A program made the position numbers and the translations under genes. Positions 1-64,000 of a DNA stretch of 64,000 nucleotides are shown here, in pieces; position 1 is the first letter of the stretch; each line of letters starts with the position of its first letter. The stretch comes from Bacteroidales bacterium (GTDB lineage: Bacteria > Bacteroidota > Bacteroidia > Bacteroidales > FEN-979): positions 32,011 through 96,010 of the forward strand of contig JANXZO010000002.1 of assembly GCA_025355465.1 (NCBI GenBank), given 5' to 3'. The notes below the pieces were generated by a model. That model saw only the letters and a program-made list of their open reading frames with translations. It did not search any database and had not been told where the DNA came from.

Positions 1-1
1 G

Positions 2-220
2 ACGACCCCGCTCATCGGGCTGGTGAACCTGAAAGACTTCACCTTCGACGGCAAGGATGAGTGGTCGGGCGGAACCATCTACGACCCCAAGAATGGTAAA
101 ACCTACAGCTGCAAGATCCAGTTCGAAAGCGCCAATAAGCTGAAGATCCGGGGATATGTAGGCGTTTCGCTGCTTGGTCGCAACACCTTCTGGACCAAGA
201 GTGTTGCCCCCCAGCCATGA
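2..220 (+). CDS. DUF2147 domain protein, C-terminal part (5' end outside window)
   Basis: The open frame runs in from the left edge and ends at TGA 218-220, so only about 72 C-terminal residues are present. The motifs WSGGTIYDPKNGKTYSC and LKIRGYVGVSLLGR are characteristic of the DUF2147 family: small, usually exported beta-rich proteins of unknown function, common in Bacteroidota and Proteobacteria. The stop overlaps the start of the next gene as ATGA, which suggests translational coupling. No signal peptide can be judged because the N-terminus is missing. Confidence 0.85.
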   Translation, partial: TTPLIGLVNLKDFTFDGKDEWSGGTIYDPKNGKTYSCKIQFESANKLKIRGYVGVSLLGRNTFWTKSVAPQP

Positions 221-678
221 GCCTTGCACAAAAATTCAAGCCCTCCGTGCCAAAGCACACCCTGCTGTTCATCGCCGGACTTGCCTGGACCACGGCAGGC
301 GGAATTTTAATGTGGAGGGGGTTGGATTACGAGCTGAAATACTCTCACCACATCTGGCTGAACATCCTGGCCGGGATCCTGATCGGCATCCCCTTTTATT
401 TCATCCTTTTTGCGAAGATCTCCGGCAAACATATCTTACGCATCCGCGGACTGAAGATCCCCTACCCCTGTGCCTTTGCTTTTTTCAATGTAAGGTCGTA
501 TGTGATGATGATGGGCATGATCACCGCAGGGATCCTGCTGCGGAACTGGAGCCTGGTAAACCGCGAATACCTGTTTACCTTTTATATCGGCATGGCCCTG
601 CCGCTGCTCATCTCGGCCAGCCGCTTCTTTTATGCATGGGCAGGGCACCGGGCTCATGGTCAGCCCGGCTGTTTATAG
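217..678 (+). CDS. Small multi-pass membrane protein of unknown function
   Basis: A 153-residue protein whose ATG overlaps the stop of the DUF2147 gene by four bases. I do not recognise the family. Four hydrophobic stretches are visible, at about residues 14-33, 46-68, 93-108 and 117-140, joined by short basic loops, so it is probably an inner-membrane protein. The last ten or so residues after the fourth helix are polar and low in information. Coupling to the DUF2147 gene and the following lytic transglycosylase hints at a cell-envelope role, but that is context only. Confidence 0.7.
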   Translation: MSLAQKFKPSVPKHTLLFIAGLAWTTAGGILMWRGLDYELKYSHHIWLNILAGILIGIPFYFILFAKISGKHILRIRGLKIPYPCAFAFFNVRSYVMMMGMITAGILLRNWSLVNREYLFTFYIGMALPLLISASRFFYAWAGHRAHGQPGCL

Positions 679-705
679 CTACCGAAAGTCGCTTAACCCG
701 ATATA

Positions 706-2133
706 TTGGCAGGTAAAAAAAAGATATTCAGCATCCTCCGCCCGGTCCTCCTCGGACTGGTGCTTATTGCCATTGCCGCACTGATCACGCGCAGTCTCTA
801 TTTTCAGCATGACGACCCGGCAAAGGATGCCATCCGCAGGATCCGCGAGCGTGGCTACCTTATCGCACTGACCGATGCCAACAGCCTCAGTTATTTTGTG
901 CTGCGCGGCGAACCGATGGGCTACCAGCTTGAAGTGCTGCAGTCGTTTGCGAAATACCTTGGCGTACCGCTTCGCCTCATCGCCCTCAACAACATCGCCC
1001 AGCTCTATTACTACCTCGACTATGGCGCCGGCGATGTGATCGCCCTCAACCTTCCGGCCTCCGGACCGGGAAAAAAGATGGCCCATTTCAGCGATCCGAT
1101 GGGCGAAACCCGCCTGGTGCTGGTTCAGCGGAAGGCTTCGGGAAACAAAAAAGACACCACCGTATTTGTGGATAAGTTCTCCGACTTCCCGGCGGATACG
1201 CTGTTTGTGCGTCAGAACCCCTTCCTCAATTCGTATTACGAGACCTTTGTTAAAAAGACCGGAAAGCGGGCCATCCTGAAAGTACTCACCGACGTGAGCC
1301 AGGAGGAGCTCATCCGCCGCGTGGCCAAAGGGAACATCAATTATGCCCTCTGCCAGGAGAATGTGGTGACGGTTTACAAACGCGCCTTCTGGAATATCGA
1401 CGACCATGTGCTGGCCCACGACCTCTTTCCCTACGGCTGGGGGGTGAACCTCAACTCCGATTCGCTGCTGCAAAAGATAAACGCATGGTTGGGAGCTTAC
1501 AAGGCCAGCGGAGAGCTCCACAAGGTGTACCTCAACTACTTCGACAACCAGCGTATTGCCAACGTGCTGCAGAGCGACTTCGCCTCTTTTTCGGGGAACA
1601 GACTCTCCCCGTACGACAAAGAGATCAGGGCCTGCAGCGAATGGATACACTGGGACTGGCGGCTGGTGGCATCGCTGGTGTATGAGGAGTCGAATTTTAT
1701 CCCGGGACAGACCTCCTCGCGAAGCGCCAGCGGGCTGATGCAGCTGATGCCCGAAACCGCGGCCCGATTCGGGGTGGACAGCGGCAGTTCCTCTGCCCAG
1801 CAGATCGCCGCCGGGGTGAAATACGTGGGTTACCTCTTCCGGCAGATGCCCGAGGAGATCACCAATCCCAAGGAGCGGATCTATTTTGCCCTGGCCTCCT
1901 ACAACGTGGGGATCGGACGGGTGCTTGCCGCCAGAGAGAAGGCCGAAATATACGGTAAAGACAAGAACCGGTGGAACGGGCATGTGGATTATTACCTCCT
2001 CAGCCGGTCAGAAAAAGATCCGTATGCAAAAGGCGATACCTCCAAACAGGTTCCTGCAGATTATAAGATGGAGGGATTTGTAGACGACATCATCGCCCGG
2101 TACTACCACTATAAAAATCTCATCCCCGAGTAA
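706..2133 (+). CDS. mltF: MltF-like membrane-bound lytic murein transglycosylase
   Basis: A 475-residue protein with one N-terminal membrane anchor (about residues 9-28), then a periplasmic solute-binding-like domain (RERGYLIALTDANSLSYF onward), then a C-terminal SLT goose-lysozyme-type domain (about 310-440). The catalytic Glu lies in LVYEESNF, followed by GLMQLMPETAARFGV and ALASYNVGIGRV, all standard for the MltF/Slt70 fold. Such enzymes cleave the beta-1,4 MurNAc-GlcNAc bond, forming 1,6-anhydro ends. The start is TTG at 706: an in-frame stop lies at 694-696 and no ATG is available before the anchor. Its 3' end overlaps the convergent epimerase by 14 bp. Confidence 0.9.
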   Translation: MAGKKKIFSILRPVLLGLVLIAIAALITRSLYFQHDDPAKDAIRRIRERGYLIALTDANSLSYFVLRGEPMGYQLEVLQSFAKYLGVPLRLIALNNIAQLYYYLDYGAGDVIALNLPASGPGKKMAHFSDPMGETRLVLVQRKASGNKKDTTVFVDKFSDFPADTLFVRQNPFLNSYYETFVKKTGKRAILKVLTDVSQEELIRRVAKGNINYALCQENVVTVYKRAFWNIDDHVLAHDLFPYGWGVNLNSDSLLQKINAWLGAYKASGELHKVYLNYFDNQRIANVLQSDFASFSGNRLSPYDKEIRACSEWIHWDWRLVASLVYEESNFIPGQTSSRSASGLMQLMPETAARFGVDSGSSSAQQIAAGVKYVGYLFRQMPEEITNPKERIYFALASYNVGIGRVLAAREKAEIYGKDKNRWNGHVDYYLLSRSEKDPYAKGDTSKQVPADYKMEGFVDDIIARYYHYKNLIPE

Positions 2134-3139
2134 CTCCCAGGTCTTTCATATAGCAGTCGCACACCTCACGGATCGACTCGCTCACAGGCCGGAACCGGAA
2201 GTTCAGCGTCTTCTTCAGCTTTTCGCTGGAATAGGTATAGACTTGGGTGGTGGTGATGGCCATCTCGCGTGTTACCTCCGGTTTGGAGCCGGTGAGGAAC
2301 GAATGAACCGCCTCCACCCGCCACGCAATGGCGGTCATGGCGTTGGGAACATTCACCGCGGGAGCAGGCTTTCCGTAGTTGCCGGCGATCATGGCGAAAA
2401 AGTCCTGATAAGTGATATTTTCGGCCGAGCAGATGTAACGCTGCCCAAAATGGTTGTTCTCCATCAGCCCCGTCATGGCCTTCGAAATATCCCGGGCATC
2501 CACATAGCCGTTCACCCCGCGGGTGTAATACTTCAACCCCTGCCACACGAGCCGGAAAAGACCGGAGTTGTCGTCCCAGAAGCCGGGACCGATGATGACC
2601 GAGGGGTTGATGATCACGGCATTCAGCCCCTCCTCCATGCCGCGCCATACTTCCCGCTCTGCGCCATATTTGCTGATGCCGTACACCGAATTTTTTTTCG
2701 ATGGCACCCAGTGGGTCTCTTCATCGGAAACACCGTTGTTCTCCGCCCTTCCAAGCGTGGCTACGGAGCTCACGTAACAGAACCGGGCCACCTTTTTTTC
2801 GATCGACATGTTCACCAGGTTGGCCGTCCCTTCGATGTTCACCTTCAGCATCGCCTTGTGGTCTTTGGGGTAGAAGGATACCACCGCCCCGGCATGATAT
2901 ACCTCGGTGACGTCTTTCATCGCCTCACCAATGGCGCCGAAGTCCATCAGGTCGGCATCCGCCCACTCGATCTTTGCAACCAGTTCATCGGGGTTTGACA
3001 CGTAGTAGGAGAACACTTTGCGCACCCTGGAGAGGTCGCTGGATGGCCGTTTAATGGCGCGTACGGATTTACCCGCTGTCAGCAGGTCTAAAAGCAAATG
3101 CGAGCCAAGAAGGCCGGTTCCGCCGGTAACGAGGATCAT
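2120..3139 (-). CDS. NAD-dependent epimerase/dehydratase (extended SDR family)
   Basis: A 339-residue Rossmann-fold enzyme. The N-terminal nucleotide-binding loop is VTGGTGLLGSHL (GxxGxxG), and the catalytic YxxxK is in YGISKYGAE at about residue 155. The body resembles the dihydroflavonol-4-reductase / 3-beta-HSD branch of extended SDRs, which act on varied sugar or lipid substrates; the substrate cannot be inferred. It lies 56 bp downstream of pbpC on the same strand, so it may be the last gene of that operon. Its C-terminus overlaps the 3' end of the transglycosylase gene on the other strand. Confidence 0.88.
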   Translation of the reverse strand: MILVTGGTGLLGSHLLLDLLTAGKSVRAIKRPSSDLSRVRKVFSYYVSNPDELVAKIEWADADLMDFGAIGEAMKDVTEVYHAGAVVSFYPKDHKAMLKVNIEGTANLVNMSIEKKVARFCYVSSVATLGRAENNGVSDEETHWVPSKKNSVYGISKYGAEREVWRGMEEGLNAVIINPSVIIGPGFWDDNSGLFRLVWQGLKYYTRGVNGYVDARDISKAMTGLMENNHFGQRYICSAENITYQDFFAMIAGNYGKPAPAVNVPNAMTAIAWRVEAVHSFLTGSKPEVTREMAITTTQVYTYSSEKLKKTLNFRFRPVSESIREVCDCYMKDLGVTRG

Positions 3140-3195
3140 AGGAGATGGGGTTAAGCGGCAAAGATAGGGGGAAATGGTGAAAGGATGAACTTTTA

Positions 3196-5577
3196 TCAGT
3201 CGGCCTTGGTCAGTATTTCAAATCTGATGGTCAGGGTCTCGCCGTTCTGATCGATCAGCGTGAGCCGGTGGGTGCCGCGAAGCGGTGCGAGGGCCATCTG
3301 GTGCAGGTTGGCGGTGGTGCCCATGAACCGGTCGTCGAGGTGCCAGTAGATCATCTGTGCCGGGTTGCGGTGGGCCACCTTGAACACAGCGCTTCCCGGC
3401 TTGCCTCCCAGGTCGACGGGCAGGTAGATGGAGCTGTTGTTCTTCGGGTAGATCATCTCCATGTTCTTCGCCTCGGCTCCTTGTCCGCAGCCGGGTTTGA
3501 ACGGAGGAAGCACCGCGTAGAAGGGGTTCCGGCTGCGGAAATACCACTCCTGCACCGGGGGCAGCACAAACCAGGCGACGTGCTGCATGTTCTCCGGCGA
3601 TTCACACGCCGAATTTACCTGGTACCTGCCGGTCCTGTCGAGGTGGATAAGCTGATGGTACGGACAGGCGCCGGTTTTCAATCCTGTCTTCTGCACCCAC
3701 ACCGTATCCACCGGTTCGCAGATGGCGCTGGCGCGGTGGCCGCTGTACCTGCAAACCGGGATCTCGGCCATCTCCTCATAGGGAGTCCGGAACCACCCCG
3801 ATGCCGGCAACGCCTTGAAGATGTCGAAGAGGATGGGCGCTGCCACGCCGATCCCGGTGAGCCCGGGCCGCCCTTCACCGGAGGCGTTGCCCACCCATAC
3901 CCCGACCACATAGCCCGGGGTGACCCCGACCGACCAGGCATCGCGGTTGCCAAAGCTCGTTCCCGTCTTCCAGGCGATCTTCTGCGAGGAGGAGAACGAC
4001 TGCCACTGTAACTCTTCATCGGGGCGGGCCACCTCCACCATGGCTTCGAAGGTGAGCCAGATGGAGGCCGCATCGAACCACTGTGCCTGTCCGGTTTTTT
4101 GTGACGGCGCCGCCGCCTCCTTTTCCAGGTACACCGGCGGGTGGAAATCGGCGGCGGCATAACCTGTGCTGCTGCCGTTGAAGTTGCTGAGCCGGCGTGC
4201 CATGGAGGCGTACATCCCGGCAAGGTCCCACAACCGCGCCTCTGCGCCGCCCAGGATGATCGACAAACCATAATGGTCGGCCGGCTTGGTGAGGGTGGTC
4301 ATGCCCGTTTTGCGAAGGAGGGCGTAAAACTGATCGTAGCCGTACGACTGCAGCATCTTCACGGCCGGGATGTTGAGCGAGCGTGCCAGCGCGCGTTTCG
4401 CGGGCACTGCGCCATCGTACGTGAGACTGTAGTTCTCCGGAATGAATCCGCCGATCTGCATGGGGATATCGGCCACCAGGGTGTTGGGCAGCAACAGCCC
4501 CTCCTTCAGCATCGAGGCATAGAGAAAAGGTTTCAGGATACTTCCGGTGCTGCGCGGCGCCCTGAGGATGTCCACATCGTTGCCTTTTCCCGTGATGCCT
4601 GCTCCGGCCAGGTTTCCCGCATAGACCAGCACCTTCCCGCTGTTCACCTCCAGCACGATGGCAGCGGCATTCCATATCTCGTTGGCCCGTAGCTGGATGC
4701 TGTGCTGCGCCAGGATGTTGTTGACCCGATCCTGGAGGGTGTAGTCGACGGTGGTTCGTATCCTGGCTCCTTTGTAACCCTCCTTGGACACCCTTCCCAG
4801 CAGGTGCGGAGCCAGTTGCGGCAGGGCGAAGGGTTTGCCGGGGAGCGACTCGCTTCGTGCCAGGTCGCGGGTAAGTGTGTCGATGACGCCATCTTTCAGC
4901 AGCTCATCGAGCAGGCGGTTTCGTTTAGCCAGCAGGTAGCCCGGGTTGCGACCGGGATAGATCAAACCCGGACTGTTGGGCAGCACGGCCAGGGTGGCTG
5001 CCTCGGCCCAGGAGAGCTGGCTCGCGTCGCGGGCAAAATAACGCCATGCCGCGGCATCCAGACCCACCACGTTGCCGCCGAACGGGGCATGCGACGCATA
5101 CAGCCGGAGGATGTCGCGTTTGCTGTGGGTGAGCTCGAGCCGGAGGGCCATCACCATCTCCAGGCCCTTTTCTAGGTAGGTCCGGTGGCGGTTCCTGCGG
5201 GCCAGCCTCACCACCTGCATGGTGATGGTGCTCCCTCCGCTCACCACCCGGCCCCGCCGGATGTTGAGGTAAACCGCCCTGGCCAGGGCCACGGGGTTGA
5301 ATCCGGGATGGTACCTGAAGTACCGGTCTTCGTAACACAGGATCGCCTTGCTGAACTTTTCGGGCACGGAGTCACGCTCCGGAAAGCGCCACTGCTGGTC
5401 GCCGCTGATCTTCGCCCCCAGCAAACGGTTCTCGCAGTCGAGGATCACCGTGGAGGTGGGCTCCCGGAACAGCGGGTCAGGCAGCGAGAACCAGAAAAGC
5501 AACAGCAGCAGGAACCCCGTCATCATCCAGAGGTACTTCCGCCAGCCGGCAAACAGCTTTCTTACCCTTCCGTTCAT
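3196..5577 (-). CDS. pbpC: Penicillin-binding protein 1C (bifunctional glycosyltransferase/transpeptidase)
   Basis: About 793 residues. Order: one N-terminal membrane anchor; GT51 glycosyltransferase domain with the catalytic Glu in CYEDRYFRYHPG and GGSTITMQVVRL; transpeptidase domain with SILK (active-site Ser), SLN and KTGT; and a C-terminal beta-rich PBP1C-type domain. It polymerises and cross-links peptidoglycan in the periplasm. The chosen ATG (5577-5575) overlaps the TGA of the upstream alpha-2-macroglobulin gene as ATGA. A start nine codons further upstream is possible but would overlap that gene more. The pairing with alpha-2-macroglobulin is the same as the yfhM-pbpC pair of Proteobacteria. 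Confidence 0.95.
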   Translation of the reverse strand: MNGRVRKLFAGWRKYLWMMTGFLLLLLFWFSLPDPLFREPTSTVILDCENRLLGAKISGDQQWRFPERDSVPEKFSKAILCYEDRYFRYHPGFNPVALARAVYLNIRRGRVVSGGSTITMQVVRLARRNRHRTYLEKGLEMVMALRLELTHSKRDILRLYASHAPFGGNVVGLDAAAWRYFARDASQLSWAEAATLAVLPNSPGLIYPGRNPGYLLAKRNRLLDELLKDGVIDTLTRDLARSESLPGKPFALPQLAPHLLGRVSKEGYKGARIRTTVDYTLQDRVNNILAQHSIQLRANEIWNAAAIVLEVNSGKVLVYAGNLAGAGITGKGNDVDILRAPRSTGSILKPFLYASMLKEGLLLPNTLVADIPMQIGGFIPENYSLTYDGAVPAKRALARSLNIPAVKMLQSYGYDQFYALLRKTGMTTLTKPADHYGLSIILGGAEARLWDLAGMYASMARRLSNFNGSSTGYAAADFHPPVYLEKEAAAPSQKTGQAQWFDAASIWLTFEAMVEVARPDEELQWQSFSSSQKIAWKTGTSFGNRDAWSVGVTPGYVVGVWVGNASGEGRPGLTGIGVAAPILFDIFKALPASGWFRTPYEEMAEIPVCRYSGHRASAICEPVDTVWVQKTGLKTGACPYHQLIHLDRTGRYQVNSACESPENMQHVAWFVLPPVQEWYFRSRNPFYAVLPPFKPGCGQGAEAKNMEMIYPKNNSSIYLPVDLGGKPGSAVFKVAHRNPAQMIYWHLDDRFMGTTANLHQMALAPLRGTHRLTLIDQNGETLTIRFEILTKAD

Positions 5578-8500
5578 TTTACAGGTGGGACCACCTCTAC
5601 CCATCCTCCCGGAACTCTGGCGCCGATGGTGTTATCGTACATCGCCTCACAGGCCGTGGCCGGCTGATAAAACCGCCCCTGGTAGGTAGCCATCAGCATC
5701 ACCCGGAAAGTCTTCGACTGGTTGGGCTTCAGCGAAAACCAGGTGTAGACCCGGTCGTCGCGCACATCCTGGTTGTCGAACGCAGAACGCTCCGTAACCG
5801 CCTGGGCCAGGTCGCTGCTGCGGGCGTTGATCACCTCCCATCCCGAAGGAAAGACCTCGTTCAGGGCCAGCTGCCTGTATTCGCCGCGAAGCCCGGGGTT
5901 GGTCACCGTGACCTCCGCCACAAAGTTGGTTCCCTGCTCAAGCTTCCGCGGATTGATGACCTGCCCCTTGAGCGACTTATATTGTACGGCGATCTTCAGG
6001 TTGTTCGACGCACGTGATGTGTCGCCGTAAGCCGGAATGCCGGTGATGATGAGCCTGGCGTAAAGGATCCCCTTGCCGGCAGCCGTCACCTGAACACTCC
6101 CCTTCTTCCCCGGCTTCACATCAATGGCGGCCGTGACCAGCGGTTTTGCCGAGGCGACCTCCTCCACGGCTCCGCCGTTGCATTGGTATTTTGCCATCAG
6201 ACCTGCCACTGTGGTACCGCCGGTAAAACGACTCACCGCCATCAGGGCCCAGGCGGTGGACTGGGTGCTGTACCATTCGTTCGAACACAGGGCGGCAGAG
6301 ATCTCCTTCACCAGCGGCGCGGCTTTGGTAAGCATGCCGAGCAACGATAACGCATCGGCGATGATGGCCTTGTCGCGCAGGTCGGAGCCATAGGTATCCG
6401 ACAGCTCGCGGTAGGGGGCGATCTGCAGGGTAGCCGAGGCGACCAGCTGCATCGCCACCTCTTTCCTGCCGGCCAGCTGGTAGGCTGAAGCCAGCATCCA
6501 CCGGGCTGCCACAGAGAGGTTTTTGGTTTCGAGCAACCTGTTCATGGCGCCGGTCTCCGGCGCTTTGGCCAGGGCCAGGGTGTAGAGCCGGTAGGCCTGG
6601 GTGAGGTCGTCGTTGAAATACCCCTGGTTGAAGACCCACGAAATCGCCTTCTGCCGCTGAAACTCTTTCCACGTGGACAGGAAGCCCACCGGAAGTGAAT
6701 ACCCGCGCTGTTCGGCCTCCAGCATGAAATGGCCGGCATAGCAGGTTCCCCAGTCGTCGGCATAGGCCGATCCGGGCCAGTAGCTCAACCCGCCGTTGGC
6801 CAGCTGAAAGCCCCGGATCTGCCGGATCCCGGCGCGGATGTTCTTCTCCGCCTCCTGTTTTCGCGCCTCCGGCAGCTCCATCAGCGAGGAGAGATACAAC
6901 TGAGGAAACACGGCGGAGGTGGTCTGCTCAAGACATCCGTAAGGATAATGGATCAGGAAACCGAGCCTTTTCTCCAGGTTCAGCGGAAGGATGGAGGAGA
7001 GCTCCAGCGTTCCCGCGTTGGTTCCCGGAATGCCTGCCGGCTGGTACACGAAAGTCCACGAGGCTCCGGGCCGGATGGCCTTTTCCAGCACATCGGTCAC
7101 CGGGAGGTTGGGGTTGCGAACGTTGAGCTCGATGGTATGCTCCGCCCTTTCGTTGCCGCTGGTGGCTACGATCGTCACTTTGCCGATGCCGGTCGCCTCC
7201 TGAACCATCAGGTCGAAAGTCACCAGCTTGTCGCCGGGGGCGGTAAAGGCCACTTGCCGAGTCCTCTCTCCGGCGATGCCGAAAAGTTCATTTACCAGCA
7301 GCTCCACCTTCACGTTGCCGATCTTTTTGTCCATGGAGAAAACGCTGACAGGGAGTTTGAGGGTTTCGCCCGGTCCCACCACCCGGGGGAGGGTGGCCAG
7401 CACCATGAGCGGTTTCTTTACCGGCACAGTCTTCTCATTTGCTCCATAGGCGCCGTCGCGTCCGGCCACCACCATCACCCGCACCGAGCCGATGTACTGC
7501 GGCATGACGAACAGGTGCGTCCTGGTTTCGCCGGCTTTCAGCTCAAACGGACCGAAGCAGCGTACCATGGGCCTGAACCGGTTGGCCTTGAGCGACCCTT
7601 TCAGGGCTCCCTCCTCGTCGCCGCCAATGCTGAGGATGCGCTGCAACTCGCCGGTGAACGCCCCCATCACCTGGTCGAACAGGTCCCAGCTCTTCACCCC
7701 CAGCGCCTCCCTGGCGTAGAAGGTAAGCCACGGGTCGGGGGTTTTGAAGCGGGTCAGGTCCAGCAATCCGTCGTCGACCACAGCCAGGGTGTAGGTCATG
7801 GCTTTGCCGCCGGCCTCCTTCACGGTGATGCTCTCCTTCTTGCCCGGACTGAAGCTGCCTGCCACGCCAATCACCGGTTTCAGGTGGGTTGCAGGATCCT
7901 CCACCACCACCGGCAACACGCCGTAAAGCCGTATCGGAAGGTCGTTCTTCGTTTGCGAATGGGGCTGAATGAGGGTGATGGAGGCATAACAGTTGGGCGC
8001 CATGTTTGGCGTAACCTCGAAGGTGATCTCGGTGGTTCCCTGCCGGGTGGGTGTCCAGAAGGATTTCAGGATGGCGGAGCCTGTTTCGAGGGTCAGCAAC
8101 GCCCTGCCGTCGGGAGAGGAGGGGATGGTGAGCTTCACCTTGTCGCCGACTTTGTATTTCTCTTTGTTGGCTGTGATGGTGAGCATGGCTGCCGCCTGTT
8201 TTTCGCCGCCCGGCATGCGGTAGTAGCCGGGCCAATCCGCATACACCACCCGGGCTGCTGAATGACCCGAGGTTTTGTCGGTAACTTTGATCAGGTACCG
8301 GCCCCAATCTTCGTAACCTACGCGGAAGGTGTAGACTCCCCGCCCTGCGCTGGTCGCTATCACCATCGAATCCACCGGATGAAGGTCTGAGGTGGAGATG
8401 AAATCGGCATAGCCCGATTCCGAATTGTCCCACCACCAGCGCCAGTTGAGTTTGAACACCGCTACTTTGAGCCTGTTTGCCGGCACGAGGTTCCCGTCGG

Positions 8501-11147
8501 GGTCTACATTCACCAGCGCGATGGGGTAATCCTTGTCGGTACTCAGCACCCGGTCGCCCTGCGAGGCCTGCGGGATGCTCAGTCCGGCATAGGAGGTAAA
8601 GGGGTAATAGGGCATGGTGAACCGGTCGATGCTGAAATCGCCGCCATCCTCAAACACCATGGTTTCAAAGCTGGCTTTGAGCACGCCGGGTGCGGCGCTC
8701 TTCACACGGATAGCCGGGACGATCTTCGCATTCCCGTTCTCATCGAGGCGGCCGTCGAAAAGGGTCACATTCTCTGCACTGAAGCCCGCAGCGGGGTTTT
8801 CGAACACATAGCCGGGATACTTCGGAAACGCGGTGGCCGCTTTGGTGAGGGTGAGGGTCACCTTCGCCCTGAGGTTGCGGGCCACAGAACCGGTAAGCCA
8901 GGCCGCCCCCAGCATCACGGTGGGAACCCGGTCCTTCACCAGCTTGTCGGTCACGAAATTCAGGGTGATCTTCAACCGGTTTGGCTTCACGGTCTCGATC
9001 TTGATGTTCTTCCTGAATTCAGCCGCCCCGATGTTCACCTTCGCCAGCCAGTTGCCGGTAGGCGCTTCCGGAGCGGTAGCGGTGCTGAAGTTGTAAAACC
9101 CGCCAACGGAGCTGTTCCTGATCTGCCGCACCACCAGCTGTCCGTTGGGATTATAGAGCGAAAAATTCACCGGATGGTTGGCCGGCAGCTGTTTTGTCTT
9201 GTCTTCGAGGATGAAAGTGAGGAAGAGCGAATCGCCCGGTCGCCATACGCCGCGCTCGCCGTAAATGAATCCTTTGATCCCCTTCTGCACGGGTTCGCCG
9301 CTCACGTCGAACATGCTCATCGACAAAGCTGTTCCTTCGGCAAGTTTCAGGTAACCCTTCTGACTTCCCTGTCTGGCAACCACCACAAACGGTCGCTTCT
9401 TCAGGGGCACCACGGCCATCCCGTCGCCATCGGTGACCGACTGACCCATGGCACGAAGCTGAAAGTTGAAAAACTCCACCGCCACGCCTTTCAGGGGTTT
9501 GGTGGTCACCAGGTCGGTGACGAAGAGATGCCAGGTGCCGTCGTTCCCCGCCTTGGCGATGATGCCCAGGTCGGAAGCCAGGATGTTCTTCGTGATGGTC
9601 TTGTTGAAATAGTAGGATGCCTTGCAGGGGTCGTTGCGCTCTTCCCAGTGGTAGTTGCGCCATCCGCCGTTGTCGTAATCGTCGTTGAAATAGTCGCCGT
9701 AATAGGCCCACTCCTTCTCGTTATCCGCCTCCGGATCCTCTACCACCACCATGTCGGTGACGGGTTTGGCGAGGGAGTCGGCAGCCATACAGGTCAAGGC
9801 CGAATAGCCCGGCCTGAACGACAGCGATACGGCATAGATGGCTCCCGGCTCCGTCTTCATCAGCGCGGAGAGGTCGATGGAAAAACGGTTCCACTTGCTG
9901 TAATCGGTGATGGCCGTGAGCGGCATGGTCTTCTTCAGCACCACACGCCCCACGCGAACCAGCTCCGAGGTGCTGTTGAGGTCGTTCACCTGGAGGAACT
10001 GCAGGATGTTGGTTTCAAACACACGGACCACCTTGATGTCGACAGCCCGCAGGTTCACCGCCTCGAAGGGGAGCAGCATCCCGGTGGAGGCGGGCATGAT
10101 GTTGCCGTCGCCGGCAAAGCGCACATTCGGGCCCGTTCCTTCGATGAGCACCTCTTCCGGGATGCGTTTGCCCAGCTCCGTGCGGTTGAGGTTCCGGATG
10201 CCGGGCTCGAGGGTGAGGCGCAGCTTCTTCTCCTGCGTGTCGGGGAGGTAGATCCACAGCAGGTTGTCTTCGATGGTGTAGCGCAGGTCGTGGTAGGACC
10301 CCAGACTGAACAATCCGTCGAGGTTCTGGTCGGACTTCAGCGGGTCGGAGAACTGAACCATCAGGCAGCGCTCTCCCGTGGTAAACAAGCGGGTTCCGAG
10401 GAAGGAGAAGTCGCCGAGGGCCGGGATGACGACCCGCTTCTCCCCTTCGCTCTGTGCATCGATGGGACCACCGTTCCAGGTAAGGATCACCTCTCCTGCC
10501 GTGGCGCCCCTGCGGATGGAGTCGACCTGGAAGGTGTGCTGCCGTTTGGCTCCTTCGTGAAGCCAGGCGACCGGGAGCTCTCTGCCCGACTGGGTAGCCC
10601 GCAGCACCTTCTCCACCAGCGAGTCGGGGGCCAGGTCGGCCGTGGTGAGCGAGCCCGACAGGAACTCATTGCCCAGGTCGGCGTTGGCGTAAGCCTTGTG
10701 GTTCAGCGCCTCCACCTCCACCCGTTGCTGCATGGTCTGAAACTGAAACACCATTGTCTTCAGCGAGTCGGGAACGCGGATGAGTTGCGAGAGGGCGAAC
10801 TCCACCGTATAGACCTGGTTTTGCGGCATGGGCTCGTCGGGTCTGAATTCCAGCGTGCGGCTGTCGCTCCAGAAGCACTTCCCGGCGATGGCGGGTCTGA
10901 TGGTGAAGTATGACTTTTCGAGCGGCATGCCGAAGTTCGCCGAATCGGCAAAATCCTCGCTGAGCCGCACCTTCACCGAGGCATGGGTGGAGACGACTCC
11001 CGCGGTGAAGGCCGCAACATATTCGCGGAAGGCCGGGTTGACCCGGATCAGTGAGGGGGATTTCCGTGAAGTACAGGTGACGATGAACAGCGCCTGGATT
11101 ACCACCAGGAGGGTAACAAGGGCGATGGAGCGGTAGGTTTTTTTCAT
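5574..11147 (-). CDS. Alpha-2-macroglobulin family lipoprotein (bacterial protease trap)
   Basis: About 1857 residues, typical for bacterial alpha-2-macroglobulins. The ATG at 11147 gives a signal sequence ending near FIVTC, consistent with a lipoprotein anchored in the membrane. Several macroglobulin-type beta domains are followed by the thioester motif GCLEQ at about residue 1405, then an alpha/alpha toroid and a C-terminal receptor-like domain. These proteins are thought to trap proteases that breach the outer membrane through the reactive thioester, working with PBP1C, which repairs peptidoglycan. The intact CLEQ suggests an active trap. It lies 33 bp after the transglutaminase-like gene and is translationally coupled to pbpC. 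Confidence 0.93.
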   Translation of the reverse strand: MKKTYRSIALVTLLVVIQALFIVTCTSRKSPSLIRVNPAFREYVAAFTAGVVSTHASVKVRLSEDFADSANFGMPLEKSYFTIRPAIAGKCFWSDSRTLEFRPDEPMPQNQVYTVEFALSQLIRVPDSLKTMVFQFQTMQQRVEVEALNHKAYANADLGNEFLSGSLTTADLAPDSLVEKVLRATQSGRELPVAWLHEGAKRQHTFQVDSIRRGATAGEVILTWNGGPIDAQSEGEKRVVIPALGDFSFLGTRLFTTGERCLMVQFSDPLKSDQNLDGLFSLGSYHDLRYTIEDNLLWIYLPDTQEKKLRLTLEPGIRNLNRTELGKRIPEEVLIEGTGPNVRFAGDGNIMPASTGMLLPFEAVNLRAVDIKVVRVFETNILQFLQVNDLNSTSELVRVGRVVLKKTMPLTAITDYSKWNRFSIDLSALMKTEPGAIYAVSLSFRPGYSALTCMAADSLAKPVTDMVVVEDPEADNEKEWAYYGDYFNDDYDNGGWRNYHWEERNDPCKASYYFNKTITKNILASDLGIIAKAGNDGTWHLFVTDLVTTKPLKGVAVEFFNFQLRAMGQSVTDGDGMAVVPLKKRPFVVVARQGSQKGYLKLAEGTALSMSMFDVSGEPVQKGIKGFIYGERGVWRPGDSLFLTFILEDKTKQLPANHPVNFSLYNPNGQLVVRQIRNSSVGGFYNFSTATAPEAPTGNWLAKVNIGAAEFRKNIKIETVKPNRLKITLNFVTDKLVKDRVPTVMLGAAWLTGSVARNLRAKVTLTLTKAATAFPKYPGYVFENPAAGFSAENVTLFDGRLDENGNAKIVPAIRVKSAAPGVLKASFETMVFEDGGDFSIDRFTMPYYPFTSYAGLSIPQASQGDRVLSTDKDYPIALVNVDPDGNLVPANRLKVAVFKLNWRWWWDNSESGYADFISTSDLHPVDSMVIATSAGRGVYTFRVGYEDWGRYLIKVTDKTSGHSAARVVYADWPGYYRMPGGEKQAAAMLTITANKEKYKVGDKVKLTIPSSPDGRALLTLETGSAILKSFWTPTRQGTTEITFEVTPNMAPNCYASITLIQPHSQTKNDLPIRLYGVLPVVVEDPATHLKPVIGVAGSFSPGKKESITVKEAGGKAMTYTLAVVDDGLLDLTRFKTPDPWLTFYAREALGVKSWDLFDQVMGAFTGELQRILSIGGDEEGALKGSLKANRFRPMVRCFGPFELKAGETRTHLFVMPQYIGSVRVMVVAGRDGAYGANEKTVPVKKPLMVLATLPRVVGPGETLKLPVSVFSMDKKIGNVKVELLVNELFGIAGERTRQVAFTAPGDKLVTFDLMVQEATGIGKVTIVATSGNERAEHTIELNVRNPNLPVTDVLEKAIRPGASWTFVYQPAGIPGTNAGTLELSSILPLNLEKRLGFLIHYPYGCLEQTTSAVFPQLYLSSLMELPEARKQEAEKNIRAGIRQIRGFQLANGGLSYWPGSAYADDWGTCYAGHFMLEAEQRGYSLPVGFLSTWKEFQRQKAISWVFNQGYFNDDLTQAYRLYTLALAKAPETGAMNRLLETKNLSVAARWMLASAYQLAGRKEVAMQLVASATLQIAPYRELSDTYGSDLRDKAIIADALSLLGMLTKAAPLVKEISAALCSNEWYSTQSTAWALMAVSRFTGGTTVAGLMAKYQCNGGAVEEVASAKPLVTAAIDVKPGKKGSVQVTAAGKGILYARLIITGIPAYGDTSRASNNLKIAVQYKSLKGQVINPRKLEQGTNFVAEVTVTNPGLRGEYRQLALNEVFPSGWEVINARSSDLAQAVTERSAFDNQDVRDDRVYTWFSLKPNQSKTFRVMLMATYQGRFYQPATACEAMYDNTIGARVPGGWVEVVPPVK

Positions 11148-11180
11148 GAGACAGAGGATTATCGGCAGTTTCACTGCAAT

Positions 11181-12404
11181 TTACCGGTTGAGGGGTACGC
11201 CAAATAATGAATATTTACGGAAAAGGTCGCTGCGAAGAGGTTTCGCGGTGTCGAAATAGAGCCGGAGGAACAGCTGCTGTTCGCGCACCTTCTGCTGCAT
11301 GTCGAGGATGTTGGGGGCCAGGTCCGACATGTTGCGTTTGAGCAACTCGTCCTCCATCACGACGCCAGCCAGCAGGTTTGCCGCGGTTTTCAGCTCCCGG
11401 TCGCAGGTGTCCACCATCTGCCGGATCACCACCTCCGGCTTCATGGGTTTGAACTGGTGGTTGTAATAATCGATGTAAAGGCCAAACAGCCGCACCGAGG
11501 CATTGTAGTGGTTCACCGCCACGTTGAACTGGTAGACCACCTGCCGTTGCCGTTCCATTTCACGGTTGCGCAGGTCGATCTCGCGGTTTGTTGCATAGAC
11601 CTGACTGTTCTGGCGAAGATAGCGGGCATATTCGGAGAGCGGGTTGTTTATGATTCCGTTCTTTTCCACCCTGCGAAGGGTGGCTGCGTTCTGCTCCTCT
11701 TTGGTCAGGGCGAGGTAGGCGGCAATGCTGTCGGCGAACATGAAGCGGTCCGTATCGGTTTTGGAACCCGGTTTGCCGTTGTAAAAATCGGCGGCGGTAT
11801 AGAAATGAAAAAGGCATTGCCACAGGGGATCGTACGGCATGTGGGAGCGGATCTGGCGCACCGGCGCCACCATGAAATATTCGGCGGTGAACCGTTTCAC
11901 GAACCTGCCGTTCTCCACATATCCCGAGCCCCAGGTGGGGTCGAAGAAATACCACAGACTGTCCACCACGGCCACTACCCAGGCATGGGGCAACCCCGCA
12001 ATGACGCTGTTCTGGCGGGTATACCCGTGTATCACGTAACTCTGAATTCCGCAATTGGCGCACAGTTCGCGAAATACCTCGGCATATCCCTGGCACACGG
12101 CTTTACGGTCGGACAGGGTCTTCAACACCACCGCCGCAGGGTTGTCGGAGGCGTTGGCGGTGTACATGTTGGCCACGTCGTAGGCGATGTGGGTGGCGGT
12201 CCAGGCATAGATCGCCCGCACCCGGTCGCGCTGGCGGGGGAGCCGGGCATTGAAAAATGAGGAGAGGGATCCGGGGTCCTGTGCCACTGAATCGGGCACA
12301 CTGGCTGCCATTTGATCGGCTTTGGCAAATTCGCTTTTCGGCTGGGGATGGGCCGCGCGCAGGATGAGAAAAAAAAGCAGTAAAACAAGAAGGGAAGATT
12401 TCAT
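11181..12404 (-). CDS. Exported transglutaminase-like domain protein
   Basis: A 407-residue protein with a hydrophobic signal peptide at residues 1-18. The transglutaminase-like cysteine-protease core shows the full triad in order: Cys in AVCQGYAEVFRE, His in LPHAWVVAV and Asp in YFFDPTWGSG. The rest is helical and charged with no recognised domain. Members of this superfamily act as proteases, peptide ligases or amidases; the substrate is unknown. It is the first gene of the run transglutaminase - alpha-2-macroglobulin - pbpC, so a role in envelope maintenance or protease defence is a reasonable inference. Confidence 0.85.
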   Translation of the reverse strand: MKSSLLVLLLFFLILRAAHPQPKSEFAKADQMAASVPDSVAQDPGSLSSFFNARLPRQRDRVRAIYAWTATHIAYDVANMYTANASDNPAAVVLKTLSDRKAVCQGYAEVFRELCANCGIQSYVIHGYTRQNSVIAGLPHAWVVAVVDSLWYFFDPTWGSGYVENGRFVKRFTAEYFMVAPVRQIRSHMPYDPLWQCLFHFYTAADFYNGKPGSKTDTDRFMFADSIAAYLALTKEEQNAATLRRVEKNGIINNPLSEYARYLRQNSQVYATNREIDLRNREMERQRQVVYQFNVAVNHYNASVRLFGLYIDYYNHQFKPMKPEVVIRQMVDTCDRELKTAANLLAGVVMEDELLKRNMSDLAPNILDMQQKVREQQLFLRLYFDTAKPLRSDLFRKYSLFGVPLNR

Positions 12405-12409
12405 CGATG

Positions 12410-12447
12410 CCCCATTTTTTCCTTAACAATATTAAGAAAAAAAGGGA
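12410..12447. terminator. AT-rich inverted repeat between RRM gene and transglutaminase gene
   Basis: CTTAA and TTAAG arms around a CAATA loop are extended by a T6 run on one side and an A7 run on the other, with CCC and GGG at the outer edges. It lies between the end of the RRM gene and the start of the transglutaminase gene, both on the minus strand, so it could terminate the RRM transcript. The stem is weak in G+C. Confidence 0.45.
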
Positions 12448-12487
12448 TGCACCGATGAAGGCAATGATTTATCTCAGCCGGGTGTTC

Positions 12488-12802
12488 TCAGAATCTCTTT
12501 TTGAAGCCGCCACGGGAGTCGCCGCGGGAGTCGCCAAAGCCGCCGGGTTTACGATCGGTCTTGGGGCGTGCTACGGAAACGGTCATCACCTTGCCGTCGA
12601 ATTCGGCGTTGTTCAGTTCTTCAATAGCCTTGTCGGCCTCTTCGTCGTTTTTCATCTCCACAAAACCGAACCCGCGCGACCGGCCCGAGAAGTTGTCTTT
12701 GATAACCCTTGCAGAGTTCACTTCACCGTAATCGGCAAAGGCCTGCTTGAGGTCTTCGTCATTGATCCTGAAACTTAAATTTGATACAAAAATGTTTTTC
12801 AC
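12488..12802 (-). CDS. RRM-domain RNA-binding protein
   Basis: A 104-residue protein that is almost entirely one RNA recognition motif. RNP2 is IFVSNL at residues 4-9 and RNP1 is RGFGFVEM near residue 44. The C-terminal tail is rich in Gly, Arg, Asp and Phe, as in bacterial glycine-rich RNA-binding proteins of cyanobacteria and Bacteroidota, often linked to cold or stress response. A Bacteroidota-type promoter lies about 140 bp upstream, giving an unusually long leader that may carry post-transcriptional control. Confidence 0.93.
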   Translation of the reverse strand: MKNIFVSNLSFRINDEDLKQAFADYGEVNSARVIKDNFSGRSRGFGFVEMKNDEEADKAIEELNNAEFDGKVMTVSVARPKTDRKPGGFGDSRGDSRGGFKKRF

Positions 12803-13109
12803 GTTTGATGGTTTAGGAATGAGTACTGGATAAAGGATTTTAAGATTCAGGGTACGTGAACAAAACCGGGACGCGACACGAAAGAAGAGGTGATAACGAC
12901 GCTTGAATTGCTGGGCGGATAATCGGAATACTCAAAAGCCGCTGCAAAAATACACATTTTACCCGAGTTAACAATAAACTGGCAATCTCCACGCTCATCT
13001 ATAGTTAATTTCCCTATTTTTGTATTAGCGCTGTCAGGCGCATAAACATTCCCGGCATCCGCTGTTGCGCAGCAGCGGACCGCAACCCGGTTAAACCAAA
13101 CAAAGTATT
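12803..13109. other. Intergenic region between divergent RRM and pirin genes
   Basis: No gene is seen in these 307 bases. It holds the long leader and promoter of the RRM gene (minus strand) and, on the + strand, a TATTTTTG -7 element at 13015-13022 without an obvious TTG box at the right distance. That element probably serves the pirin gene. Confidence 0.55.
12945..12975 (-). promoter_or_regulatory. Promoter of the RRM gene (TTG / TATTTTTG)
   Basis: On the minus strand, TATTTTTG (12952-12945) is preceded, after a 19-base spacer, by a TTG-type -33 box at 12974-12972. This matches the Bacteroidota sigma-A consensus TTG-N19-TAnnTTTG. It predicts a leader of roughly 135-140 nt before the ATG at 12802. 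Confidence 0.6.
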
Positions 13110-13820
13110 ATGAAAACCGTTGTTCATAAAGCCAATAGCCGTGGCCACGCCTATTACGGGTGGCTCGACTCCCACTTCACCTTCAGTTTTGCCAACTATT
13201 ACGACGCTTCGCGGGTGCATTTCGGCAGTCTGCGGGTGCTCAACGACGACTACATCGCCGGGGGCGGCGGCTTCGACCAGCATCCCCACGACAACATGGA
13301 GATCATCACCATTGTGACGGAAGGCGAGATCGAACACAAAGACAGCATGGGCCACACGCAGGTGATCGGTCCGGGCGAGGTGCAGGTGATGACGGCCGGT
13401 ACCGGGATCTTTCATTCGGAGTACAACAAGAGCGAGGACCTCCCGGTGAAGCTGCTGCAGATCTGGATCTTTCCGAACCGGAAAAACCTCTCGCCACGCT
13501 ATGATCAGAAGGAGTTCGACATGACCAAAAGGCACAACACGTGGCAGCGGCTGGTCTCCCCCGATGAACCGGGTACGCTGATGGTCAACCAGTCGGCCTG
13601 GTTCTCCATGACCAAGCTCGATGCGAACAAAAGCCTCAGCTATCAGCTGCACAACCCCTACCACGGCCTCTATATCTTCATTCTCGAAGGGGCGGCAGAG
13701 ATGAACGGGACCCTGCTCGAACAACGCGACGGCGCCGGCATCTCCGGCGTGGCACAGGTGGAGATCCTGGCCAACAAGCAGTCGCACATCCTCCTCATGG
13801 AGATCCCCATGACCGCGTAA
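13110..13820 (+). CDS. Pirin family protein (YhhW-type bicupin)
   Basis: A 236-residue double cupin. The N-terminal cupin carries the metal-ligand pattern HPHDNMEIITIV with a downstream Glu/His, as in pirins and the E. coli YhhW quercetinase. The family includes quercetin 2,3-dioxygenases and proteins of unknown substrate; which applies here cannot be told. The last third keeps the second cupin but without clear metal ligands, which is normal. It appears monocistronic, followed by a separate promoter for the next gene. Confidence 0.93.
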   Translation: MKTVVHKANSRGHAYYGWLDSHFTFSFANYYDASRVHFGSLRVLNDDYIAGGGGFDQHPHDNMEIITIVTEGEIEHKDSMGHTQVIGPGEVQVMTAGTGIFHSEYNKSEDLPVKLLQIWIFPNRKNLSPRYDQKEFDMTKRHNTWQRLVSPDEPGTLMVNQSAWFSMTKLDANKSLSYQLHNPYHGLYIFILEGAAEMNGTLLEQRDGAGISGVAQVEILANKQSHILLMEIPMTA

Positions 13821-13846
13821 ACCACTACGGCACGGCTGAATTCACT

Positions 13847-13877
13847 TTGAGATCAAGCCGGAATTTACCATCTTTGC
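13847..13877 (+). promoter_or_regulatory. Promoter of the lipoprotein-PepSY pair (TTTG / CATCTTTG)
   Basis: TTTG at 13847-13850, a 19-base spacer, then CATCTTTG at 13870-13877. This is one mismatch from the Bacteroidota TTTG-N19-TAnnTTTG consensus. The ATG of the lipoprotein gene follows 24 bases later. Confidence 0.65.
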
Positions 13878-13901
13878 AAACCTAAACCAAACAAACCCAG
13901 C

Positions 13902-14456
13902 ATGACAAACAAGCTCCTCTCCCTGGTGATCCTCCTTACGGTGATCCTCTCTTCCTGCGACAGCGGACTGAAAGAAAAAGCACGCGATACCTCCAACGAT
14001 ACCGTCAAGATCTCCGTGCTCACTTTTGCCGGCTTGGCCGATTCACTCTCCAACCGCAAGGTGATCATCGACGGCACCGTGCTGCACACCTGCAAACATG
14101 GCGGCAAACGCATGTTCCTGGTCGACGGCTCCGACAGCGTCCGCGTGGAGATCACCGCAGGTACGGAAGTGATCAAGTTCGACGAAGCCCTGATCGGCAG
14201 TAAAGTACGTGTCTGGGGTACCCTGAAAGAGGAGCGGATCGATACCAAATACCTGAATGAGTGGGAAAACGAGGTGAAGAAACCCGAAGCCAACCACGAT
14301 GTGGGTATTCACTCAGGCGCCAAAGGCCATGAAGACCAGACCGTCCAGGACAAGCTCGACAACATCGCCTCACTGCGTGTCGAACTGAAACAGAGCGGCA
14401 AAGACCACCTCTCCTTTTTCTCCATCGAAGCCTGGAAGTTCACCGAACTTAAGTAG
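13902..14456 (+). CDS. OB-fold-like lipoprotein of unknown function
   Basis: A 184-residue protein with a lipoprotein signal peptide ending ILSSC (Cys at about 19). The middle part (KVIIDGTVLHTCKHGGKRMFL and SDSVRVEITAG) resembles OB-fold proteins of the tRNA-anti/BOF type, with a conserved CKHGGK loop; the C-terminus is helical and charged. The function is unknown. It is three bases upstream of the PepSY-type membrane protein, so the two are almost certainly co-translated and may form an envelope complex. Confidence 0.75.
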   Translation: MTNKLLSLVILLTVILSSCDSGLKEKARDTSNDTVKISVLTFAGLADSLSNRKVIIDGTVLHTCKHGGKRMFLVDGSDSVRVEITAGTEVIKFDEALIGSKVRVWGTLKEERIDTKYLNEWENEVKKPEANHDVGIHSGAKGHEDQTVQDKLDNIASLRVELKQSGKDHLSFFSIEAWKFTELK

Positions 14457-14459
14457 CCC

Positions 14460-15026
14460 ATGCAACGAAAAACACTCCGGCGGTGGAACAATGCCCTTCA
14501 CCGCGACATCGGCTATTTATGTGTAGGCATGACCCTCATCTATGCCATCTCGGGGATCGTGATGAACCATTTCAAATCGGGCGACTTCTACCACCCCGAC
14601 TACAGCAAATCATACAAAGAGTTCAAGGTGGCTCCGCCGGCCAACGGCAAAGCCGACCAGGCTTATGTGGACCTTATCCTCGACCGGCAGGGGGAACGGA
14701 AACATTATAAGAGCTTCATCACCGGCGAAAACTACGTGCAGATCTTTCTCACCAATGGCTCGGTGTACATCGACCTCACCACCGGCGAAGGCCAGATCGA
14801 ACAGAAAACGCCACGCTATGTCATCCGGGAGTTCAACCTGATGCACTACAACAACCTGAAAAAATTCTACACGTGGTTCTCCGACGCCTACGCCGTGGCG
14901 CTGATCGTCCTTGCCATCACCGGACTCTTTGTCCTGCGCGGGAAAAACGGCATCATCGGCCGCGGAGCCTGGCTTACCGCCCTCGGCATCCTGCTGCCGG
15001 CGTTATTTTTGTTGTATTACATGTAG
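14460..15026 (+). CDS. PepSY-associated transmembrane protein
   Basis: A 188-residue protein with an N-terminal membrane helix (about residues 20-37, beginning in the typical LHRDIGYLCVGMTLIYAISG context), a periplasmic domain, and two C-terminal helices (about 138-155 and 165-184). The LHRxxG start and the INLTTG-like loop (YIDLTTGEG) match PepSY-TM proteins, which often accompany iron reductase or redox functions. It is tightly coupled to the upstream lipoprotein and ends eight bases from the convergent DHOD-like gene. Confidence 0.8.
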   Translation: MQRKTLRRWNNALHRDIGYLCVGMTLIYAISGIVMNHFKSGDFYHPDYSKSYKEFKVAPPANGKADQAYVDLILDRQGERKHYKSFITGENYVQIFLTNGSVYIDLTTGEGQIEQKTPRYVIREFNLMHYNNLKKFYTWFSDAYAVALIVLAITGLFVLRGKNGIIGRGAWLTALGILLPALFLLYYM

Positions 15027-15034
15027 CCTGATCG

Positions 15035-16048
15035 CTACCGCATCGGGTATTTCTTGAAAATCTCCTCGCTCTTCATCAGGATGTCGATGTACTGTGCGCG
15101 TTTATAAGCAAAGGGGTCTTTCATGTTTTTACGGGAGAGCTTGCCTTTGAAGTCGTCGATGGTGGCGTATTTCTTGTGGTCCATCCAGGCGTTGAGCTCC
15201 TCGATCACCTTGGTGATCTGGCCGATGCCGTGTTTGTAGAGGGTGCTCACGATCTGCACGCTGTCGGCGCCGGCGATGATCATCTTGGCGGCGTCTTTTC
15301 CGGTAAAGATCCCGGTGTTGGCGCAGAGCGATCCGCGGATCTCGCCGGCCAGGAGTCCGATGTAACGCAAGGAGGCCCGGCTGTCGTCTTCGTGGCTCAG
15401 GTTGTACGGAAATACATGCTCTTCGGTTTCGAGGTCGATGTCGGGCTGAAAGAGGCGGTTGAACAGCACAAAGCCGTCAACGCCGGCGTAGTACATGTTC
15501 TGGATCACCATCAGGGTGTTGGTGTAGTACGGACTCAGCTTCACGCTTACCGGGATCTTCACGCTCTTCTTCACCTCGGCAACCACGTCGAGCTGCTGGT
15601 TCACGATGGCTTTACCCTCCTTTTTGTAGTCGCCCGGAACCGAGTAGAAATTCAGCTCCAGGGCGTTGATACCCGTTCCTTCGAGCTGCCGGGCATACTC
15701 CACCCAGGTTTCGTCGAAGGTACAGTTTAAACTCGCGATGACCGGGATGTGCACCGACTCCACCACCTTCTTCAGATGGCTCAGGTGGGCGCGCGGACCC
15801 GCATGTTCAATGTCGGGAAAGAGGCTGATCATCTCGGCGTGGCGCTCGTTGTACTGGTTGAGCTCTTCGCTGAGCTGCAACCGTTCCAACTCCACCTGCT
15901 CCTCAAAAAGCGTCTTGTAAACGATGGCCGCGGCGCCTGCATCCTCCATCTTTTTGCAGTTATCAACCTCCTTCACCAGGTTGCTCGCACCTACGATAAC
16001 GGGATTCTTCAACTTCAATCCCATGTAATTCGTCGTTAAATCTGCCAT
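15035..16048 (-). CDS. Dihydroorotate dehydrogenase-like flavoprotein
   Basis: A 337-residue TIM-barrel protein beginning LTTNYMGLKLKNPVIVGASN, typical of the dihydroorotate dehydrogenase-like family near PyrD but distinct from it. FMN-binding segments such as SVKLSPYYTN and ITGADSVQIVSTLY-like regions are present. These paralogues are often next to pyruvate:ferredoxin oxidoreductase genes and their substrate is not established. It lies 61 bp downstream of nifJ but has its own promoter in the gap, so it can be expressed separately. Confidence 0.88.
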   Translation of the reverse strand: MADLTTNYMGLKLKNPVIVGASNLVKEVDNCKKMEDAGAAAIVYKTLFEEQVELERLQLSEELNQYNERHAEMISLFPDIEHAGPRAHLSHLKKVVESVHIPVIASLNCTFDETWVEYARQLEGTGINALELNFYSVPGDYKKEGKAIVNQQLDVVAEVKKSVKIPVSVKLSPYYTNTLMVIQNMYYAGVDGFVLFNRLFQPDIDLETEEHVFPYNLSHEDDSRASLRYIGLLAGEIRGSLCANTGIFTGKDAAKMIIAGADSVQIVSTLYKHGIGQITKVIEELNAWMDHKKYATIDDFKGKLSRKNMKDPFAYKRAQYIDILMKSEEIFKKYPMR

Positions 16049-16072
16049 AGCACTTTAGATTTTATTAGTTTT

Positions 16073-16103
16073 CAAAAATAGAAGGAAATTATCAATTGTC
16101 AAT
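16073..16103 (-). promoter_or_regulatory. Promoter of the DHOD-like gene (ATTG / TATTTTTG)
   Basis: On the minus strand, ATTG at 16103-16100 is followed after 19 bases by TATTTTTG at 16080-16073. The start codon at 16048 is about 25 bases downstream. The -33 box lies inside a period-7 tandem array. Confidence 0.65.
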
Positions 16104-16113
16104 TATCAATTAT
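16085..16113. repeat. Heptamer tandem array (AATTATC-type)
   Basis: Four imperfect 7-base units (AATTATC, AATTGTC, AATTATC, AATTATT) lie between nifJ and the DHOD-like gene. It belongs to the class of short-period arrays found repeatedly up to about 30 kb. Confidence 0.6.
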
Positions 16114-19100
16114 TGTCCGTACTGCATTTCCGACAGCCGTTTATAATGCGCATACCTCCACTTTGCGTTCTCCTCTGCGGCCGTAAAGAGCTCTTCTGCC
16201 TCTTCGGGGAACATCTGTTTGAGCGATGAGTAGCGCACTTCGCTGGAGAGGAACTCCTGGAACTTCTGCCATTCGGGCTCTTTCGAGTCGAGGGTGAAGG
16301 GGTTCTTTCCTGCGTTGCCGTTCACGGGGTTGTAGCGGTAAAGCTGCCAGTAGCCGGATGCCACGGCGCGGTCCATCTCCTCCTCCACCTTGCCCATGCC
16401 GAGTTTGAGGCCATGGTTGATACAGGGGGCGTAGGCGATAATGATCGAGGGCCCGTTGTAGGATTCGGCCTCTTTCACGGCGCGGAACAGCTGACTGTTG
16501 TTGGCGCCCATCGAAACCTGCGACACATACACATAACCATAGGTCATGGCCATGGCGCCCAGGTCTTTCTTGCGCACCTTCTTGCCGGATGCGGCAAACT
16601 TGGCCACAGCGCCCACGGGGGTCGACTTCGACGACTGTCCGCCGGTGTTGGAATAGACTTCGGTGTCGAGCACCAGGATGTTGACGTCTTCGCCCGAGGC
16701 GATCACGTGGTCGAGGCCGCCGTAGCCGATATCGTAGGCCCAGCCGTCGCCGCCGATGATCCAGAGCGACTTCTTGATCAGGTACTGCCGGAGGCTTAGC
16801 AGGTCGGTGGCCAGCGGGTTCTTCTCTTTGGCCAGCATCGGAAGCAACAATTCCGTAGCCGCTTTGGAGGCTTCTGCGTTGTACATCCCGTCGATCCATG
16901 CTTTCATGGCGTCCAGGGTGGCAACGCTCATCATGTTCTCCTTGATGGCTAGGCGCATCTTGTCGGCCATGCGTTTGCGGAGCTGGGTGATGGCAACGGC
17001 CATACCATAACCATATTCGGCATTGTCTTCAAACAACGAGTTGGCCCAGGCAGGTCCCTGTCCGTCTTTGTTGGCACGGTATGGGGTAAAGGGTGCGGTT
17101 CCGCCGTAGATGGAGGAGCAGCCGGTGGCGTTGGCAATCATCATCCGCTCGCCGTAAAGCTGGGTGAGCAGCTTGATGTAGGGGGTTTCACCGCAGCCGG
17201 CGCAGGCTCCCGAGAACTCGAAGAGAGGCTGTGCAAACTGACTGTTCTTGAAGGTCTTGAAACGGTCGATGGTGTCGGTCTTGTAACTCACCTTGCCCAC
17301 TACATAATCCCAGTTTTTCATCTCGGGCATCTGGGTCTCGATGGGTTTCAGCTCCAGCGCTTTGGTCTTGGCGGGACAAACATCCACGCAGTTGCCGCAG
17401 CCGGTGCAGTCGAGGGTGCTCACCTGAATGCGGAACTCCATGCCGGCGAGCTCTTTGCCAATGGCCTTGAGGGTAGCCATACCGGCAGGTGCGGCGGACT
17501 TCTCGGCTTCATTTAACAGGAACGGACGAATGGCAGCGTGGGGACAAACATAGGCACACTGGTTGCACTGGATGCAGTTGGCGGGGAGCCACTCGGGCAC
17601 GTTCACGGCGATGCCGCGTTTCTCGAGCTGGGTCATCCCCATGGGGAAGGTACCGTCTTCGCGGCCCACAAAGGCGCTTACAGGGATGTCGTCGCCGTTC
17701 ATGGCGCTCACCGGGTCGAAAATATCGCGCACGAAAGCATTCTTGCTCAAATCGGTGGAGGCTTTCACCACGAGCTTCGACCATTCGGCCGGGATCTCAA
17801 CCTGGGTGAGTTCACCGCCGCGGTCGATGGCGGCGTAGTTCATGTTCACGATCTCTTCGCCCTTGCGGCCATAGGTCTTGTAGATGGCTTTCTTCATCTC
17901 CTTCACGGTGGATTCGTAGGGGATCACGTTGGCTACCTTGAAGAAGGCGCTCTGCATGATGGAGTTGGTGCGGTTTCCCAATCCGATCTCGTCGGCGATC
18001 TTGGTGGCGTCGATGATGTAGAATTTGATCTTGTGGTCGGCCAGGTATTTCTTCATGTGGTCGGGCAACCGGCGTTTGGTCTCTTCGGCATCCCACATGG
18101 AGTTAAGGAGGAAGGTTCCGCCATCTTTCAGGCCTTTGAGCATGTCGTACTTGTCGAGATACGCCGGTACGTGACAGGCCACGAAGTCGGGGGTGATCAC
18201 CAAATAAGGCGAACGGATGGGGGTGTCGCCAAAACGGAGGTGCGACACGGTGACGCCGCCGCTCTTCTTGGAGTCGTAGGCGAAGTAGGCCTGTGCATAC
18301 TTGTCGGTGTTGTCGCCGATGATCTTGATGGAGTTCTTGTTGGCGCCCACGGTGCCGTCGGAGCCGATGCCGTAGAACTTGGCGGTGTAGGTGCCGGCGG
18401 GTGCGATGTCGATCTCGGGGCTGAGGGGCAGGGAGTGGAAGGTAACATCGTCCACGATACCCAGGGTGAAGTGGTTCTTCGGCTCCTTCGCCTTGAGGTT
18501 CTGATATACGGTGATGATCTGCGCGGGGGTGGTGTCTTTCGAACTCAGACCGTAACGGCCGGCGATGATCATGGGGCGGCTCTCTTTGTCGTAGAACATG
18601 TCGCGGATGTCGAGGTACAACGGATCTCCGTTGGCACCGGGCTCCTTGGTGCGGTCGAGTACGCAGATGCGCTTCACGCTCTTCGGCAGCACGTTACAGA
18701 AGTATTTCTCCGAGAAGGGGCGGTAGAGGTGAACCGAGATGAGGCCGACCTTTTCGCCTTTGGCCATGAGGTGGTCGATGACCTCCTTGGTGGTGTCGGT
18801 GATGGAGCCCATGGCTACGATGATGTTTTCGGCTTCCGGGTGACCGTAGTACATGAAGGGGTGGTACACACGGCCGGTGAGTTTGGTGATCTCCTGCATG
18901 TAGGCGTCTACCACGTCGGGGATCGGCTCATAAAACTTGTTCACCGCCTCTTTGGCCTGGAAGAAGATGTCGGGGTTCTGGGCAGTGCCGCGGGTTACCG
19001 GATGTTCGGGGTTGATGGCTCGGTCGCGGAACTCCTGCAACGCCTGATAGTCGAGCAGCTTCATCATATCCTCATTCTCGAGGTACTCGATCTTCTGGAT

Positions 19101-19643
19101 CTCATGTGAAGTGCGGAAACCGTCGAAGAAGTGTAGGAAAGGTATGCGGGTTTTGATGGCGGTGAGGTGGGCGATGCCGGCGAGGTCCATGACCTCCTGC
19201 ACCGAACCCGAAGCCAGCATGGCAAAGCCTGTTTGGCGGGTAGCATATACGTCGCTGTGGTCGCCGAAGATGGAGAGAGCGTGGGCAGCTACCGTGCGGG
19301 CGCTTACGTGGAACACGGCGGGCAGGAGTTCACCGGCCAGTTTGTACATGTTGGGGATCATCAGGAGGAGGCCCTGGGAGGCGGTAAAGGTGGAGGTGAG
19401 GGCGCCGGCCTGGAGGGAGCCGTGGAGCGCACCGGCAGCGCCGGCTTCCGACTGCATCTCGACGACCTTAACCTCGTCGCCGAAAATATTTTTACGTCCG
19501 TGGGCCGCCCATTCATCTACGTTCTCGGCCATGTTGGAAGAGGGGGTGATGGGGTAGATCGCGGCAACCTCGCTGAACATATAGGCCATATGGGCAGCAG
19601 CCTGGTTCCCGTCGCAGGATAAGAATTTTTTAGTTTTATTCAT
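16110..19643 (-). CDS. nifJ: Pyruvate:ferredoxin (flavodoxin) oxidoreductase
   Basis: About 1177 residues in a single chain. The N-terminal domain (SCDGNQAAAHMAYMFSEVAA, YPITPSSNMAEN) binds pyruvate and TPP. Two 4Fe-4S ferredoxin motifs follow (CIQCNQCAYVCPHAA and CTGCGNCVDVCP), then a CAGCGETPYIK cluster ligand site and the TPP/Mg site GGDGWAYDIGYGG. It oxidises pyruvate plus CoA to acetyl-CoA and CO2 with reduction of ferredoxin, the central anaerobic step. The ATG at 19643 starts the conserved MNKTKKFLSCDGN; a TTG start 17 codons upstream is possible but adds non-conserved residues. A TAATTTTG element lies upstream at 19706-19699. Confidence 0.96.
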   Translation of the reverse strand: MNKTKKFLSCDGNQAAAHMAYMFSEVAAIYPITPSSNMAENVDEWAAHGRKNIFGDEVKVVEMQSEAGAAGALHGSLQAGALTSTFTASQGLLLMIPNMYKLAGELLPAVFHVSARTVAAHALSIFGDHSDVYATRQTGFAMLASGSVQEVMDLAGIAHLTAIKTRIPFLHFFDGFRTSHEIQKIEYLENEDMMKLLDYQALQEFRDRAINPEHPVTRGTAQNPDIFFQAKEAVNKFYEPIPDVVDAYMQEITKLTGRVYHPFMYYGHPEAENIIVAMGSITDTTKEVIDHLMAKGEKVGLISVHLYRPFSEKYFCNVLPKSVKRICVLDRTKEPGANGDPLYLDIRDMFYDKESRPMIIAGRYGLSSKDTTPAQIITVYQNLKAKEPKNHFTLGIVDDVTFHSLPLSPEIDIAPAGTYTAKFYGIGSDGTVGANKNSIKIIGDNTDKYAQAYFAYDSKKSGGVTVSHLRFGDTPIRSPYLVITPDFVACHVPAYLDKYDMLKGLKDGGTFLLNSMWDAEETKRRLPDHMKKYLADHKIKFYIIDATKIADEIGLGNRTNSIMQSAFFKVANVIPYESTVKEMKKAIYKTYGRKGEEIVNMNYAAIDRGGELTQVEIPAEWSKLVVKASTDLSKNAFVRDIFDPVSAMNGDDIPVSAFVGREDGTFPMGMTQLEKRGIAVNVPEWLPANCIQCNQCAYVCPHAAIRPFLLNEAEKSAAPAGMATLKAIGKELAGMEFRIQVSTLDCTGCGNCVDVCPAKTKALELKPIETQMPEMKNWDYVVGKVSYKTDTIDRFKTFKNSQFAQPLFEFSGACAGCGETPYIKLLTQLYGERMMIANATGCSSIYGGTAPFTPYRANKDGQGPAWANSLFEDNAEYGYGMAVAITQLRKRMADKMRLAIKENMMSVATLDAMKAWIDGMYNAEASKAATELLLPMLAKEKNPLATDLLSLRQYLIKKSLWIIGGDGWAYDIGYGGLDHVIASGEDVNILVLDTEVYSNTGGQSSKSTPVGAVAKFAASGKKVRKKDLGAMAMTYGYVYVSQVSMGANNSQLFRAVKEAESYNGPSIIIAYAPCINHGLKLGMGKVEEEMDRAVASGYWQLYRYNPVNGNAGKNPFTLDSKEPEWQKFQEFLSSEVRYSSLKQMFPEEAEELFTAAEENAKWRYAHYKRLSEMQYGQ

Positions 19644-19943
19644 AATATATTGGTGTTTAAATATTTGGCGCTTGTGTTGTGAATTTTCTAACAAACTGCA
19701 AAATTAATGAATTCTGATTTCAAAGCCTAAGAAATTAAAGAAAAAGATAGGACCCTCCCGATCCGTTCATCTTCCGAAAATTCCGGGATAAAAAAAATAA
19801 CGGACGGGAGAGACTGGTGTTCAACATTTTTTGTGAATTAACAAGAATGTATTATCTTTGCACCCCCAATCAAGGAGTTAAGAAATATTAGTTAAGAGTT
19901 AATAGTTTAAGTTTGCTGCAGTTGCAGTAGTAAAAAAGAAAAT
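19644..19943. other. Divergent intergenic region nifJ / rpsT
   Basis: No gene in these 300 bases. It holds the nifJ leader with a TAATTTTG -7-like element on the minus strand, the strong rpsT promoter on the + strand, and an AT-rich rpsT leader of about 75 nt with a short CTGCAGTTGCAG self-complementary stretch. Confidence 0.6.
19830..19860 (+). promoter_or_regulatory. Promoter of rpsT (TTTG / TATCTTTG)
   Basis: TTTG at 19830-19833, a 19-base spacer and TATCTTTG at 19853-19860: a perfect match to the Bacteroidota housekeeping consensus. It fits a highly expressed ribosomal protein gene. Confidence 0.85.
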
Positions 19944-20207
19944 ATGGCAAACCATAAATCAGCAGAGAAGAGAATTCGCAGTACCGAAGAAAAACGCATC
20001 CTGAACAAATACCAGGCCCGCACTGTCCGCAATGCCGTGAAGAAGATCCGTGGCGCCGAAGAGGCAGAGACCCTCACCAAAGAGATCCCGGTCGTCGTTT
20101 CCAAAATCGACAAGCTGGCCAAGAAAAGCGTTATTCACAAAAATAAGGCTGCCAACCTGAAGAGCAAACTGATGAAGAAAGCCAACGCCCTGAAAGTTAA
20201 GGCCTGA
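19944..20207 (+). CDS. rpsT: 30S ribosomal protein S20
   Basis: An 87-residue, Lys/Arg/Ala-rich three-helix protein beginning MANHKSAEKRIRSTEEKR, the typical start of S20 (bS20). It binds 16S rRNA in the small subunit. It has its own promoter and terminator, as usual for rpsT. Confidence 0.97.
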   Translation: MANHKSAEKRIRSTEEKRILNKYQARTVRNAVKKIRGAEEAETLTKEIPVVVSKIDKLAKKSVIHKNKAANLKSKLMKKANALKVKA

Positions 20208-20258
20208 TCTTCCTTCAGTACATCGTATTTTGCAGGTAATCCATGCCTGCTCCCCCAT

Positions 20259-20292
20259 TCCCGATTCGTTGCTGCGTTTCGGGATTTTTTAT
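20259..20292 (+). terminator. Rho-independent terminator of rpsT
   Basis: TCCCGA (20259-20264) pairs with TCGGGA (20279-20284), followed by a run of Ts (TTTTTTATT). It is 50 bases after the rpsT stop and just before the S23 element. Confidence 0.7.
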
Positions 20293-20297
20293 TGTTG

Positions 20298-20849
20298 AAA
20301 AAAGGGGCAAATGGGCACAAGGGCACAAGAGCACAAGAGCACAGGGGCACAGGGGTGGGATTTAACTGATGAATTTTTTTAAGGATTTTATGAGCCCGGA
20401 AAGTTGAGCGTTTATTTTAAACAATTTTCCCTGAATGTCTTTATGTGTGTCCGCTTGCAAATAGCCAAGTTGTGTAGAAATAACCAACAAGGTCTCCAAT
20501 TCAGCAAGACTTGCCTGCGAGATTCTCAGGTATCTTATATATTCGACAGAATACCCCCTTGCCGACCCTTCACTGATGTTAGCCGGAATAGATACCGCAG
20601 CCCGGCGGATCTGGCTGGTAATACTATATAATTCATCCCTGCGAAACTCTTTCGTGATCCTGTAGATCTCAGCTACCAGTCCGATGGCATCCTTCCATAC
20701 GTTTAAATCCTTATGTGTTTCCATCATGCATTTTTAGCATTAATCCTGAAAATCAAAAAAGGCAAACCGGGTGTTGAAAAAAAAATGCAAAATTATTTCC
20801 CTATTTTCCCTTGTGCCCCTGTGCCTTTGTGCCCTTGTGCCCCTTTTTT
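20298..20849. mobile_element. 552-bp element: S23 gene bounded by inverted octamer-array ends
   Basis: The left end starts AAAAAAGGGGCA (20298-20309) and continues as GGGCACAA-type 8-base units to about 20356. The right end is the mirror image, TTGTGCCC-type units from about 20808 ending TGCCCCTTTTTT (20838-20849). The twelve outermost bases are perfectly inverted, and the arrays extend the inverted repeat to about 45-50 bp with mismatches. The only gene inside is a four-helix-bundle (S23) protein on the minus strand. S23 proteins are known from intervening sequences of 23S rRNA genes, where the ORF lies within a large hairpin; here the same arrangement is outside rRNA. No transposase is present and no target duplication is obvious. 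Confidence 0.55.
20362..20727 (-). CDS. Four-helix bundle protein (23S rRNA intervening-sequence / S23 family)
   Basis: A 121-residue helical protein with the family signatures DLNVWKDAIGLV at the start and QIRRAAVSIPANISEGSARG in the middle. Members form pentamer-like four-helix bundles and include the Avd accessory protein of diversity-generating retroelements and the ORFs of 23S rRNA intervening sequences; most have no known role. There is no reverse transcriptase or rRNA nearby. ATG ATG offers two starts (20727 or 20724). It is enclosed by inverted octamer arrays. A TAATTTTG element lies upstream at 20795-20788. Confidence 0.93.
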   Translation of the reverse strand: MMETHKDLNVWKDAIGLVAEIYRITKEFRRDELYSITSQIRRAAVSIPANISEGSARGYSVEYIRYLRISQASLAELETLLVISTQLGYLQADTHKDIQGKLFKINAQLSGLIKSLKKFIS

Positions 20850-20877
20850 GCAATTCATCCAATTGTGAGTACCTTTG
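20847..20877 (+). promoter_or_regulatory. Promoter of glsB-glsA, sharing the end of the S23 element
   Basis: TTTG at 20847-20850, 19 bases, then TACCTTTG at 20870-20877: a full match to the Bacteroidota consensus. The TTT of the -33 box are the last bases of the right inverted end of the S23 element. Confidence 0.7.
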
Positions 20878-20882
20878 TTAGA

Positions 20883-20922
20883 CAAATGGTAAAATGGCAA
20901 GATCTAAAATGGTAAAATGGGG
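20883..20922. repeat. Octamer array (AAAATGGT-type) in the glsB leader
   Basis: Five imperfect 8-base units (CAAATGGT, AAAATGGC, AAGATCTA, AAATGGTA, AAATGGGG) occupy the predicted 5' untranslated region of glsB and run into the first possible ATG. Confidence 0.6.
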
Positions 20923-20931
20923 AGGGGGGAG

Positions 20932-21906
20932 ATGGAGCAGATTGTGAGGCCGGTGGATCCGTTGTTGCTGGAGGCGGAGCTTACGGATACGAAGTTTTTG
21001 CGCAACACCAACAACGGGCACAATAAGATCTATGTGTTCACGGCGCAGGATTCGCCAAACCTGATGCGGGAGGTGGGTCGGCTCCGCGAGATCACTTTCC
21101 GCGATGCCGGGGGTGGTACGGGCAGGGAGATCGACATCGACGAATTCGACACCATGGAGGTTCCGTTTCACCAGCTTATCGTGTGGGATCCGCAGGAAAA
21201 GGAGATTGTGGGCGGATACCGGTTTATTCATGGCCGCGACATCCCCTGCGACACACGCGGTTGCATCCACAGTGCCACCGCCGAACTGTTTGAGTTTTCC
21301 AGCCGCTTCGTACGCGACTTCCTCCCCATCAGCATCGAACTCGGCCGCTCCTTCGTGCAACCTAACTACCAGCCCACCGTCAACTTCCGCAAAGGAATGT
21401 ACAGTCTCGACAACCTATGGGACGGTCTCGGCGCCATGATCATCGAAAACCCCGACGTGAAGTATTTCTTTGGCAAAATGACCATGTACCCCGACTATAA
21501 CTGCATGGCCCGCGATACGGTGCTCTATTTCCTGCGCACCTTCTTCCCCGATAAGGAACGACTCATGATCCCGCGCGAACCGGTGCTTCCGGAAACGCCG
21601 GTGGAAAAGATCGCCCCGCTCTTTACCAAACCTACCTACGAGGAGAACTACAAAACCCTTGTACACGAAATCAAGAATCTCCACGAAAACGTACCCCCGC
21701 TGGTGAACGCCTACATGAACCTCTCCCCCACCATGCGCACCTTTGGAACCGCCATCAACCACGACTTCGGCGAAGTGGAGGAGACCGGCATCCTGATCTA
21801 TATCGAAGACATCTACCCGCGTAAAAAAGAGCGTCACCTGCTCAGCTACATCGAACGGCTCTCCAACCTGAAGGGGCTTGGGTTGAGGTGGAGGAGGAGG
21901 AGGTAA
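20932..21906 (+). CDS. glsB: GNAT-type N-acyltransferase, GlsB-like (glycine lipid synthesis)
   Basis: About 324 residues. ATG 20932 (MEQIVRPVDP) is preferred because the ATG at 20917 lies within a tandem array. The family joins an OlsB/hemolysin-like acyltransferase domain (REITFRDAGGGTGREIDIDEFD, VGGYRFIHG) with a C-terminal extension. In Bacteroides thetaiotaomicron GlsB transfers a 3-hydroxy-acyl group to glycine and GlsA then adds an ester-linked acyl chain, making glycine lipids. The following gene is the matching O-acyltransferase. The substrate assignment rests on that family and order, not on the sequence itself. Confidence 0.8.
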   Translation: MEQIVRPVDPLLLEAELTDTKFLRNTNNGHNKIYVFTAQDSPNLMREVGRLREITFRDAGGGTGREIDIDEFDTMEVPFHQLIVWDPQEKEIVGGYRFIHGRDIPCDTRGCIHSATAELFEFSSRFVRDFLPISIELGRSFVQPNYQPTVNFRKGMYSLDNLWDGLGAMIIENPDVKYFFGKMTMYPDYNCMARDTVLYFLRTFFPDKERLMIPREPVLPETPVEKIAPLFTKPTYEENYKTLVHEIKNLHENVPPLVNAYMNLSPTMRTFGTAINHDFGEVEETGILIYIEDIYPRKKERHLLSYIERLSNLKGLGLRWRRRR

Positions 21907-21907
21907 T

Positions 21908-21957
21908 GTGGTGATGTGGTAATGCACGGATGCCCTTGTGCCCCTGTGCCCCTGTGA
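21908..21957. repeat. Octamer array switching unit type, between glsB and glsA
   Basis: Six consecutive 8-base units in one register: GTGGTGAT, GTGGTAAT, GCACGGAT, GCCCTTGT, GCCCCTGT, GCCCCTGT. The first units are the complement of the CACATTAC type seen later; the last are the GTGCCC type found at the ends of the S23 element. Confidence 0.65.
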
Positions 21958-21969
21958 CTTTTAACTAAG

Positions 21970-23013
21970 ATGGAAGAAATAACCGAAAAACTGATTGACA
22001 TAGAGGCGGTCATTGCTTCAAAAAACCCGAAGATCCTTAAGTGGATCCCGGAGTTTGTACTGAGGTATCTGAAGCGGATCATTCACCAGGATGGGGTAAA
22101 CGGCTACATCTGGCGGAACCGCCACCTCTCCGGTGTGCCTTTTGTGGAGGCGATCCTGAAGGAGTTTGGGGTGAAGGTTCGGGTGGTTAATGCACGAATG
22201 CACGAATGCACGAATGCACAAATGAACGAATACATATTACCACATCACCACATTACCACATTAAAAACGGGAAGGTATATCATTGCCTGCAACCATCCGC
22301 TGGGGGGAATCGATGGCATGGCGCTGATGCAGGAGGTGGGAAGGGTGCGGCCCGATATCGTCTTCCCGGTGAATGACCTGCTGATGAATGTGCCCGGACT
22401 CCGTCCGCTCTTTATCCCCATCAACAAACACGGAAAGAACACCGAAAACGCCAGGATCATCGACGAAACCTTTGCCTCCGACAAGCTGGTGCTCTATTTC
22501 CCTGCCGGACTGGTGTCGAGGAAGATGAAACTTGTACCCTCCCCCAACCCCCTCCCTGCTGGCAGGGAGGGGGCGAGGGGGTGGGTAGAAGATACCCCCG
22601 GGAAGCCCGGCAGATATGTTATACGGGATCTGGAGTGGAAATCGACGTTTATCAAAAAGGCCCGGAAGTACCAGCGGGATGTGATCCCGGTGCACATCGA
22701 CGGACGCAACAGCGAGTGGTTTTACAACCTGGCCCGCTGGCGCAAGAAGCTCGGGATCAGTGCCAACCTCGAGATGCTGTACCTGGTGGACGAGATGGCC
22801 AAACAGTTCGGCAAAACCATCTCCCTCACCTTTGGCGAACCCATCCCCTTCTCCACCTTCGACAAATCCAAAACCGACACTCAATGGGCGGAATGGGTAA
22901 AGAATATTGTTTACGACTTACCTCAACTTTCACCTCACCCCCCTAACCCCTCTCCTGAAGGCGAGGGGGAGCGCTCATCACCACATTACCACATTATCAC
23001 ATTAACACATTAA
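21970..23013 (+). CDS. glsA: 1-acylglycerol-3-phosphate-type O-acyltransferase, GlsA-like, with repeat insertions
   Basis: A 347-residue PlsC-fold acyltransferase. The catalytic motif is CNHPLGGIDGMAL (HxxxxD-like) and the second block is VLYFPAGLVSR. It follows glsB and probably adds the ester-linked acyl chain of glycine lipids. Two segments look foreign: about 24 codons between VRVV and KTGRYIIA, encoded by a 9-unit octamer array, and about 27 codons between SRKMK and YVIRDLEW, encoded by a palindromic repeat. The last 25 residues are encoded by another palindrome and array, which also supplies the stop codon. The frame stays open throughout, so the protein may still work, but this is untested. 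Confidence 0.82.
   Translation: MEEITEKLIDIEAVIASKNPKILKWIPEFVLRYLKRIIHQDGVNGYIWRNRHLSGVPFVEAILKEFGVKVRVVNARMHECTNAQMNEYILPHHHITTLKTGRYIIACNHPLGGIDGMALMQEVGRVRPDIVFPVNDLLMNVPGLRPLFIPINKHGKNTENARIIDETFASDKLVLYFPAGLVSRKMKLVPSPNPLPAGREGARGWVEDTPGKPGRYVIRDLEWKSTFIKKARKYQRDVIPVHIDGRNSEWFYNLARWRKKLGISANLEMLYLVDEMAKQFGKTISLTFGEPIPFSTFDKSKTDTQWAEWVKNIVYDLPQLSPHPPNPSPEGEGERSSPHYHIITLTH
22189..22262. repeat. Octamer array inside glsA, in frame
   Basis: Nine 8-base units in one register (AATGCACG three times, AATGCACA, AATGAACG, AATACATA, TTACCACA, TCACCACA, TTACCACA), 72 bases or exactly 24 codons. The unit type changes from GCACGAAT to CACATTAC part-way while the phase is kept. Confidence 0.7.
22536..22605. 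repeat. GC-rich palindromic repeat inside glsA, in frame
   Basis: The core is CTCCCTGC-TG-GCAGGGAG, flanked by C-rich and G-rich arms that continue the symmetry (CCCCAACCCC left; GGGGGTGGGTAGAAG right). The same core occurs at 27099-27116 and 28788-28806 between genes. It is translated here as a Pro/Gly/Arg-rich insert. Confidence 0.7.
22929..22972. repeat. Imperfect GC-rich palindrome at the 3' end of glsA
   Basis: CCCCTCTCC-TGAA-GGCGAGGGG forms a hairpin with one internal mismatch. It encodes a Pro-rich stretch near the C-terminus of GlsA and immediately precedes an octamer array. Confidence 0.55.
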
Positions 23014-23045
23014 CACATTAACACATTAACACATTACCACATTAA
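22982..23045. repeat. Octamer array (CACATTAA-type) spanning glsA stop to engB start
   Basis: Eight perfect-length 8-base units, CACATTAC/T/A. The glsA stop codon TAA (23011-23013) is inside the array and the engB ATG begins at 23048, two bases after it. Confidence 0.75.
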
Positions 23046-23047
23046 CT

Positions 23048-23668
23048 ATGGTTCTCGAAAAAATTGAATTCCTCTGCAGCAGTCCGTCGTTGCGGGAGTG
23101 CCCGAAACAGGATGTTCCCGAATTCGCCTTCATCGGCCGTTCCAATGTTGGCAAATCCTCCCTCATCAACATGCTGGCCGGGGTTAAAGGACTCGCCAAA
23201 GTCTCTGGCACCCCGGGAAAGACGCGGCTGATCAACCATTTTAAGGTGGTGAGCAAGGGGCGGGCAGAAGATACCTGGTTCCTTGTGGATCTGCCCGGCT
23301 ACGGATTTGCAAAACTCTCGAAGGAGCAGCGTGAAAAGTTCGAGGGGATGATCAGGAACTATCTCGAAAAACGCGAAACTCTGGTTTGTACTTTCCTGCT
23401 CATCGATGCGCGGCTGGAACCGCAGTCCATCGACCTGGAGTTCATGAACTGGCTGGGCGACCGCGACATCTCGTTCATCATCCTCTTCACCAAATGCGAC
23501 AAGCTCTCAAAAACCAAACTCGACGCCAGCCTCAGGGATTACCAGAAAAAACTCTCGGAAACATGGTACGAACTCCCGCTGATCCTCCTCACCAGCAGCG
23601 AAACAAAAACAGGCCGCGAAGATGTGCTGGGAAGTATCGACGAGATGCTGGTGCAGATCGGGAGTTAG
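23048..23668 (+). CDS. engB: Ribosome biogenesis GTPase EngB (YihA/YsxC)
   Basis: A 206-residue TRAFAC GTPase. G1 is GRSNVGKSS, G3 is DLPGYGFAK and G4 is TKCDKL; the N-terminal FLCSSPSLRECP leads into the fold as usual. It assists assembly of the 50S subunit. Start ATG 23048 is two bases after an octamer array, so the region upstream of the start is entirely repeat DNA with no ribosome-binding site. Confidence 0.96.
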   Translation: MVLEKIEFLCSSPSLRECPKQDVPEFAFIGRSNVGKSSLINMLAGVKGLAKVSGTPGKTRLINHFKVVSKGRAEDTWFLVDLPGYGFAKLSKEQREKFEGMIRNYLEKRETLVCTFLLIDARLEPQSIDLEFMNWLGDRDISFIILFTKCDKLSKTKLDASLRDYQKKLSETWYELPLILLTSSETKTGREDVLGSIDEMLVQIGS

Positions 23669-23672
23669 GAAA

Positions 23673-24071
23673 TCACCGGAAACTCGCCTTCAACAAACTC
23701 CACAGCTTCGGATGAAGTTTGCCGGCACGCCGCTCCTGTCCTATCCTTTCGAAATATTTCCAGTAGATCCCTTCGCTCCCCTCGCGGATAAACAAACATT
23801 TACGGATGGCGGCCCTGGAGCGGGTGCGAAGATCCACCTGGTTTAACACCAGCAGTTCGCACTCCACGCACGGGATGGTGCGCTCAACCACCTCCAGTAT
23901 CTTTTCCAGGAGTTTATAATAATCGTGGTTCGGTTCCGTGTAGACCCATAACTCCAGGCTCTTCATGGACTTTAATGAGACCGCCTTGTCTGTAATCGCA
24001 AAAATAATGTACGGACAAGCTTCCTTCAACGCCCTGCGCAACTTCTCCAGCGGAACCAACGGCTCTGACAT
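23673..24071 (-). CDS. Hypothetical protein, alpha/beta fold
   Basis: About 132 residues from ATG 24071 (24086 is also possible). I do not recognise the family with confidence. The pattern LELWVYTEPNHDYYKLLEKILEVVERT followed by CELLVLNQVDLRTRSRAAIRKCLFI alternates strands and helices and faintly recalls nucleotidyltransferase-fold proteins, but the GS...DxD signature is absent. It is convergent with engB (four bases apart) and stands alone. Confidence 0.55.
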   Translation of the reverse strand: MSEPLVPLEKLRRALKEACPYIIFAITDKAVSLKSMKSLELWVYTEPNHDYYKLLEKILEVVERTIPCVECELLVLNQVDLRTRSRAAIRKCLFIREGSEGIYWKYFERIGQERRAGKLHPKLWSLLKASFR

Positions 24072-24169
24072 AATGATACCTTTCACCTAAAGACAGATGC
24101 CCGGGGTGAAAGGTTGTAAGTGTAATAAAAGATTCTTGTGTTATCCCTGGGAGTTGATATCCTGCAGAT

Positions 24170-24484
24170 CTACTTGAGCTCCACCAGCAGCTGGCTCTTG
24201 GTAACCACGTCGCCTTGCTTCACGAAGATCTTCTTCACCGTGCCGCGGGTAAGGGCGAGCAGGTGGTTGTCCATCTTCATGGCCTGAAGAACGAGCAGGC
24301 ACTCCCCTTTCTTTACCTTATGCCCCTCCTTTACCAGCACTTTCATGATGGTTCCGGGAATGAAGGCGGTCACCTTGCGCGGATCGGGCGCGGTATAGGG
24401 TTTACGCTCGGCAAATTTCCGCGTCAGCGTGGTCCTGTAGGTGATCTCTTCAAACTTGAAGTCGGTGAATTGCAGGTCATCCAT
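24170..24484 (-). CDS. Biotin carboxyl carrier protein (acyl-CoA carboxylase/decarboxylase subunit)
   Basis: A 104-residue single biotinyl domain. The biotinylated lysine is in LQAMKMDN, flanked by beta strands typical of the barrel (IPGTIMKVLVKEGHKV, TVKKIFVKQGDVV). It carries the carboxyl group between the two half-reactions of a biotin-dependent acyl-CoA carboxylase or of Na+-translocating methylmalonyl-CoA decarboxylase. It follows the carboxyltransferase gene by 94 bp containing a heptamer hairpin. Confidence 0.9.
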   Translation of the reverse strand: MDDLQFTDFKFEEITYRTTLTRKFAERKPYTAPDPRKVTAFIPGTIMKVLVKEGHKVKKGECLLVLQAMKMDNHLLALTRGTVKKIFVKQGDVVTKSQLLVELK

Positions 24485-24493
24485 TGGGCAAAA

Positions 24494-24578
24494 GTTAAGA
24501 GTTAGGAGTTAAGAGTTAAGAGTTAGGAGTTAAGAGTTAATCATTTTTAACTCTTAACTTTTAACTAAAAACTGTTAA

Positions 24579-24584
<6 letters not shown>
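24494..24584. repeat. Heptamer arrays forming a 12-bp perfect hairpin between carboxylase subunits
   Basis: Six GTTAAGA/GTTAGGA units (24494-24535) run into GTTAAGAGTTAA (24529-24540), a TCATTT loop, and TTAACTCTTAAC (24547-24558), continued by TTAACTT-type units. The hairpin lies between the carboxyltransferase stop and the biotin carrier start and could modulate the ratio of the two products. Confidence 0.7.
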
Positions 24585-26126
<1,542 letters not shown>

Positions 26127-26167
26127 GGGATCAGTCTTTAATTTACAAAGGAGTGCAAAGATAAGAA

Positions 26168-26203
26168 ACAATTGACAATTGAAAATTGAAAATTGAAAAC
26201 AGC
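26168..26203. repeat. Heptamer array (AATTGAA-type)
   Basis: AATTGAC followed by three AATTGAA units and a partial one, upstream of the carboxyltransferase gene. Confidence 0.6.
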
Positions 26204-26232
26204 TGTTTTGAGCGGTCGCCGTTCCCCTAAAA

Positions 26233-26400
26233 CTCTCTTCTACCCACCCCAAACCCCATTTGGAATGTTTCTTCTACCCTCCCCAAACCCCTCCCTGATG
26301 GCACATAGGGGCTTATGCTTCTCAATTCACCCGAACAAATGTAAAATGTAAAATGGCAAAATTGTAAACTCACTAACTTAACTCATAATTCTTAACTCCT
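26233..26400. repeat. Composite intergenic repeat, copy A
   Basis: It contains GGAATGTTTCTTCTACCC, a C-rich stretch, a decayed palindrome (CTCCCTGATGGCACATAGGG), GCTTCTCAATTCACC and then GTAAAATGTAAAATGGCAAA. The same blocks in the same order occur at 27022-27180 and 28714-28860. The first half is partly duplicated here. Confidence 0.7.
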
Positions 26401-26491
26401 AACTCCTTTTGCTCCCCGAGCGAATTTACCTTGTGGCCTTGTCTTTGTACCTTTTCCTTCAATCATAAATCAAAATGAGCATTTATGGTGT

Positions 26492-26518
26492 AATAAAAGC
26501 ACCTTTATTGTATATTTG
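26492..26518 (+). promoter_or_regulatory. brnT promoter and possible operator
   Basis: A TATATTTG -7 element is at 26511-26518. Just upstream AATAAA (26492-26497) and TTTATT (26504-26509) form an inverted repeat around the expected -33 region. BrnA antitoxins repress their own operon, so this is a candidate operator; no TTG box is seen. Confidence 0.45.
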
Positions 26519-26533
26519 TAACAAAGTTTTGAT

Positions 26534-26803
26534 ATGAATTTCGAATTTGACGATCAGAAGAGTTGCTCAAATAAAGAAAAACATGGAATTGATTTCCAAG
26601 AGGCCCAGTATTTGTGGTTGGATCCAGCCAGGGTTATCATTCCAGCCAGGACTTTTAATGAAACCCGCTACCTGTTGATTGCGCGGTTTCATGGAACTTT
26701 GTGGTCAGCGATATTCACTTTGAGGGGTGATGTCGTTAGAATTATATCAGTGCGTAAAACAAGACAAAATGAAAAAGCGATCTATCAACGCCGAGGAATT
26801 TGA
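26534..26803 (+). CDS. brnT: BrnT family toxin
   Basis: An 89-residue BrnT ribonuclease toxin (RelE-like fold). The family pattern is complete: FEFDDQKSCSNKEKHGIDFQEA, then the R...VFR-type strands (RYLLIARFHGTLWSAIFT) and RIISVRKTRQNEK. BrnT inhibits translation and is neutralised by BrnA. It precedes and overlaps brnA by 35 bases, the standard order. Confidence 0.93.
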   Translation: MNFEFDDQKSCSNKEKHGIDFQEAQYLWLDPARVIIPARTFNETRYLLIARFHGTLWSAIFTLRGDVVRIISVRKTRQNEKAIYQRRGI

Positions 26804-27011
26804 TGAACTGTTTGAACAGGGCGCAGATGTGACTGATTATCTGGCCATTGAAAAAGCGGAACGGCCGGGACTAAAACACCGTCGCGTTAGTGTCGATTTT
26901 CCTGCCTGGATGGTTCAGGAACTCGACAAAGAGGCTGAACGCATGGGAATTACCCGACAGTCGGTGATAAAATTCTGGATTTCAGAAAAACTACATCCAA
27001 CGACTGGATGA
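26769..27011 (+). CDS. brnA: BrnA family antitoxin
   Basis: About 80 residues from ATG 26769. The N-terminal half is acidic and binds the toxin; the C-terminal half is a ribbon-helix-helix DNA-binding domain (RRVSVDFPAWMVQELDKEA, GITRQSVIKFWI). It likely represses the brnTA promoter. Composite repeat copy B starts 11 bases after the stop. Confidence 0.9.
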   Translation: MKKRSINAEEFDELFEQGADVTDYLAIEKAERPGLKHRRVSVDFPAWMVQELDKEAERMGITRQSVIKFWISEKLHPTTG

Positions 27012-27021
27012 AATTATAATT

Positions 27022-27180
27022 TTCTTTCTTTTCGCTCAGGCCGGGCGGGCCATGTGCTGTTCATTTCTTGGAATGTTTCTTCTACCCATCCCAAGCCCCT
27101 CCCTGCTGGCAGGGAAGGGCTTGTGCTTCTCAATTCACAGGAATAAAATGGTAAAATGTAAAATGGCAAAATGGTAAAAT
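27022..27180. repeat. Composite intergenic repeat, copy B
   Basis: Blocks in order: TTCTTTCTTTTCGCTCAGGCC, GGAATGTTTCTTCTACCC, the CTCCCTGCTGGCAGGGA palindrome, CTTCTCAATTCAC, and an AAAATGGT/AAAATGT array. It begins 11 bases after the brnA stop and has the same orientation as copies A and C. Confidence 0.75.
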
Positions 27181-27189
27181 CGAATTGCC

Positions 27190-27246
27190 TTCACATCCGC
27201 ACATCAGTGAATTCGCGCATTTGTGAATTCGTGCATTCGTGCATTA
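27190..27246. repeat. Octamer array (GTGCATTC-type)
   Basis: GTGAATTC, GCGCATTT, GTGAATTC, GTGCATTC, GTGCATTA follow two CACATCCG-type units. It is the complement of the AATGCACG units inside glsA and ends four bases before the next gene's stop codon. Confidence 0.65.
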
Positions 27247-27249
27247 TTT

Positions 27250-27588
27250 TTAAAGGTGCAGCCAATTATAAGCAGTGGAGTTGAGGGAGATAAGTGCGGT
27301 AATCAGTTTTTTGTGGGCGGTGGAATCGTGGGTTAGGAAGATTTCACCCAGCATTTCGCGGAACCGCAGCAGCTCTTTTAAAAATCCCCGGGGAGGGTTG
27401 TCTTCGATCGTAAGGTCGGTCAGTTCAAAGGCTCTTTCCCAGGCATGCTCTGCATGGATGATCTCCTCTTTAAGCAAGGAATTCTGAGCACGGTTCAATT
27501 CGTTGGCAATGGATAAAATTTGCTGAGAGCGTGGGTATCCATGCCATTTTTCAATCGTCATTCCCTTTTGATATACGAGTGGATACAT
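27250..27588 (-). CDS. Hypothetical protein downstream of the DUF5674 gene
   Basis: A 112-residue soluble helical protein (WHGYPRSQQILSIANELNRA, LLRFREMLGEIF). I do not recognise it. Its start abuts the end of the DUF5674 gene, so the two form a two-gene unit of toxin-antitoxin-like size and layout in an island of such modules. That role is an inference from context only. Confidence 0.65.
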   Translation of the reverse strand: MYPLVYQKGMTIEKWHGYPRSQQILSIANELNRAQNSLLKEEIIHAEHAWERAFELTDLTIEDNPPRGFLKELLRFREMLGEIFLTHDSTAHKKLITALISLNSTAYNWLHL

Positions 27589-27926
27589 TACCGGAGCAGA
27601 TTTTTGGTTATCTGTGCCATCTGGTCACGAATTCCCGGATCCAGGACTTCCATGCTCCTGTTGCCCTGTGAAGGCCTGATATTGATAAATGAGGTAAACT
27701 CAAGAAAATCGCCCCCCAGCTTGTCTGGATACACATTCGCCCCCCAGAGGTTTTGCTGCGATGAACCCGATTCCAGCAACAGTCTTTCGAGGTCAGCATG
27801 CATATCCCCATCGATGGCAAGGATCTCCTCCGCTACATCAACCACTATTTTCATCATCTCGGTGTAATCGTGCTCACGCGACTCCCATAAGGATTGCAGA
27901 GAGGCAGGTTGGGTGATTATTTGCAT
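27588..27926 (-). CDS. DUF5674 family protein
   Basis: About 112 residues from ATG 27926 (27947 also open). The segments KIVVDVAEEILAIDGDMHADLE, QQNLWGANVYP and FTSFINIRPSQGNRSMEV match the DUF5674 family, small proteins of unknown function widespread in environmental bacteria and archaea. It is first in a two-gene unit with the following hypothetical gene. Confidence 0.78.
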   Translation of the reverse strand: MQIITQPASLQSLWESREHDYTEMMKIVVDVAEEILAIDGDMHADLERLLLESGSSQQNLWGANVYPDKLGGDFLEFTSFINIRPSQGNRSMEVLDPGIRDQMAQITKNLLR

Positions 27927-27974
27927 GGTTCGGGTATGAGCGGGCAAAGATAAGGAAATGGCGAATTGCGAAAT

Positions 27975-28030
27975 TACTTTCTTTTGCTACCACCGCCCCT
28001 CCCCCTGCCCCTCCCCATTCGGGGCGGGGA
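27975..28030. repeat. GC-rich hairpin repeat next to the DUF5674 gene
   Basis: CTTTCTTTTGCTACCACC is followed by CCCCTCCCC-ATTC-GGGGCGGGG, a stem with one mismatch. The first block resembles one arm of the hairpin at 30649-30681. Confidence 0.5.
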
Positions 28031-28143
28031 GTTAAGTCCCTGTCTTGTCCTAAAATAGGTTTACACTAAAAAGTGTAAAATGGTAAAATCGCAACTCTTA
28101 ATTCCTAATTCTCCGCCGCCTGGCTTTTGCGGAATCTTCGCCG

Positions 28144-28235
28144 GGTGGGGGCCCCGTCGTAAAACCCTAAGGCATTTGAAAAAGAAATAACGAAATAGCG
28201 AGGTAGCGAGGTAGCGAAAAAAATTCGTATATTTA
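28144..28235. repeat. About 90-bp repeat upstream of the DUF4160/DUF2442 pair, copy 1
   Basis: GGTGGGGGCCCCGT, then CCCTAAGGCATTTGAAAAAG, then an octamer array (GAAATAGC, GAGGTAGC, GAGGTAGC) and a TATATTTA -7-like element at 28228-28235. A close copy with the same order lies at 29669-29758 before mntA. Confidence 0.75.
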
Positions 28236-28242
28236 TGTCACT

Positions 28243-28479
28243 ATGCCTGAAATTTTCTGAATATATGGATTTGTGTTTTTCTTCTATGCAAATGAAGGGC
28301 AGGAACCTATTCATGTTCATGTCAGAAAAGCGGGTGGTTTTTCAAAATTCTGGATTAATCCGGTTGAACTCGATTTTTCTCAAGGGATGAAAATTTCCGA
28401 TATTAAACAAGCTGAAGAACTTATTATTGAGCATCTGGACCTTATAATAACAAAGTGGAATGAAGTACATGGTAGCTGA
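28243..28479 (+). pseudogene. DUF4160 family gene with in-frame TGA at codon 6
   Basis: ATG 28243 begins MPEIF, the usual DUF4160 start, then TGA (28258-28260) where relatives have an Arg codon (FRIYGFVFFF). The frame then continues unbroken through the family core (NEGQEPIHVHVRKAGG, WINPVELDFSQGMK) to 28479. A CGA to TGA change explains it. Translation could restart at GTG 28273, giving 68 residues without the first strand. Elsewhere in this window TGA is a normal stop, so recoding is unlikely. DUF4160 and DUF2442 proteins occur as toxin-antitoxin-like pairs. Confidence 0.72.
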
Positions 28480-28711
28480 GCTATTGTTTAAGGCAACAAA
28501 AGCCTGGTACGAAGATGGAAGAATCTGCATCCTGCTTTCTGATAAAAAGGAGGTACGGTTTCCTATTGAATTGAATCCCAGGCTCAGGGAGGCGACAATT
28601 GAACAATTAAGCAATATTGAAATTATTTGCGCCGGAACCGGATTGCATTGGCCGGAACTCGATGAAGATCTCTCCATTACAGGTATTATTGAAGGACGTT
28701 TTTCTGCATAA
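28460..28711 (+). CDS. DUF2442 family protein
   Basis: An 83-residue protein (ATG 28460 or 28469). ICILLSDKKEVRFPIELNPRL and the C-terminal GLHWPELDEDLSITGIIEG are the DUF2442 hallmarks. It overlaps the DUF4160 reading frame and is its usual partner. DUF2442 proteins are often listed as putative antitoxins. Composite repeat copy C starts three bases after the stop. Confidence 0.88.
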   Translation: MKYMVAELLFKATKAWYEDGRICILLSDKKEVRFPIELNPRLREATIEQLSNIEIICAGTGLHWPELDEDLSITGIIEGRFSA

Positions 28712-28713
28712 TA

Positions 28714-28860
28714 TTCTTTCTTTTCGCTCAGGCCGAAGGACGTTTTTCTTGTCCAATTCTTTGAATGTTTCTTCTACCCACCCCAAACCCCTCCCTGCTG
28801 GCAGGGATGGGCTTCTTCTCACCGGAACAAAATGGTAAAATGTAAAATGGCAAAATGTAA
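28714..28860. repeat. Composite intergenic repeat, copy C
   Basis: It has the same blocks and orientation as copy B: TTCTTTCTTTTCGCTCAGGCC, GAATGTTTCTTCTACCC, the CTCCCTGCTGGCAGGGA palindrome, CTTCTCACCGGAACAA, and an AAAATGGT/AAAATGT array. It starts three bases after the DUF2442 stop. The rest of the gap to 29109 holds a TACCTTTG -7 element at 28947-28954. Confidence 0.75.
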
Positions 28861-29108
28861 GATGGGAATATCGTAAACTCATAACTTTTCACCCTTAACT
28901 CTTTTCCGGGGGTTCCAAAATTTTAAAGCAACCGGCTTTGATTTGTTACCTTTGAAAAATAATCGAGGTAAAATAGAGACTAAACCCGTTGACAATCACA
29001 AAAGGAGTATTACAGCTTCCGGGGGCGCCCCAAAAGATGGATATGCCGATGGTTGAGAAGGCTGATATTAAACCCAATGGGGATTTAGGAACCAAAAAAA
29101 ATAGCACC

Positions 29109-29633
29109 ATGGCAACCATCTATTGCTCCGCAAAACTTTCGACCCTGCTGGGTCTCCCAAAACAGTCTAAAGACCATTCAAATGCTGCGGTTGATCCCCA
29201 CGGCTGGAATGTGTTATTGTTTTATTTGAACAAGAGGAAGTGCCTGTTGTTCATGCACAAACCCACATTATATGCTTTCCTTGCCTTGGATATTGTAAAA
29301 AAAGACCTGGCTGACTTCCCCGGTTTTTTCAGGCAAGGTCTTACGGATCAATTGCAGGCAGACCAGTTGATAACTGGCAGGACTAAGGCAATGCTGGAGC
29401 AGGAATACGGATCAGTAATTCTAAAGACAACGGATAACGATAAAAAAATAATTGGCTCGATGAATGATTGTGTTTTCAGGATTAAGTACTATGATGGTAG
29501 CGATGATGAGGATAGAAGATCTAAAAGCGCAGTATATGTTGCTCACCAATTAAATAAGACTCCCATGAAAGCCGTTGATTACGGTTATCCGGTTGATAAA
29601 ATGAAAAAGTTCCTCGCCTATTCGGAGGGTTGA
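29109..29633 (+). CDS. DUF6933-like protein
   Basis: About 174 residues from ATG 29109 (MATIYCSAKLSTLLGL); the open frame extends 40 codons upstream but that part is not family-like. The segment WNVLLFYLNKRKCLLFMHKPTLYAFLALDI matches the DUF6933 family as I remember it; the function is unknown. It stands alone between repeat copy C and the second 90-bp repeat, in the island of small accessory modules. Confidence 0.65.
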   Translation: MATIYCSAKLSTLLGLPKQSKDHSNAAVDPHGWNVLLFYLNKRKCLLFMHKPTLYAFLALDIVKKDLADFPGFFRQGLTDQLQADQLITGRTKAMLEQEYGSVILKTTDNDKKIIGSMNDCVFRIKYYDGSDDEDRRSKSAVYVAHQLNKTPMKAVDYGYPVDKMKKFLAYSEG

Positions 29634-29668
29634 CATTCGATGGTGTGACTTTCGAGATTGAGAGGGAA

Positions 29669-29758
29669 GGTGGGGGCCCCGTTGAAAATCCCTAAGGCAT
29701 TTGAAAAAGAAATAGCGAAATAGCGAGGAAGCGAAGTGGCGAAATAATCGTAAATTTG
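29669..29758. repeat. About 90-bp repeat upstream of mntA, copy 2
   Basis: GGTGGGGGCCCCGT, CCCTAAGGCATTTGAAAAAG, octamer units GAAATAGC, GAAATAGC, GAGGAAGC, GAAGTGGC, and a TAAATTTG -7 element at 29751-29758. It is homologous to 28144-28235 and likewise ends at the promoter of a toxin-antitoxin-like pair. Confidence 0.75.
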
Positions 29759-29780
29759 TTTATTGAAAAGTTGTAATCTG

Positions 29781-30200
29781 ATGGATTATACCATGTTTGA
29801 TTCCGAAAAACTAGCCATGGAGATGCACAGGCAATTTCCCGAGGTTATGTTTGCCTATCTTTTTGGGTCGGGTCAGGAGGGGAAAGTAAGGAGTGGTGGT
29901 GATGTGGATATTGCCGTGTGGGTCGATGACAGTGCTGCCAGGATTGATCTCATTCCAAAAATTGTTGAGATGGTTGAGAAACAGACCTCAGGGGCTCCCT
30001 GTGATGTGGTGTTCCTGAATGGCGCAGGCGATCAATTGGCCTTTTCAGTTTTACAGGGGAAGATACTGTTTATCAGAGATAAAGCGAGAGAATTACACGC
30101 CACCTACTATTCTCAAACCTGCCGCAACTATGAAGATACGGTTACATGGATGAAAAAACAGCTTCAATACCGGGGATATGAAGTACAATGGAATCATTGA
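29781..30200 (+). CDS. mntA: MntA-type nucleotidyltransferase antitoxin
   Basis: About 139 residues from ATG 29781 (TTG 29763 is also open). The minimal nucleotidyltransferase signature GSGQEGKVRSGGDVDIAV gives the GS-x10-DxD active site. MntA antitoxins neutralise HepT by adding AMP to a Tyr near its active site. It overlaps hepT by 23 bases, antitoxin first. Confidence 0.9.
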   Translation: MDYTMFDSEKLAMEMHRQFPEVMFAYLFGSGQEGKVRSGGDVDIAVWVDDSAARIDLIPKIVEMVEKQTSGAPCDVVFLNGAGDQLAFSVLQGKILFIRDKARELHATYYSQTCRNYEDTVTWMKKQLQYRGYEVQWNH

Positions 30201-30585
30201 ATCAAAGTTAAGGATCATCGAGCAGAAACTGGCAGATATAGAGAGCTGGAACATTGCATCATTTTCCCAACTCCGCGATAGCTCTTTACTGCAAAATGCC
30301 ATTGAACGTGCATTGCAGGTTTGTACCGAAGTAATGATCGATATCAGCGAACGAATTCTTGCTCTGAATGAGATGCCCCCACTGCCGTCCGCTTCTGAAA
30401 ACATTCTGAAACTTCAGGATTTGGGCATATTATCGGTACGGCCTGAGTACGGAGAAATGGTAAGATTCAGAAACTTCATCGTACACCGTTACGAAAGGAT
30501 AGACCTGGAGATTATTTACGGGATACTGAAGAACAAACTTTTTCTTTTCAAAGAGTTTATTGAAGAGGTCAGGAGGCAATCCTGA
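30178..30585 (+). CDS. hepT: HepT-type HEPN ribonuclease toxin (DUF86)
   Basis: A 135-residue helical protein. The HEPN active-site motif R-x4-H-x-Y is intact in RNFIVHRYE near residue 100, and the N-terminal half has the DUF86 layout. HepT cleaves RNA unless modified by MntA. The intact Tyr is the expected modification site. Confidence 0.9.
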   Translation: MKYNGIIESKLRIIEQKLADIESWNIASFSQLRDSSLLQNAIERALQVCTEVMIDISERILALNEMPPLPSASENILKLQDLGILSVRPEYGEMVRFRNFIVHRYERIDLEIIYGILKNKLFLFKEFIEEVRRQS

Positions 30586-30648
30586 TAATCGTAAATGTGA
30601 GTAGCCAGAATCATTTGCTATCTTCTCTTTAATTTGCTTTCTCTAAAA

Positions 30649-30681
30649 CAACTTTCTTTTGCGACCATCAAAAGAAAGTTG
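30649..30681. repeat. Perfect 13-bp inverted repeat
   Basis: CAACTTTCTTTTG (30649-30661), loop CGACCAT, CAAAAGAAAGTTG (30669-30681). Similar CTTTCTTTTG arms occur at 27978 and 28717, suggesting a dispersed intergenic repeat. Confidence 0.7.
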
Positions 30682-30735
30682 CAAAGAAAAATCGCCGCTC
30701 TGGAGCATAGTGACCCCCATTCCGGCCATACCGAC

Positions 30736-30759
30736 CCCCCTCTTTTGAGGGGGCTTTTT
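30736..30759. terminator. Terminator-like hairpin after hepT
   Basis: CCCCCTC (30736-30742), loop TTTT, GAGGGGG (30747-30753), then CTTTTT. It is consistent with rho-independent termination of the mntA-hepT transcript. Confidence 0.6.
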
Positions 30760-30828
30760 GAGGACAATATTTTAAAGAACGTTCAGTGGCTTTTTCTATC
30801 CTGAATAATTCATAAAAAAAAGGAAAAG

Positions 30829-30859
30829 TTTGTTAACTCATTGATATATACTATCTTTG
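30829..30859 (+). promoter_or_regulatory. Promoter of the IS1634-type transposase (TTTG / TATCTTTG)
   Basis: TTTG at 30829-30832, 19 bases, TATCTTTG at 30852-30859: a perfect Bacteroidota promoter reading into the transposase. Confidence 0.75.
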
Positions 30860-31093
30860 AGGCTACCAATCAAAATAAGCTTTTCAGCTGAGAAAATTTC
30901 TACAGATGGTGGGTTATTGTTCCTGACCTGTTCCCTTAAATTTAGTGCGGTCGTTCGTTACCAGAACAACAAAAGGATTGTTTTGCAGCATATCGGTTCA
31001 GCGCATACAGAGGAAGCGCTAAACGATTTAATGATATTGGCTGAAGAATGGATAAATGGACAACACCAGCCAACTCTCCATCTTCCCCGATGA
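30857..31093 (+). pseudogene. IS1634-type transposase, N-terminal fragment
   Basis: The frame encodes VVRYQNNKRIVLQHIGSAHTEEAL, the N-terminal region of IS1634-type transposases, then loses homology near 31055. The first start, TTG 30857, overlaps the promoter -7 box, so the real start is further in. The family sequence continues in another frame at 31056, so a frameshift separates the two. No slippery heptamer is seen, so programmed frameshifting is unlikely. Confidence 0.65.
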
Positions 31094-32165
31094 TAACCCC
31101 AACAAGTTGTTGCACCTCAACCACAGCACCTTTATTGGCATTAAATACCGTTTCTTTCACACGCAGATACGTGCAATACTGGATATGATCAAGTTGCATG
31201 ACCTGCCTGCCTTGCTAAGCGATTTGGTAGCGATAAGGATATTTGAACCCGCATCCAAACTTCGCTCCCTTGAGCTGCTGGGACAGTTTTTCGGCATCAG
31301 CCATAGCCGCAAAACATACTACAAGATTGCCCCGGATTGCGTTGACCTAAAGAAAACAGTGGAACAAAAGGTTGCCTGCTTTGCGGGCGTTCATTACTCG
31401 TTCGATTTCGACATCCTGTTTTACGATGTAACAACACTTTATTTTGAAACTTTTGAAGAAGACGGGTTGCGCAAGAACGGTTTTCCGAAAGACAACAAAT
31501 CCCAACAGCCACAAATCCTGATTGCCCTGATGGTAAGCAAAGAGGGCTTCCCCATTGCCTACGAGGTGTTTTCGGGCAATACCTTCGAAGGGCACACAAT
31601 CATCCCTGTCATTAAAGATTTTATTGAAAGAAACCGGGTGAAAGAATTTACCGTGGTGGCCGATGCTGCGATGATCAGTTCGGAAAACATACAGCAATTG
31701 ACCCAAAACAACATCAACTACATCGTAGGGGCACGGCTTGGGAATATCCCCGCAGCACTGCTGGAAACCATTGACAAAACCATCAGCAGGGAAGACGGCA
31801 AGAGCATACGGATAAAAACGGACAACGGTTATCTCATTTGCAGCTATTCATCGGTAAGGTACCGCAAGGATCGGTACGAAATGGAGAAGCAGATCGAAAA
31901 AGCAAAACAGGTAATTGCAAAACCGTCAAAAAGCAAAAAAATGAAGTTTACCCAAACAAAGGGGCAGAACATAGAACTCAATGAAGCACTGATCAGGAAA
32001 ACGCAGAAACTGCTTGGGATCAAAGGATACTATACAAACCTGGAAGCAGAGGTTGCCGACAATAAGATGGTAATGGAGCGTTACCACGAACTTTATAAGG
32101 TAGAGCAAGCCTTCAGGATATCAAAAAACGACCTGCAAACAAAACCAATCTTCCACTTTAAGTAG
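31056..32165 (+). pseudogene. IS1634-type transposase, central part ending in a premature TAG
   Basis: 369 residues with the DDE-type core: FYDVTTLYFETFEEDGLR (first Asp), FTVVADAAMISSENI (second Asp) and a region with YRKDRYEMEKQIEKA (Glu). It ends FRISKNDLQTKPIFHFK and then TAG at 32163-32165, where relatives continue into the C-terminal helix. The remainder follows in the same frame, so this is a nonsense mutation. Confidence 0.75.
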
Positions 32166-32387
32166 CAACTGATAAAACTGCATATATTGATTTGCTTCAT
32201 GGCCCTTGTAGTATCAAAGCATATCGAACTAAAAACAGGCGTTTCGACCAGAAAATTTATAGACGAATCAAAAAGAATCGTTGATGGCGAAATCCTGAAC
32301 CACATCACCCAAAATATAGTAACCGTCAAAGCCCAACCAACTCAGAAAATGAAGGAACTTATCGCCAAGCTAGAATCACCGCACTAA
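32166..32387 (+). pseudogene. IS1634-type transposase, C-terminal part after the stop
   Basis: In frame with the preceding piece, it reads HILICFMALVVSKHIELKTG, the conserved C-terminal segment of IS1634-type transposases, and ends at TAA 32385-32387. It would not be translated without read-through. Confidence 0.7.
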
Positions 32388-33169
32388 AAGGGACAAGTCA
32401 GGAAATCACAAATCTCAGTGAGAGAATCAGAACACACCAATTTGGTCCCATCCTGTGATATTTTTAGATCGCCTCCTCTTTTCATCTTTTGAACCCCGTT
32501 ATCAAAATAGATACGTGAAGGTAAATTACTGGAACTGACCACAGGTGTTAAATTAATTCCTGTTGTCGTCACGAGGTAAGAGAGGTACCTTGTAGTGAAC
32601 CCGTGTTTGCGAACGACAACCCATACATCGCTGTTATTCCTGTGTCTGATACCGGTCAGTTGATCTACAGCGCTGTCACCGGTGGGGATGGAAATATTTT
32701 TCATACCCGCAACCACTGCGCCCGATCCTCCATTTAACGTCATATCGATAACGGAGTAGTGCAATCCCGTTATTGTAAAGGGCAGGGTCGAGGAATTTGG
32801 TTCACCCACAGTAAATAAATAGTACCGGGAAGGATTGCCTATATTTTGTACACAAAAAACGGGTTGTTGACATTTATTCCCTCCAAGAAGGCCATTATCA
32901 TTCTGCATCCACCAATTATTTATATCAAAGACTTCTCTTCCATTGGAACAAAAGAGAAAGTTACCTGATGAATCTGAGACGGTTATGGATGTTCCATCGG
33001 GCGCCATATTCATATAACTTCCTGAAAGAGCAACCGGATTTCCCAGGTTAAAGGTCATTGCAGCCCCCCATCCAAAATACCAGTTTTTCCATTCGCCCTG
33101 AGGCAAACAAAGGAGAGGTAAATTCAGAAAAAATAAAAATATCAATCGATTGAATACAATTTTAGGCAT
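32384..33169 (-). pseudogene. Surface protein N-terminal fragment truncated by the IS
   Basis: A signal peptide (about residues 1-20 from ATG 33169) is followed by WYFGWGAAMTFNLGNPVAL, SSGNFLFCSNGREVFD and RYYLFTVGEPN, as in the N-terminal part of long Bacteroidota surface proteins that usually end in a T9SS sorting or gliding-motility-type domain. The reading frame runs into the end of the IS1634-type element, whose bases encode the last six or so residues. The missing C-terminal part is not found on the other side of the IS. Confidence 0.75.
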
Positions 33170-33208
33170 CACTAAAAGCAATGTTTGCTATTCGTTGAAT
33201 TGACGTAA

Positions 33209-33577
33209 TCATAAGCTGCATGAGCTAACTCTCTTTCCAATTTTAACCGCACGAATTCTTCCCGAATCGATTTCTTCTCGGACGGTTTCTGGAGAGACCT
33301 TGAGAATTTGGGAGACCTCATCAACGTTCAGATACGGATTCTCTTCACTAACCACCATTGTTTCTCGTTCTGCCTTCAACCTATACATTTCTCTTAGAAT
33401 TGCCTCTGTTTGGCTGATAAGAACATTAATTTCAACTAAGCCACTATCCCCTTCCTGTCGCTTTGAAAAGGCACCTATTGATTTTTTTGTTGCGTCATAT
33501 AATTGTTTGCCCGTATCCTTTAAGGGAAAACCAAAGGATGACAAATCGAAAAGGGTGATTTCGTCATTTTTACTCAT
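33209..33577 (-). CDS. Excisionase-type helix-turn-helix protein
   Basis: About 122 residues from ATG 33577 (MSKNDEITLFDLSSFG). The C-terminal part is a winged HTH of the excisionase/MerR-like type: NPYLNVDEVSQILKVSPETVREEIDSGRIRAVKIGKR. The final residues after IGKR are atypical, so the end may be damaged. Such proteins regulate mobile elements or act as Xis; here it lies next to a tRNA gene and a decayed IS, without an integrase. Confidence 0.72.
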   Translation of the reverse strand: MSKNDEITLFDLSSFGFPLKDTGKQLYDATKKSIGAFSKRQEGDSGLVEINVLISQTEAILREMYRLKAERETMVVSEENPYLNVDEVSQILKVSPETVREEIDSGRIRAVKIGKRVSSCSL

Positions 33578-33670
33578 ATCGAAAAGATTTGAAGTAAAAG
33601 TAAAAAAAAGAACGTCAGACTGACGAAATGATTGAAAGGTTGGTGCTATAAAGGTGCTATAATAAAAAAA

Positions 33671-33706
33671 GGAAAGCGTCAAACTTGTTATCGTTCAACG
33701 CTTTCC
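33671..33706 (-). terminator. Terminator of tRNA-Phe
   Basis: On the minus strand a nine-base-pair stem, GGAAAGCGT (33706-33698) with ACGCTTTCC (33679-33671), is followed by TTTTTTT. It lies 14 bases after the tRNA. Confidence 0.8.
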
Positions 33707-33719
33707 ATTTCTGTTTCTG

Positions 33720-33792
<73 letters not shown>

Positions 33793-33819
33793 AGACCCCC
33801 CAATTTTACATCGGGACGG

Positions 33820-33850
33820 CAAAAGTACAAAGAATTTTCAAAAAACCAAT
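33820..33850 (-). promoter_or_regulatory. Promoter of tRNA-Phe (ATTG / TACTTTTG)
   Basis: On the minus strand, ATTG (33850-33847), 19 bases, TACTTTTG (33827-33820), 28 bases before the tRNA 5' end. It is consistent with the Bacteroidota consensus. Confidence 0.65.
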
Positions 33851-33907
33851 AACTTTGTGACAATTTAAAATTACCCGGGACTTCGCCCTATCAGTGGGTT
33901 CAACCGG

Positions 33908-34666
33908 ATGTCAAAAATCGTAAATGGTTCTATGGATCTTGTTCTTGATTTCGGCAACACCAACAAGAAGCTGGCAGTTTTTAAAAACAACCGGCTTCTC
34001 GCCTTGGCACAGTACCCGGGTATCAACCTTACCATCGTAAGGGATTTTGCAGCCCGGCATCCCGGCATTAAAAATTGCATCCTTTCATCGGTCATCCTGC
34101 ATCCTGAATCAGTGAGCCGTTACCTCAGGAAACACTTCAATGTGCTCGAGTTCACTGAAAACACTCCGCTGCCATTAAAAAACCGTTACCGTTCAATATC
34201 CACCCTGGGAAAAGACCGGCTGGCTGCCGGAGTGGGCGGCGCACTGAAATTTCCGGGCGAGCATGTGCTTGTCATAAACGCAGGAACCTGCATCACTTAC
34301 GATTTTGTAAATTCAGACAGGGAATACCTGGGAGGGGCCATCTCTCCGGGTATCACGATGCGGCTTCAGGCGCTGCATACTTTTACGGAAAAATTGCCGT
34401 TAATTCCATTCAGGGCTGCAACCATCCTTACCGGGAGAGACACGGAAGAATCGATCCTTTCCGGGGTGCTTACAGGAACTATTGCTGAAATTGAGGGTGT
34501 TATATCAAGGTATATCGGCAAATATCCCGGCGTGAAGATCATTCTGAGCGGGGGCGATCAGAAATATTTTGATAAGCGGCTAAATATTAGCATCTTTGCA
34601 GTCCCGAATATCGTCATCCTCGGATTACACCAAATTCTTGATTTTAATGCTCATAACTCCCAATAG
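33908..34666 (+). CDS. coaX: Type III pantothenate kinase
   Basis: 252 residues from ATG 33908, or 244 from ATG 33932, which starts right at the conserved MDLVLDFGNTN. The ASKHA-fold ATP site DFGNTN, then GKDRLAAGVGG, NAGTCITYDF and GGAISPG are all present. It phosphorylates pantothenate, the first step of CoA synthesis. It starts the run coaX - outer-membrane protein - lptC - PPIase, with a TAACTTTG element at 33850-33857. Confidence 0.95.
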   Translation: MSKIVNGSMDLVLDFGNTNKKLAVFKNNRLLALAQYPGINLTIVRDFAARHPGIKNCILSSVILHPESVSRYLRKHFNVLEFTENTPLPLKNRYRSISTLGKDRLAAGVGGALKFPGEHVLVINAGTCITYDFVNSDREYLGGAISPGITMRLQALHTFTEKLPLIPFRAATILTGRDTEESILSGVLTGTIAEIEGVISRYIGKYPGVKIILSGGDQKYFDKRLNISIFAVPNIVILGLHQILDFNAHNSQ

Positions 34667-35933
34667 ACTGAGACTCTCCCTTTCACTTGTGTTGATGGTG
34701 CTCGTCTTTACCGTGTCGGCGCAAATCAGGATTGCCTCTCCCTATTCACGTTTTGGCCTTGGCGACCTCGCAGAAAACAACAATGCGTGGAATTTCTCCA
34801 TGGGGCAAACCAGTATCGGGATGCGCAGCCCTTATCATATAAATTACGGCAATCCGGCATCTTATATCGCATTCGACTCCACGGCCTTTTTATTTGAAGG
34901 AGGATTTAACGGGGAGTTTGTAACGCTTTCATCCAACTTTCAAACGGTCAATCGTAACTATGCCTCCCTGGGCTACCTCCTGTTCGGCGTACCGGTAACC
35001 AAATGGTGGCGATCCAGTCTGGGTCTCGTTCCATACAGCGATGTCGGCTACAGTGTTGCCAACTACGAACAATATCCCAATACCGGCAGTGTGCTCAGGT
35101 TATATCAGGGTTCGGGTGGTATTAACCGGTTTTATTGGGGAAATGCCTTCAGGATCATAAAAAACCTTTCGATCGGTTTCAACATGTCCTACCTCTTTGG
35201 AAGTATGATCAGGGAAGCGACGGTCTATTTTCCCGATTCAGCCTACGCCATGAACTTTGCGGTAGCAAACAGGATAATGGTGAATGCACTGTATTTCAAT
35301 TTCGGACTCCAATACCGGCTACGGTTGAAAAACAACACCTTTCTCAACTTGGGTGCCATCTTTTCAAATACCACTAATATGTCGGCAAAAACCAATCTGC
35401 TGGCTTATACCTTTCTTATGGGAGGGAACGGGGTAGAATATCCTAAAGATACACTTGCAACGGCTACCGGAGAGAAAGGGATCATTGTGATCCCGATGAT
35501 CCTCGGAGGGGGCATCTCTTTCGAAAAACCCGAAAAATTTATCGTAGGTGTTGATTATCGCTGGCAAAACTGGTCCAAATTCAGGGTTTACGATCAAAGC
35601 GATTCACTGGTTGATTCCTGGCAGATAAGTGCCGGCGGCGAGATCACCCCGAATGCCGATAATTACACCAACTACCTTGCCCGTATTCGTTACCGCCTCG
35701 GGTTCACCTATGAAAAGACATACCTTCAGCTTCGCGGTAAAAATCTAAGCTCCTACTCTGTCTCCGCTGGGTTCGGATTGCCACTCCGGGGTGTGAAGAC
35801 CCTGCTGAACCTGGGTGTTCAGGTCGGCATGCGCGGCACTACCGAACAGAACCTGATCAAGGAGAGTTATTTCAGGATTGTGGTAGGGTTCACGATTTAT
35901 GAGCGATGGTTTGTAAAACGAAAGTATTTTTAA
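34647..35933 (+). CDS. Outer-membrane beta-barrel protein
   Basis: About 428 residues from ATG 34647, overlapping coaX by 20 bases. A signal peptide ends at VSAQ. The mature part starts RIASPYSRFGLGDLAENN, a pattern shared by Bacteroidota outer-membrane proteins at this locus, and then alternates aromatic and polar residues as in a porin-like barrel, ending with an aromatic-rich strand (ERWFVKRKYF). No substrate can be inferred. Confidence 0.82.
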   Translation: MLITPNRLRLSLSLVLMVLVFTVSAQIRIASPYSRFGLGDLAENNNAWNFSMGQTSIGMRSPYHINYGNPASYIAFDSTAFLFEGGFNGEFVTLSSNFQTVNRNYASLGYLLFGVPVTKWWRSSLGLVPYSDVGYSVANYEQYPNTGSVLRLYQGSGGINRFYWGNAFRIIKNLSIGFNMSYLFGSMIREATVYFPDSAYAMNFAVANRIMVNALYFNFGLQYRLRLKNNTFLNLGAIFSNTTNMSAKTNLLAYTFLMGGNGVEYPKDTLATATGEKGIIVIPMILGGGISFEKPEKFIVGVDYRWQNWSKFRVYDQSDSLVDSWQISAGGEITPNADNYTNYLARIRYRLGFTYEKTYLQLRGKNLSSYSVSAGFGLPLRGVKTLLNLGVQVGMRGTTEQNLIKESYFRIVVGFTIYERWFVKRKYF

Positions 35934-36496
35934 TTTTGAAAAATCTTGGTTCCTGGCTTATTGTCCCACTCCTGATTCCCCTCCTCATTTTCTATGCCTG
36001 TAATAAAAAAACCGAGGTCGTGGAAACCATCGATATCCAGGAGAATGAGCCAGCTATGTCAGCCCGCAACATCGAGGTGCTTTTCAGTGATTCCGGCCGC
36101 ATTGAAGCACGCCTCACAAGCCCATTACTGAACCGTTATGTAGGGGAGAACCCCTACCTCGAATTCCCGAAAGGCTTTAAAATATTCCTTTTCGACTCCA
36201 TACGGCGTCCCTCCTCAACCATCTCCGGCAACCGGGGTATGCGCCGTGAATTTGCCCGCACCATGGAAGCCTGGGGGAATGTGATCGTGCGGAACGAATT
36301 GAAGAAGGAACAACTTAATACCGAACACCTTATCTGGGATGAAAACAAGCACATGATCTGGAGCGATGTACGGGTAAAGATCACCACGGCCGATAAGGTC
36401 CTATATGGCGACGGGATGTATTCGAACGAGGCTTTTACCGAATATACCATAAAAAATCCTACCGGGCAAATGACCGTCAAGAAGGACTCCATTTAA
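35906..36496 (+). CDS. lptC: LPS export ABC transporter periplasmic protein LptC
   Basis: A 196-residue protein with an N-terminal lipoprotein-like or anchor segment (LLIPLLIFYAC) and an LptC/OstA jellyroll: a run of short strands with ARNIEVLFSDSGRIEARL, YLEFPKGFKIFLFD, NTEHLIWDE and TADKVLYGDGMYSN. It forms the periplasmic bridge for lipopolysaccharide. It overlaps the barrel gene by 28 bases. Confidence 0.88.
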   Translation: MVCKTKVFLILKNLGSWLIVPLLIPLLIFYACNKKTEVVETIDIQENEPAMSARNIEVLFSDSGRIEARLTSPLLNRYVGENPYLEFPKGFKIFLFDSIRRPSSTISGNRGMRREFARTMEAWGNVIVRNELKKEQLNTEHLIWDENKHMIWSDVRVKITTADKVLYGDGMYSNEAFTEYTIKNPTGQMTVKKDSI

Positions 36497-36512
36497 GGTA
36501 TTGGATTAAGGC

Positions 36513-36543
36513 TTTGCAGTTTCGGTATTTATCTGTACTTTTG
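36513..36543 (+). promoter_or_regulatory. Promoter of the peptidylprolyl isomerase gene
   Basis: TTTG at 36513-36516, 19 bases, TACTTTTG at 36536-36543; the ATG follows at 36570. A full consensus match, so the PPIase need not depend on the coaX operon. Confidence 0.8.
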
Positions 36544-36569
36544 CACCCTATTTCAAAAAATATAGAAGC

Positions 36570-38687
36570 ATGGCGATTATCGGAAAAATCAGAAAACACT
36601 CAGGATTAGCTGTAGTAATTATTGGCGTTGCAATTGCAGCCTTCGTCATTGGAGATTTCGGCAAAAAAAAGGCCAGGGGTACGAACGACATCGGTTCCGT
36701 GAACGGAGAGAACATCCCGTATGTTGAATACAATGCCAAGGTTGATCAGATGCTTGAAGCCCAGAAAGAGAATTCGGGTAAGGATAAAATTACCGATCAG
36801 GAGACTTACCAGATTCGTCAGCAGACATGGAATACTGCTGTAAAAGAGATACTTATGGGCAACGAATATGCAGAAGTCGGAATCGCAGTTACCCCCGAAG
36901 AGCTTTTCGACCAGGTTCAGGGTAAACAACCGCATAAATTTATCCTCCAGTATTTCAAAGATCCGAAAACAGGTCAGTATGACCCTGCCATGGTACTCAA
37001 CTACCTGAAAAATCTTGATAAAATGGAGCCGAAAGCAAGAGAACAATGGCTGCGTTTTGAAAAAGCAATCAAAGACGATCGCCTGGAAACAAAGTTCACC
37101 AACCTTGTCACAAAAGGATATTACGTACCCAAGGCATTCCTTAAGAAAGAGTTTGCCCTGCAGACAAAATCACTTAAAGTCCGCTTTGTCGCCCCTGCTG
37201 CACTTGCAATTCCCGACAGTACGATTAAACTCACCGATGCCGACTACCAGAAGTTCTACGATAAAAACAAAGCTTACTTTTACCAGGACGAGCCATTCCG
37301 TGACCTGGATTTTGTGGTTTTTGAGGTTAAACCTTCCAATATTGACCGTAGGAAAACAGCAGAAGATATAGCTCAGCTGTATAAGGATTTCCAGACAAGT
37401 TCCGACGCTATCATTTTCGTCAATGCCAATTCCGACAGTAAAATTGATACTGCCTTCGTTAAGAAGGGAACTCTTTCAGGACGGCTTGACTCGCTCATGT
37501 TCAGTGCCAAAGCCGAAAAATTTGTTGCCCCGTTCGAATTCAACAACACCTGGTACATGGGCAAGTTGCTTGACACCCAGGAACGTCCTGATTCAATGAA
37601 TGGTTCACAGATTCTTATCGCCTTTGCCGGCACCGGAAATGAAGCCATTAAACGGACCAAAGAACAGGCCAGAGCCAAAGCCGACAGTATTGTTAACGTA
37701 CTCAAGAAAAACGCCATCAAATTTGCTGAAATTGCCCGCGCAACCTCTGATTATCCGACTGTAAAGGATGATGGCGGCGAACTGAAATGGTTTACCGACG
37801 GGAATGCGAATTACGCACCTTTCTTCAATACCGGCATCACCATGAAGCCCAAAGAGGTAAAAATTGTTGAAACCCGTATCGGCTACGCCATTTTTCTGAT
37901 GACGGAAAAAACCAAACCGGTTAAAAAAGTAAAAGCCGCTGTGCTCGCCCGCAATATTGAACCCAGCAATCAGACCTTCCAGGATACCTATATGAAGGCA
38001 AGTTCATTTGCCGGACAGAATAAAACACCCGATGCTTTTGAAAAATCAGCTGCTTCCCAGGGTTTGCAAAAACGTAATTCTCCCAATGTAAAGGAGATGG
38101 ATAACTACCTTATGGGTCTTCCATCGGCCCGTGAGATGGTTCGCTGGGCTTTTGCCGAAACCACCAAAACAGGCGAAGTGAGCCCTGTTTTTGACCTCAC
38201 CGGAAAATATGCTGTAGCCGTCGTAAAAGGCGCTTCAAAAAAGGGTCAGCAGCCTGTTGAAGATATTAAGACTAGAATTGAACCTTCTGTCCGGAACATG
38301 AAAAAAACCGAACTGGTGGCCGAAAACATGGCCAAGGCTTTAGCCACAACAAAGGATATCAACGCACTTGCTGCTCAACTTTCAGCCAAAGTAGATACCA
38401 CGGTGGTTACATTTGCAGGTTTTAGCCGTTCGGCAATCGGCCGCGAGAATGAGATTATTGGTACACTTTTCAACCTGCCCAAGGGTCAGCTGACCGGACC
38501 GCTTACCGGGAATTTCGGAGCCTATTTTGTGATTGTGGATGATGTGACCGAAGCCCCTACAAAAGAGGACTTCTCCTACGAGCAGATGCAGAGCAAACAG
38601 CAATTTGACCAGCGTGTGGCAAGTTTCATGTATCCTGCCCTCGAAAAATCAGCCAAGATCTCCGACAGCCGGGTAAAGTTCTACTAA
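36570..38687 (+). CDS. Periplasmic peptidylprolyl isomerase (PpiD/SurA type)
   Basis: 705 residues. One N-terminal membrane helix (about residues 12-30, LAVVIIGVAIAAFVIGDF), then a SurA-N-like helical domain and a parvulin rotamase domain with the conserved ARATSDYPTVKDDGGELKWF and FFNTGITMKPKEV. It folds or escorts outer-membrane proteins in the periplasm. It is the usual last gene of the coaX - lptC locus in Bacteroidales. Confidence 0.92.
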   Translation: MAIIGKIRKHSGLAVVIIGVAIAAFVIGDFGKKKARGTNDIGSVNGENIPYVEYNAKVDQMLEAQKENSGKDKITDQETYQIRQQTWNTAVKEILMGNEYAEVGIAVTPEELFDQVQGKQPHKFILQYFKDPKTGQYDPAMVLNYLKNLDKMEPKAREQWLRFEKAIKDDRLETKFTNLVTKGYYVPKAFLKKEFALQTKSLKVRFVAPAALAIPDSTIKLTDADYQKFYDKNKAYFYQDEPFRDLDFVVFEVKPSNIDRRKTAEDIAQLYKDFQTSSDAIIFVNANSDSKIDTAFVKKGTLSGRLDSLMFSAKAEKFVAPFEFNNTWYMGKLLDTQERPDSMNGSQILIAFAGTGNEAIKRTKEQARAKADSIVNVLKKNAIKFAEIARATSDYPTVKDDGGELKWFTDGNANYAPFFNTGITMKPKEVKIVETRIGYAIFLMTEKTKPVKKVKAAVLARNIEPSNQTFQDTYMKASSFAGQNKTPDAFEKSAASQGLQKRNSPNVKEMDNYLMGLPSAREMVRWAFAETTKTGEVSPVFDLTGKYAVAVVKGASKKGQQPVEDIKTRIEPSVRNMKKTELVAENMAKALATTKDINALAAQLSAKVDTTVVTFAGFSRSAIGRENEIIGTLFNLPKGQLTGPLTGNFGAYFVIVDDVTEAPTKEDFSYEQMQSKQQFDQRVASFMYPALEKSAKISDSRVKFY

Positions 38688-38691
38688 ACTC

Positions 38692-39261
38692 CTAGTGCTG
38701 GATGACCAGCTTCAGGCTACAAGCACCTGCGGCTCCGGCCACTTTGAGTATATAAACTCCCGGACTCCAGCTGCCCACGTCGATCCGTAAACTGTTTTCG
38801 TCTATCTCCTTGCAGGTCCAGATGATCTCACTCAGGTAATTCAGTGCCTCGACCGATGTTATCTTTCGCTTCCCGGTAACGTTTACATATTGGTTGGCCG
38901 GATTTGGGAAAAGTTCGATACCTGAAGCAGCTAATTCGCTGATTCCCTCAACCAGCACAAGAAGCGTATCGCTGGAGGGTTCACAAAGCACAGTGTTGGT
39001 TGATGCATCCTCAAAAACTGCGGTTATGTAATAGCGGTAAGTACATGTCCACCAATCCCACCAGTTTGGAAGGACCTCCGACCAGGTTGTACCGGTAACC
39101 GGCACCGGAGTTTTCAGGTAGTAAGGCGGGTAGCCGCTTGTATCGGTGCGGTAAATGTTGTAACCAACAAGCACACTGCTGTCAGACTCACTCTTCTTGC
39201 CGGCATTCACCAACGCAGTTGCACGAAGCAGGGCAACACCGGCAGAGCCCCCGGTTACCAC
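38692..39261 (-). CDS. Surface protein fragment 6: T9SS type A sorting domain
   Basis: 189 codons. A fibronectin-like repeat (VLVGYNIYRTDTSGYPPYY) is followed by the C-terminal sorting domain with ELFPNPANQYVNVTG and VGSWSPGVYILKVAG, the usual cargo signal for the type IX secretion system. Without a signal peptide this piece alone is not exported. Confidence 0.7.
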   Translation of the reverse strand: MVTGGSAGVALLRATALVNAGKKSESDSSVLVGYNIYRTDTSGYPPYYLKTPVPVTGTTWSEVLPNWWDWWTCTYRYYITAVFEDASTNTVLCEPSSDTLLVLVEGISELAASGIELFPNPANQYVNVTGKRKITSVEALNYLSEIIWTCKEIDENSLRIDVGSWSPGVYILKVAGAAGACSLKLVIQH

Positions 39262-39264
39262 GCT

Positions 39265-39495
39265 TTATTTTTCCCAGCTTGTTCCGTCCGAATACCAGCA
39301 AAGATCTTCATATGTATAGGGTCCGTCTTCGTCAGTTCCAAGATAATTGGACTGTTCCGTGAAGTTGTCCCATTTTACCATGGCATAGAACATCCCGGTG
39401 AATGGGATGTCTGGAACATTCACGGTAAGCCATCCATCTGCCGGTGGCGTGAAAGGAGCCCTTGAACCAATCAGCGTTTTTGCTCCGTCAAACAC
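39265..39495 (-). CDS. Surface protein fragment 5
   Basis: 76 codons between the TAG at 39534-39532 and the TAA at 39264-39262, same frame as its neighbours. The text (PADGWLTVNVPDIPFTG, YAMVKWDNFTEQ) reads as a beta-rich domain continuous with both sides. Confidence 0.55.
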   Translation of the reverse strand: MFDGAKTLIGSRAPFTPPADGWLTVNVPDIPFTGMFYAMVKWDNFTEQSNYLGTDEDGPYTYEDLCWYSDGTSWEK

Positions 39496-39534
39496 ATCTA
39501 TTTTTGGCTGGCCGGATCCCGCCCAAACGTTGGT

Positions 39535-40536
39535 CTAAAAATAGAGATCGAAGGATTGAAGCACTCCTTGCATGGAAGAGGCAACCGGGAATTCATTTCC
39601 AATCCATGCCACATAACCCGGATTGATGCACCAGCCGTTTTCGTTGATACCATCGTCGAAAATAAAATGCATGATCTGGGTCCCGCTGCAAGTTGGCGGA
39701 TTCCAGGTGATACTCACGGTTAATTGACTTACCGAATACTCATTATTTGTGGGAGGCTTGCAAATGCCGTACAAATGGATGTTGTCCACATACCAGTGGA
39801 GAATGTCGGCCGAATTCACCCCGGTCGCCCGGAAACTGATCTTGAATCCTTGTTGTTTGACGGCGTCAATACTGAGGTGGTTATTAATCCATTCCGCAGA
39901 GCCTGTGTTGCTGAGCTCAAGCAGGGTGTGCCAGGAGTTGATATACCAGATCTCGGCTAAGAGCTTCTCCTGACCGGTACCATTGCGATCAGCCAGTTTA
40001 TAGACAAAATCGAACCAGAGATGAGCGCAACTCCACGGGGAGGCATCAAACGCACGGCTTACCAGTGAATAGCTGTAATTGCTGCGGATAGGTTGCCAAG
40101 AGAAGTCAGCCACCGGGTTATCGCTCTTCAGTATCTGGCTGATATTCCAGTTTCCCTGGGCGGGGTCAAAGGTCCAACTGTTGAATGAAAAGTTACCCTG
40201 GTCCCACCCCTCTTCGAATGGCAGTGGTCCGCCGCATACAATATTGACCGTTTCGGGATTGGTGGGTAAGGATTCCTCAAACTGCCCCGGGAAACCATAG
40301 TAGCTCAGATCGTATTTGGCCGTAACTTCATAAATATAATGTCCGGGATCCAGACATTTATTGTAATAAATAAGCGAATCGGGATCCGGATTATAGTGAA
40401 GAAAAAGGTTGTTGCGGTAGATGTTGTATCCCATCAACCCGATTGGTGTGGCGCCGCCGGCAGTAACCGGTTTGCTCCATGCGAGATAAGCCGAACACTC
40501 TAACGGTTGAACGGTCAACGCCTGCGGGGCATACAC
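39535..40536 (-). CDS. Surface protein fragment 4: second choice-of-anchor J domain
   Basis: 333 codons ending at TAG 39534-39532. It contains a fibronectin-like repeat (LMGYNIYRNN) and a second choice-of-anchor J domain from PFEEGWDQGNFSFNSW to WYVDNIHLYG, then another linker. The frame continues beyond the stop as TNVWAGSGQPKIDVFDG. Confidence 0.65.
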   Translation of the reverse strand: MYAPQALTVQPLECSAYLAWSKPVTAGGATPIGLMGYNIYRNNLFLHYNPDPDSLIYYNKCLDPGHYIYEVTAKYDLSYYGFPGQFEESLPTNPETVNIVCGGPLPFEEGWDQGNFSFNSWTFDPAQGNWNISQILKSDNPVADFSWQPIRSNYSYSLVSRAFDASPWSCAHLWFDFVYKLADRNGTGQEKLLAEIWYINSWHTLLELSNTGSAEWINNHLSIDAVKQQGFKISFRATGVNSADILHWYVDNIHLYGICKPPTNNEYSVSQLTVSITWNPPTCSGTQIMHFIFDDGINENGWCINPGYVAWIGNEFPVASSMQGVLQSFDLYF

Positions 40537-40620
40537 GAAATGGCTGGTAAAATTACAGCAAATGGGGGCCGACAGTGCCCCATTGTATACGGCCTTGACA
40601 CAAAGCTGGTAGGTATGTCC

Positions 40621-40845
40621 TTACTGTACCTGGTCTGGAGGAAGGAGACAGGTCGTGTCGGGAGTGAATAACCCAAGGAGATTATCGATGAACACGTTAT
40701 ATCCGAGCAGACACTTTACTGAATCCTCCGAGGCGATTACACGGATGTTGTCAATATTCCAGTTGTTGATGCTGTAGGTGTCCTGACTGTTAATCTGAAA
40801 CCTGATTTTGAAGGTTTTATCTGTATAGGATGAGAGATCCAGCAT
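40621..40845 (-). CDS. Surface protein fragment 3: end of first choice-of-anchor J domain
   Basis: 74 codons between the TGA at 40854-40852 and the TAA at 40620-40618, in frame with both neighbours. MLDLSSYTDKTFKIRFQINS and NNWNIDNIRVIA finish the first choice-of-anchor domain; a fibronectin-like repeat starts at CLLGYNVFIDN and is cut at LLPPDQVQ. Confidence 0.6.
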   Translation of the reverse strand: MLDLSSYTDKTFKIRFQINSQDTYSINNWNIDNIRVIASEDSVKCLLGYNVFIDNLLGLFTPDTTCLLPPDQVQ

Positions 40846-40854
40846 TTTGGTTGT

Positions 40855-42450
40855 TCAGGGAATGCTCCCTCCGGGGTTGTCGTGTGTTTCCAGCACCGAC
40901 CAGGAGGTCCCGTCCCAGATTTCTACTGTAAGGGTACTGATGTTTGTGGTATTGAAATTATCGAGATAAAAATCGTAGGAAAGTCTTAACCGGTGCGAGC
41001 GAACCCCGGTGATCGATTTACTGGTCAGCATTTGCGAACAGTTTGTGCATTGGGGTGCCCAACTGAACATGGCAGATGGCGCCGGATTCCCGATGCCGTT
41101 CGAGATTTGCCAGTTATTGCCACCGGTAACAACCCACTGGTTGGCAGCAAAACTTCCACTGGCCCAAGTCTCCTCAAACAACGTGGAATTACTGCGAGGC
41201 GCAGACCAGGTAACCCTGAGCGACTGGTCGTTGATAGAAAGGTGGGTGGGTGGAGGGGCGTCCGGCCCCTGCGTTGAAGTGATGTTGATCACCGTGTCAA
41301 TGTTGATGGAAACATTGAGTGTTATCAACGGGCAGCCAAATTTGGCTGTAGTGATCAGGTATTGCCCCTTCCACATGTTGGAAAAAATCACCGTTCCTGA
41401 GGTGTCAGTAATTCCATGATATACAGAGTCAGGATAGATAACATTCATCGCGGTGATCTGAGCGCTGTCAACACAAAGGTCGCACGGAGCGCTAAAATGC
41501 ACCGTTACATTGGCGGTCCAGCACTTGCCGATAGTATTGGTGAAGGTGGGTGCGGAAAGCGAGCCGTTGAAATATTCGGCCCGGATGGCCCAGCGATAGG
41601 GTCCGCAAAGCAACGACGGCCAGCTGTTGTCGGTATAGTTGAGTTGCGGTGTGATGCCGAGATATACCCAGGAGGCAAGGTTTGATTCCTGACCCTGAAG
41701 CAGCCTGTAAACGCGATAACCATTGATGGCATCCAGGTTGTTATTCCCGGTTATATTGTCCGCCGGGGGAAGTGGGCCACCCGGACCATTCATTGTGGCG
41801 CGCATCATGAAGTTCCCTGCAGCAGGTAACCATCCGCCGCCGTTGCTGACATCCTTCGAAAAACTTCGCAACTGTGGCGCGGTATTGTCAATGGCGATCC
41901 CGCAGGCATTGGGTGGAACCCCTCCCTGTTCCATCACGATGTAAAAGCTACCGGAGGGAATGGGAAAACTCATGGCAGGTAAACTAAAAAATCCCTGATA
42001 TAACGTGCTTCCGGGAGTAATGTCAAAGGTACCCAGCAAGGTGCCCGGCATCCCACCGGGACCATCATCATCCATCACCTTTACCTGGAAGGGTGTGAGG
42101 GGCAAGGTGGCGCCGGCGTAATTGACTGCGTCTCCCATATCCATCGAAACCCCTTTCAATGTTGCAGGATATCCGGCAGACGTAAATTTCAATGCGTTTT
42201 GATTCCCGGCATTGGCCCATACCGTAAAATCGTCCTGAATTCCGTCATCATAAAGGATCTCATAGTCCCCGGATGGCAGCGTCCAGGCGAGGGTTACCAC
42301 ATTTCCTCCCGAATTCAGCGTTGCCGTACCTTGTGCTGGCGGATTGGAAGCGGGCACCAGAAGAGCATTCTGAACCAGCGTGTTGCTGCAAACCACTGTA
42401 ACAGGACCAACGACTTTGATGTCAAATCCGGTCTTTGCCACAGTTATCAT
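40855..42450 (-). CDS. Surface protein fragment 2: first choice-of-anchor J domain
   Basis: 531 codons open from just after the frameshift to TGA 40854-40852. It contains fibronectin-like repeats (NLDAINGYRVYRLLQG) and a choice-of-anchor J / cleaved-adhesin domain (LFEETWASGSFAANQWVV to TLTVEIWDGTSW). It has no signal peptide or sorting signal of its own, so it is not expected to be exported. The next fragment continues in the same frame with TTKMLDLSSYTDKTFKIRFQ. Confidence 0.65.
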   Translation of the reverse strand: MITVAKTGFDIKVVGPVTVVCSNTLVQNALLVPASNPPAQGTATLNSGGNVVTLAWTLPSGDYEILYDDGIQDDFTVWANAGNQNALKFTSAGYPATLKGVSMDMGDAVNYAGATLPLTPFQVKVMDDDGPGGMPGTLLGTFDITPGSTLYQGFFSLPAMSFPIPSGSFYIVMEQGGVPPNACGIAIDNTAPQLRSFSKDVSNGGGWLPAAGNFMMRATMNGPGGPLPPADNITGNNNLDAINGYRVYRLLQGQESNLASWVYLGITPQLNYTDNSWPSLLCGPYRWAIRAEYFNGSLSAPTFTNTIGKCWTANVTVHFSAPCDLCVDSAQITAMNVIYPDSVYHGITDTSGTVIFSNMWKGQYLITTAKFGCPLITLNVSINIDTVINITSTQGPDAPPPTHLSINDQSLRVTWSAPRSNSTLFEETWASGSFAANQWVVTGGNNWQISNGIGNPAPSAMFSWAPQCTNCSQMLTSKSITGVRSHRLRLSYDFYLDNFNTTNISTLTVEIWDGTSWSVLETHDNPGGSIP

Positions 42451-42685
42451 AAAAGTTCCGCAGGGATAAACATTCAGTGTGTACTGCCCCCCCGGCCACA
42501 GTATAGGTTGTAGTCCCCGGGGAGGTGTTGAGGGTCACTTTGGCGCCAACAATGGGCGCTCCGCTCTCCGCATTGGTCACAACACCTGATAATGTACCTG
42601 TATTTTGTCCGTGGGACTGGAGTGCTGCAAGAAGAACGAACAACAATAGGAATGGTAACTTCCGGAATGAATGCGGAGAAAACAT
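42422..42685 (-). CDS. Surface protein fragment 1: signal peptide and carboxypeptidase-regulatory-like domain
   Basis: 87 residues: a signal peptide ending ALQSHGQ, then TLSGVVTNAESGAPIVGAKVTL, typical of a carboxypeptidase regulatory-like beta-sandwich. After TYTVAGG the frame is lost at a seven-base homopolymer; in the +1 frame the domain continues as QYTLNVYPCGTFMITVAKTGF. Confidence 0.65.
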   Translation of the reverse strand: MFSPHSFRKLPFLLLFVLLAALQSHGQNTGTLSGVVTNAESGAPIVGAKVTLNTSPGTTTYTVAGGAVHTECLSLRNFYDNCGKDRI

Positions 42686-42779
42686 ATGGAGGGAGAAATT
42701 GGTGTTGGCAAGGAGGCATGACGCTGTAAACTTGGAGTTACCAAATATACAAAATTGCAGAGGCTATTGCAACCCAAAT

Positions 42780-43112
42780 TTAGTGGACTGTGTCTTTGAT
42801 GGTAACCACCCTGATCAGTGAGGCCCACTCCTTTGTGCTCTCGGTATAGGCACGAAGGTAGACTTCGTATTTGCCCGGTTTCCGGTAAGTATGCATGGGT
42901 TCTTTCGCATAGGAGACAGAATCATCGCCAAATCGCCATTCCCATGAAAAAGAGTTGACGGAGGAGTTTGAAAACTGAACCACACAGGGAACGAAAAACT
43001 GGTTGGATCCCGAGTAGCTGAAATCGGCGATGGGAACAGGCTCATTTTTGTAGCACCCGCCGGAGACAAGCAGAAGAAGCAGGAAAATGAGGGAATATTT
43101 CCCGGAGTTCAT
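42780..43112 (-). CDS. PKD-domain lipoprotein
   Basis: 110 residues from ATG 43112. A lipoprotein signal ends LLLVSGGC, followed by one PKD beta-sandwich: PIADFSYSG, VVQFSNSSVNSFSWEWRFGDD, HTYRKPGKYEVYLRA. It is probably a surface or periplasmic adhesion module. It begins 16 bases after the stop of atpC on the same strand. Confidence 0.85.
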   Translation of the reverse strand: MNSGKYSLIFLLLLLVSGGCYKNEPVPIADFSYSGSNQFFVPCVVQFSNSSVNSFSWEWRFGDDSVSYAKEPMHTYRKPGKYEVYLRAYTESTKEWASLIRVVTIKDTVH

Positions 43113-43128
43113 GAATTGTGAATTAGTA

Positions 43129-43380
43129 CTATTCGGCCAGGACAAGGACCTTGTTGTTAAGTACCTCGATCACGCCACCTTTGATCTCGAAGAATATCTC
43201 CTCCTTCTCCCCTTTCCCGCCTTTATTGATCACCTTGATCTTTCCTTTCTTCAGCACGGAGATGAGTGGGGCATGGCGGTTTAAAACTTCAAAGGAGCCG
43301 TCGATACCGGGCAGTTGGATTAGCTGAACCTGGTCGCCGGTAAAAATGACATTGTCTGGTGTTATGATTTCAACGATCAT
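43129..43380 (-). CDS. atpC: ATP synthase F1 epsilon subunit
   Basis: 83 residues covering only the N-terminal beta-sandwich (IITPDNVIFTGDQVQLIQLPG, FEVLNRHAPLISVL). The C-terminal regulatory helices of longer epsilon subunits are absent, as in many Bacteroidota. It lies two bases downstream of atpD. Confidence 0.93.
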   Translation of the reverse strand: MIVEIITPDNVIFTGDQVQLIQLPGIDGSFEVLNRHAPLISVLKKGKIKVINKGGKGEKEEIFFEIKGGVIEVLNNKVLVLAE

Positions 43381-43382
43381 GA

Positions 43383-44900
<1,518 letters not shown>

Positions 44901-44942
44901 TCAAAATTTATGCAAAGATAAAATAACTAACGAATTAAAAGT

Positions 44943-44972
44943 TTTGCAGGTAAAATTTTTCCAGTAGTTTTG
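44943..44972 (+). promoter_or_regulatory. Promoter of the M23 peptidase gene (TTTG / TAGTTTTG)
   Basis: TTTG at 44943-44946, 18 bases, TAGTTTTG at 44965-44972; ATG at 45008. Confidence 0.6.
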
Positions 44973-45007
44973 CCGTTATTAACCTTTTACGACCTAACAA
45001 AGAATAG

Positions 45008-45871
45008 ATGAAGTTATTAAAATTGTGTGCATTGCTTCTTTTGTTGCTACCTTGCTCAACCATTGCCCAACGTAATATTGATGCCATTGTTGATACCGTT
45101 GAAACACCCAGCGGGCCTGCTATTCTTTATAAAAATTTCACCTGGGAATTTCTTGCTGACGAGCCGGTAATGATGAACCCGGAGGAGGATTCCACCGGGA
45201 TCTTCTCGGGACAATGGATCAACGATCAGATTTTTGCCTACCGTATTCCCCCCGATTCAATTCATGATACCGTGCTGATGCTCTCATCGCCGGAAAGAGA
45301 TTTTACGCTTCCGGTATATGGCAAGCTTTTCAGGGGATTTACCTATTCGCACAAAGGACTGGATATCAAACTTAGCAAGGGAGACTCGATCAAAGCGGCA
45401 TTCGACGGGGTGGTGCGGTATGCAAAATACAACCGGGGCGGATTTGGAAACCTGGTAATCATCAGGCATCGAAATGGTTTGGAAACCTATTATGCCCACA
45501 ATTCGAAAATGCTGGTCAGGGTTAACCAGGTTGTTAAATCGGGCGACTATATCTCTCTGGGAGGAAGTACGGGACGAAGCCGTGGGCCGCACCTCCATTT
45601 TGAGGTTCGCTATAAAGATATTCCGCTCGACCCGCTGCGGATGATTGACTTCGACAATAAAAAGCTGATTGCCAACTCCTTTCCTGTCACCAAACAGGTC
45701 TTTTACCCGAACGATTTTGTGGCCAATGCGATGTATCATAAAATCAAGAACGGGGATACAGTAGGTCGATTGGCCAAAAAGTATCACACAAGCGTAAAGG
45801 ATATCTGTGCCATGAACAAGATCAAACCTACCACAACCTTGCGGGTCGGACGATCAATTCGCGTCAGGTAA
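45008..45871 (+). CDS. M23 family metallopeptidase with C-terminal LysM domain
   Basis: 287 residues. A signal peptide ends at TIAQ. The M23 (LytM) catalytic zinc ligands are H-x3-D in YSHKGLDIKL and H-x-H in GPHLHFEVRY. A LysM peptidoglycan-binding domain (YHKIKNGDTVGRLAKKYHTSV) is at the C-terminus. It is a periplasmic peptidoglycan endopeptidase. It overlaps the convergent lspA by 18 bases. Confidence 0.93.
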   Translation: MKLLKLCALLLLLLPCSTIAQRNIDAIVDTVETPSGPAILYKNFTWEFLADEPVMMNPEEDSTGIFSGQWINDQIFAYRIPPDSIHDTVLMLSSPERDFTLPVYGKLFRGFTYSHKGLDIKLSKGDSIKAAFDGVVRYAKYNRGGFGNLVIIRHRNGLETYYAHNSKMLVRVNQVVKSGDYISLGGSTGRSRGPHLHFEVRYKDIPLDPLRMIDFDNKKLIANSFPVTKQVFYPNDFVANAMYHKIKNGDTVGRLAKKYHTSVKDICAMNKIKPTTTLRVGRSIRVR

Positions 45872-46480
45872 TGATTCCTTTTTCGGCGTGGGGAAGACCT
45901 TTTTCTGGAAGACGATGAGCATCAGAACCCCGGTAGTAATGGCCGAATCTGCAATGTTGAATACCGGACGAAAGAAGGTCAATTCTTCACCCCCCACCCA
46001 GGGAATCCATGAGGGGTAATTGCCTTCGATGATCGGAAAATAGAGCATATCTACTACTTTGCCATGCAAAAATGTCCCGTAACCGCCCTCTTTGGGGAAC
46101 AGGGTAGCCACCTGCATGAAGGTACTCTCATTAAAAATGAGACCATAAACGGCACTGTCGATGATGTTTCCCAGCGCACCGGCCATGATCAGGGAGATGC
46201 AGACAACAAGCAGGCCGTTTCCCGGATTCCGTGAAACCCGGTAGATCCAGAAACCGATAATGATCACTGCAACGATACGGAAAAGACTGAGCAACAACTT
46301 TCCATAATTTCCGCCCAGCTGCATCCCGAAAGCCATCCCTTCATTCTCGGTAAAATGGATATAAAACCAATGTCCGAAAATGGCATGGTTTTGCCCCATG
46401 TACATGTGGGTCTTCACCCAAAACTTGAGGACCTGATCAAGGATGAGGACAACCAGGACAATAATTGCCGCTTTTTTCAA
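45854..46480 (-). CDS. lspA: Lipoprotein signal peptidase (signal peptidase II)
   Basis: 208 residues with four membrane helices. The two catalytic Asp motifs are GALGNIIDSAVYG and FNIADSAITTGV. It cleaves prolipoprotein signal peptides before the lipidated Cys; the window encodes several lipoproteins. The insertions between helices are typical of Bacteroidota LspA. It is 23 bases after the DksA-like gene. Confidence 0.93.
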   Translation of the reverse strand: MKKAAIIVLVVLILDQVLKFWVKTHMYMGQNHAIFGHWFYIHFTENEGMAFGMQLGGNYGKLLLSLFRIVAVIIIGFWIYRVSRNPGNGLLVVCISLIMAGALGNIIDSAVYGLIFNESTFMQVATLFPKEGGYGTFLHGKVVDMLYFPIIEGNYPSWIPWVGGEELTFFRPVFNIADSAITTGVLMLIVFQKKVFPTPKKESLPDAN

Positions 46481-46503
46481 CCGTCGTAGCTATTTCAGGA
46501 TGG

Positions 46504-46944
46504 TTATTCCATGTCGGGATCAACCGCACGTGGAACCGGGGCAGCTGCCTGCACCCGTTTGGCTTCGATACTCAGGGTGGCATGGGGAACGATGCGCAGC
46601 CTGTCTTTGGGAATGAGTTTGCCGGTTACCCTGCAGATTCCATAGGTTTTATTTTCTATCCGGATGAGTGCGTTCTCAAGTGATTTGATGAATTTTTCCT
46701 GGCGTGCAGCAAATTTGCTATTCTCCTCCTTCGAAAAAACCTGGTAGCCCTCTTCCAGTACCTTGAATGTAGGGGAAGTATCATTTGTGTCGTGCTCATT
46801 CCCCGTGGTATAGGACTCAGTTAAAATCTGCAGATCGTTCCTGGCCTTATCAAGTTTCATTAAAATGATCTGTTTGAATTCTTCCAGTTCCTCATCAGTA
46901 TACCGGTTTTTTTCAATTACGGTGGTTCCAGCTGTTTTTTTCAT
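46504..46944 (-). CDS. TraR/DksA family regulator with degenerate zinc finger
   Basis: 146 residues. A coiled-coil N-terminal half (DEELEEFKQIILMKLDKARND) precedes the DksA-type domain. Where DksA has four zinc-binding Cys, this protein reads YGICRVTGKLIPKDRLRIVPHATLSIEAK, with only one Cys, so the zinc site is lost while the fold sequence is kept. It likely binds the RNA polymerase secondary channel. It is co-directional with lspA. Confidence 0.88.
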   Translation of the reverse strand: MKKTAGTTVIEKNRYTDEELEEFKQIILMKLDKARNDLQILTESYTTGNEHDTNDTSPTFKVLEEGYQVFSKEENSKFAARQEKFIKSLENALIRIENKTYGICRVTGKLIPKDRLRIVPHATLSIEAKRVQAAAPVPRAVDPDME

Positions 46945-47050
46945 TGCTGTAAGATTTAAAATTCAACAACTTAATCTACCTCTTAGTTTCCAAAATGCGG
47001 ATAAAATTTAAAAAAGAGACGACAGGAAATAGTTTCATGCCGCCTACCCA

Positions 47051-50000
47051 TTAATTGATCTTAAGAATCAGAATGTTCGTCGAGATCGTGTCGGTCAGTT
47101 CAATGGAATCCTTCTCAGTTTCATCAATCGCATCAACAACATCAAACGATTGAGCCAAAGTTTCCGAGCAAATATAGGAAATATTACGATTCACCGCCTC
47201 ATCTATCTCCGGCAGTGTCTGAAATTTAACTGAAATTTTATCGGTTACATCAAAGCCTTTATCCTTGCGAAGATTCTGAATCCGGTTGATCACCTCACGG
47301 GCAATGCCCTCCTGCCAGAGTTCCGGTGTGATGGTGATGTCAAGCGCCACTGTTAGTGCACCCTGGCTGGCGATCTGCCATCCGGGAATGTCCTCCGAAA
47401 GGATCTCCACATCATCAGCCATTACCTCGGCAGTGTGCCCTTCGACAAGCAGCGTAAACCTGCCCTCCTTTTCGAGCGTTGCAATCTCCGTTTGGGTAAG
47501 CGCCACCAGCTTTTCGGCCAGTTGTTTCATCAGTTTACCATACCGGGGACCGAGTTTTTTAAAGTCTGGCTTTACCTTTTTCACAAGGATGCCGGCAGTA
47601 TCGGTGATGTATTCCAGCGATTTCACATTGACTTCGGACAGGATCAGCTTTTTGACTGCATCAACCTGGTCACGAAGATGTTCACTCAGCAAAGGGATCA
47701 TGATTTTGTTGAGTGGCTGCCGAACCCGAAGGTTGGTTTTTTTACGGATGGAAAGGACCATCGAAGATATTTTCTGGGCCAGCTCCATCCGCTCCTCCAG
47801 GTCCTTGTCTATAACCTTGGGCTCGGCTTGCGGGAAATCGGCCAGGTGCACAGAATCGATGGTTTGCCGTCCGGTGACACTGTTGAGGTCGATGAACATG
47901 CGGTCGCAGAAGAAGGGGGCTATCGGGGCTGCCAGCTGGGCGATCACCTCAAGGCAACGGTAAAGTGTCTGGTAAGCAGAAATCTTGTCGGCTGAATAAT
48001 CGCCACGCCAGAACCTGCGCCGGCAAAGCCGAACGTACCAGTTGCTAAGATGCGCATCCACGAAGTCGGAAATTGCCCGTCCGGCCCGGGTGGGTTCGTA
48101 ATCACTGTAGGCATCATCTACAAACCGGATCAGGGAGTTCAGCTCAGACAAGATCCAACGGTCAATCTCAGGCCGCTCGTTAACAGGTATCTCCGGTTCG
48201 CTGTAAACGAACCCGTCAATGTTCGCATACAGTGAATAAAAAGCATAGGTATTGTAGAGCGTTCCGAAGAATTTACGTTGCACTTCGGCAATGCCTTCGT
48301 TATCGTATTTCAGGTTATCCCAGGGTTGTGAATTGGTGATCAGGTACCAGCGTGTGGCATCAGCTCCGTACTTGTTGATCGTTTCAAAAGGGTCAACTGC
48401 GTTACCCAGCCGTTTCGACATTTTGTTGCCGTTTTTGTCGAGGACCAGCCCGTTGGAAACACAGGTTTTAAAGGCCACACTGTCAAACAGCATGACACCG
48501 ATAGCATGGAGGGTGAAAAACCATCCGCGGGTCTGGTCTACCCCTTCAGCGATAAAATCGGCCGGAAAATAGCTCTCAAACTGACGCGTCTTTTCAAATG
48601 GATAATGGTACTGGGCATACGGCATGGCACCCGAGTCAAACCATACGTCAATCAGGTCGGGCTCACGGTACATGGGCTGGCCGTTGTCGGCAACCAGCAC
48701 GATGTCATCAACAAAAGGCCGGTGAAGGTCAAAACACTGATAATTTTCATGGGTCAGATCACCGGGGATAAAGGAGCCCAGCGGATTGGTTTTCATGACC
48801 CCGGCTGTGACCGATTTCTCTGTTTCTGCTTTTAGTTGTTCCATGGAACCGATACAGATCTCTCGTGAACCATCAGTGGTTCTCCAGATTGGTAGCGGTG
48901 TTCCCCAGAACCGGGAACGGGAAAGGTTCCAGTCGACCAGGTTCTCAAGCCAGTTTCCGAAGCGGCCGGTTCCAGTGGATTCGGGCTTCCAGTTGATCGT
49001 TTTGTTGCGTGCGATCATCTGCTCCTTGTGGGCAGTGGTGCGGATAAACCAGGAATCCAGGGGGTAATAAAGAATAGGCTTATCGGTGCGCCAGCAGTGA
49101 GGGTAGGAATGTTCGTATTTTTCCGATTTAAATGCTTTGTTTTCGTGTTTCAGTTTCACGATGATGTCAATGTCCACGGGCGGACACTCTCCCGAAAGAC
49201 AGTCTGCATCATACTCAACTTTCACATACCTGCCGGCAAATTCGCCCATCTGTTCTGTAAAACGGCCTTGCTTATCCACCAGTGTAAGCGATCCGAGGCC
49301 ATTTTGTTTTCCGACACGGAAGTCATCGGCACCAAAACTGGGGGCGATATGTACGATGCCGGTACCATCTTCAATCGTCACAAAATCACCCATCACCACG
49401 CGGAAAGGATCCCCTTCTTCAGGTTTGGCATAAGACAATAGCTGCTCATAACGGATCCCTTCAAACTCAGCGCCGCGGTATTCTCCAACAACCTGGAAAG
49501 GAATATGCTTATCGCCTTCGTGGTATTTCTCCAGCTCCAATTCCGCATTCTTCTCAGGGAAATATTGATGAAGAAGCTCTTTGGCCAGTACCACTGTTTG
49601 TTCGGTGTAGGTGTAGGGGTTGAAGGTTTTTACGAGAACATAAGATATGTCTTTGCCCATGGCCAGCCCTGTGTTCGATGGGAGGGTCCAGGGTGTGGTC
49701 GTCCAGGCCAGGATGTATAGTTCACCGAAAAGTTCTTTGTAAAGGAATTCTGATTTCGCATCACGGATCACCTTGAATTGAGCCACTACCGTATTGTCTT
49801 TCACCATTTTATAGGTACCTGGCTGATTGAGTTCATGGGTGCTCAGGCCGGTTCCCGCAGCCGGTGAGTAGGGTTGGATGGTGTAGCCCTTGTAGAGCAA
49901 TCCTTTGTTGTAGAGGGTTGCCAGCAGGTGCCAGATCGTTTCGATGTACTTGTTTTCGTAAGTGATATAAGGATCTTTAAGGTTGAGCCAATACCCCATC

Positions 50001-50416
50001 TGGGAGGTAAGTTCATCCCAAAGGTCTGTGTATTTCATGACCTCTCTGCGGCACTCTTTGTTGTAATCCTCAATGGAGATGGATTTGCCAATGTCCTCCT
50101 TCGTAATTCCCAGTTTTTTCTCCACGCCGATCTCGATTGGCAAACCATGGGTATCCCAGCCGGCTTTGCGGCTTACGTAAAAACCCTTCATGGTCTTGTA
50201 GCGGCAGAAGATATCCTTGATGGCACGGGCCATAACATGGTGTATGCCCGGAATGCCGTTGGCCGAGGGAGGTCCTTCGTAAAAAACAAAAGGTTCATGC
50301 CCTTCCGTATTTTTAAGGCTCGTTTCAAAAGTATTATGCTCCTCCCAATAGGATTGCATCTCTTTCCCGATCCGCGTAAGGTCGAGGAACTTGTATTCAG
50401 GATATCTCTTTTTCAT
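47051..50416 (-). CDS. ileS: Isoleucyl-tRNA synthetase
   Basis: About 1121 residues from ATG 50416 (MKKRYPEYKF); the longer open frame upstream overlaps a divergent gene. HIGH-type motif PGIHHVMAR, KMSKR in NKMSKRLGNA, the CP1 editing domain and an anticodon-binding C-terminus are present. It is of the long type (ileS2-like) common in Bacteroidota. Confidence 0.97.
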   Translation of the reverse strand: MKKRYPEYKFLDLTRIGKEMQSYWEEHNTFETSLKNTEGHEPFVFYEGPPSANGIPGIHHVMARAIKDIFCRYKTMKGFYVSRKAGWDTHGLPIEIGVEKKLGITKEDIGKSISIEDYNKECRREVMKYTDLWDELTSQMGYWLNLKDPYITYENKYIETIWHLLATLYNKGLLYKGYTIQPYSPAAGTGLSTHELNQPGTYKMVKDNTVVAQFKVIRDAKSEFLYKELFGELYILAWTTTPWTLPSNTGLAMGKDISYVLVKTFNPYTYTEQTVVLAKELLHQYFPEKNAELELEKYHEGDKHIPFQVVGEYRGAEFEGIRYEQLLSYAKPEEGDPFRVVMGDFVTIEDGTGIVHIAPSFGADDFRVGKQNGLGSLTLVDKQGRFTEQMGEFAGRYVKVEYDADCLSGECPPVDIDIIVKLKHENKAFKSEKYEHSYPHCWRTDKPILYYPLDSWFIRTTAHKEQMIARNKTINWKPESTGTGRFGNWLENLVDWNLSRSRFWGTPLPIWRTTDGSREICIGSMEQLKAETEKSVTAGVMKTNPLGSFIPGDLTHENYQCFDLHRPFVDDIVLVADNGQPMYREPDLIDVWFDSGAMPYAQYHYPFEKTRQFESYFPADFIAEGVDQTRGWFFTLHAIGVMLFDSVAFKTCVSNGLVLDKNGNKMSKRLGNAVDPFETINKYGADATRWYLITNSQPWDNLKYDNEGIAEVQRKFFGTLYNTYAFYSLYANIDGFVYSEPEIPVNERPEIDRWILSELNSLIRFVDDAYSDYEPTRAGRAISDFVDAHLSNWYVRLCRRRFWRGDYSADKISAYQTLYRCLEVIAQLAAPIAPFFCDRMFIDLNSVTGRQTIDSVHLADFPQAEPKVIDKDLEERMELAQKISSMVLSIRKKTNLRVRQPLNKIMIPLLSEHLRDQVDAVKKLILSEVNVKSLEYITDTAGILVKKVKPDFKKLGPRYGKLMKQLAEKLVALTQTEIATLEKEGRFTLLVEGHTAEVMADDVEILSEDIPGWQIASQGALTVALDITITPELWQEGIAREVINRIQNLRKDKGFDVTDKISVKFQTLPEIDEAVNRNISYICSETLAQSFDVVDAIDETEKDSIELTDTISTNILILKIN

Positions 50417-50433
50417 TTTTCTAAAAAGGCGTG

Positions 50434-50465
50434 CAAAATTACGAAAAATTCTTTTAACCAGCAAT
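50434..50465 (-). promoter_or_regulatory. Promoter of ileS (ATTG / TAATTTTG)
   Basis: On the minus strand, ATTG (50465-50462), 20 bases, TAATTTTG (50441-50434), 18 bases before the ATG. Confidence 0.55.
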
Positions 50466-50474
50466 ATAGCCCGA

Positions 50475-50504
50475 TTTGAATTGTTTTTCTCTTTCCTATC
50501 TTTG
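50475..50504 (+). promoter_or_regulatory. Promoter of the nitroreductase gene (TTTG / TATCTTTG)
   Basis: TTTG at 50475-50478, 18 bases, TATCTTTG at 50497-50504, 20 bases before the GTG start. It is divergent from the ileS promoter. Confidence 0.75.
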
Positions 50505-50524
50505 CGGATTAAACCATCTCTGCC

Positions 50525-51058
50525 GTGACCGAAAAACGCTCCATCATCCTCGAAAATATCCATTCCCGTAAAAGTGTACGCAGGTTTACCGGCCAACCGG
50601 TTCCAAAGGAGAGCCTTTTGGTGCTGCTCAAAGCGGCCATGGCAGCTCCTTCGGCACGCAACAGGCAACCGTGGGCTTTTATCGTGGTAACGGAAAGGAA
50701 CCTGCTGGATGAGCTGGCAGACGGACTCCCCCATACAAAAATGCTTTACAAGGCAGGCGCTGCCATTGTAGTTTGCGGGGATACGACCATTGGACTTCAG
50801 GAGGGAGCTATCGACCTCTGGTACCAGGATGCAGCTGCGGCATCACAAAACATCTTGCTTGCGGCCGAAGCAATGGGACTGGGTGCCGTTTGGAGTGCCC
50901 TCTATCCATATGCCGAAAGAGTAGGACATGCAAGAAAAATTCTGACTTTGCCCGATTATGTGTCACTGTTTAATATTATCCCTATCGGACATCCCACGGG
51001 AGAGGATCTCCCCAAGGAGAAATTTAAACCGGAACGGATTCACTGGGAAAGGTGGTGA
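50525..51058 (+). CDS. Nitroreductase family protein
   Basis: 177 residues from GTG 50525. FMN-binding signature RKSVRRFTGQPVP at the start, APSARNRQPWAFIVV, and GLGAVWSALYPY near the C-terminus. It is an NAD(P)H-dependent flavin reductase of the short nitroreductase group; the substrate is not inferable. Confidence 0.93.
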   Translation: MTEKRSIILENIHSRKSVRRFTGQPVPKESLLVLLKAAMAAPSARNRQPWAFIVVTERNLLDELADGLPHTKMLYKAGAAIVVCGDTTIGLQEGAIDLWYQDAAAASQNILLAAEAMGLGAVWSALYPYAERVGHARKILTLPDYVSLFNIIPIGHPTGEDLPKEKFKPERIHWERW

Positions 51059-51262
51059 TCAGACATTCGGATCTTCAGGGATAATGATCCAGGCGATAAT
51101 GTAGGCGAGAAACCCGACACCGGCAGCAAAGAACGCTGCAACCCAGCCAACACGTATAAGTACGGGGTCTACATTGAAATAATTTCCGATACCGGCACAC
51201 ACACCGCCAAGGATACGGTCTTTTTTGGAACGGTAAATCCGCTTAATCTCTGAACTTGTCAT
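51059..51262 (-). CDS. PspC domain membrane protein
   Basis: 67 residues: KRIYRSKKDRILGGVCAGIG followed by a transmembrane helix ending AWIIIPE, the complete PspC domain. Such small proteins are linked to envelope stress. Its stop is directly after the convergent nitroreductase stop. Confidence 0.92.
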   Translation of the reverse strand: MTSSEIKRIYRSKKDRILGGVCAGIGNYFNVDPVLIRVGWVAAFFAAGVGFLAYIIAWIIIPEDPNV

Positions 51263-51393
51263 GGCTGAAATGTTTGGGGATTAGATGCAGCTTATTTTTC
51301 AAAGTTACAAAATTAAATGGTGAGCCCGCAAAATGTCAAAGCGGTGAATGAATATCTTTGCCTTCCATTTTACTATTAAACAGATCTGTTCTT

Positions 51394-51726
51394 ATGGAAT
51401 TTCTTCAGAAACTCGATGGCAATGTGATTGTGTGCGATGCCAACGCCATTGTAATTTACATGAATGACCGGGCCATTGCCAACTATGCGAAAGAAGGCGG
51501 GGCAGCACTTATAGGCAAAAACCTGATGGATTGCCATGGAGAAGCATCTCGCCGGAAGATCATCGAGATCATGGAAACGCATCAGAAAAATGTCTATACA
51601 ATTGAAAAGCGCGGGAAGAAAAAGATCATTTACCAGACCCCCTGGATGGAGGGTGAGCGGTTTATGGGCATTGTGGAATTTTCTTTTGAAATCCCGTTTG
51701 ACATGCCACATTACATCAGGGAATAA
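51394..51726 (+). CDS. Single PAS domain protein
   Basis: About 110 residues from ATG 51394, a lone PAS fold: DGNVIVCDANAIVIYMNDRAI, IGKNLMDCHGEASRRKIIEIM. There is no output domain, so it may sense a ligand and act through a partner. A TATCTTTG element lies at 51353-51360. Confidence 0.85.
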   Translation: MEFLQKLDGNVIVCDANAIVIYMNDRAIANYAKEGGAALIGKNLMDCHGEASRRKIIEIMETHQKNVYTIEKRGKKKIIYQTPWMEGERFMGIVEFSFEIPFDMPHYIRE

Positions 51727-51793
51727 CGGTTCGATGTGAGGATTTTTGTACTTTTGCAGAAATTCTGACTCCTTGAAACCCACGAAATTTCTG

Positions 51794-52873
51794 ATGCTGA
51801 AAAGGCTGATCCCTGCGCTGCTCCTTTTTTTCTTTATCACCAACCTTTCAGGCCAGATCCCACCGGGCTATTATGACCCGGCCAACGGGAAAACCGGAGA
51901 GGCACTTCTGACTGCTTTGCATAATATTATCAAAGGACATAATTCAGTTGCCTACAATACCCTGTACTTCCACTTTCAATCGACCGATGCAAAACCCGGG
52001 AATGTGGTTTGGGACATGTATTCTGATATTCCCGGAGGAACACCTTCCTATGTATTTCATTACTCCTCGGGGGAGGAATGCGGAAGTTACGGTGGCGAAG
52101 GGGATTGCTATAACCGGGAGCACTCATGGCCCAACTCCTGGTTTGGCGGTGAAGTATATCCCATGTACTCCGATATGTTCCATCTCTATCCTACCGATGG
52201 CTATGTCAACAACCGGAGATCCAATTATGCCTATGCAGAGGTGGCCACTGCCACCTGGACCTCCTCGAACGGAAGCAAGGTGGGAAGTTGCGCCACCCCG
52301 GGCTACTCAGGTACGGTGTTTGAGCCCATTGATGCCTATAAGGGTGACTTTGCCAGGAGCTATTTCTATATGTCCACCCGCTATTATACGGAAGATACAG
52401 GCTGGCCGGGAAGTGCGCAAACGATAGGCTCCCAGCTCAAGCCCTGGGCCCTGGCCATGATGCTGCAGTGGAGCAGCACAGACCCGGTTTCGCAGAAAGA
52501 GACCGACCGCAACAACGCAATCTATGGCATCCAGAATAACCGCAATCCATTCATCGATCACCCCGAATATGCCAACCTGATCTGGGGATACCCTGTTGGA
52601 GTTGAAATATCACCCAATGCCACAGGCTCATTGAAAATCTTCCCCAACCCGGCCGGCGATGATTGCTGTTTAAACCTGCCACCCGAAGTTTCCGCATCCT
52701 CCCTGACCCTGAATATTTTAACTGTCACCGGAGCCAAATGGCAGGTTCCATTTTCAATAGCCCGGGACCGTATCACTCTGAATCTGCATGATATCCCGGC
52801 AGGGATCTATATCGTATCTCTTTGCAGTGGTGAAAACACCCGGCCATATTATGGAAAATTGATCCGTAAGTAG
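51794..52873 (+). CDS. Secreted endonuclease I family nuclease with T9SS sorting domain
   Basis: About 359 residues from ATG 51794. A signal peptide ends at LSGQ. The EndA/NucM core includes YNREHSWPNSWFGG and DMFHLYPTDGYVNNRRSN. The C-terminus (LKIFPNPAGDDCCLNLP, LHDIPAGIYIVSLC) is a T9SS type A sorting domain, so the enzyme is probably exported and degrades extracellular nucleic acid. A TACTTTTG element is at 51749-51756. Confidence 0.92.
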   Translation: MLKRLIPALLLFFFITNLSGQIPPGYYDPANGKTGEALLTALHNIIKGHNSVAYNTLYFHFQSTDAKPGNVVWDMYSDIPGGTPSYVFHYSSGEECGSYGGEGDCYNREHSWPNSWFGGEVYPMYSDMFHLYPTDGYVNNRRSNYAYAEVATATWTSSNGSKVGSCATPGYSGTVFEPIDAYKGDFARSYFYMSTRYYTEDTGWPGSAQTIGSQLKPWALAMMLQWSSTDPVSQKETDRNNAIYGIQNNRNPFIDHPEYANLIWGYPVGVEISPNATGSLKIFPNPAGDDCCLNLPPEVSASSLTLNILTVTGAKWQVPFSIARDRITLNLHDIPAGIYIVSLCSGENTRPYYGKLIRK

Positions 52874-52964
52874 ATTTTTCCGGTTTTTTCTACTTTTTTT
52901 CATTTTACAGTTTACCTTTTGCAGGCGAAGCGGATTAAGCATCATAATCCTTAATTCCGATGCT

Positions 52965-53525
52965 ATGGAAAGCAAGATACAGTTTGCACCTGTTTTGGAC
53001 GAAATTTTCACCGAACTGGAGGCCTCTGCCCGGTTCGAGATTCATTGTAACACAACTGTCGACAGACAATCGCAGTTCAACTGGCCACCTGTGCTAAAGG
53101 TAGCCTCAGTGAATGGTTCGAAAAGCCTGCGCGAATACACTGCAGCAATGGCAGATATTTATCTTAAATCGGTTACCTGTTATCTGGAGGCCTTGAGGAA
53201 ATTGGATCCAATTGAAAAGCCGCACTTTTTAAATGCGGCTTATACTGAGGCTCAAAAGTTTGTGGAGGACTACCTGCCTCTGGTGGATGTCTTCACAAAA
53301 GAGGCCAAAAATAACACCCTGAGTGCATGCACCTTTCTTTTTGGAAAGGCAACCTGCTTTGTTGATGGTACCGAAACCAGAGACCCGTTGATGATTCTGC
53401 AGGCTTTGACGAAGACAAACCTGTATGCCCGGGTGTGGTACAAATTGGTTACTTCGGTGAAGGATTTGCTTATTTCTTCACAACTTTCATGGTATACGGC
53501 ATACCATCTTTCGTGCGGAAAGTGA
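52965..53525 (+). CDS. Hypothetical protein
   Basis: 186 residues, soluble, not recognised (FAPVLDEIFTELEASARFEIHCN, FLNAAYTEAQKFVEDYLPLVD). The last 20 or so codons lie on the antisense strand of a T9SS sorting-domain remnant, so the original C-terminus may have been different. Confidence 0.6.
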   Translation: MESKIQFAPVLDEIFTELEASARFEIHCNTTVDRQSQFNWPPVLKVASVNGSKSLREYTAAMADIYLKSVTCYLEALRKLDPIEKPHFLNAAYTEAQKFVEDYLPLVDVFTKEAKNNTLSACTFLFGKATCFVDGTETRDPLMILQALTKTNLYARVWYKLVTSVKDLLISSQLSWYTAYHLSCGK

Positions 53526-53562
53526 CGAAATACAACCCTGCTTGCAACATTAAAATCTGTAC
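53470..53562 (-). pseudogene. Orphan T9SS sorting-domain remnant
   Basis: On the minus strand LQAGLYFVTFRTKDGMPYT and MKVVKK end at a stop, the exact ending of a type IX sorting domain. Nothing upstream on that strand forms a protein, so it is a leftover C-terminus of a lost surface-protein gene. Confidence 0.6.
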
Positions 53563-53571
53563 TTTTAACCC

Positions 53572-55005
53572 ATGAAAATCAGACAGGTTAAAATTATCTC
53601 CCTGATCGTTTTGCTGGTAATTGCCTATTTTTCTGTCGGATGGGAATTCCCCGATGAACATTTTCAAATTCTTGAATTTGCCGCCTGGAAGTTACAGATG
53701 ACCACGACTGATCAATTGCCATGGGAATTTCATTTTCAGATCAGGTCAGCTATTCAACCTGCCATTGTTGTTACCATTCACCGCATTTTCGCCGTTCTCG
53801 GATGCACGGACCCTTTTCTCATCTCCTTTTTCCTCAGGGTGCTCACCGTTGCATTGACGTTTACCTCCATGGTGATGATTTACCGGAATTATGCTCCGGA
53901 AATTAAAACACAGCCGTTGCAAAAATGGTTTCTGCTACTCTCGTTTTTGCTCTGGTTTGCCCTCCTTAACAATGTGAGATTCCGGTCAGAAACCTGGTCG
54001 GGCAGTCTCTTCATCATTGGCTTTTGCTATCTTTTCCGGCTGGCACGCAACCCTCAGGGACGCGATTTCCTGATCGCTGGTATATTAATGGGATTGGCTT
54101 TTGTGGTGAGATACCAGACCGGGCTCCTCATCGGCGGATTCTTCCTGTGGCTCCTGCTGAGCAGAAGGGAGAAGATGGCCAACATTTCGCTTCTGATCAT
54201 GGGTATCGCAATCTCCTTTCTGTCAGGTGTGCTTCTCGACCGCTGGTTTTACGGTGAGTGGACCTTCACCGCTTGGAACTACTTTAACCAGAATCTCATT
54301 CAGGATAAGGTTTCAGGATTTGGAGTTGAACCCTGGTGGTTCTATTTTAAGGATGTATTTATTCGCACCATCCCCCCCTTCAGTCTCGTTTTCATCCTCT
54401 CCTTTCTGGTAGTTGTCCTGTTTCTTCGAAAGGATGTTTTGACATGGATCATCCTGCCTTATGTTCTTGTTCATTGTTTGATCGGGCATAAGGAGATCCG
54501 TTTTCTGTACCCGCTTATCGGCTTTTTACCAATCATGGCAATTAAAGCCTATGAATTTATTGTTCAGGGGTGGAAAATCAATCTTGCCGAAAACCGCTGG
54601 TTCCAGGTCTATACGCGCTGTTTCTGGTATCTTAACCTCCTGCTCATCGCCGTGGTGTTGTTTATTCCGGCCGAACCACAAACCAAACTCTATCAATACA
54701 TCTATAACAACTATCCCCAACCCGCCACACTTTGTTATGTAAGTGAGAACCCTTACTACCGGGCGAAAGAGGTACATTTTTATAAACGGGCCAGCCTGAA
54801 CATTAAAAATTTCAAAGACTCCTCCGGCAAAGAGATGGCATCAGGAAAGAAATACCTGTTGGCTTTGTGTAAAAAGGATGCAAAACCCGTTTCAAAAAAG
54901 AATCAAAAACTGATTTATGCTACCTATCCTGAATGGATTAAACGATTTAATTTCAACAACTGGCTGGATCGCGCGCAGGTTTGGTATGTTTACGAAATCA
55001 ACTAA
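53572..55005 (+). CDS. Membrane glycosyltransferase, GT22 (ALG9/PIG-B mannosyltransferase) type
   Basis: 477 residues with about ten hydrophobic segments. Near the N-terminus VGWEFPDEHFQILEF contains the first-loop DE/HF motif of polyprenol-phosphate sugar-dependent GT-C enzymes of family 22. It would use a lipid-linked sugar donor at the inner membrane. It appears to stand alone. Confidence 0.78.
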   Translation: MKIRQVKIISLIVLLVIAYFSVGWEFPDEHFQILEFAAWKLQMTTTDQLPWEFHFQIRSAIQPAIVVTIHRIFAVLGCTDPFLISFFLRVLTVALTFTSMVMIYRNYAPEIKTQPLQKWFLLLSFLLWFALLNNVRFRSETWSGSLFIIGFCYLFRLARNPQGRDFLIAGILMGLAFVVRYQTGLLIGGFFLWLLLSRREKMANISLLIMGIAISFLSGVLLDRWFYGEWTFTAWNYFNQNLIQDKVSGFGVEPWWFYFKDVFIRTIPPFSLVFILSFLVVVLFLRKDVLTWIILPYVLVHCLIGHKEIRFLYPLIGFLPIMAIKAYEFIVQGWKINLAENRWFQVYTRCFWYLNLLLIAVVLFIPAEPQTKLYQYIYNNYPQPATLCYVSENPYYRAKEVHFYKRASLNIKNFKDSSGKEMASGKKYLLALCKKDAKPVSKKNQKLIYATYPEWIKRFNFNNWLDRAQVWYVYEIN

Positions 55006-55051
55006 GCGTCGCATGAATCGCGAAAACTAGCCGGATATCCTCCGGTTGTCT

Positions 55052-56221
55052 TCAGGTTAACGGCTCGATAAAGGCTGTCAAATCGGAATGCAGGATCGTT
55101 TCGAATTCAGAAAACCCGTCTTTGGAAACCTCGGCAAACAGGTAGATTGCCATGGGCAACTTCCGGTAATCCATTTTTACATAAAATAATGGTTTTGAAA
55201 AGTGGCTGATAAACTTTTCATAATCAAACCTGATTTTATCTTTGTTCAACTGCTTCGGTATGTCAATTCCGAACATTCCATAAAGTTTATCACCACGGGT
55301 TTCGAGAATTTTATCCCAGTCTGGTTTCTTCTGGTGAAAATAGTGTTCATACGGATTGATTCCGTAAAAATAATGCTCCACATCGGCCACACAAAAACCC
55401 ATGAAGCGCATGGGATTAATTTCAATCGGTGCAAATTTCCCGTTCGGCTCCTGACGCATTTCGAGATGAAAAGGAAAGTTTCGCAAATCCCGCAGTCTGG
55501 CTATCTCCCCAAGATAATGGACGATTGGATCATGATACTTCTTCACAATCTCATCGGAGGTCAGATACAAGCGGTCGCTCATGTCGGATTTTGACCCAAA
55601 CAGGTGCGTAAGAATATTGAGAACAACAGGTTCACCCGCTGCATTGAAATAGGCATCGATGGCAATCTCCACCCCTTCGATATACCTTTCAATCATAAAC
55701 TCATTCAGGCTGACCACGGCATCAGGGAAGATGTTTTGCATCTCCCGGATCTCCTTTTTTATGGCTTCCAGCACGTTTCCCCATTCCGCCGGATGATGAA
55801 CCGAATGAATTCCGATACTTGCAAAACCCCTCACCGGTTTGATCACAAATGGCAGTTGCAGGGTTGAAACATCTACCTCTTCCAGCTCTTCCAGCGTAAA
55901 TTTCAAGCACCAGACATCGGGATTGAGACTTGAGAAAATTTCGCGGAGTTTAGATTTGTCTTTGAAGAAATTTACATTCCGGGTAACTTCCAATTCAGGA
56001 CAATAGCGGTTCAACAAGTCGATGGAATTTTCTGAATTACTGTATAAAAGCGGAGATTCGACAGCTTTCAGAGCATTAAAAAAAACATGGTCTTCCAGTA
56101 AATTCATCTGCTGTGAATACTTCAGACTTTTCGAAAATACTGTGGCCAGAACAGGGATCTGCAGATCTGCAACCGTCGCTTGAAGAAATTCTGAGACGTA
56201 TGGTTTTTCGAGAATGATCAT
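55052..56221 (-). CDS. ATP-grasp domain protein
   Basis: 389 residues. ATP-grasp features: LPFVIKPVRGFASIGIHSV (ATP-binding loop), LNEFMIERYIEGVEIAIDAYF and APIEINPMRF (Mg-binding Glu/Asn). ATP-grasp enzymes ligate carboxylates to amines or thiols; here the substrate is unknown. It follows the C39 peptidase gene by about 41 bases on the same strand and likely forms an operon with it. Confidence 0.85.
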   Translation of the reverse strand: MIILEKPYVSEFLQATVADLQIPVLATVFSKSLKYSQQMNLLEDHVFFNALKAVESPLLYSNSENSIDLLNRYCPELEVTRNVNFFKDKSKLREIFSSLNPDVWCLKFTLEELEEVDVSTLQLPFVIKPVRGFASIGIHSVHHPAEWGNVLEAIKKEIREMQNIFPDAVVSLNEFMIERYIEGVEIAIDAYFNAAGEPVVLNILTHLFGSKSDMSDRLYLTSDEIVKKYHDPIVHYLGEIARLRDLRNFPFHLEMRQEPNGKFAPIEINPMRFMGFCVADVEHYFYGINPYEHYFHQKKPDWDKILETRGDKLYGMFGIDIPKQLNKDKIRFDYEKFISHFSKPLFYVKMDYRKLPMAIYLFAEVSKDGFSEFETILHSDLTAFIEPLT

Positions 56222-56262
56222 GGCTTATGCTTCGTTGAATATTGACAGGCAGCGTCTTTGGT

Positions 56263-56865
56263 TCATCTGATCCTTTCCACCTGGTTATGTGTAAAAAATG
56301 GCTTCTTGCCATAAACCGCCACACCGACCTGGTAGGTTTTGGTCTCTCCTTCATCCACATCATGCCACCGCTCCATAAATTCGCTGACCGGGATATTGCC
56401 GGTAGTGAACAAGGCAGGATCAGAAATCAGTACATCCTTTTCCGTGTACCCGATCACCACCACAAAATGACCATCGTTCCACTCATTCCGGTAATGGTTT
56501 CTGAACGCTGATTCTTCGCCCCAGGCTTGTATCAGCACAATTACAGGGATACCGTTATCAATAAACCTGTAAAGTTCATTCATGGTCATTTTATGTTTGA
56601 GGGTGGTAGAATAACCCTGGAAATGCAGAAATTTAACAATGTCCTTTAGATAGGTTCCTTCATCCTTATCCGTTTTCATCAGTGCGATTAACTCCGATTC
56701 GCGAAAATTGTCGCCATAATAGGCCATCACGCTCTGCACAGCCCCCGGGCCACAACTATATTCGAAAGATTGGCGCGAATTCGGGAAATCCAGAAGTTTC
56801 GTTTTGCTTTGTGTACAACCTGTCTGCAGGCAAATCATCAGAAAGTAAAAGTATCTCTTTGCCAT
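56263..56865 (-). CDS. C39-like cysteine peptidase lipoprotein
   Basis: 200 residues. A short signal ends ICLQTGC (lipobox-like). The C39/papain-like core has the catalytic Cys in EYSCGPGAVQSVMAYYG, His in NDGHFVVVIGY and Asp in LISDPAL. C39 domains process peptides at double-glycine sites or act in papain-like hydrolysis; without an ABC transporter the role is open. Pairs with the downstream ATP-grasp gene. A TACCTTTG element lies at 56959-56952. Confidence 0.85.
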   Translation of the reverse strand: MAKRYFYFLMICLQTGCTQSKTKLLDFPNSRQSFEYSCGPGAVQSVMAYYGDNFRESELIALMKTDKDEGTYLKDIVKFLHFQGYSTTLKHKMTMNELYRFIDNGIPVIVLIQAWGEESAFRNHYRNEWNDGHFVVVIGYTEKDVLISDPALFTTGNIPVSEFMERWHDVDEGETKTYQVGVAVYGKKPFFTHNQVERIR

Positions 56866-57103
56866 TTTTGATTTTCCAGGAAGGAGCCTGTTTCGACTGT
56901 TCGAATTGCCGCCTTTGCAAGTGCAACTCCAACTGTATCATCAGCACATTGCAAAGGTATGAAAATCCGATTGAAACCCGCTCGGGTGGGTCAAGGGGGC
57001 GACTATCAGGAAATTCAACTAAGCTTCTGCAAAGCTGAACAGCGAGTCGTCCGCATCAAAATCCTTACTATCTTTGTTATATCCCTACAAATCCGCACCC
57101 TGC

Positions 57104-59038
57104 ATGAAAGCAAAAATCTACCTGATCCTGCTATTTACTTGTTGTAACTATTTCTCCGCTTCGGCATGGGTCTACCCGGAGCACAGGAAGTTGATGATAA
57201 CTGCCATATCCAAACTGGATTCGGGCCATCGTGCAATCCTTGACCAGATTTGGGCTTACGCCAGAAAAGGGAATGAATCCAGAATGTGTGCCGGTGTCAT
57301 TGAGCCGGACCAGAGCCTGAAGCCCATGTGTCTTGATTATGCTGCATGGTGCGCAATAGCAGGCGACCATTCGGTTTCAGCGGATGATTTGATCCAAATC
57401 GTGCTTAAATCAAACTGGATCCTGAATGTGGCAGATATCACGGCAAAGCTGCAGATCGGACTCGATAACGCACACAGCCGTAGTGCCCGGGTCAGCGAGG
57501 TGAGGGATTCGGATATCAAACTGCTTCGTGCCGATCCTGAATATGTAACCAGGGCCGGTAAAAACAACGGTCACTTCATGATGGCGCTTCCGGCTGTGAA
57601 TATAAAACCCGAAGCCTATTTCGCCTTGTGTTACAAACAGGGGGCGGAACTCAATACGGTTGGCACGTATACCTGGTACCATATGAGCGCGCTGGAAAAA
57701 GCAGCCCGGCTGCAGGATGAAAACCTTACGCCGGAACTGCGCGCTGCGCTGGCTCTTTCAGTACTTGCCGATGAGGCCTTTGCGGATCATTTTCTCGAAG
57801 ATAGTTTTACCTCCGGACATGTAGCCGGACTCTGGGGTGATGCTGCAAAGCGTAAGGGAACCCACGATTACTATAACGATGCTGGTTTGAATGTAACTAC
57901 TTGGAAAGGGAAACAACTGGTATTGATGGGTGATGCCACGATGCGGCCTGAAGATGTTGCCTGGACTTCCGATGCCATCCTGAAAAGCCTTGACCAGATT
58001 CTGGATGCTGTAAGCGGAAAGATTCATTTAAATCAGGCTGCTGGTCCGGCAGGTGTAACTCCGGCTACCCCCGATACATTCAATGTAAGCAAAGCCATGG
58101 TGATGCCGGTGCACCCGATAATTCCGGAAGGAATAAGCTTGTGCGACACTGTATTGATGAGCACTGCCATTCCGGGGTTGATCGCCGGACTTGGTGAACT
58201 TCCCAGATTCCGTGCTGAAATAGGGCCGTTCGTCGGTTTGAGTGCAGCGACCAGTATCAATTATCTGAGCCGCGGTTTTATGGATTATCAGACCTGGGGT
58301 GGATTCAGCTCGGGATTGGAGCTGGGTTTGCGGGTCGGATTGGGAATGGAAGGGGTGCTGAACGAATCGGGCGATGGACTGGTATTTCTTGATCTGGGGG
58401 CTCGTATTGATCTCGGCTCCACCATGCGCGTTGATGAAAACGACAATGCTGAGTTGCATAAATTTGGTGATTTTGTGGCGGCTATTCCCACCCGCGATGC
58501 TTACTATATCCGCCTGAGATTGCCATTCTACCTGCTCCCGGGAGACTTGATCATCCTGGCCCCGATATTGGCTATCGTGTCACCAAATGCCATGCAGAAG
58601 GTGGTTACAGCAGCCGGAAACGGAGGGTTGATTCCCTGGCAAACCGGTTTGCCCACACCCATCGGCCGATTTCAGTTCGTGCTTGGAAGAGAGGTCGCTG
58701 TTAGTATGTATGGTTCGGGGCGGGGGCCGGATCCATATATGGTGATTGTTAGAGGCAGCGGACCATTAAGCACCGATGAAGTGGGATATTACTCCATGTA
58801 TACGACCAAGTTTGAATTCCCCATCGTAGAATACCGTCCGTTCCGCACCTACTCATCGCGCCAAACCGGGAGTTTGCTTTTCCAGCTGCATGGAGGTTTT
58901 GACATACCGGGTAAACGCGAAGTCCTCATGGCACCCAACGAGACCTACACAACCCTTCCGGTGACAAAAACCATATGGACTTTAGGAATTCGTCTGGTGT
59001 TTGATTACCGGTACTATTTTTCGGGCAAAAAAAGATAG
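57104..59038 (+). CDS. Secreted zinc-dependent phospholipase C-like protein with C-terminal beta-barrel-like region
   Basis: About 644 residues from ATG 57104. After a signal peptide (ending FSASAW) the N-terminal half has the zinc-phospholipase C / S1-P1 nuclease pattern: WVYPEHRKLM, AGDHS, then LADEAFADHFLEDSFTSGH and KGTHDYYND, with His and Asp residues for the metal site. The second half is glycine- and aromatic-rich with alternating strands and ends YRYYFSGKKR, suggesting an outer-membrane barrel. A TATCTTTG element is at 57069-57076. Confidence 0.78.
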   Translation: MKAKIYLILLFTCCNYFSASAWVYPEHRKLMITAISKLDSGHRAILDQIWAYARKGNESRMCAGVIEPDQSLKPMCLDYAAWCAIAGDHSVSADDLIQIVLKSNWILNVADITAKLQIGLDNAHSRSARVSEVRDSDIKLLRADPEYVTRAGKNNGHFMMALPAVNIKPEAYFALCYKQGAELNTVGTYTWYHMSALEKAARLQDENLTPELRAALALSVLADEAFADHFLEDSFTSGHVAGLWGDAAKRKGTHDYYNDAGLNVTTWKGKQLVLMGDATMRPEDVAWTSDAILKSLDQILDAVSGKIHLNQAAGPAGVTPATPDTFNVSKAMVMPVHPIIPEGISLCDTVLMSTAIPGLIAGLGELPRFRAEIGPFVGLSAATSINYLSRGFMDYQTWGGFSSGLELGLRVGLGMEGVLNESGDGLVFLDLGARIDLGSTMRVDENDNAELHKFGDFVAAIPTRDAYYIRLRLPFYLLPGDLIILAPILAIVSPNAMQKVVTAAGNGGLIPWQTGLPTPIGRFQFVLGREVAVSMYGSGRGPDPYMVIVRGSGPLSTDEVGYYSMYTTKFEFPIVEYRPFRTYSSRQTGSLLFQLHGGFDIPGKREVLMAPNETYTTLPVTKTIWTLGIRLVFDYRYYFSGKKR

Positions 59039-59046
59039 CTGTTTGA

Positions 59047-60203
59047 TTACTGATCTTTTACACATCGCACTGAAAGGCCCTGACTCCAGAGGGTTGTCAT
59101 TCTGTAAACCCCCCGGTCGTTGAATTGGAAACTGCGGTACCAGCTCATGGTGTCAACCGCTGTGGCTGTCCAGAACAGTGCATATTGGAGTTTCAGGTCG
59201 AAACTCCCGTGTGTATTTCGGTAACCTCCCGGCAAACAGCTTGCTGGTCGCCGGTTTGCAACGATTTCTTGCCCGAGCTGTTCATCGCAGCCGGCCAGTT
59301 ATAGAGCACGCCGAACGATTTATAGTTCTGACTCAGCTTTGCGTTGCTTACAATGGTGTCATTATAGGAATAAACATAATAGAATTTCTTATTCTCGGCA
59401 CCCGTATCGGAGGGCATGACCTTCGGCAGCCAGGCAAGATTTTCTGCCATCCAGGTTTGATTGCCGATCTTCACTACTGCGTAATTTCTTCCGGCAGGAT
59501 CGGCGCAGGGGACAAACCCCACATTGTAAGTTTTTGATGCCAGTGGTGAATCGGTGATGATGGTGGTGTGAACCCCGCCCCTGCAGCGGTACAGGAGGAT
59601 GTCGCCGCTGGAATAAGCCAGTTTGTAGACGCTCAGATTCTTCAGGTGAAAAGATCCGGGTTCCCCCGTGTACATACCGCTGAAATGGATATTGTTGGCA
59701 GCCGTCCCTGTTTCGGTGCAGATAATCTTGAATGTAATTGAACCCTGACCGGTTGTCATGCGTATCAGGTAAACCCCCATTTTTGCAAGCGTCAGCTGAA
59801 AGAGATTGTTCCCCGGGCGAAGGGTAGCATTGTTTCGGTAGAGCTCCTTCCCGGACAGTGTGAAAAGACTGAAAACACCGGTCTGCTCAATGCCTGAATA
59901 AGCGATGAGATTCGTCTGACCAGTAGATGGATTAGGATATACCATACCATTACTTTCACCCGATGGATCATTAATACCTGTGGTCATCCCAAGTATCAGG
60001 GTATCGTTCCCGGGCAGGGAAACCGAAATGTTCGTTCTCAGGTTGGTGGCTTTTACACTGTCAACAACAGTGGATGCCCCGGTGGCACTGAAAGTCATCC
60101 TGAGATCCTGCCCTTGAAGCAGTGCCGGGAACAAAATGGAAAAAACCGCGACCGCGCTGAGCAGTTTCAAACTACCTGGCAGTTGTAAAGTTTTCGTATT
60201 CAT
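59047..60203 (-). pseudogene. FISUMP-domain surface protein with internal deletion and frameshift
   Basis: The N-terminal part (59193-60203) has a signal peptide, a T9SS-like region (VYPNPSTGQTNLIAYSG) and the start of a Fibrobacter succinogenes major paralogous domain (KIGNQTWMAENLAWLP, YKSFGVLYNWPAAMN). The end of that domain is in another frame at 59047-59235 (LPGGYRNTHGS, YRMTTLWSQGLSVRCVKD). The middle, with the usual GWHLPSDAEW segment, is missing. The join is about 59200-59290. Confidence 0.75.
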
Positions 60204-60220
60204 ATCCTGACCATTTTATG

Positions 60221-61668
60221 TTAATAACCGTTGGGATTATAATTTACTTTGCCTGTATCCGGATCGATGGGCGGGATGTCGCTCCCCATGTCAAGCTGAG
60301 CGATGGGATCGGGGATCTTCGCAGTTTGGGAGCTGTCTTTAAATTTCCAGTAAAGAGGGGGATTGACAGGCTGTAATGAGCCCGGAGGAGTGGGCGGGTA
60401 AAATGCGTAGTTCGATACAACGGCCCTGCGCTGCAGGATCCTGGTCTTTGACAGGTTGATCACCATCAGGTCGGCGGCAAAGGTCACCTCTCCTACCGGG
60501 CTGTGGTTCCTGATGCTCTTTAGGGCCGATTGTATGGTATCATCCTCGGCCTGGAAGTGGGTAGCCACCATGAGGCGCGGCTTGGGTGTTATCTGACTCA
60601 TCAGAAAACCATAGGCTCCTTGCGGAGTATGAGAACTATTCTGTACATCAAGGGCTGCGTTATAGGCATTTTCCCAGCCATCATCTCCGGGGTGCAAACC
60701 GGAATTCTTCTCGGCCCAGACCGCTGCAGGCATCACGATCTCATGAATGACTACATCTGCACCTGAGGCATGGTTTAACATATGGGTATTTGGCTTGGTG
60801 TCGCCGCTGAAAACCACCGACATTCCGTTGTATTCCAGCCTGTAACTAATCGAACCCATGCGGCAGTGAATCGCCGGAAAATGCCGGATGGTAACCCCTG
60901 TCGTCGCATTTTGATAGCAGATGTCGTCTCCTTTGTCTTTCCCGTAAAGTTTCCAGTCGAGTTCTATCGGAATGATGGCAAAACCATCATATGGGGGATC
61001 ATCACCCACTGGCGTCAGCGGTTTGGTCAGCCCCCAGTCCTCCGGTTTAGGGATCGTGTAATTGGAGTAGCTGGTGGGGAGGAAACTGAAACTTTCCGTA
61101 TGCCAGCGGTTCATTTCCCTGAAATTCTGACAAAATGCATTTAGTCCGTCCTGGTAAGGTCCGCGGGAGACCAGGTGAAGAGGATCCCACCAGGTCAGCC
61201 CGGAATTTTTCGGTCCCCAGAGGTACAGTGGTGATTTTCGGTCTTCGGCAGGACCGAAACAGTAAATGTGCGTCAGATCGCTGGTGTGGTCACCATGCAG
61301 ATGGGTAAAGAAGATCTTGTTCATTTTGCTCATGGGGATCCCCATGGCATTGCATTTTGCAATAACTCCAGTTCCGCAGTCAAATACAAACTGGTCGCCC
61401 GAACCCACCTCAACATATACACTGGTGCATTCCTGCGAAAGACGTGGGATACAAGAAGTCCCGAAAAAGGTAATCCTGATTTCACCGGGGGCTAACTCTC
61501 CCCGGTGGGAAATATCGGAAGTGCATCATAGAAGGTGTTCCTTTGCGAGGGATCAGTATTGCCCTCAGGAGGCAGGGCATTACCCATGGCCGGAACCGTA
61601 TTGACAAGAACCATTCCTCCGATAGCTCCCGCTGACATTTTCAGCATATCGCGTCGATTGACTTTCAT
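60221..61668 (-). pseudogene. Tat-exported MBL-fold metallo-hydrolase with one frameshift
   Basis: ATG 61668 starts a twin-arginine signal (NRRDMLKMSAGAIGG) preceded by AAGGAGG, a clear Shine-Dalgarno sequence that is unusual in this window. The first frame stops at TAG 61494-61492; the mature enzyme continues one frame over (ELAPGEIRITFFGTSCIPR) to 60221. The metallo-beta-lactamase motif is FTHLHGDHTSDL. The shift lies about 61495-61503, at a run of four G. The body resembles the family annotated as GntH-type hydrolase; that name was not checked. The longest single frame, 60221-61408 from a GTG, lacks the signal. Confidence 0.75.
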
Positions 61669-61739
61669 CTTATACCTCCTTATTATTACTACATCCTGCT
61701 AAGTTAACTCATTTGAACACATAAATATAGGAGAACGGG

Positions 61740-62307
61740 TTATTGTCCGAATTTTATCAGCTTTCCCTTCAAAACCGCCCTGTCAACAGGCTTCGTCATA
61801 TAATCATCACAACCTGCTTCGTAGGCCAGGCGCTCATCACCGCTCATGGCATAGGCGGTAACTGCAATAATGGGGAGATCTTTCCTGAAGGTTTTCATAA
61901 ATGACATCGTTAAGGTTTTCGATCAGGTTCTTAAACGATGCCTCGCTTTTGGCAAGTTTTCTTTCTGCTGCTTTTCTTTCGGAAATATCACGGGTAATAT
62001 AGATCATTCTGACACCTTTGTATTCGTCGGCGCCCAGATAGTTTCCCCCAAACATGCTTTTGATCCCGGCAATGGCACGTTCGTGATCGGCCGGATCAAT
62101 AAACTCCAACAGGTTATGGCCAATAAATATCTCCGGATTGGCACCGCCGAACATCTCTACTGCCCTTGGCGATGAGAAAATGATCTTTCCTTCCAGATCG
62201 GTAATTGTTATTACATCCGGCGATGCCGAGATGATCGACCGGTAATCGTGATAGGCAGAATCCAGTGCGGATATGAGCTCCTCTTTGGTTTTATCTGAGT
62301 TTTTCAT
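61740..62307 (-). pseudogene. Hybrid sensor kinase remnant: PAS domains joined to the end of a receiver domain
   Basis: From ATG 62307: a PAS domain (RSIISASPDVITITDLEGK, MFGGANPEIFIGHNLLEFID) ending in YITRDISERKAAE and the start of a second PAS ([16 protein letters not shown]). The next bases, in another frame, encode [19 protein letters not shown] and [17 protein letters not shown], the C-terminal part of a receiver domain, ending at TAA 61742-61740. The histidine kinase and ATPase domains and the front of the receiver are deleted. Confidence 0.75.
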
Positions 62308-62429
62308 ATCATTCAGTATTATGTTGCAGCCTGAAGGGTACAGGAACAATGCTTCAAACAGCTGTATGGAACAAATGGCCGACATTCCCCCCGGTAGAGG
62401 TGCCTAAAAACCAGGCCTTACGCCTCCTT

Positions 62430-62816
62430 CTACAGCATCTGTTTTGCCGTTTCAACAGTAATCTCCAATACCCTCGTGAGAAAGGAGAATTTCTGCTTCA
62501 TAAAATCATATTCATCACCAGCGTCGAAATATCTCGCCGTACCATTTATCAGAAAGCCTGTCCCCGGGTAATCTTTATATCCCAGAACATCTTTACTCCC
62601 CAGGGTCAACTTCACCTTGTGGTTAACATTCACATTTTGCTCTGTTTTTCTGAACCCATAGGCCGGAATGAGAATACGCTCATCCGCTGTTATTACAAGG
62701 TAAGAATTCCATGTATTTGCAACATGCGTTTCAACTCCCCACGAAACAACTGATACGACGCCTTCGTGCTGTAACACTTCCAGAAATTTTTCCGATAACT
62801 TTCTATTTTCGCTCAT
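62430..62816 (-). CDS. Pyridoxamine 5'-phosphate oxidase family protein (FMN-binding split barrel)
   Basis: 128 residues. Split-barrel pattern: VVSVVSWGVETHVANTWNSY, RILIPAYGFRKTEQNV, KLTLGSKDV, GFLINGTARYF. It belongs to the small flavin- or cofactor-binding group rather than true PdxH. It appears monocistronic between two damaged genes. Confidence 0.85.
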   Translation of the reverse strand: MSENRKLSEKFLEVLQHEGVVSVVSWGVETHVANTWNSYLVITADERILIPAYGFRKTEQNVNVNHKVKLTLGSKDVLGYKDYPGTGFLINGTARYFDAGDEYDFMKQKFSFLTRVLEITVETAKQML

Positions 62817-62956
62817 ATTGATTTTTTAATTGATAAAAGGCAGGTAACCCTTCAATGACGTTGTAAAACCATACGCAAGGTAGGAAGAATTAACAAGTTG
62901 ACCTCAAGAGGTAATCATCGCTGGTTAATCATTGCTAAATTAAATTTTATATTTTT

Positions 62957-63799
62957 GTGAATTGTGAAAAAAGTGAACCGATACAGATTCCAAACGTATC
63001 CACATCTGCTACCTCAACAACCTACTGGTATGCAACGAGTGGTGGCAATGTAATCAGCGACGGCGGGGCACGGGCATATGCGACGAACTCAGCCGGAACA
63101 GGGTACGGGGAGGTTCTATTTTGCGAAACGAAGCAGTTTAAGCTGGATTCAGGGTTGGTCGGATACTGGCCGTTTGATGGTAATGCAAATGATCCGCGAA
63201 TAAACGGGGGCGGGAATGGAACAGTTTTCGGCGCAACCTTAACAGCTGATCCGGTTGGAAATGAAAACCAGGCTTACAACTTCGATGACTCATCAAGTAT
63301 AATTATTGAAAGCATTCCTGCTTTTAATTTCGGTATGGGGGATTACGCTATCTCATTGTGGGTCTTAAAAGCCGGAATGACAATGAACCAGGGAATCATT
63401 AGCAAGGAGACCATGAGTCCGTATTACATGGGCTGGTCAATTGGATTTGTAGACAATTCGCTTCATTTCAATGCAGGCTCAATTTATAACACCGGATGGT
63501 CCTCGAATGATGTTTTTGATTTCAGTTACCCTGCCGACAATGGTTGGCACCATGCGGTGATTGTTTACAAACCTTCCACGGGTGATTATTCTGTCTATTG
63601 TGACGGATCATTGTTTGGCTTCGGAGGAGCCACTGCTTCGATCATTCCCGACAATAACGGTACATTACGATTTGGGGTAGCATATCTTTATCCTGATGGT
63701 ATAAACAGGTTCCTGACTGGTAAGCTGGATAATATCAGGCTTTACAACAGGGCACTATCCGATGACGAAATAAAGTATCTGGCGGCTCAAAAGTTATAA
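62957..63799 (+). pseudogene. LamG-like (concanavalin-fold) domain protein lacking its N-terminus
   Basis: 280 codons from GTG 62957, which overlaps a TATTTTTG promoter-like element (62950-62957), so it is a poor start. There is no signal peptide. The C-terminal 200 residues are a LamG-type jellyroll: LVGYWPFDGNANDP, YNFDDSSSIIIESIP, WHHAVIVYKPSTGDYSVYCDG, GKLDNIRLYNRALSDDEI. The first 50 residues resemble a beta-repeat linker. It is probably the 3' end of a longer surface-protein gene. Confidence 0.65.
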
Positions 63800-63859
63800 T
63801 ATCCCTGCATGAACGTCGATTTTGTTTATTTTTATCCTGCTGTTTTCTAAAAGTATGAC

Positions 63860-64000
63860 ATGAAAATTCTTCTCACAGGAGCAACCGGATATATTGGACA
63901 AAGACTTTTACCTGTATTATTGGAAGAGGGACACGAAGTAATCTGCTGTGTCCGTGATAAGGCCAGGTTTAATAAGAAATGGTTCTCATCAGGTAAGGTA
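63860..64000 (+). CDS. NAD(P)-binding SDR-type protein, N-terminus only
   Basis: Runs off the right edge after 47 codons. MKILLTGATGYIGQRLLPVL carries the GxxGxxG dinucleotide-binding loop, followed by GHEVICCVRDKARF, as in atypical SDRs of the NmrA/YcjQ-like group. Substrate unknown. Confidence 0.85.
   Translation, partial: MKILLTGATGYIGQRLLPVLLEEGHEVICCVRDKARFNKKWFSSGKV

Follow-up and report, generated by a model that had tools for sequence, protein, structure and literature searches.

S23 genes between inverted heptamer and octamer arrays: a probable free-standing mobile relative of 23S rRNA intervening sequences

Comparison of an S23 gene enclosed by inverted octamer arrays, found in a window of 64,000 nucleotides (the whole stretch of DNA that was analysed), with S23 loci of other genomes and plasmids indicates that the feature is probably a free-standing mobile relative of the intervening sequences (IVS) of 23S rRNA, made up of one S23 gene in roughly 400-550 bp that end in inverted arrays of 7-8 bp units. 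S23 genes are associated with such arrays, the inverted units are specific to each locus, whole units have inserted into plasmids, and array-only forms occur. Against this reading stands the observation of a clean 5-bp duplication at one site only. An earlier note on this DNA had put forward a free-standing, IVS-like element that ends in arrays and is either mobile or folds as RNA, and that proposal is supported, with the insertion of the window copy itself being something that we infer because gene order at its site is rearranged.

The element in the window

Perfect inverted ends, AAAAAAGGGGCA (20298-20309) and TGCCCCTTTTTT (20838-20849), bound the element (Table 1), and its arms (20298-20337 versus 20810-20849) are 88% complementary across 40 nt. 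Tandem Repeats Finder returned 6.4 copies of GGGCACAA on the left (20305-20355) and 4.4 copies of CCCTTGTG on the right (20808-20842), such that the inverted ends with octamer arrays described in the earlier note are indeed present. Scored by local alignment of the 5' flank against the reverse complement of the 3' flank (at most 450 nt each; threshold 17), the arms of the window locus reach 27.5, and their origin by chance was ruled out, with a score of at least 17 at just 4 of 3000 random positions from its own genome and five related ones. The predicted fold of the minus-strand RNA (20290-20857) has a basal stem of 47 pairs, with interruptions, that encloses the gene and agrees with the stem of 'some 45 bp' suggested before; its stability corresponds to z = -3.66, with 0 of 100 shuffles equally stable.

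The enclosed gene (20362-20727) was likewise borne out as S23, matching PF05635 (23S_rRNA_IVP) at 117 bits over a cut-off of 33.8 and also TIGR02436 at 114 bits over a cut-off of 24, with only PF05635 and bAvd among its matches and Y1 transposase not encountered. Its predicted structure (pLDDT 95) matches in Foldseek the S23 protein 2gsc (XCC0516, Xanthomonas) at a TM of about 0.9 and also 2rld (BT_0352), which is consistent with the four-helix bundle claimed for it; weaker matches were Avd 4dwl (TM 0.78, E 0.018) and the ribonucleoprotein chains 8ub7 of diversity-generating retroelements (DGRs). The Avd profile NF033474 gave 22.5 bits, far under its cut-off of 80; the relation to DGRs and Avd that had been brought forward holds as a link of fold, not of function. 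The genome's single RVT_1 match lies on contig C64 and the window on C7, so that no reverse transcriptase stands beside S23. Six residues (Q39, R42, S46, N50, E53 and E76) are each conserved in at least 146 of 165 S23 sequences, and the first five fall on one predicted helix with a spacing of 3-4-4-3; these near-invariant residues could form either an active site or a packing surface, and we know of no catalytic motif in S23. The PDB entry of the relative 2gsc has five chains, and the available text of a paper on Coxiella terms this protein a homopentamer (PMC4990558).

On either side of the element lie rpsT (19944-20207) and a gene for a GNAT acyltransferase (20917-21906; called 'glsB' in the earlier note). 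No rRNA match was found in 19700-21200, which places the element outside any rRNA gene, between rpsT and the acyltransferase gene, and none of six 23S motifs was present in the loci searched. Rfam returned nothing near a gathering score for the region (the best was U4atac-like, at 21.2 bits versus 53), a scan for sigma-70 promoters and terminators gave no excess over shuffles, and no target site duplication was identified at the window locus. Of 98 loci of the family, 49 have GATTAA in the 75 nt that precede S23, compared with 8 of 98 downstream and 2 of 98 far upstream, and this motif before the S23 start may belong to a promoter or leader that is kept with the gene.

Table 1. Features of the S23 element and of the solo arrays near it in the window.
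Feature	Position	Strand	Remark
Whole S23 element, array to array	20298..20849	-	552 bp; inverted ends and anatomy common to 126/160 S23 loci
Left arm: GGGCACAA octamer array preceded by the A6 GGGG end	20298..20355	.	
S23 / 23S_rRNA_IVP four-helix-bundle protein gene, 121 aa	20362..20727	-	PF05635 117 bits; predicted fold matches 2gsc
GATTAA leader motif, common to many S23 elements of the family	20740..20745	-	Counts over 98 loci
Right arm: octamer array, opposite orientation, CCCC T6 end	20808..20849	.	
Solo AAATGGTA array	20884..20920	.	Unit close to S23 element L009 of the own genome
Solo TGCCCCTG array	21931..21956	.	Near the unit of the window's own element
Solo ACCACATT array	22239..22263	.	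Unit as in S23 element L005 of the own genome
Solo CACATTAA-type array	22976..23046	.	
AGTTAAG array, then TTAACTC / TTTTAACTAAAAAC rows	24493..24584	.	Geneless inverted pair, MITE-like; unit as in S23 element L006

Arms, units and solo arrays in other genomes

The window's own genome holds nine S23 genes, of which eight are testable on both sides, and inverted arms are found at 6 of these 8 with a different unit at each (CGTGACG, GGGCACAA, TAATGTGG, AGTTAAG, an ATTG-rich unit and AAATGGTG); the suggestion that further S23 genes of the genome would be bounded by inverted arrays held at these six loci and failed at the other two. S23 is present in 27 of 31 genomes (the own genome and 30 relatives) in at most 22 copies each, for 220 matches in total, and a scan of contigs from one genome per species gave 67 named S23 loci that span Bacteroidota, Cyanobacteria, Gastranaerophilales, Planctomycetota, Patescibacteria, Nitrospirota, Verrucomicrobiota, Ignavibacteria and others. 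Arm scores of at least 17 were obtained at 6 of 8 loci of the own genome, 74 of 88 of the relatives and 46 of 64 named loci, or 126 of 160 testable loci (5 of 165 were left out with flanks too short), a rate that leans to the best-conserved type since the 89 of 211 S23 matches taken from outside the own genome came mostly from the high-scoring end. Orthologous loci in these counts are not independent and MAG contigs may be misbinned; after removal of three duplicate records, 123 of 157 S23 loci have inverted arms.

Controls rarely reached the threshold. Small ORFs outside long ORFs did so in 2 of 177 cases, and 5' and 3' flanks taken from different loci did so in 0 of 56 pairs of the own genome, 2.1% of 1307 pairs of the relatives and 1.8% of 946 pairs of the named loci; because such cross-locus pairs rarely pass, the arm match is specific to the locus. 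The best period of the 5' arm was 7, 8 or 14 in 107 of the 126 loci, the median arm measured 37 nt, and the 5' arm was more than half purine in 108 of 126. Among the 123 arm-bearing loci left after deduplication, a 5' unit was called at 97, and these units fall into 57 clusters. Counting against the mobile reading, scores below 17 were found at 34 of 160 loci and below 15 at 28 (for example L008 and L034, which are without arms). The S23 type of L008, L032 and L034 occupies a conserved position on the chromosome and has arm scores below 15, with two weak arrays in L032; it is possibly a copy adopted by the host.

Some loci differed in their details. At a few, such as L103, the arms appear by eye as inverted repeats that do not look like arrays. 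L142 and L149, from two genera, carry S23 and an ATGCTGG-type array close to a tRNA-Arg (CCG) gene, and L147, with the same type of unit, has no tRNA in its stretch. In L006 (862-935) the words of a single array change along its length, GCACAGAG giving way to GCACATTG and then to CCACATTA, as though each had evolved into the next.

Sequence comparison of S23 pairs gave pN/pS of 0-0.3 in 17 of 20, with the reading frame conserved, which indicates that S23 is under purifying selection; higher values were seen for L015/L056 and L051/L056 (about 0.4) and for L086/L117 (0.68), and in the last pair one copy may be decaying. Orthologous loci further allowed the two arms to be compared across and within sites. 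The arms of L016 score 34.0 with each other and 7.5-15.0 when paired, in either direction, with those of its four orthologues, and L051 and L056 score 52.5 and 55.5 with themselves, whereas against L015 and L062 they score 8.5-12.5 in seven of the eight pairings and 18.5 in the eighth (L062 is irregular, part of its 5' array appearing inverted by eye). These scores show that the unit has drifted at some orthologous sites, whose flanks are conserved, while the arms of a locus still match. Most orthologues of set A and all of set C have one common unit, often with equal scores across and within loci, and are therefore uninformative on joint drift.

Arrays also occur solo, at positions that were intergenic at the loci inspected. 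A sample of 1.26 Mb from six genomes contained 134 arrays of period 5-12, and 124 of these had period 7 or 8. The window itself holds, between 21902 and 29746, some fifteen short arrays of period 7-8 that are built of other words. Solo arrays number 5.5-12.5 per 100 kb in nine genomes of the family, and none was present in 518,878 bp of five genomes that belong to other families and have 0-3 S23 genes; across 14 genomes solo arrays correlate with S23 (Spearman 0.66, p = 0.011), with kinship as a confounder. In eight Bacteroidales genomes, the match between solo units and the S23 units of the same genome is 0.342, versus 0.168 when genomes are permuted (p = 0.004), own units being the best match for G000 (the window's genome) and G009, tied for G008, and not best for G001, G004, G011, G017 and G018.

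Pattern counts in 13 cyanobacteria, in which matches overlap with several per array, revealed a similar tendency. AGGGAACx3, with one mismatch allowed, had 593, 374 and 230 matches in the three genomes with AGGGAAC in their S23 arms (those of L086, L117 and L080); exceptions were 778 in G041, where the S23 examined has another arm, and 69 in G036, the other eight genomes having 0-6. GAAGGAAx3 had 221-658 overlapping matches in four Microcoleus genomes whose S23 arm carries this unit and 0-4 in each of the remaining nine, the four positives being one genus and the pattern so nearly equal to its reverse that the built-in control is uninformative. AGCGAAA arrays are abundant in stretches L196-L205 of G007, where several form pairs, either inverted or direct; a matching unit is absent at the single S23 locus fetched from G007, and no S23 unit seen matches. 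Judged from their units, then, solo arrays tend to carry those of resident S23 elements, with exceptions.

Units present or absent as a whole on cyanobacterial plasmids

PLSDB holds S23 in 39 records, 37 of them cyanobacterial, and phage records searched for S23 gave zero matches. All 11 fetched plasmid loci with an S23 gene have arms that score at least 18.5 (the truncated copy of L305 uncounted), and comparison of plasmids revealed that the complete unit is either present or missing. At a site between two genes of a conjugation region, the unit occupies L299 (Trichormus variabilis ATCC 29413 plasmid C) and L300 (Scytonema NIES-4073 plasmid1), and four of six other records fetched are empty (L302, L303, L304 and L311) at 97.5-98.1% identity. 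The empty form reads AAAAAGTAATTAACAAAT without a unit and the occupied form reads AAAAAGTAAT, then 423 bp, then GTAATTAACAAAT, with GTAAT flanking the 423-bp insert and single in the empty site, which is a clean 5-bp duplication. Both arrays lie within this insert and are absent together with the S23 gene at the empty sites, and no transposase gene was found in it. L300 and L299 are 14 bp, or two units, apart in one arm. The same site carries an inverted-array hairpin without S23 in L306 (a Brasilonema plasmid), and an array with a truncated S23 in L305 (Nostoc C052).

Other sites gave the same pattern with less distinct duplications. In a gap (A-B) of Nostoc plasmids, an S23 unit is present in L309, L319 and L308 and the site is empty in L312-L315, with a likely TTCTA duplication that can also be read as array sequence; in the gap that follows (B-C), a different S23 unit is present in L313 and the site is empty in L312, L314, L315, L309 and L319, with one mismatch in the duplication; and a site after an integrase gene carries a unit in L296 and L297 but not in L316-L318, with flanks too divergent for a duplication to be called. 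At these four plasmid sites the unit sits at a stop/start junction and is oriented like its neighbours. A fifth pair, at 85% identity, has an S23 unit between both ribonucleotide reductase genes of a Nostoc plasmid (L301) that is absent in a Calothrix plasmid (L310).

On chromosomes, L086 and L117 of two Nostocales stand at unrelated places yet have in common a stretch of 514 bp, 92.6% identical, that includes the arms; the site of L086 is empty in the other genome, and in the reverse comparison the two flanks of L117 map to separate contigs there. The S23 gene of L308, intact in L309, is split by 182 bp of array-bounded sequence that has no S23, and this nested insert (region 1565-2000) has no clear duplication. 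By eye, it has other inverted sequence in its middle. Two accounts were rejected: arrays as pre-existing targets at the plasmid sites, since the empty ones carry no array, and purely vertical inheritance, given presence and absence at 97.5-98.1% identity and the unrelated places of L086 and L117.

The duplication of 5 bp and the inverted ends resemble DNA transposition, and with no transposase gene in the 423-bp insert the unit could be a MITE-like passenger of an ordinary transposase acting in trans, S23 being cargo or regulator. We consider this unlikely, as a usual transposase requires a fixed terminal sequence whereas the units form 57 clusters in 97 loci with no fixed terminus; moreover, S23 is the gene common to units across phyla (partly by design, as the search was for S23), and it is under purifying selection. 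It is very improbable, too, that the arrays are ordinary host microsatellites arising from replication slippage, with S23 merely inserting into or beside them. Solo arrays of 7-8 bp are indeed common (5.5-12.5 per 100 kb in nine genomes) and copy number does change by whole units, as in the 14 bp between L299 and L300, but gene and both arrays arrive together at plasmid sites that are otherwise without an array, inverted arms are not expected from insertion into one array, and the five genomes with 0-3 S23 genes, albeit of other families, have 0 arrays in 518,878 bp.

Sets A and B, in which orthologous S23 genes are kept at a conserved site in several genera, would fit a vertically inherited S23 host gene with the arms as its regulatory or terminator hairpin. 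This we hold to be scarcely probable in general, against presence and absence at about 98% identity, a near-identical element at unrelated sites (L086/L117), as many as 22 copies per genome, and an array-bounded insert within a gene (L308); it is contradicted for the plasmid copies and may hold for old copies such as L008. The free-standing mobile element remains the reading that we prefer.

For the window's own site, 24 loci around acyltransferase homologues of relatives (the last seven being distant paralogues) had S23 within 1.5 kb in 0 of 24, and the window's order of rpsT, S23 and acyltransferase gene was not conserved in them. In L272, L273, L274 and L277 the acyltransferase gene adjoins rpsT, convergently, with neither S23 nor arrays, and in 3 of 24 (L275, L278 and L279) arrays lie near the acyltransferase gene with no S23. 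The empty-site comparison proposed in the earlier note was therefore answered in part: four loci of relatives show the two genes abutting without S23 or arrays, which lends support, but gene order is rearranged, such that no clean empty site for the window locus was found in the relatives, and arrays do occur there without the gene in 3 of 24.

Proposed mode of movement and comparison with known systems

A mechanism can be proposed in which the element's RNA would fold into one long hairpin, and a pentamer of S23 would recognise the repeat-built stem through its period and symmetry and not through a fixed sequence. S23 would then move in trans both its own unit and array-only units, which is the reason proposed for solo arrays tending to match the resident S23 unit. 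Cutting and joining of the DNA might be done by S23 itself or by a factor of the host. Units may be gained and lost by slippage, and pairing between the arms would keep them alike, so that both drift together. Taken to its full extent, this reading has S23 mobilise a transposable element of a new kind, with ends set by period and mirror symmetry and not by sequence, in which a ring pentamer of S23 reads a stem of 7-8 bp repeats and moves any array-bounded unit in trans, and would thereby be the source of the scattered heptamer and octamer arrays of cyanobacteria, Bacteroidota and Xanthomonas, with the 23S rRNA IVS as its rRNA-resident branch; we put this forward tentatively, with somewhat less than even confidence.

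Alternatively, the unit may move via RNA, with the S23 pentamer passing the hairpin RNA to a reverse transcriptase in the manner of Avd. The predicted S23 fold matches Avd (4dwl) and the DGR ribonucleoprotein chains (8ub7), and a long hairpin is predicted for the element's RNA; we nevertheless regard this route as quite unlikely, given an Avd profile score of 22.5 versus 80 bits, RVT_1 not being found (E <= 0.001) in 17 of 31 genomes, and inverted arms at 37 of 41 tested S23 loci in ten RVT_1-negative genomes. Arms in genomes with no RVT_1 match rule out that a resident RVT_1 reverse transcriptase is needed to carry the units, and it is possible that past movement depended on a reverse transcriptase since lost, or on one missed in an incomplete assembly.

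The association of S23 with arrays ties S23 proteins, known mainly from a solved structure, to heptamer arrays for which the consulted passages of the papers give no origin, and it places the 23S rRNA IVS within a mobile family. Should S23 itself be what moves the unit, recognition of the ends would rest on period and symmetry, and to our knowledge no element class with ends recognised in this way is known. If the reading holds, tiny mobile elements of a widespread class would seed the short repeats scattered in these genomes.

Among known systems, REP/RAYT resembles these units in having a gene between inverted repeats and many solo repeat copies in the genome, both of which are found here with exceptions. 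RAYT is a Y1 HUH enzyme that acts on conserved palindromes, with REP flanking it and solo REP copies in the genome, whereas S23 is a four-helix bundle and the repeat sequence here is not conserved. MITEs and insertion sequences likewise share inverted ends and geneless derivatives, and the target duplication typical of them is clean here at one plasmid site and ambiguous at three others, but the units described here are without transposase and without a fixed terminal sequence (57 clusters in 97 loci). With Avd of DGRs the window S23 shares its fold (Foldseek, predicted model), and differs in falling below the Avd profile cut-off and in having no adjacent reverse transcriptase; a resemblance of PF05635 to Avd is stated in the available text of PMC10053308.

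The heptameric STRR/SSR of cyanobacteria, Xanthomonas and Beggiatoaceae are, like the arrays here, intergenic tandem 7-mers, and STRR were reportedly described in cyanobacteria in 1990. In the portions of the papers available, heptamer arrays are described for Nostoc and for Xanthomonas, two genomes of the latter having 70 and 75 inverted pairs (PMC4692102), and for Beggiatoaceae, Cyanobacteria and five Bacteroidetes (PMC4679880); those portions give no origin of the arrays, and the term S23 is absent from both texts. Xanthomonas is thus a genus with a solved S23 protein (2gsc) besides inverted heptamer pairs. The portions available of two papers on cyanobacterial genomes (PMC8700078, PMC4907049) hold nothing on a link between S23 and arrays, and none was found in titles, abstracts and passages of the open-access literature, subscription papers lying outside this scope.

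The closest comparison is with the 23S rRNA IVS of Coxiella and Leptospira, in which an S23 gene lies in the loop of an inverted-repeat stem, and the window element has such a gene and a predicted stem. The IVS lie within rRNA genes, whereas the S23 units here lie between protein genes, each of their arms contains a long array, the repeat differs from site to site, and there is direct evidence of insertion. The Coxiella IVS has a 28-bp inverted-repeat stem and an S23p ORF, just upstream of which stand direct heptamers GACAGAT, 2-3 by strain, and the same paper, in the text available, cites the suggestion of others that IVS are or have been mobile (PMC4990558). The Coxiella IVS shows, in small, the anatomy of these units.
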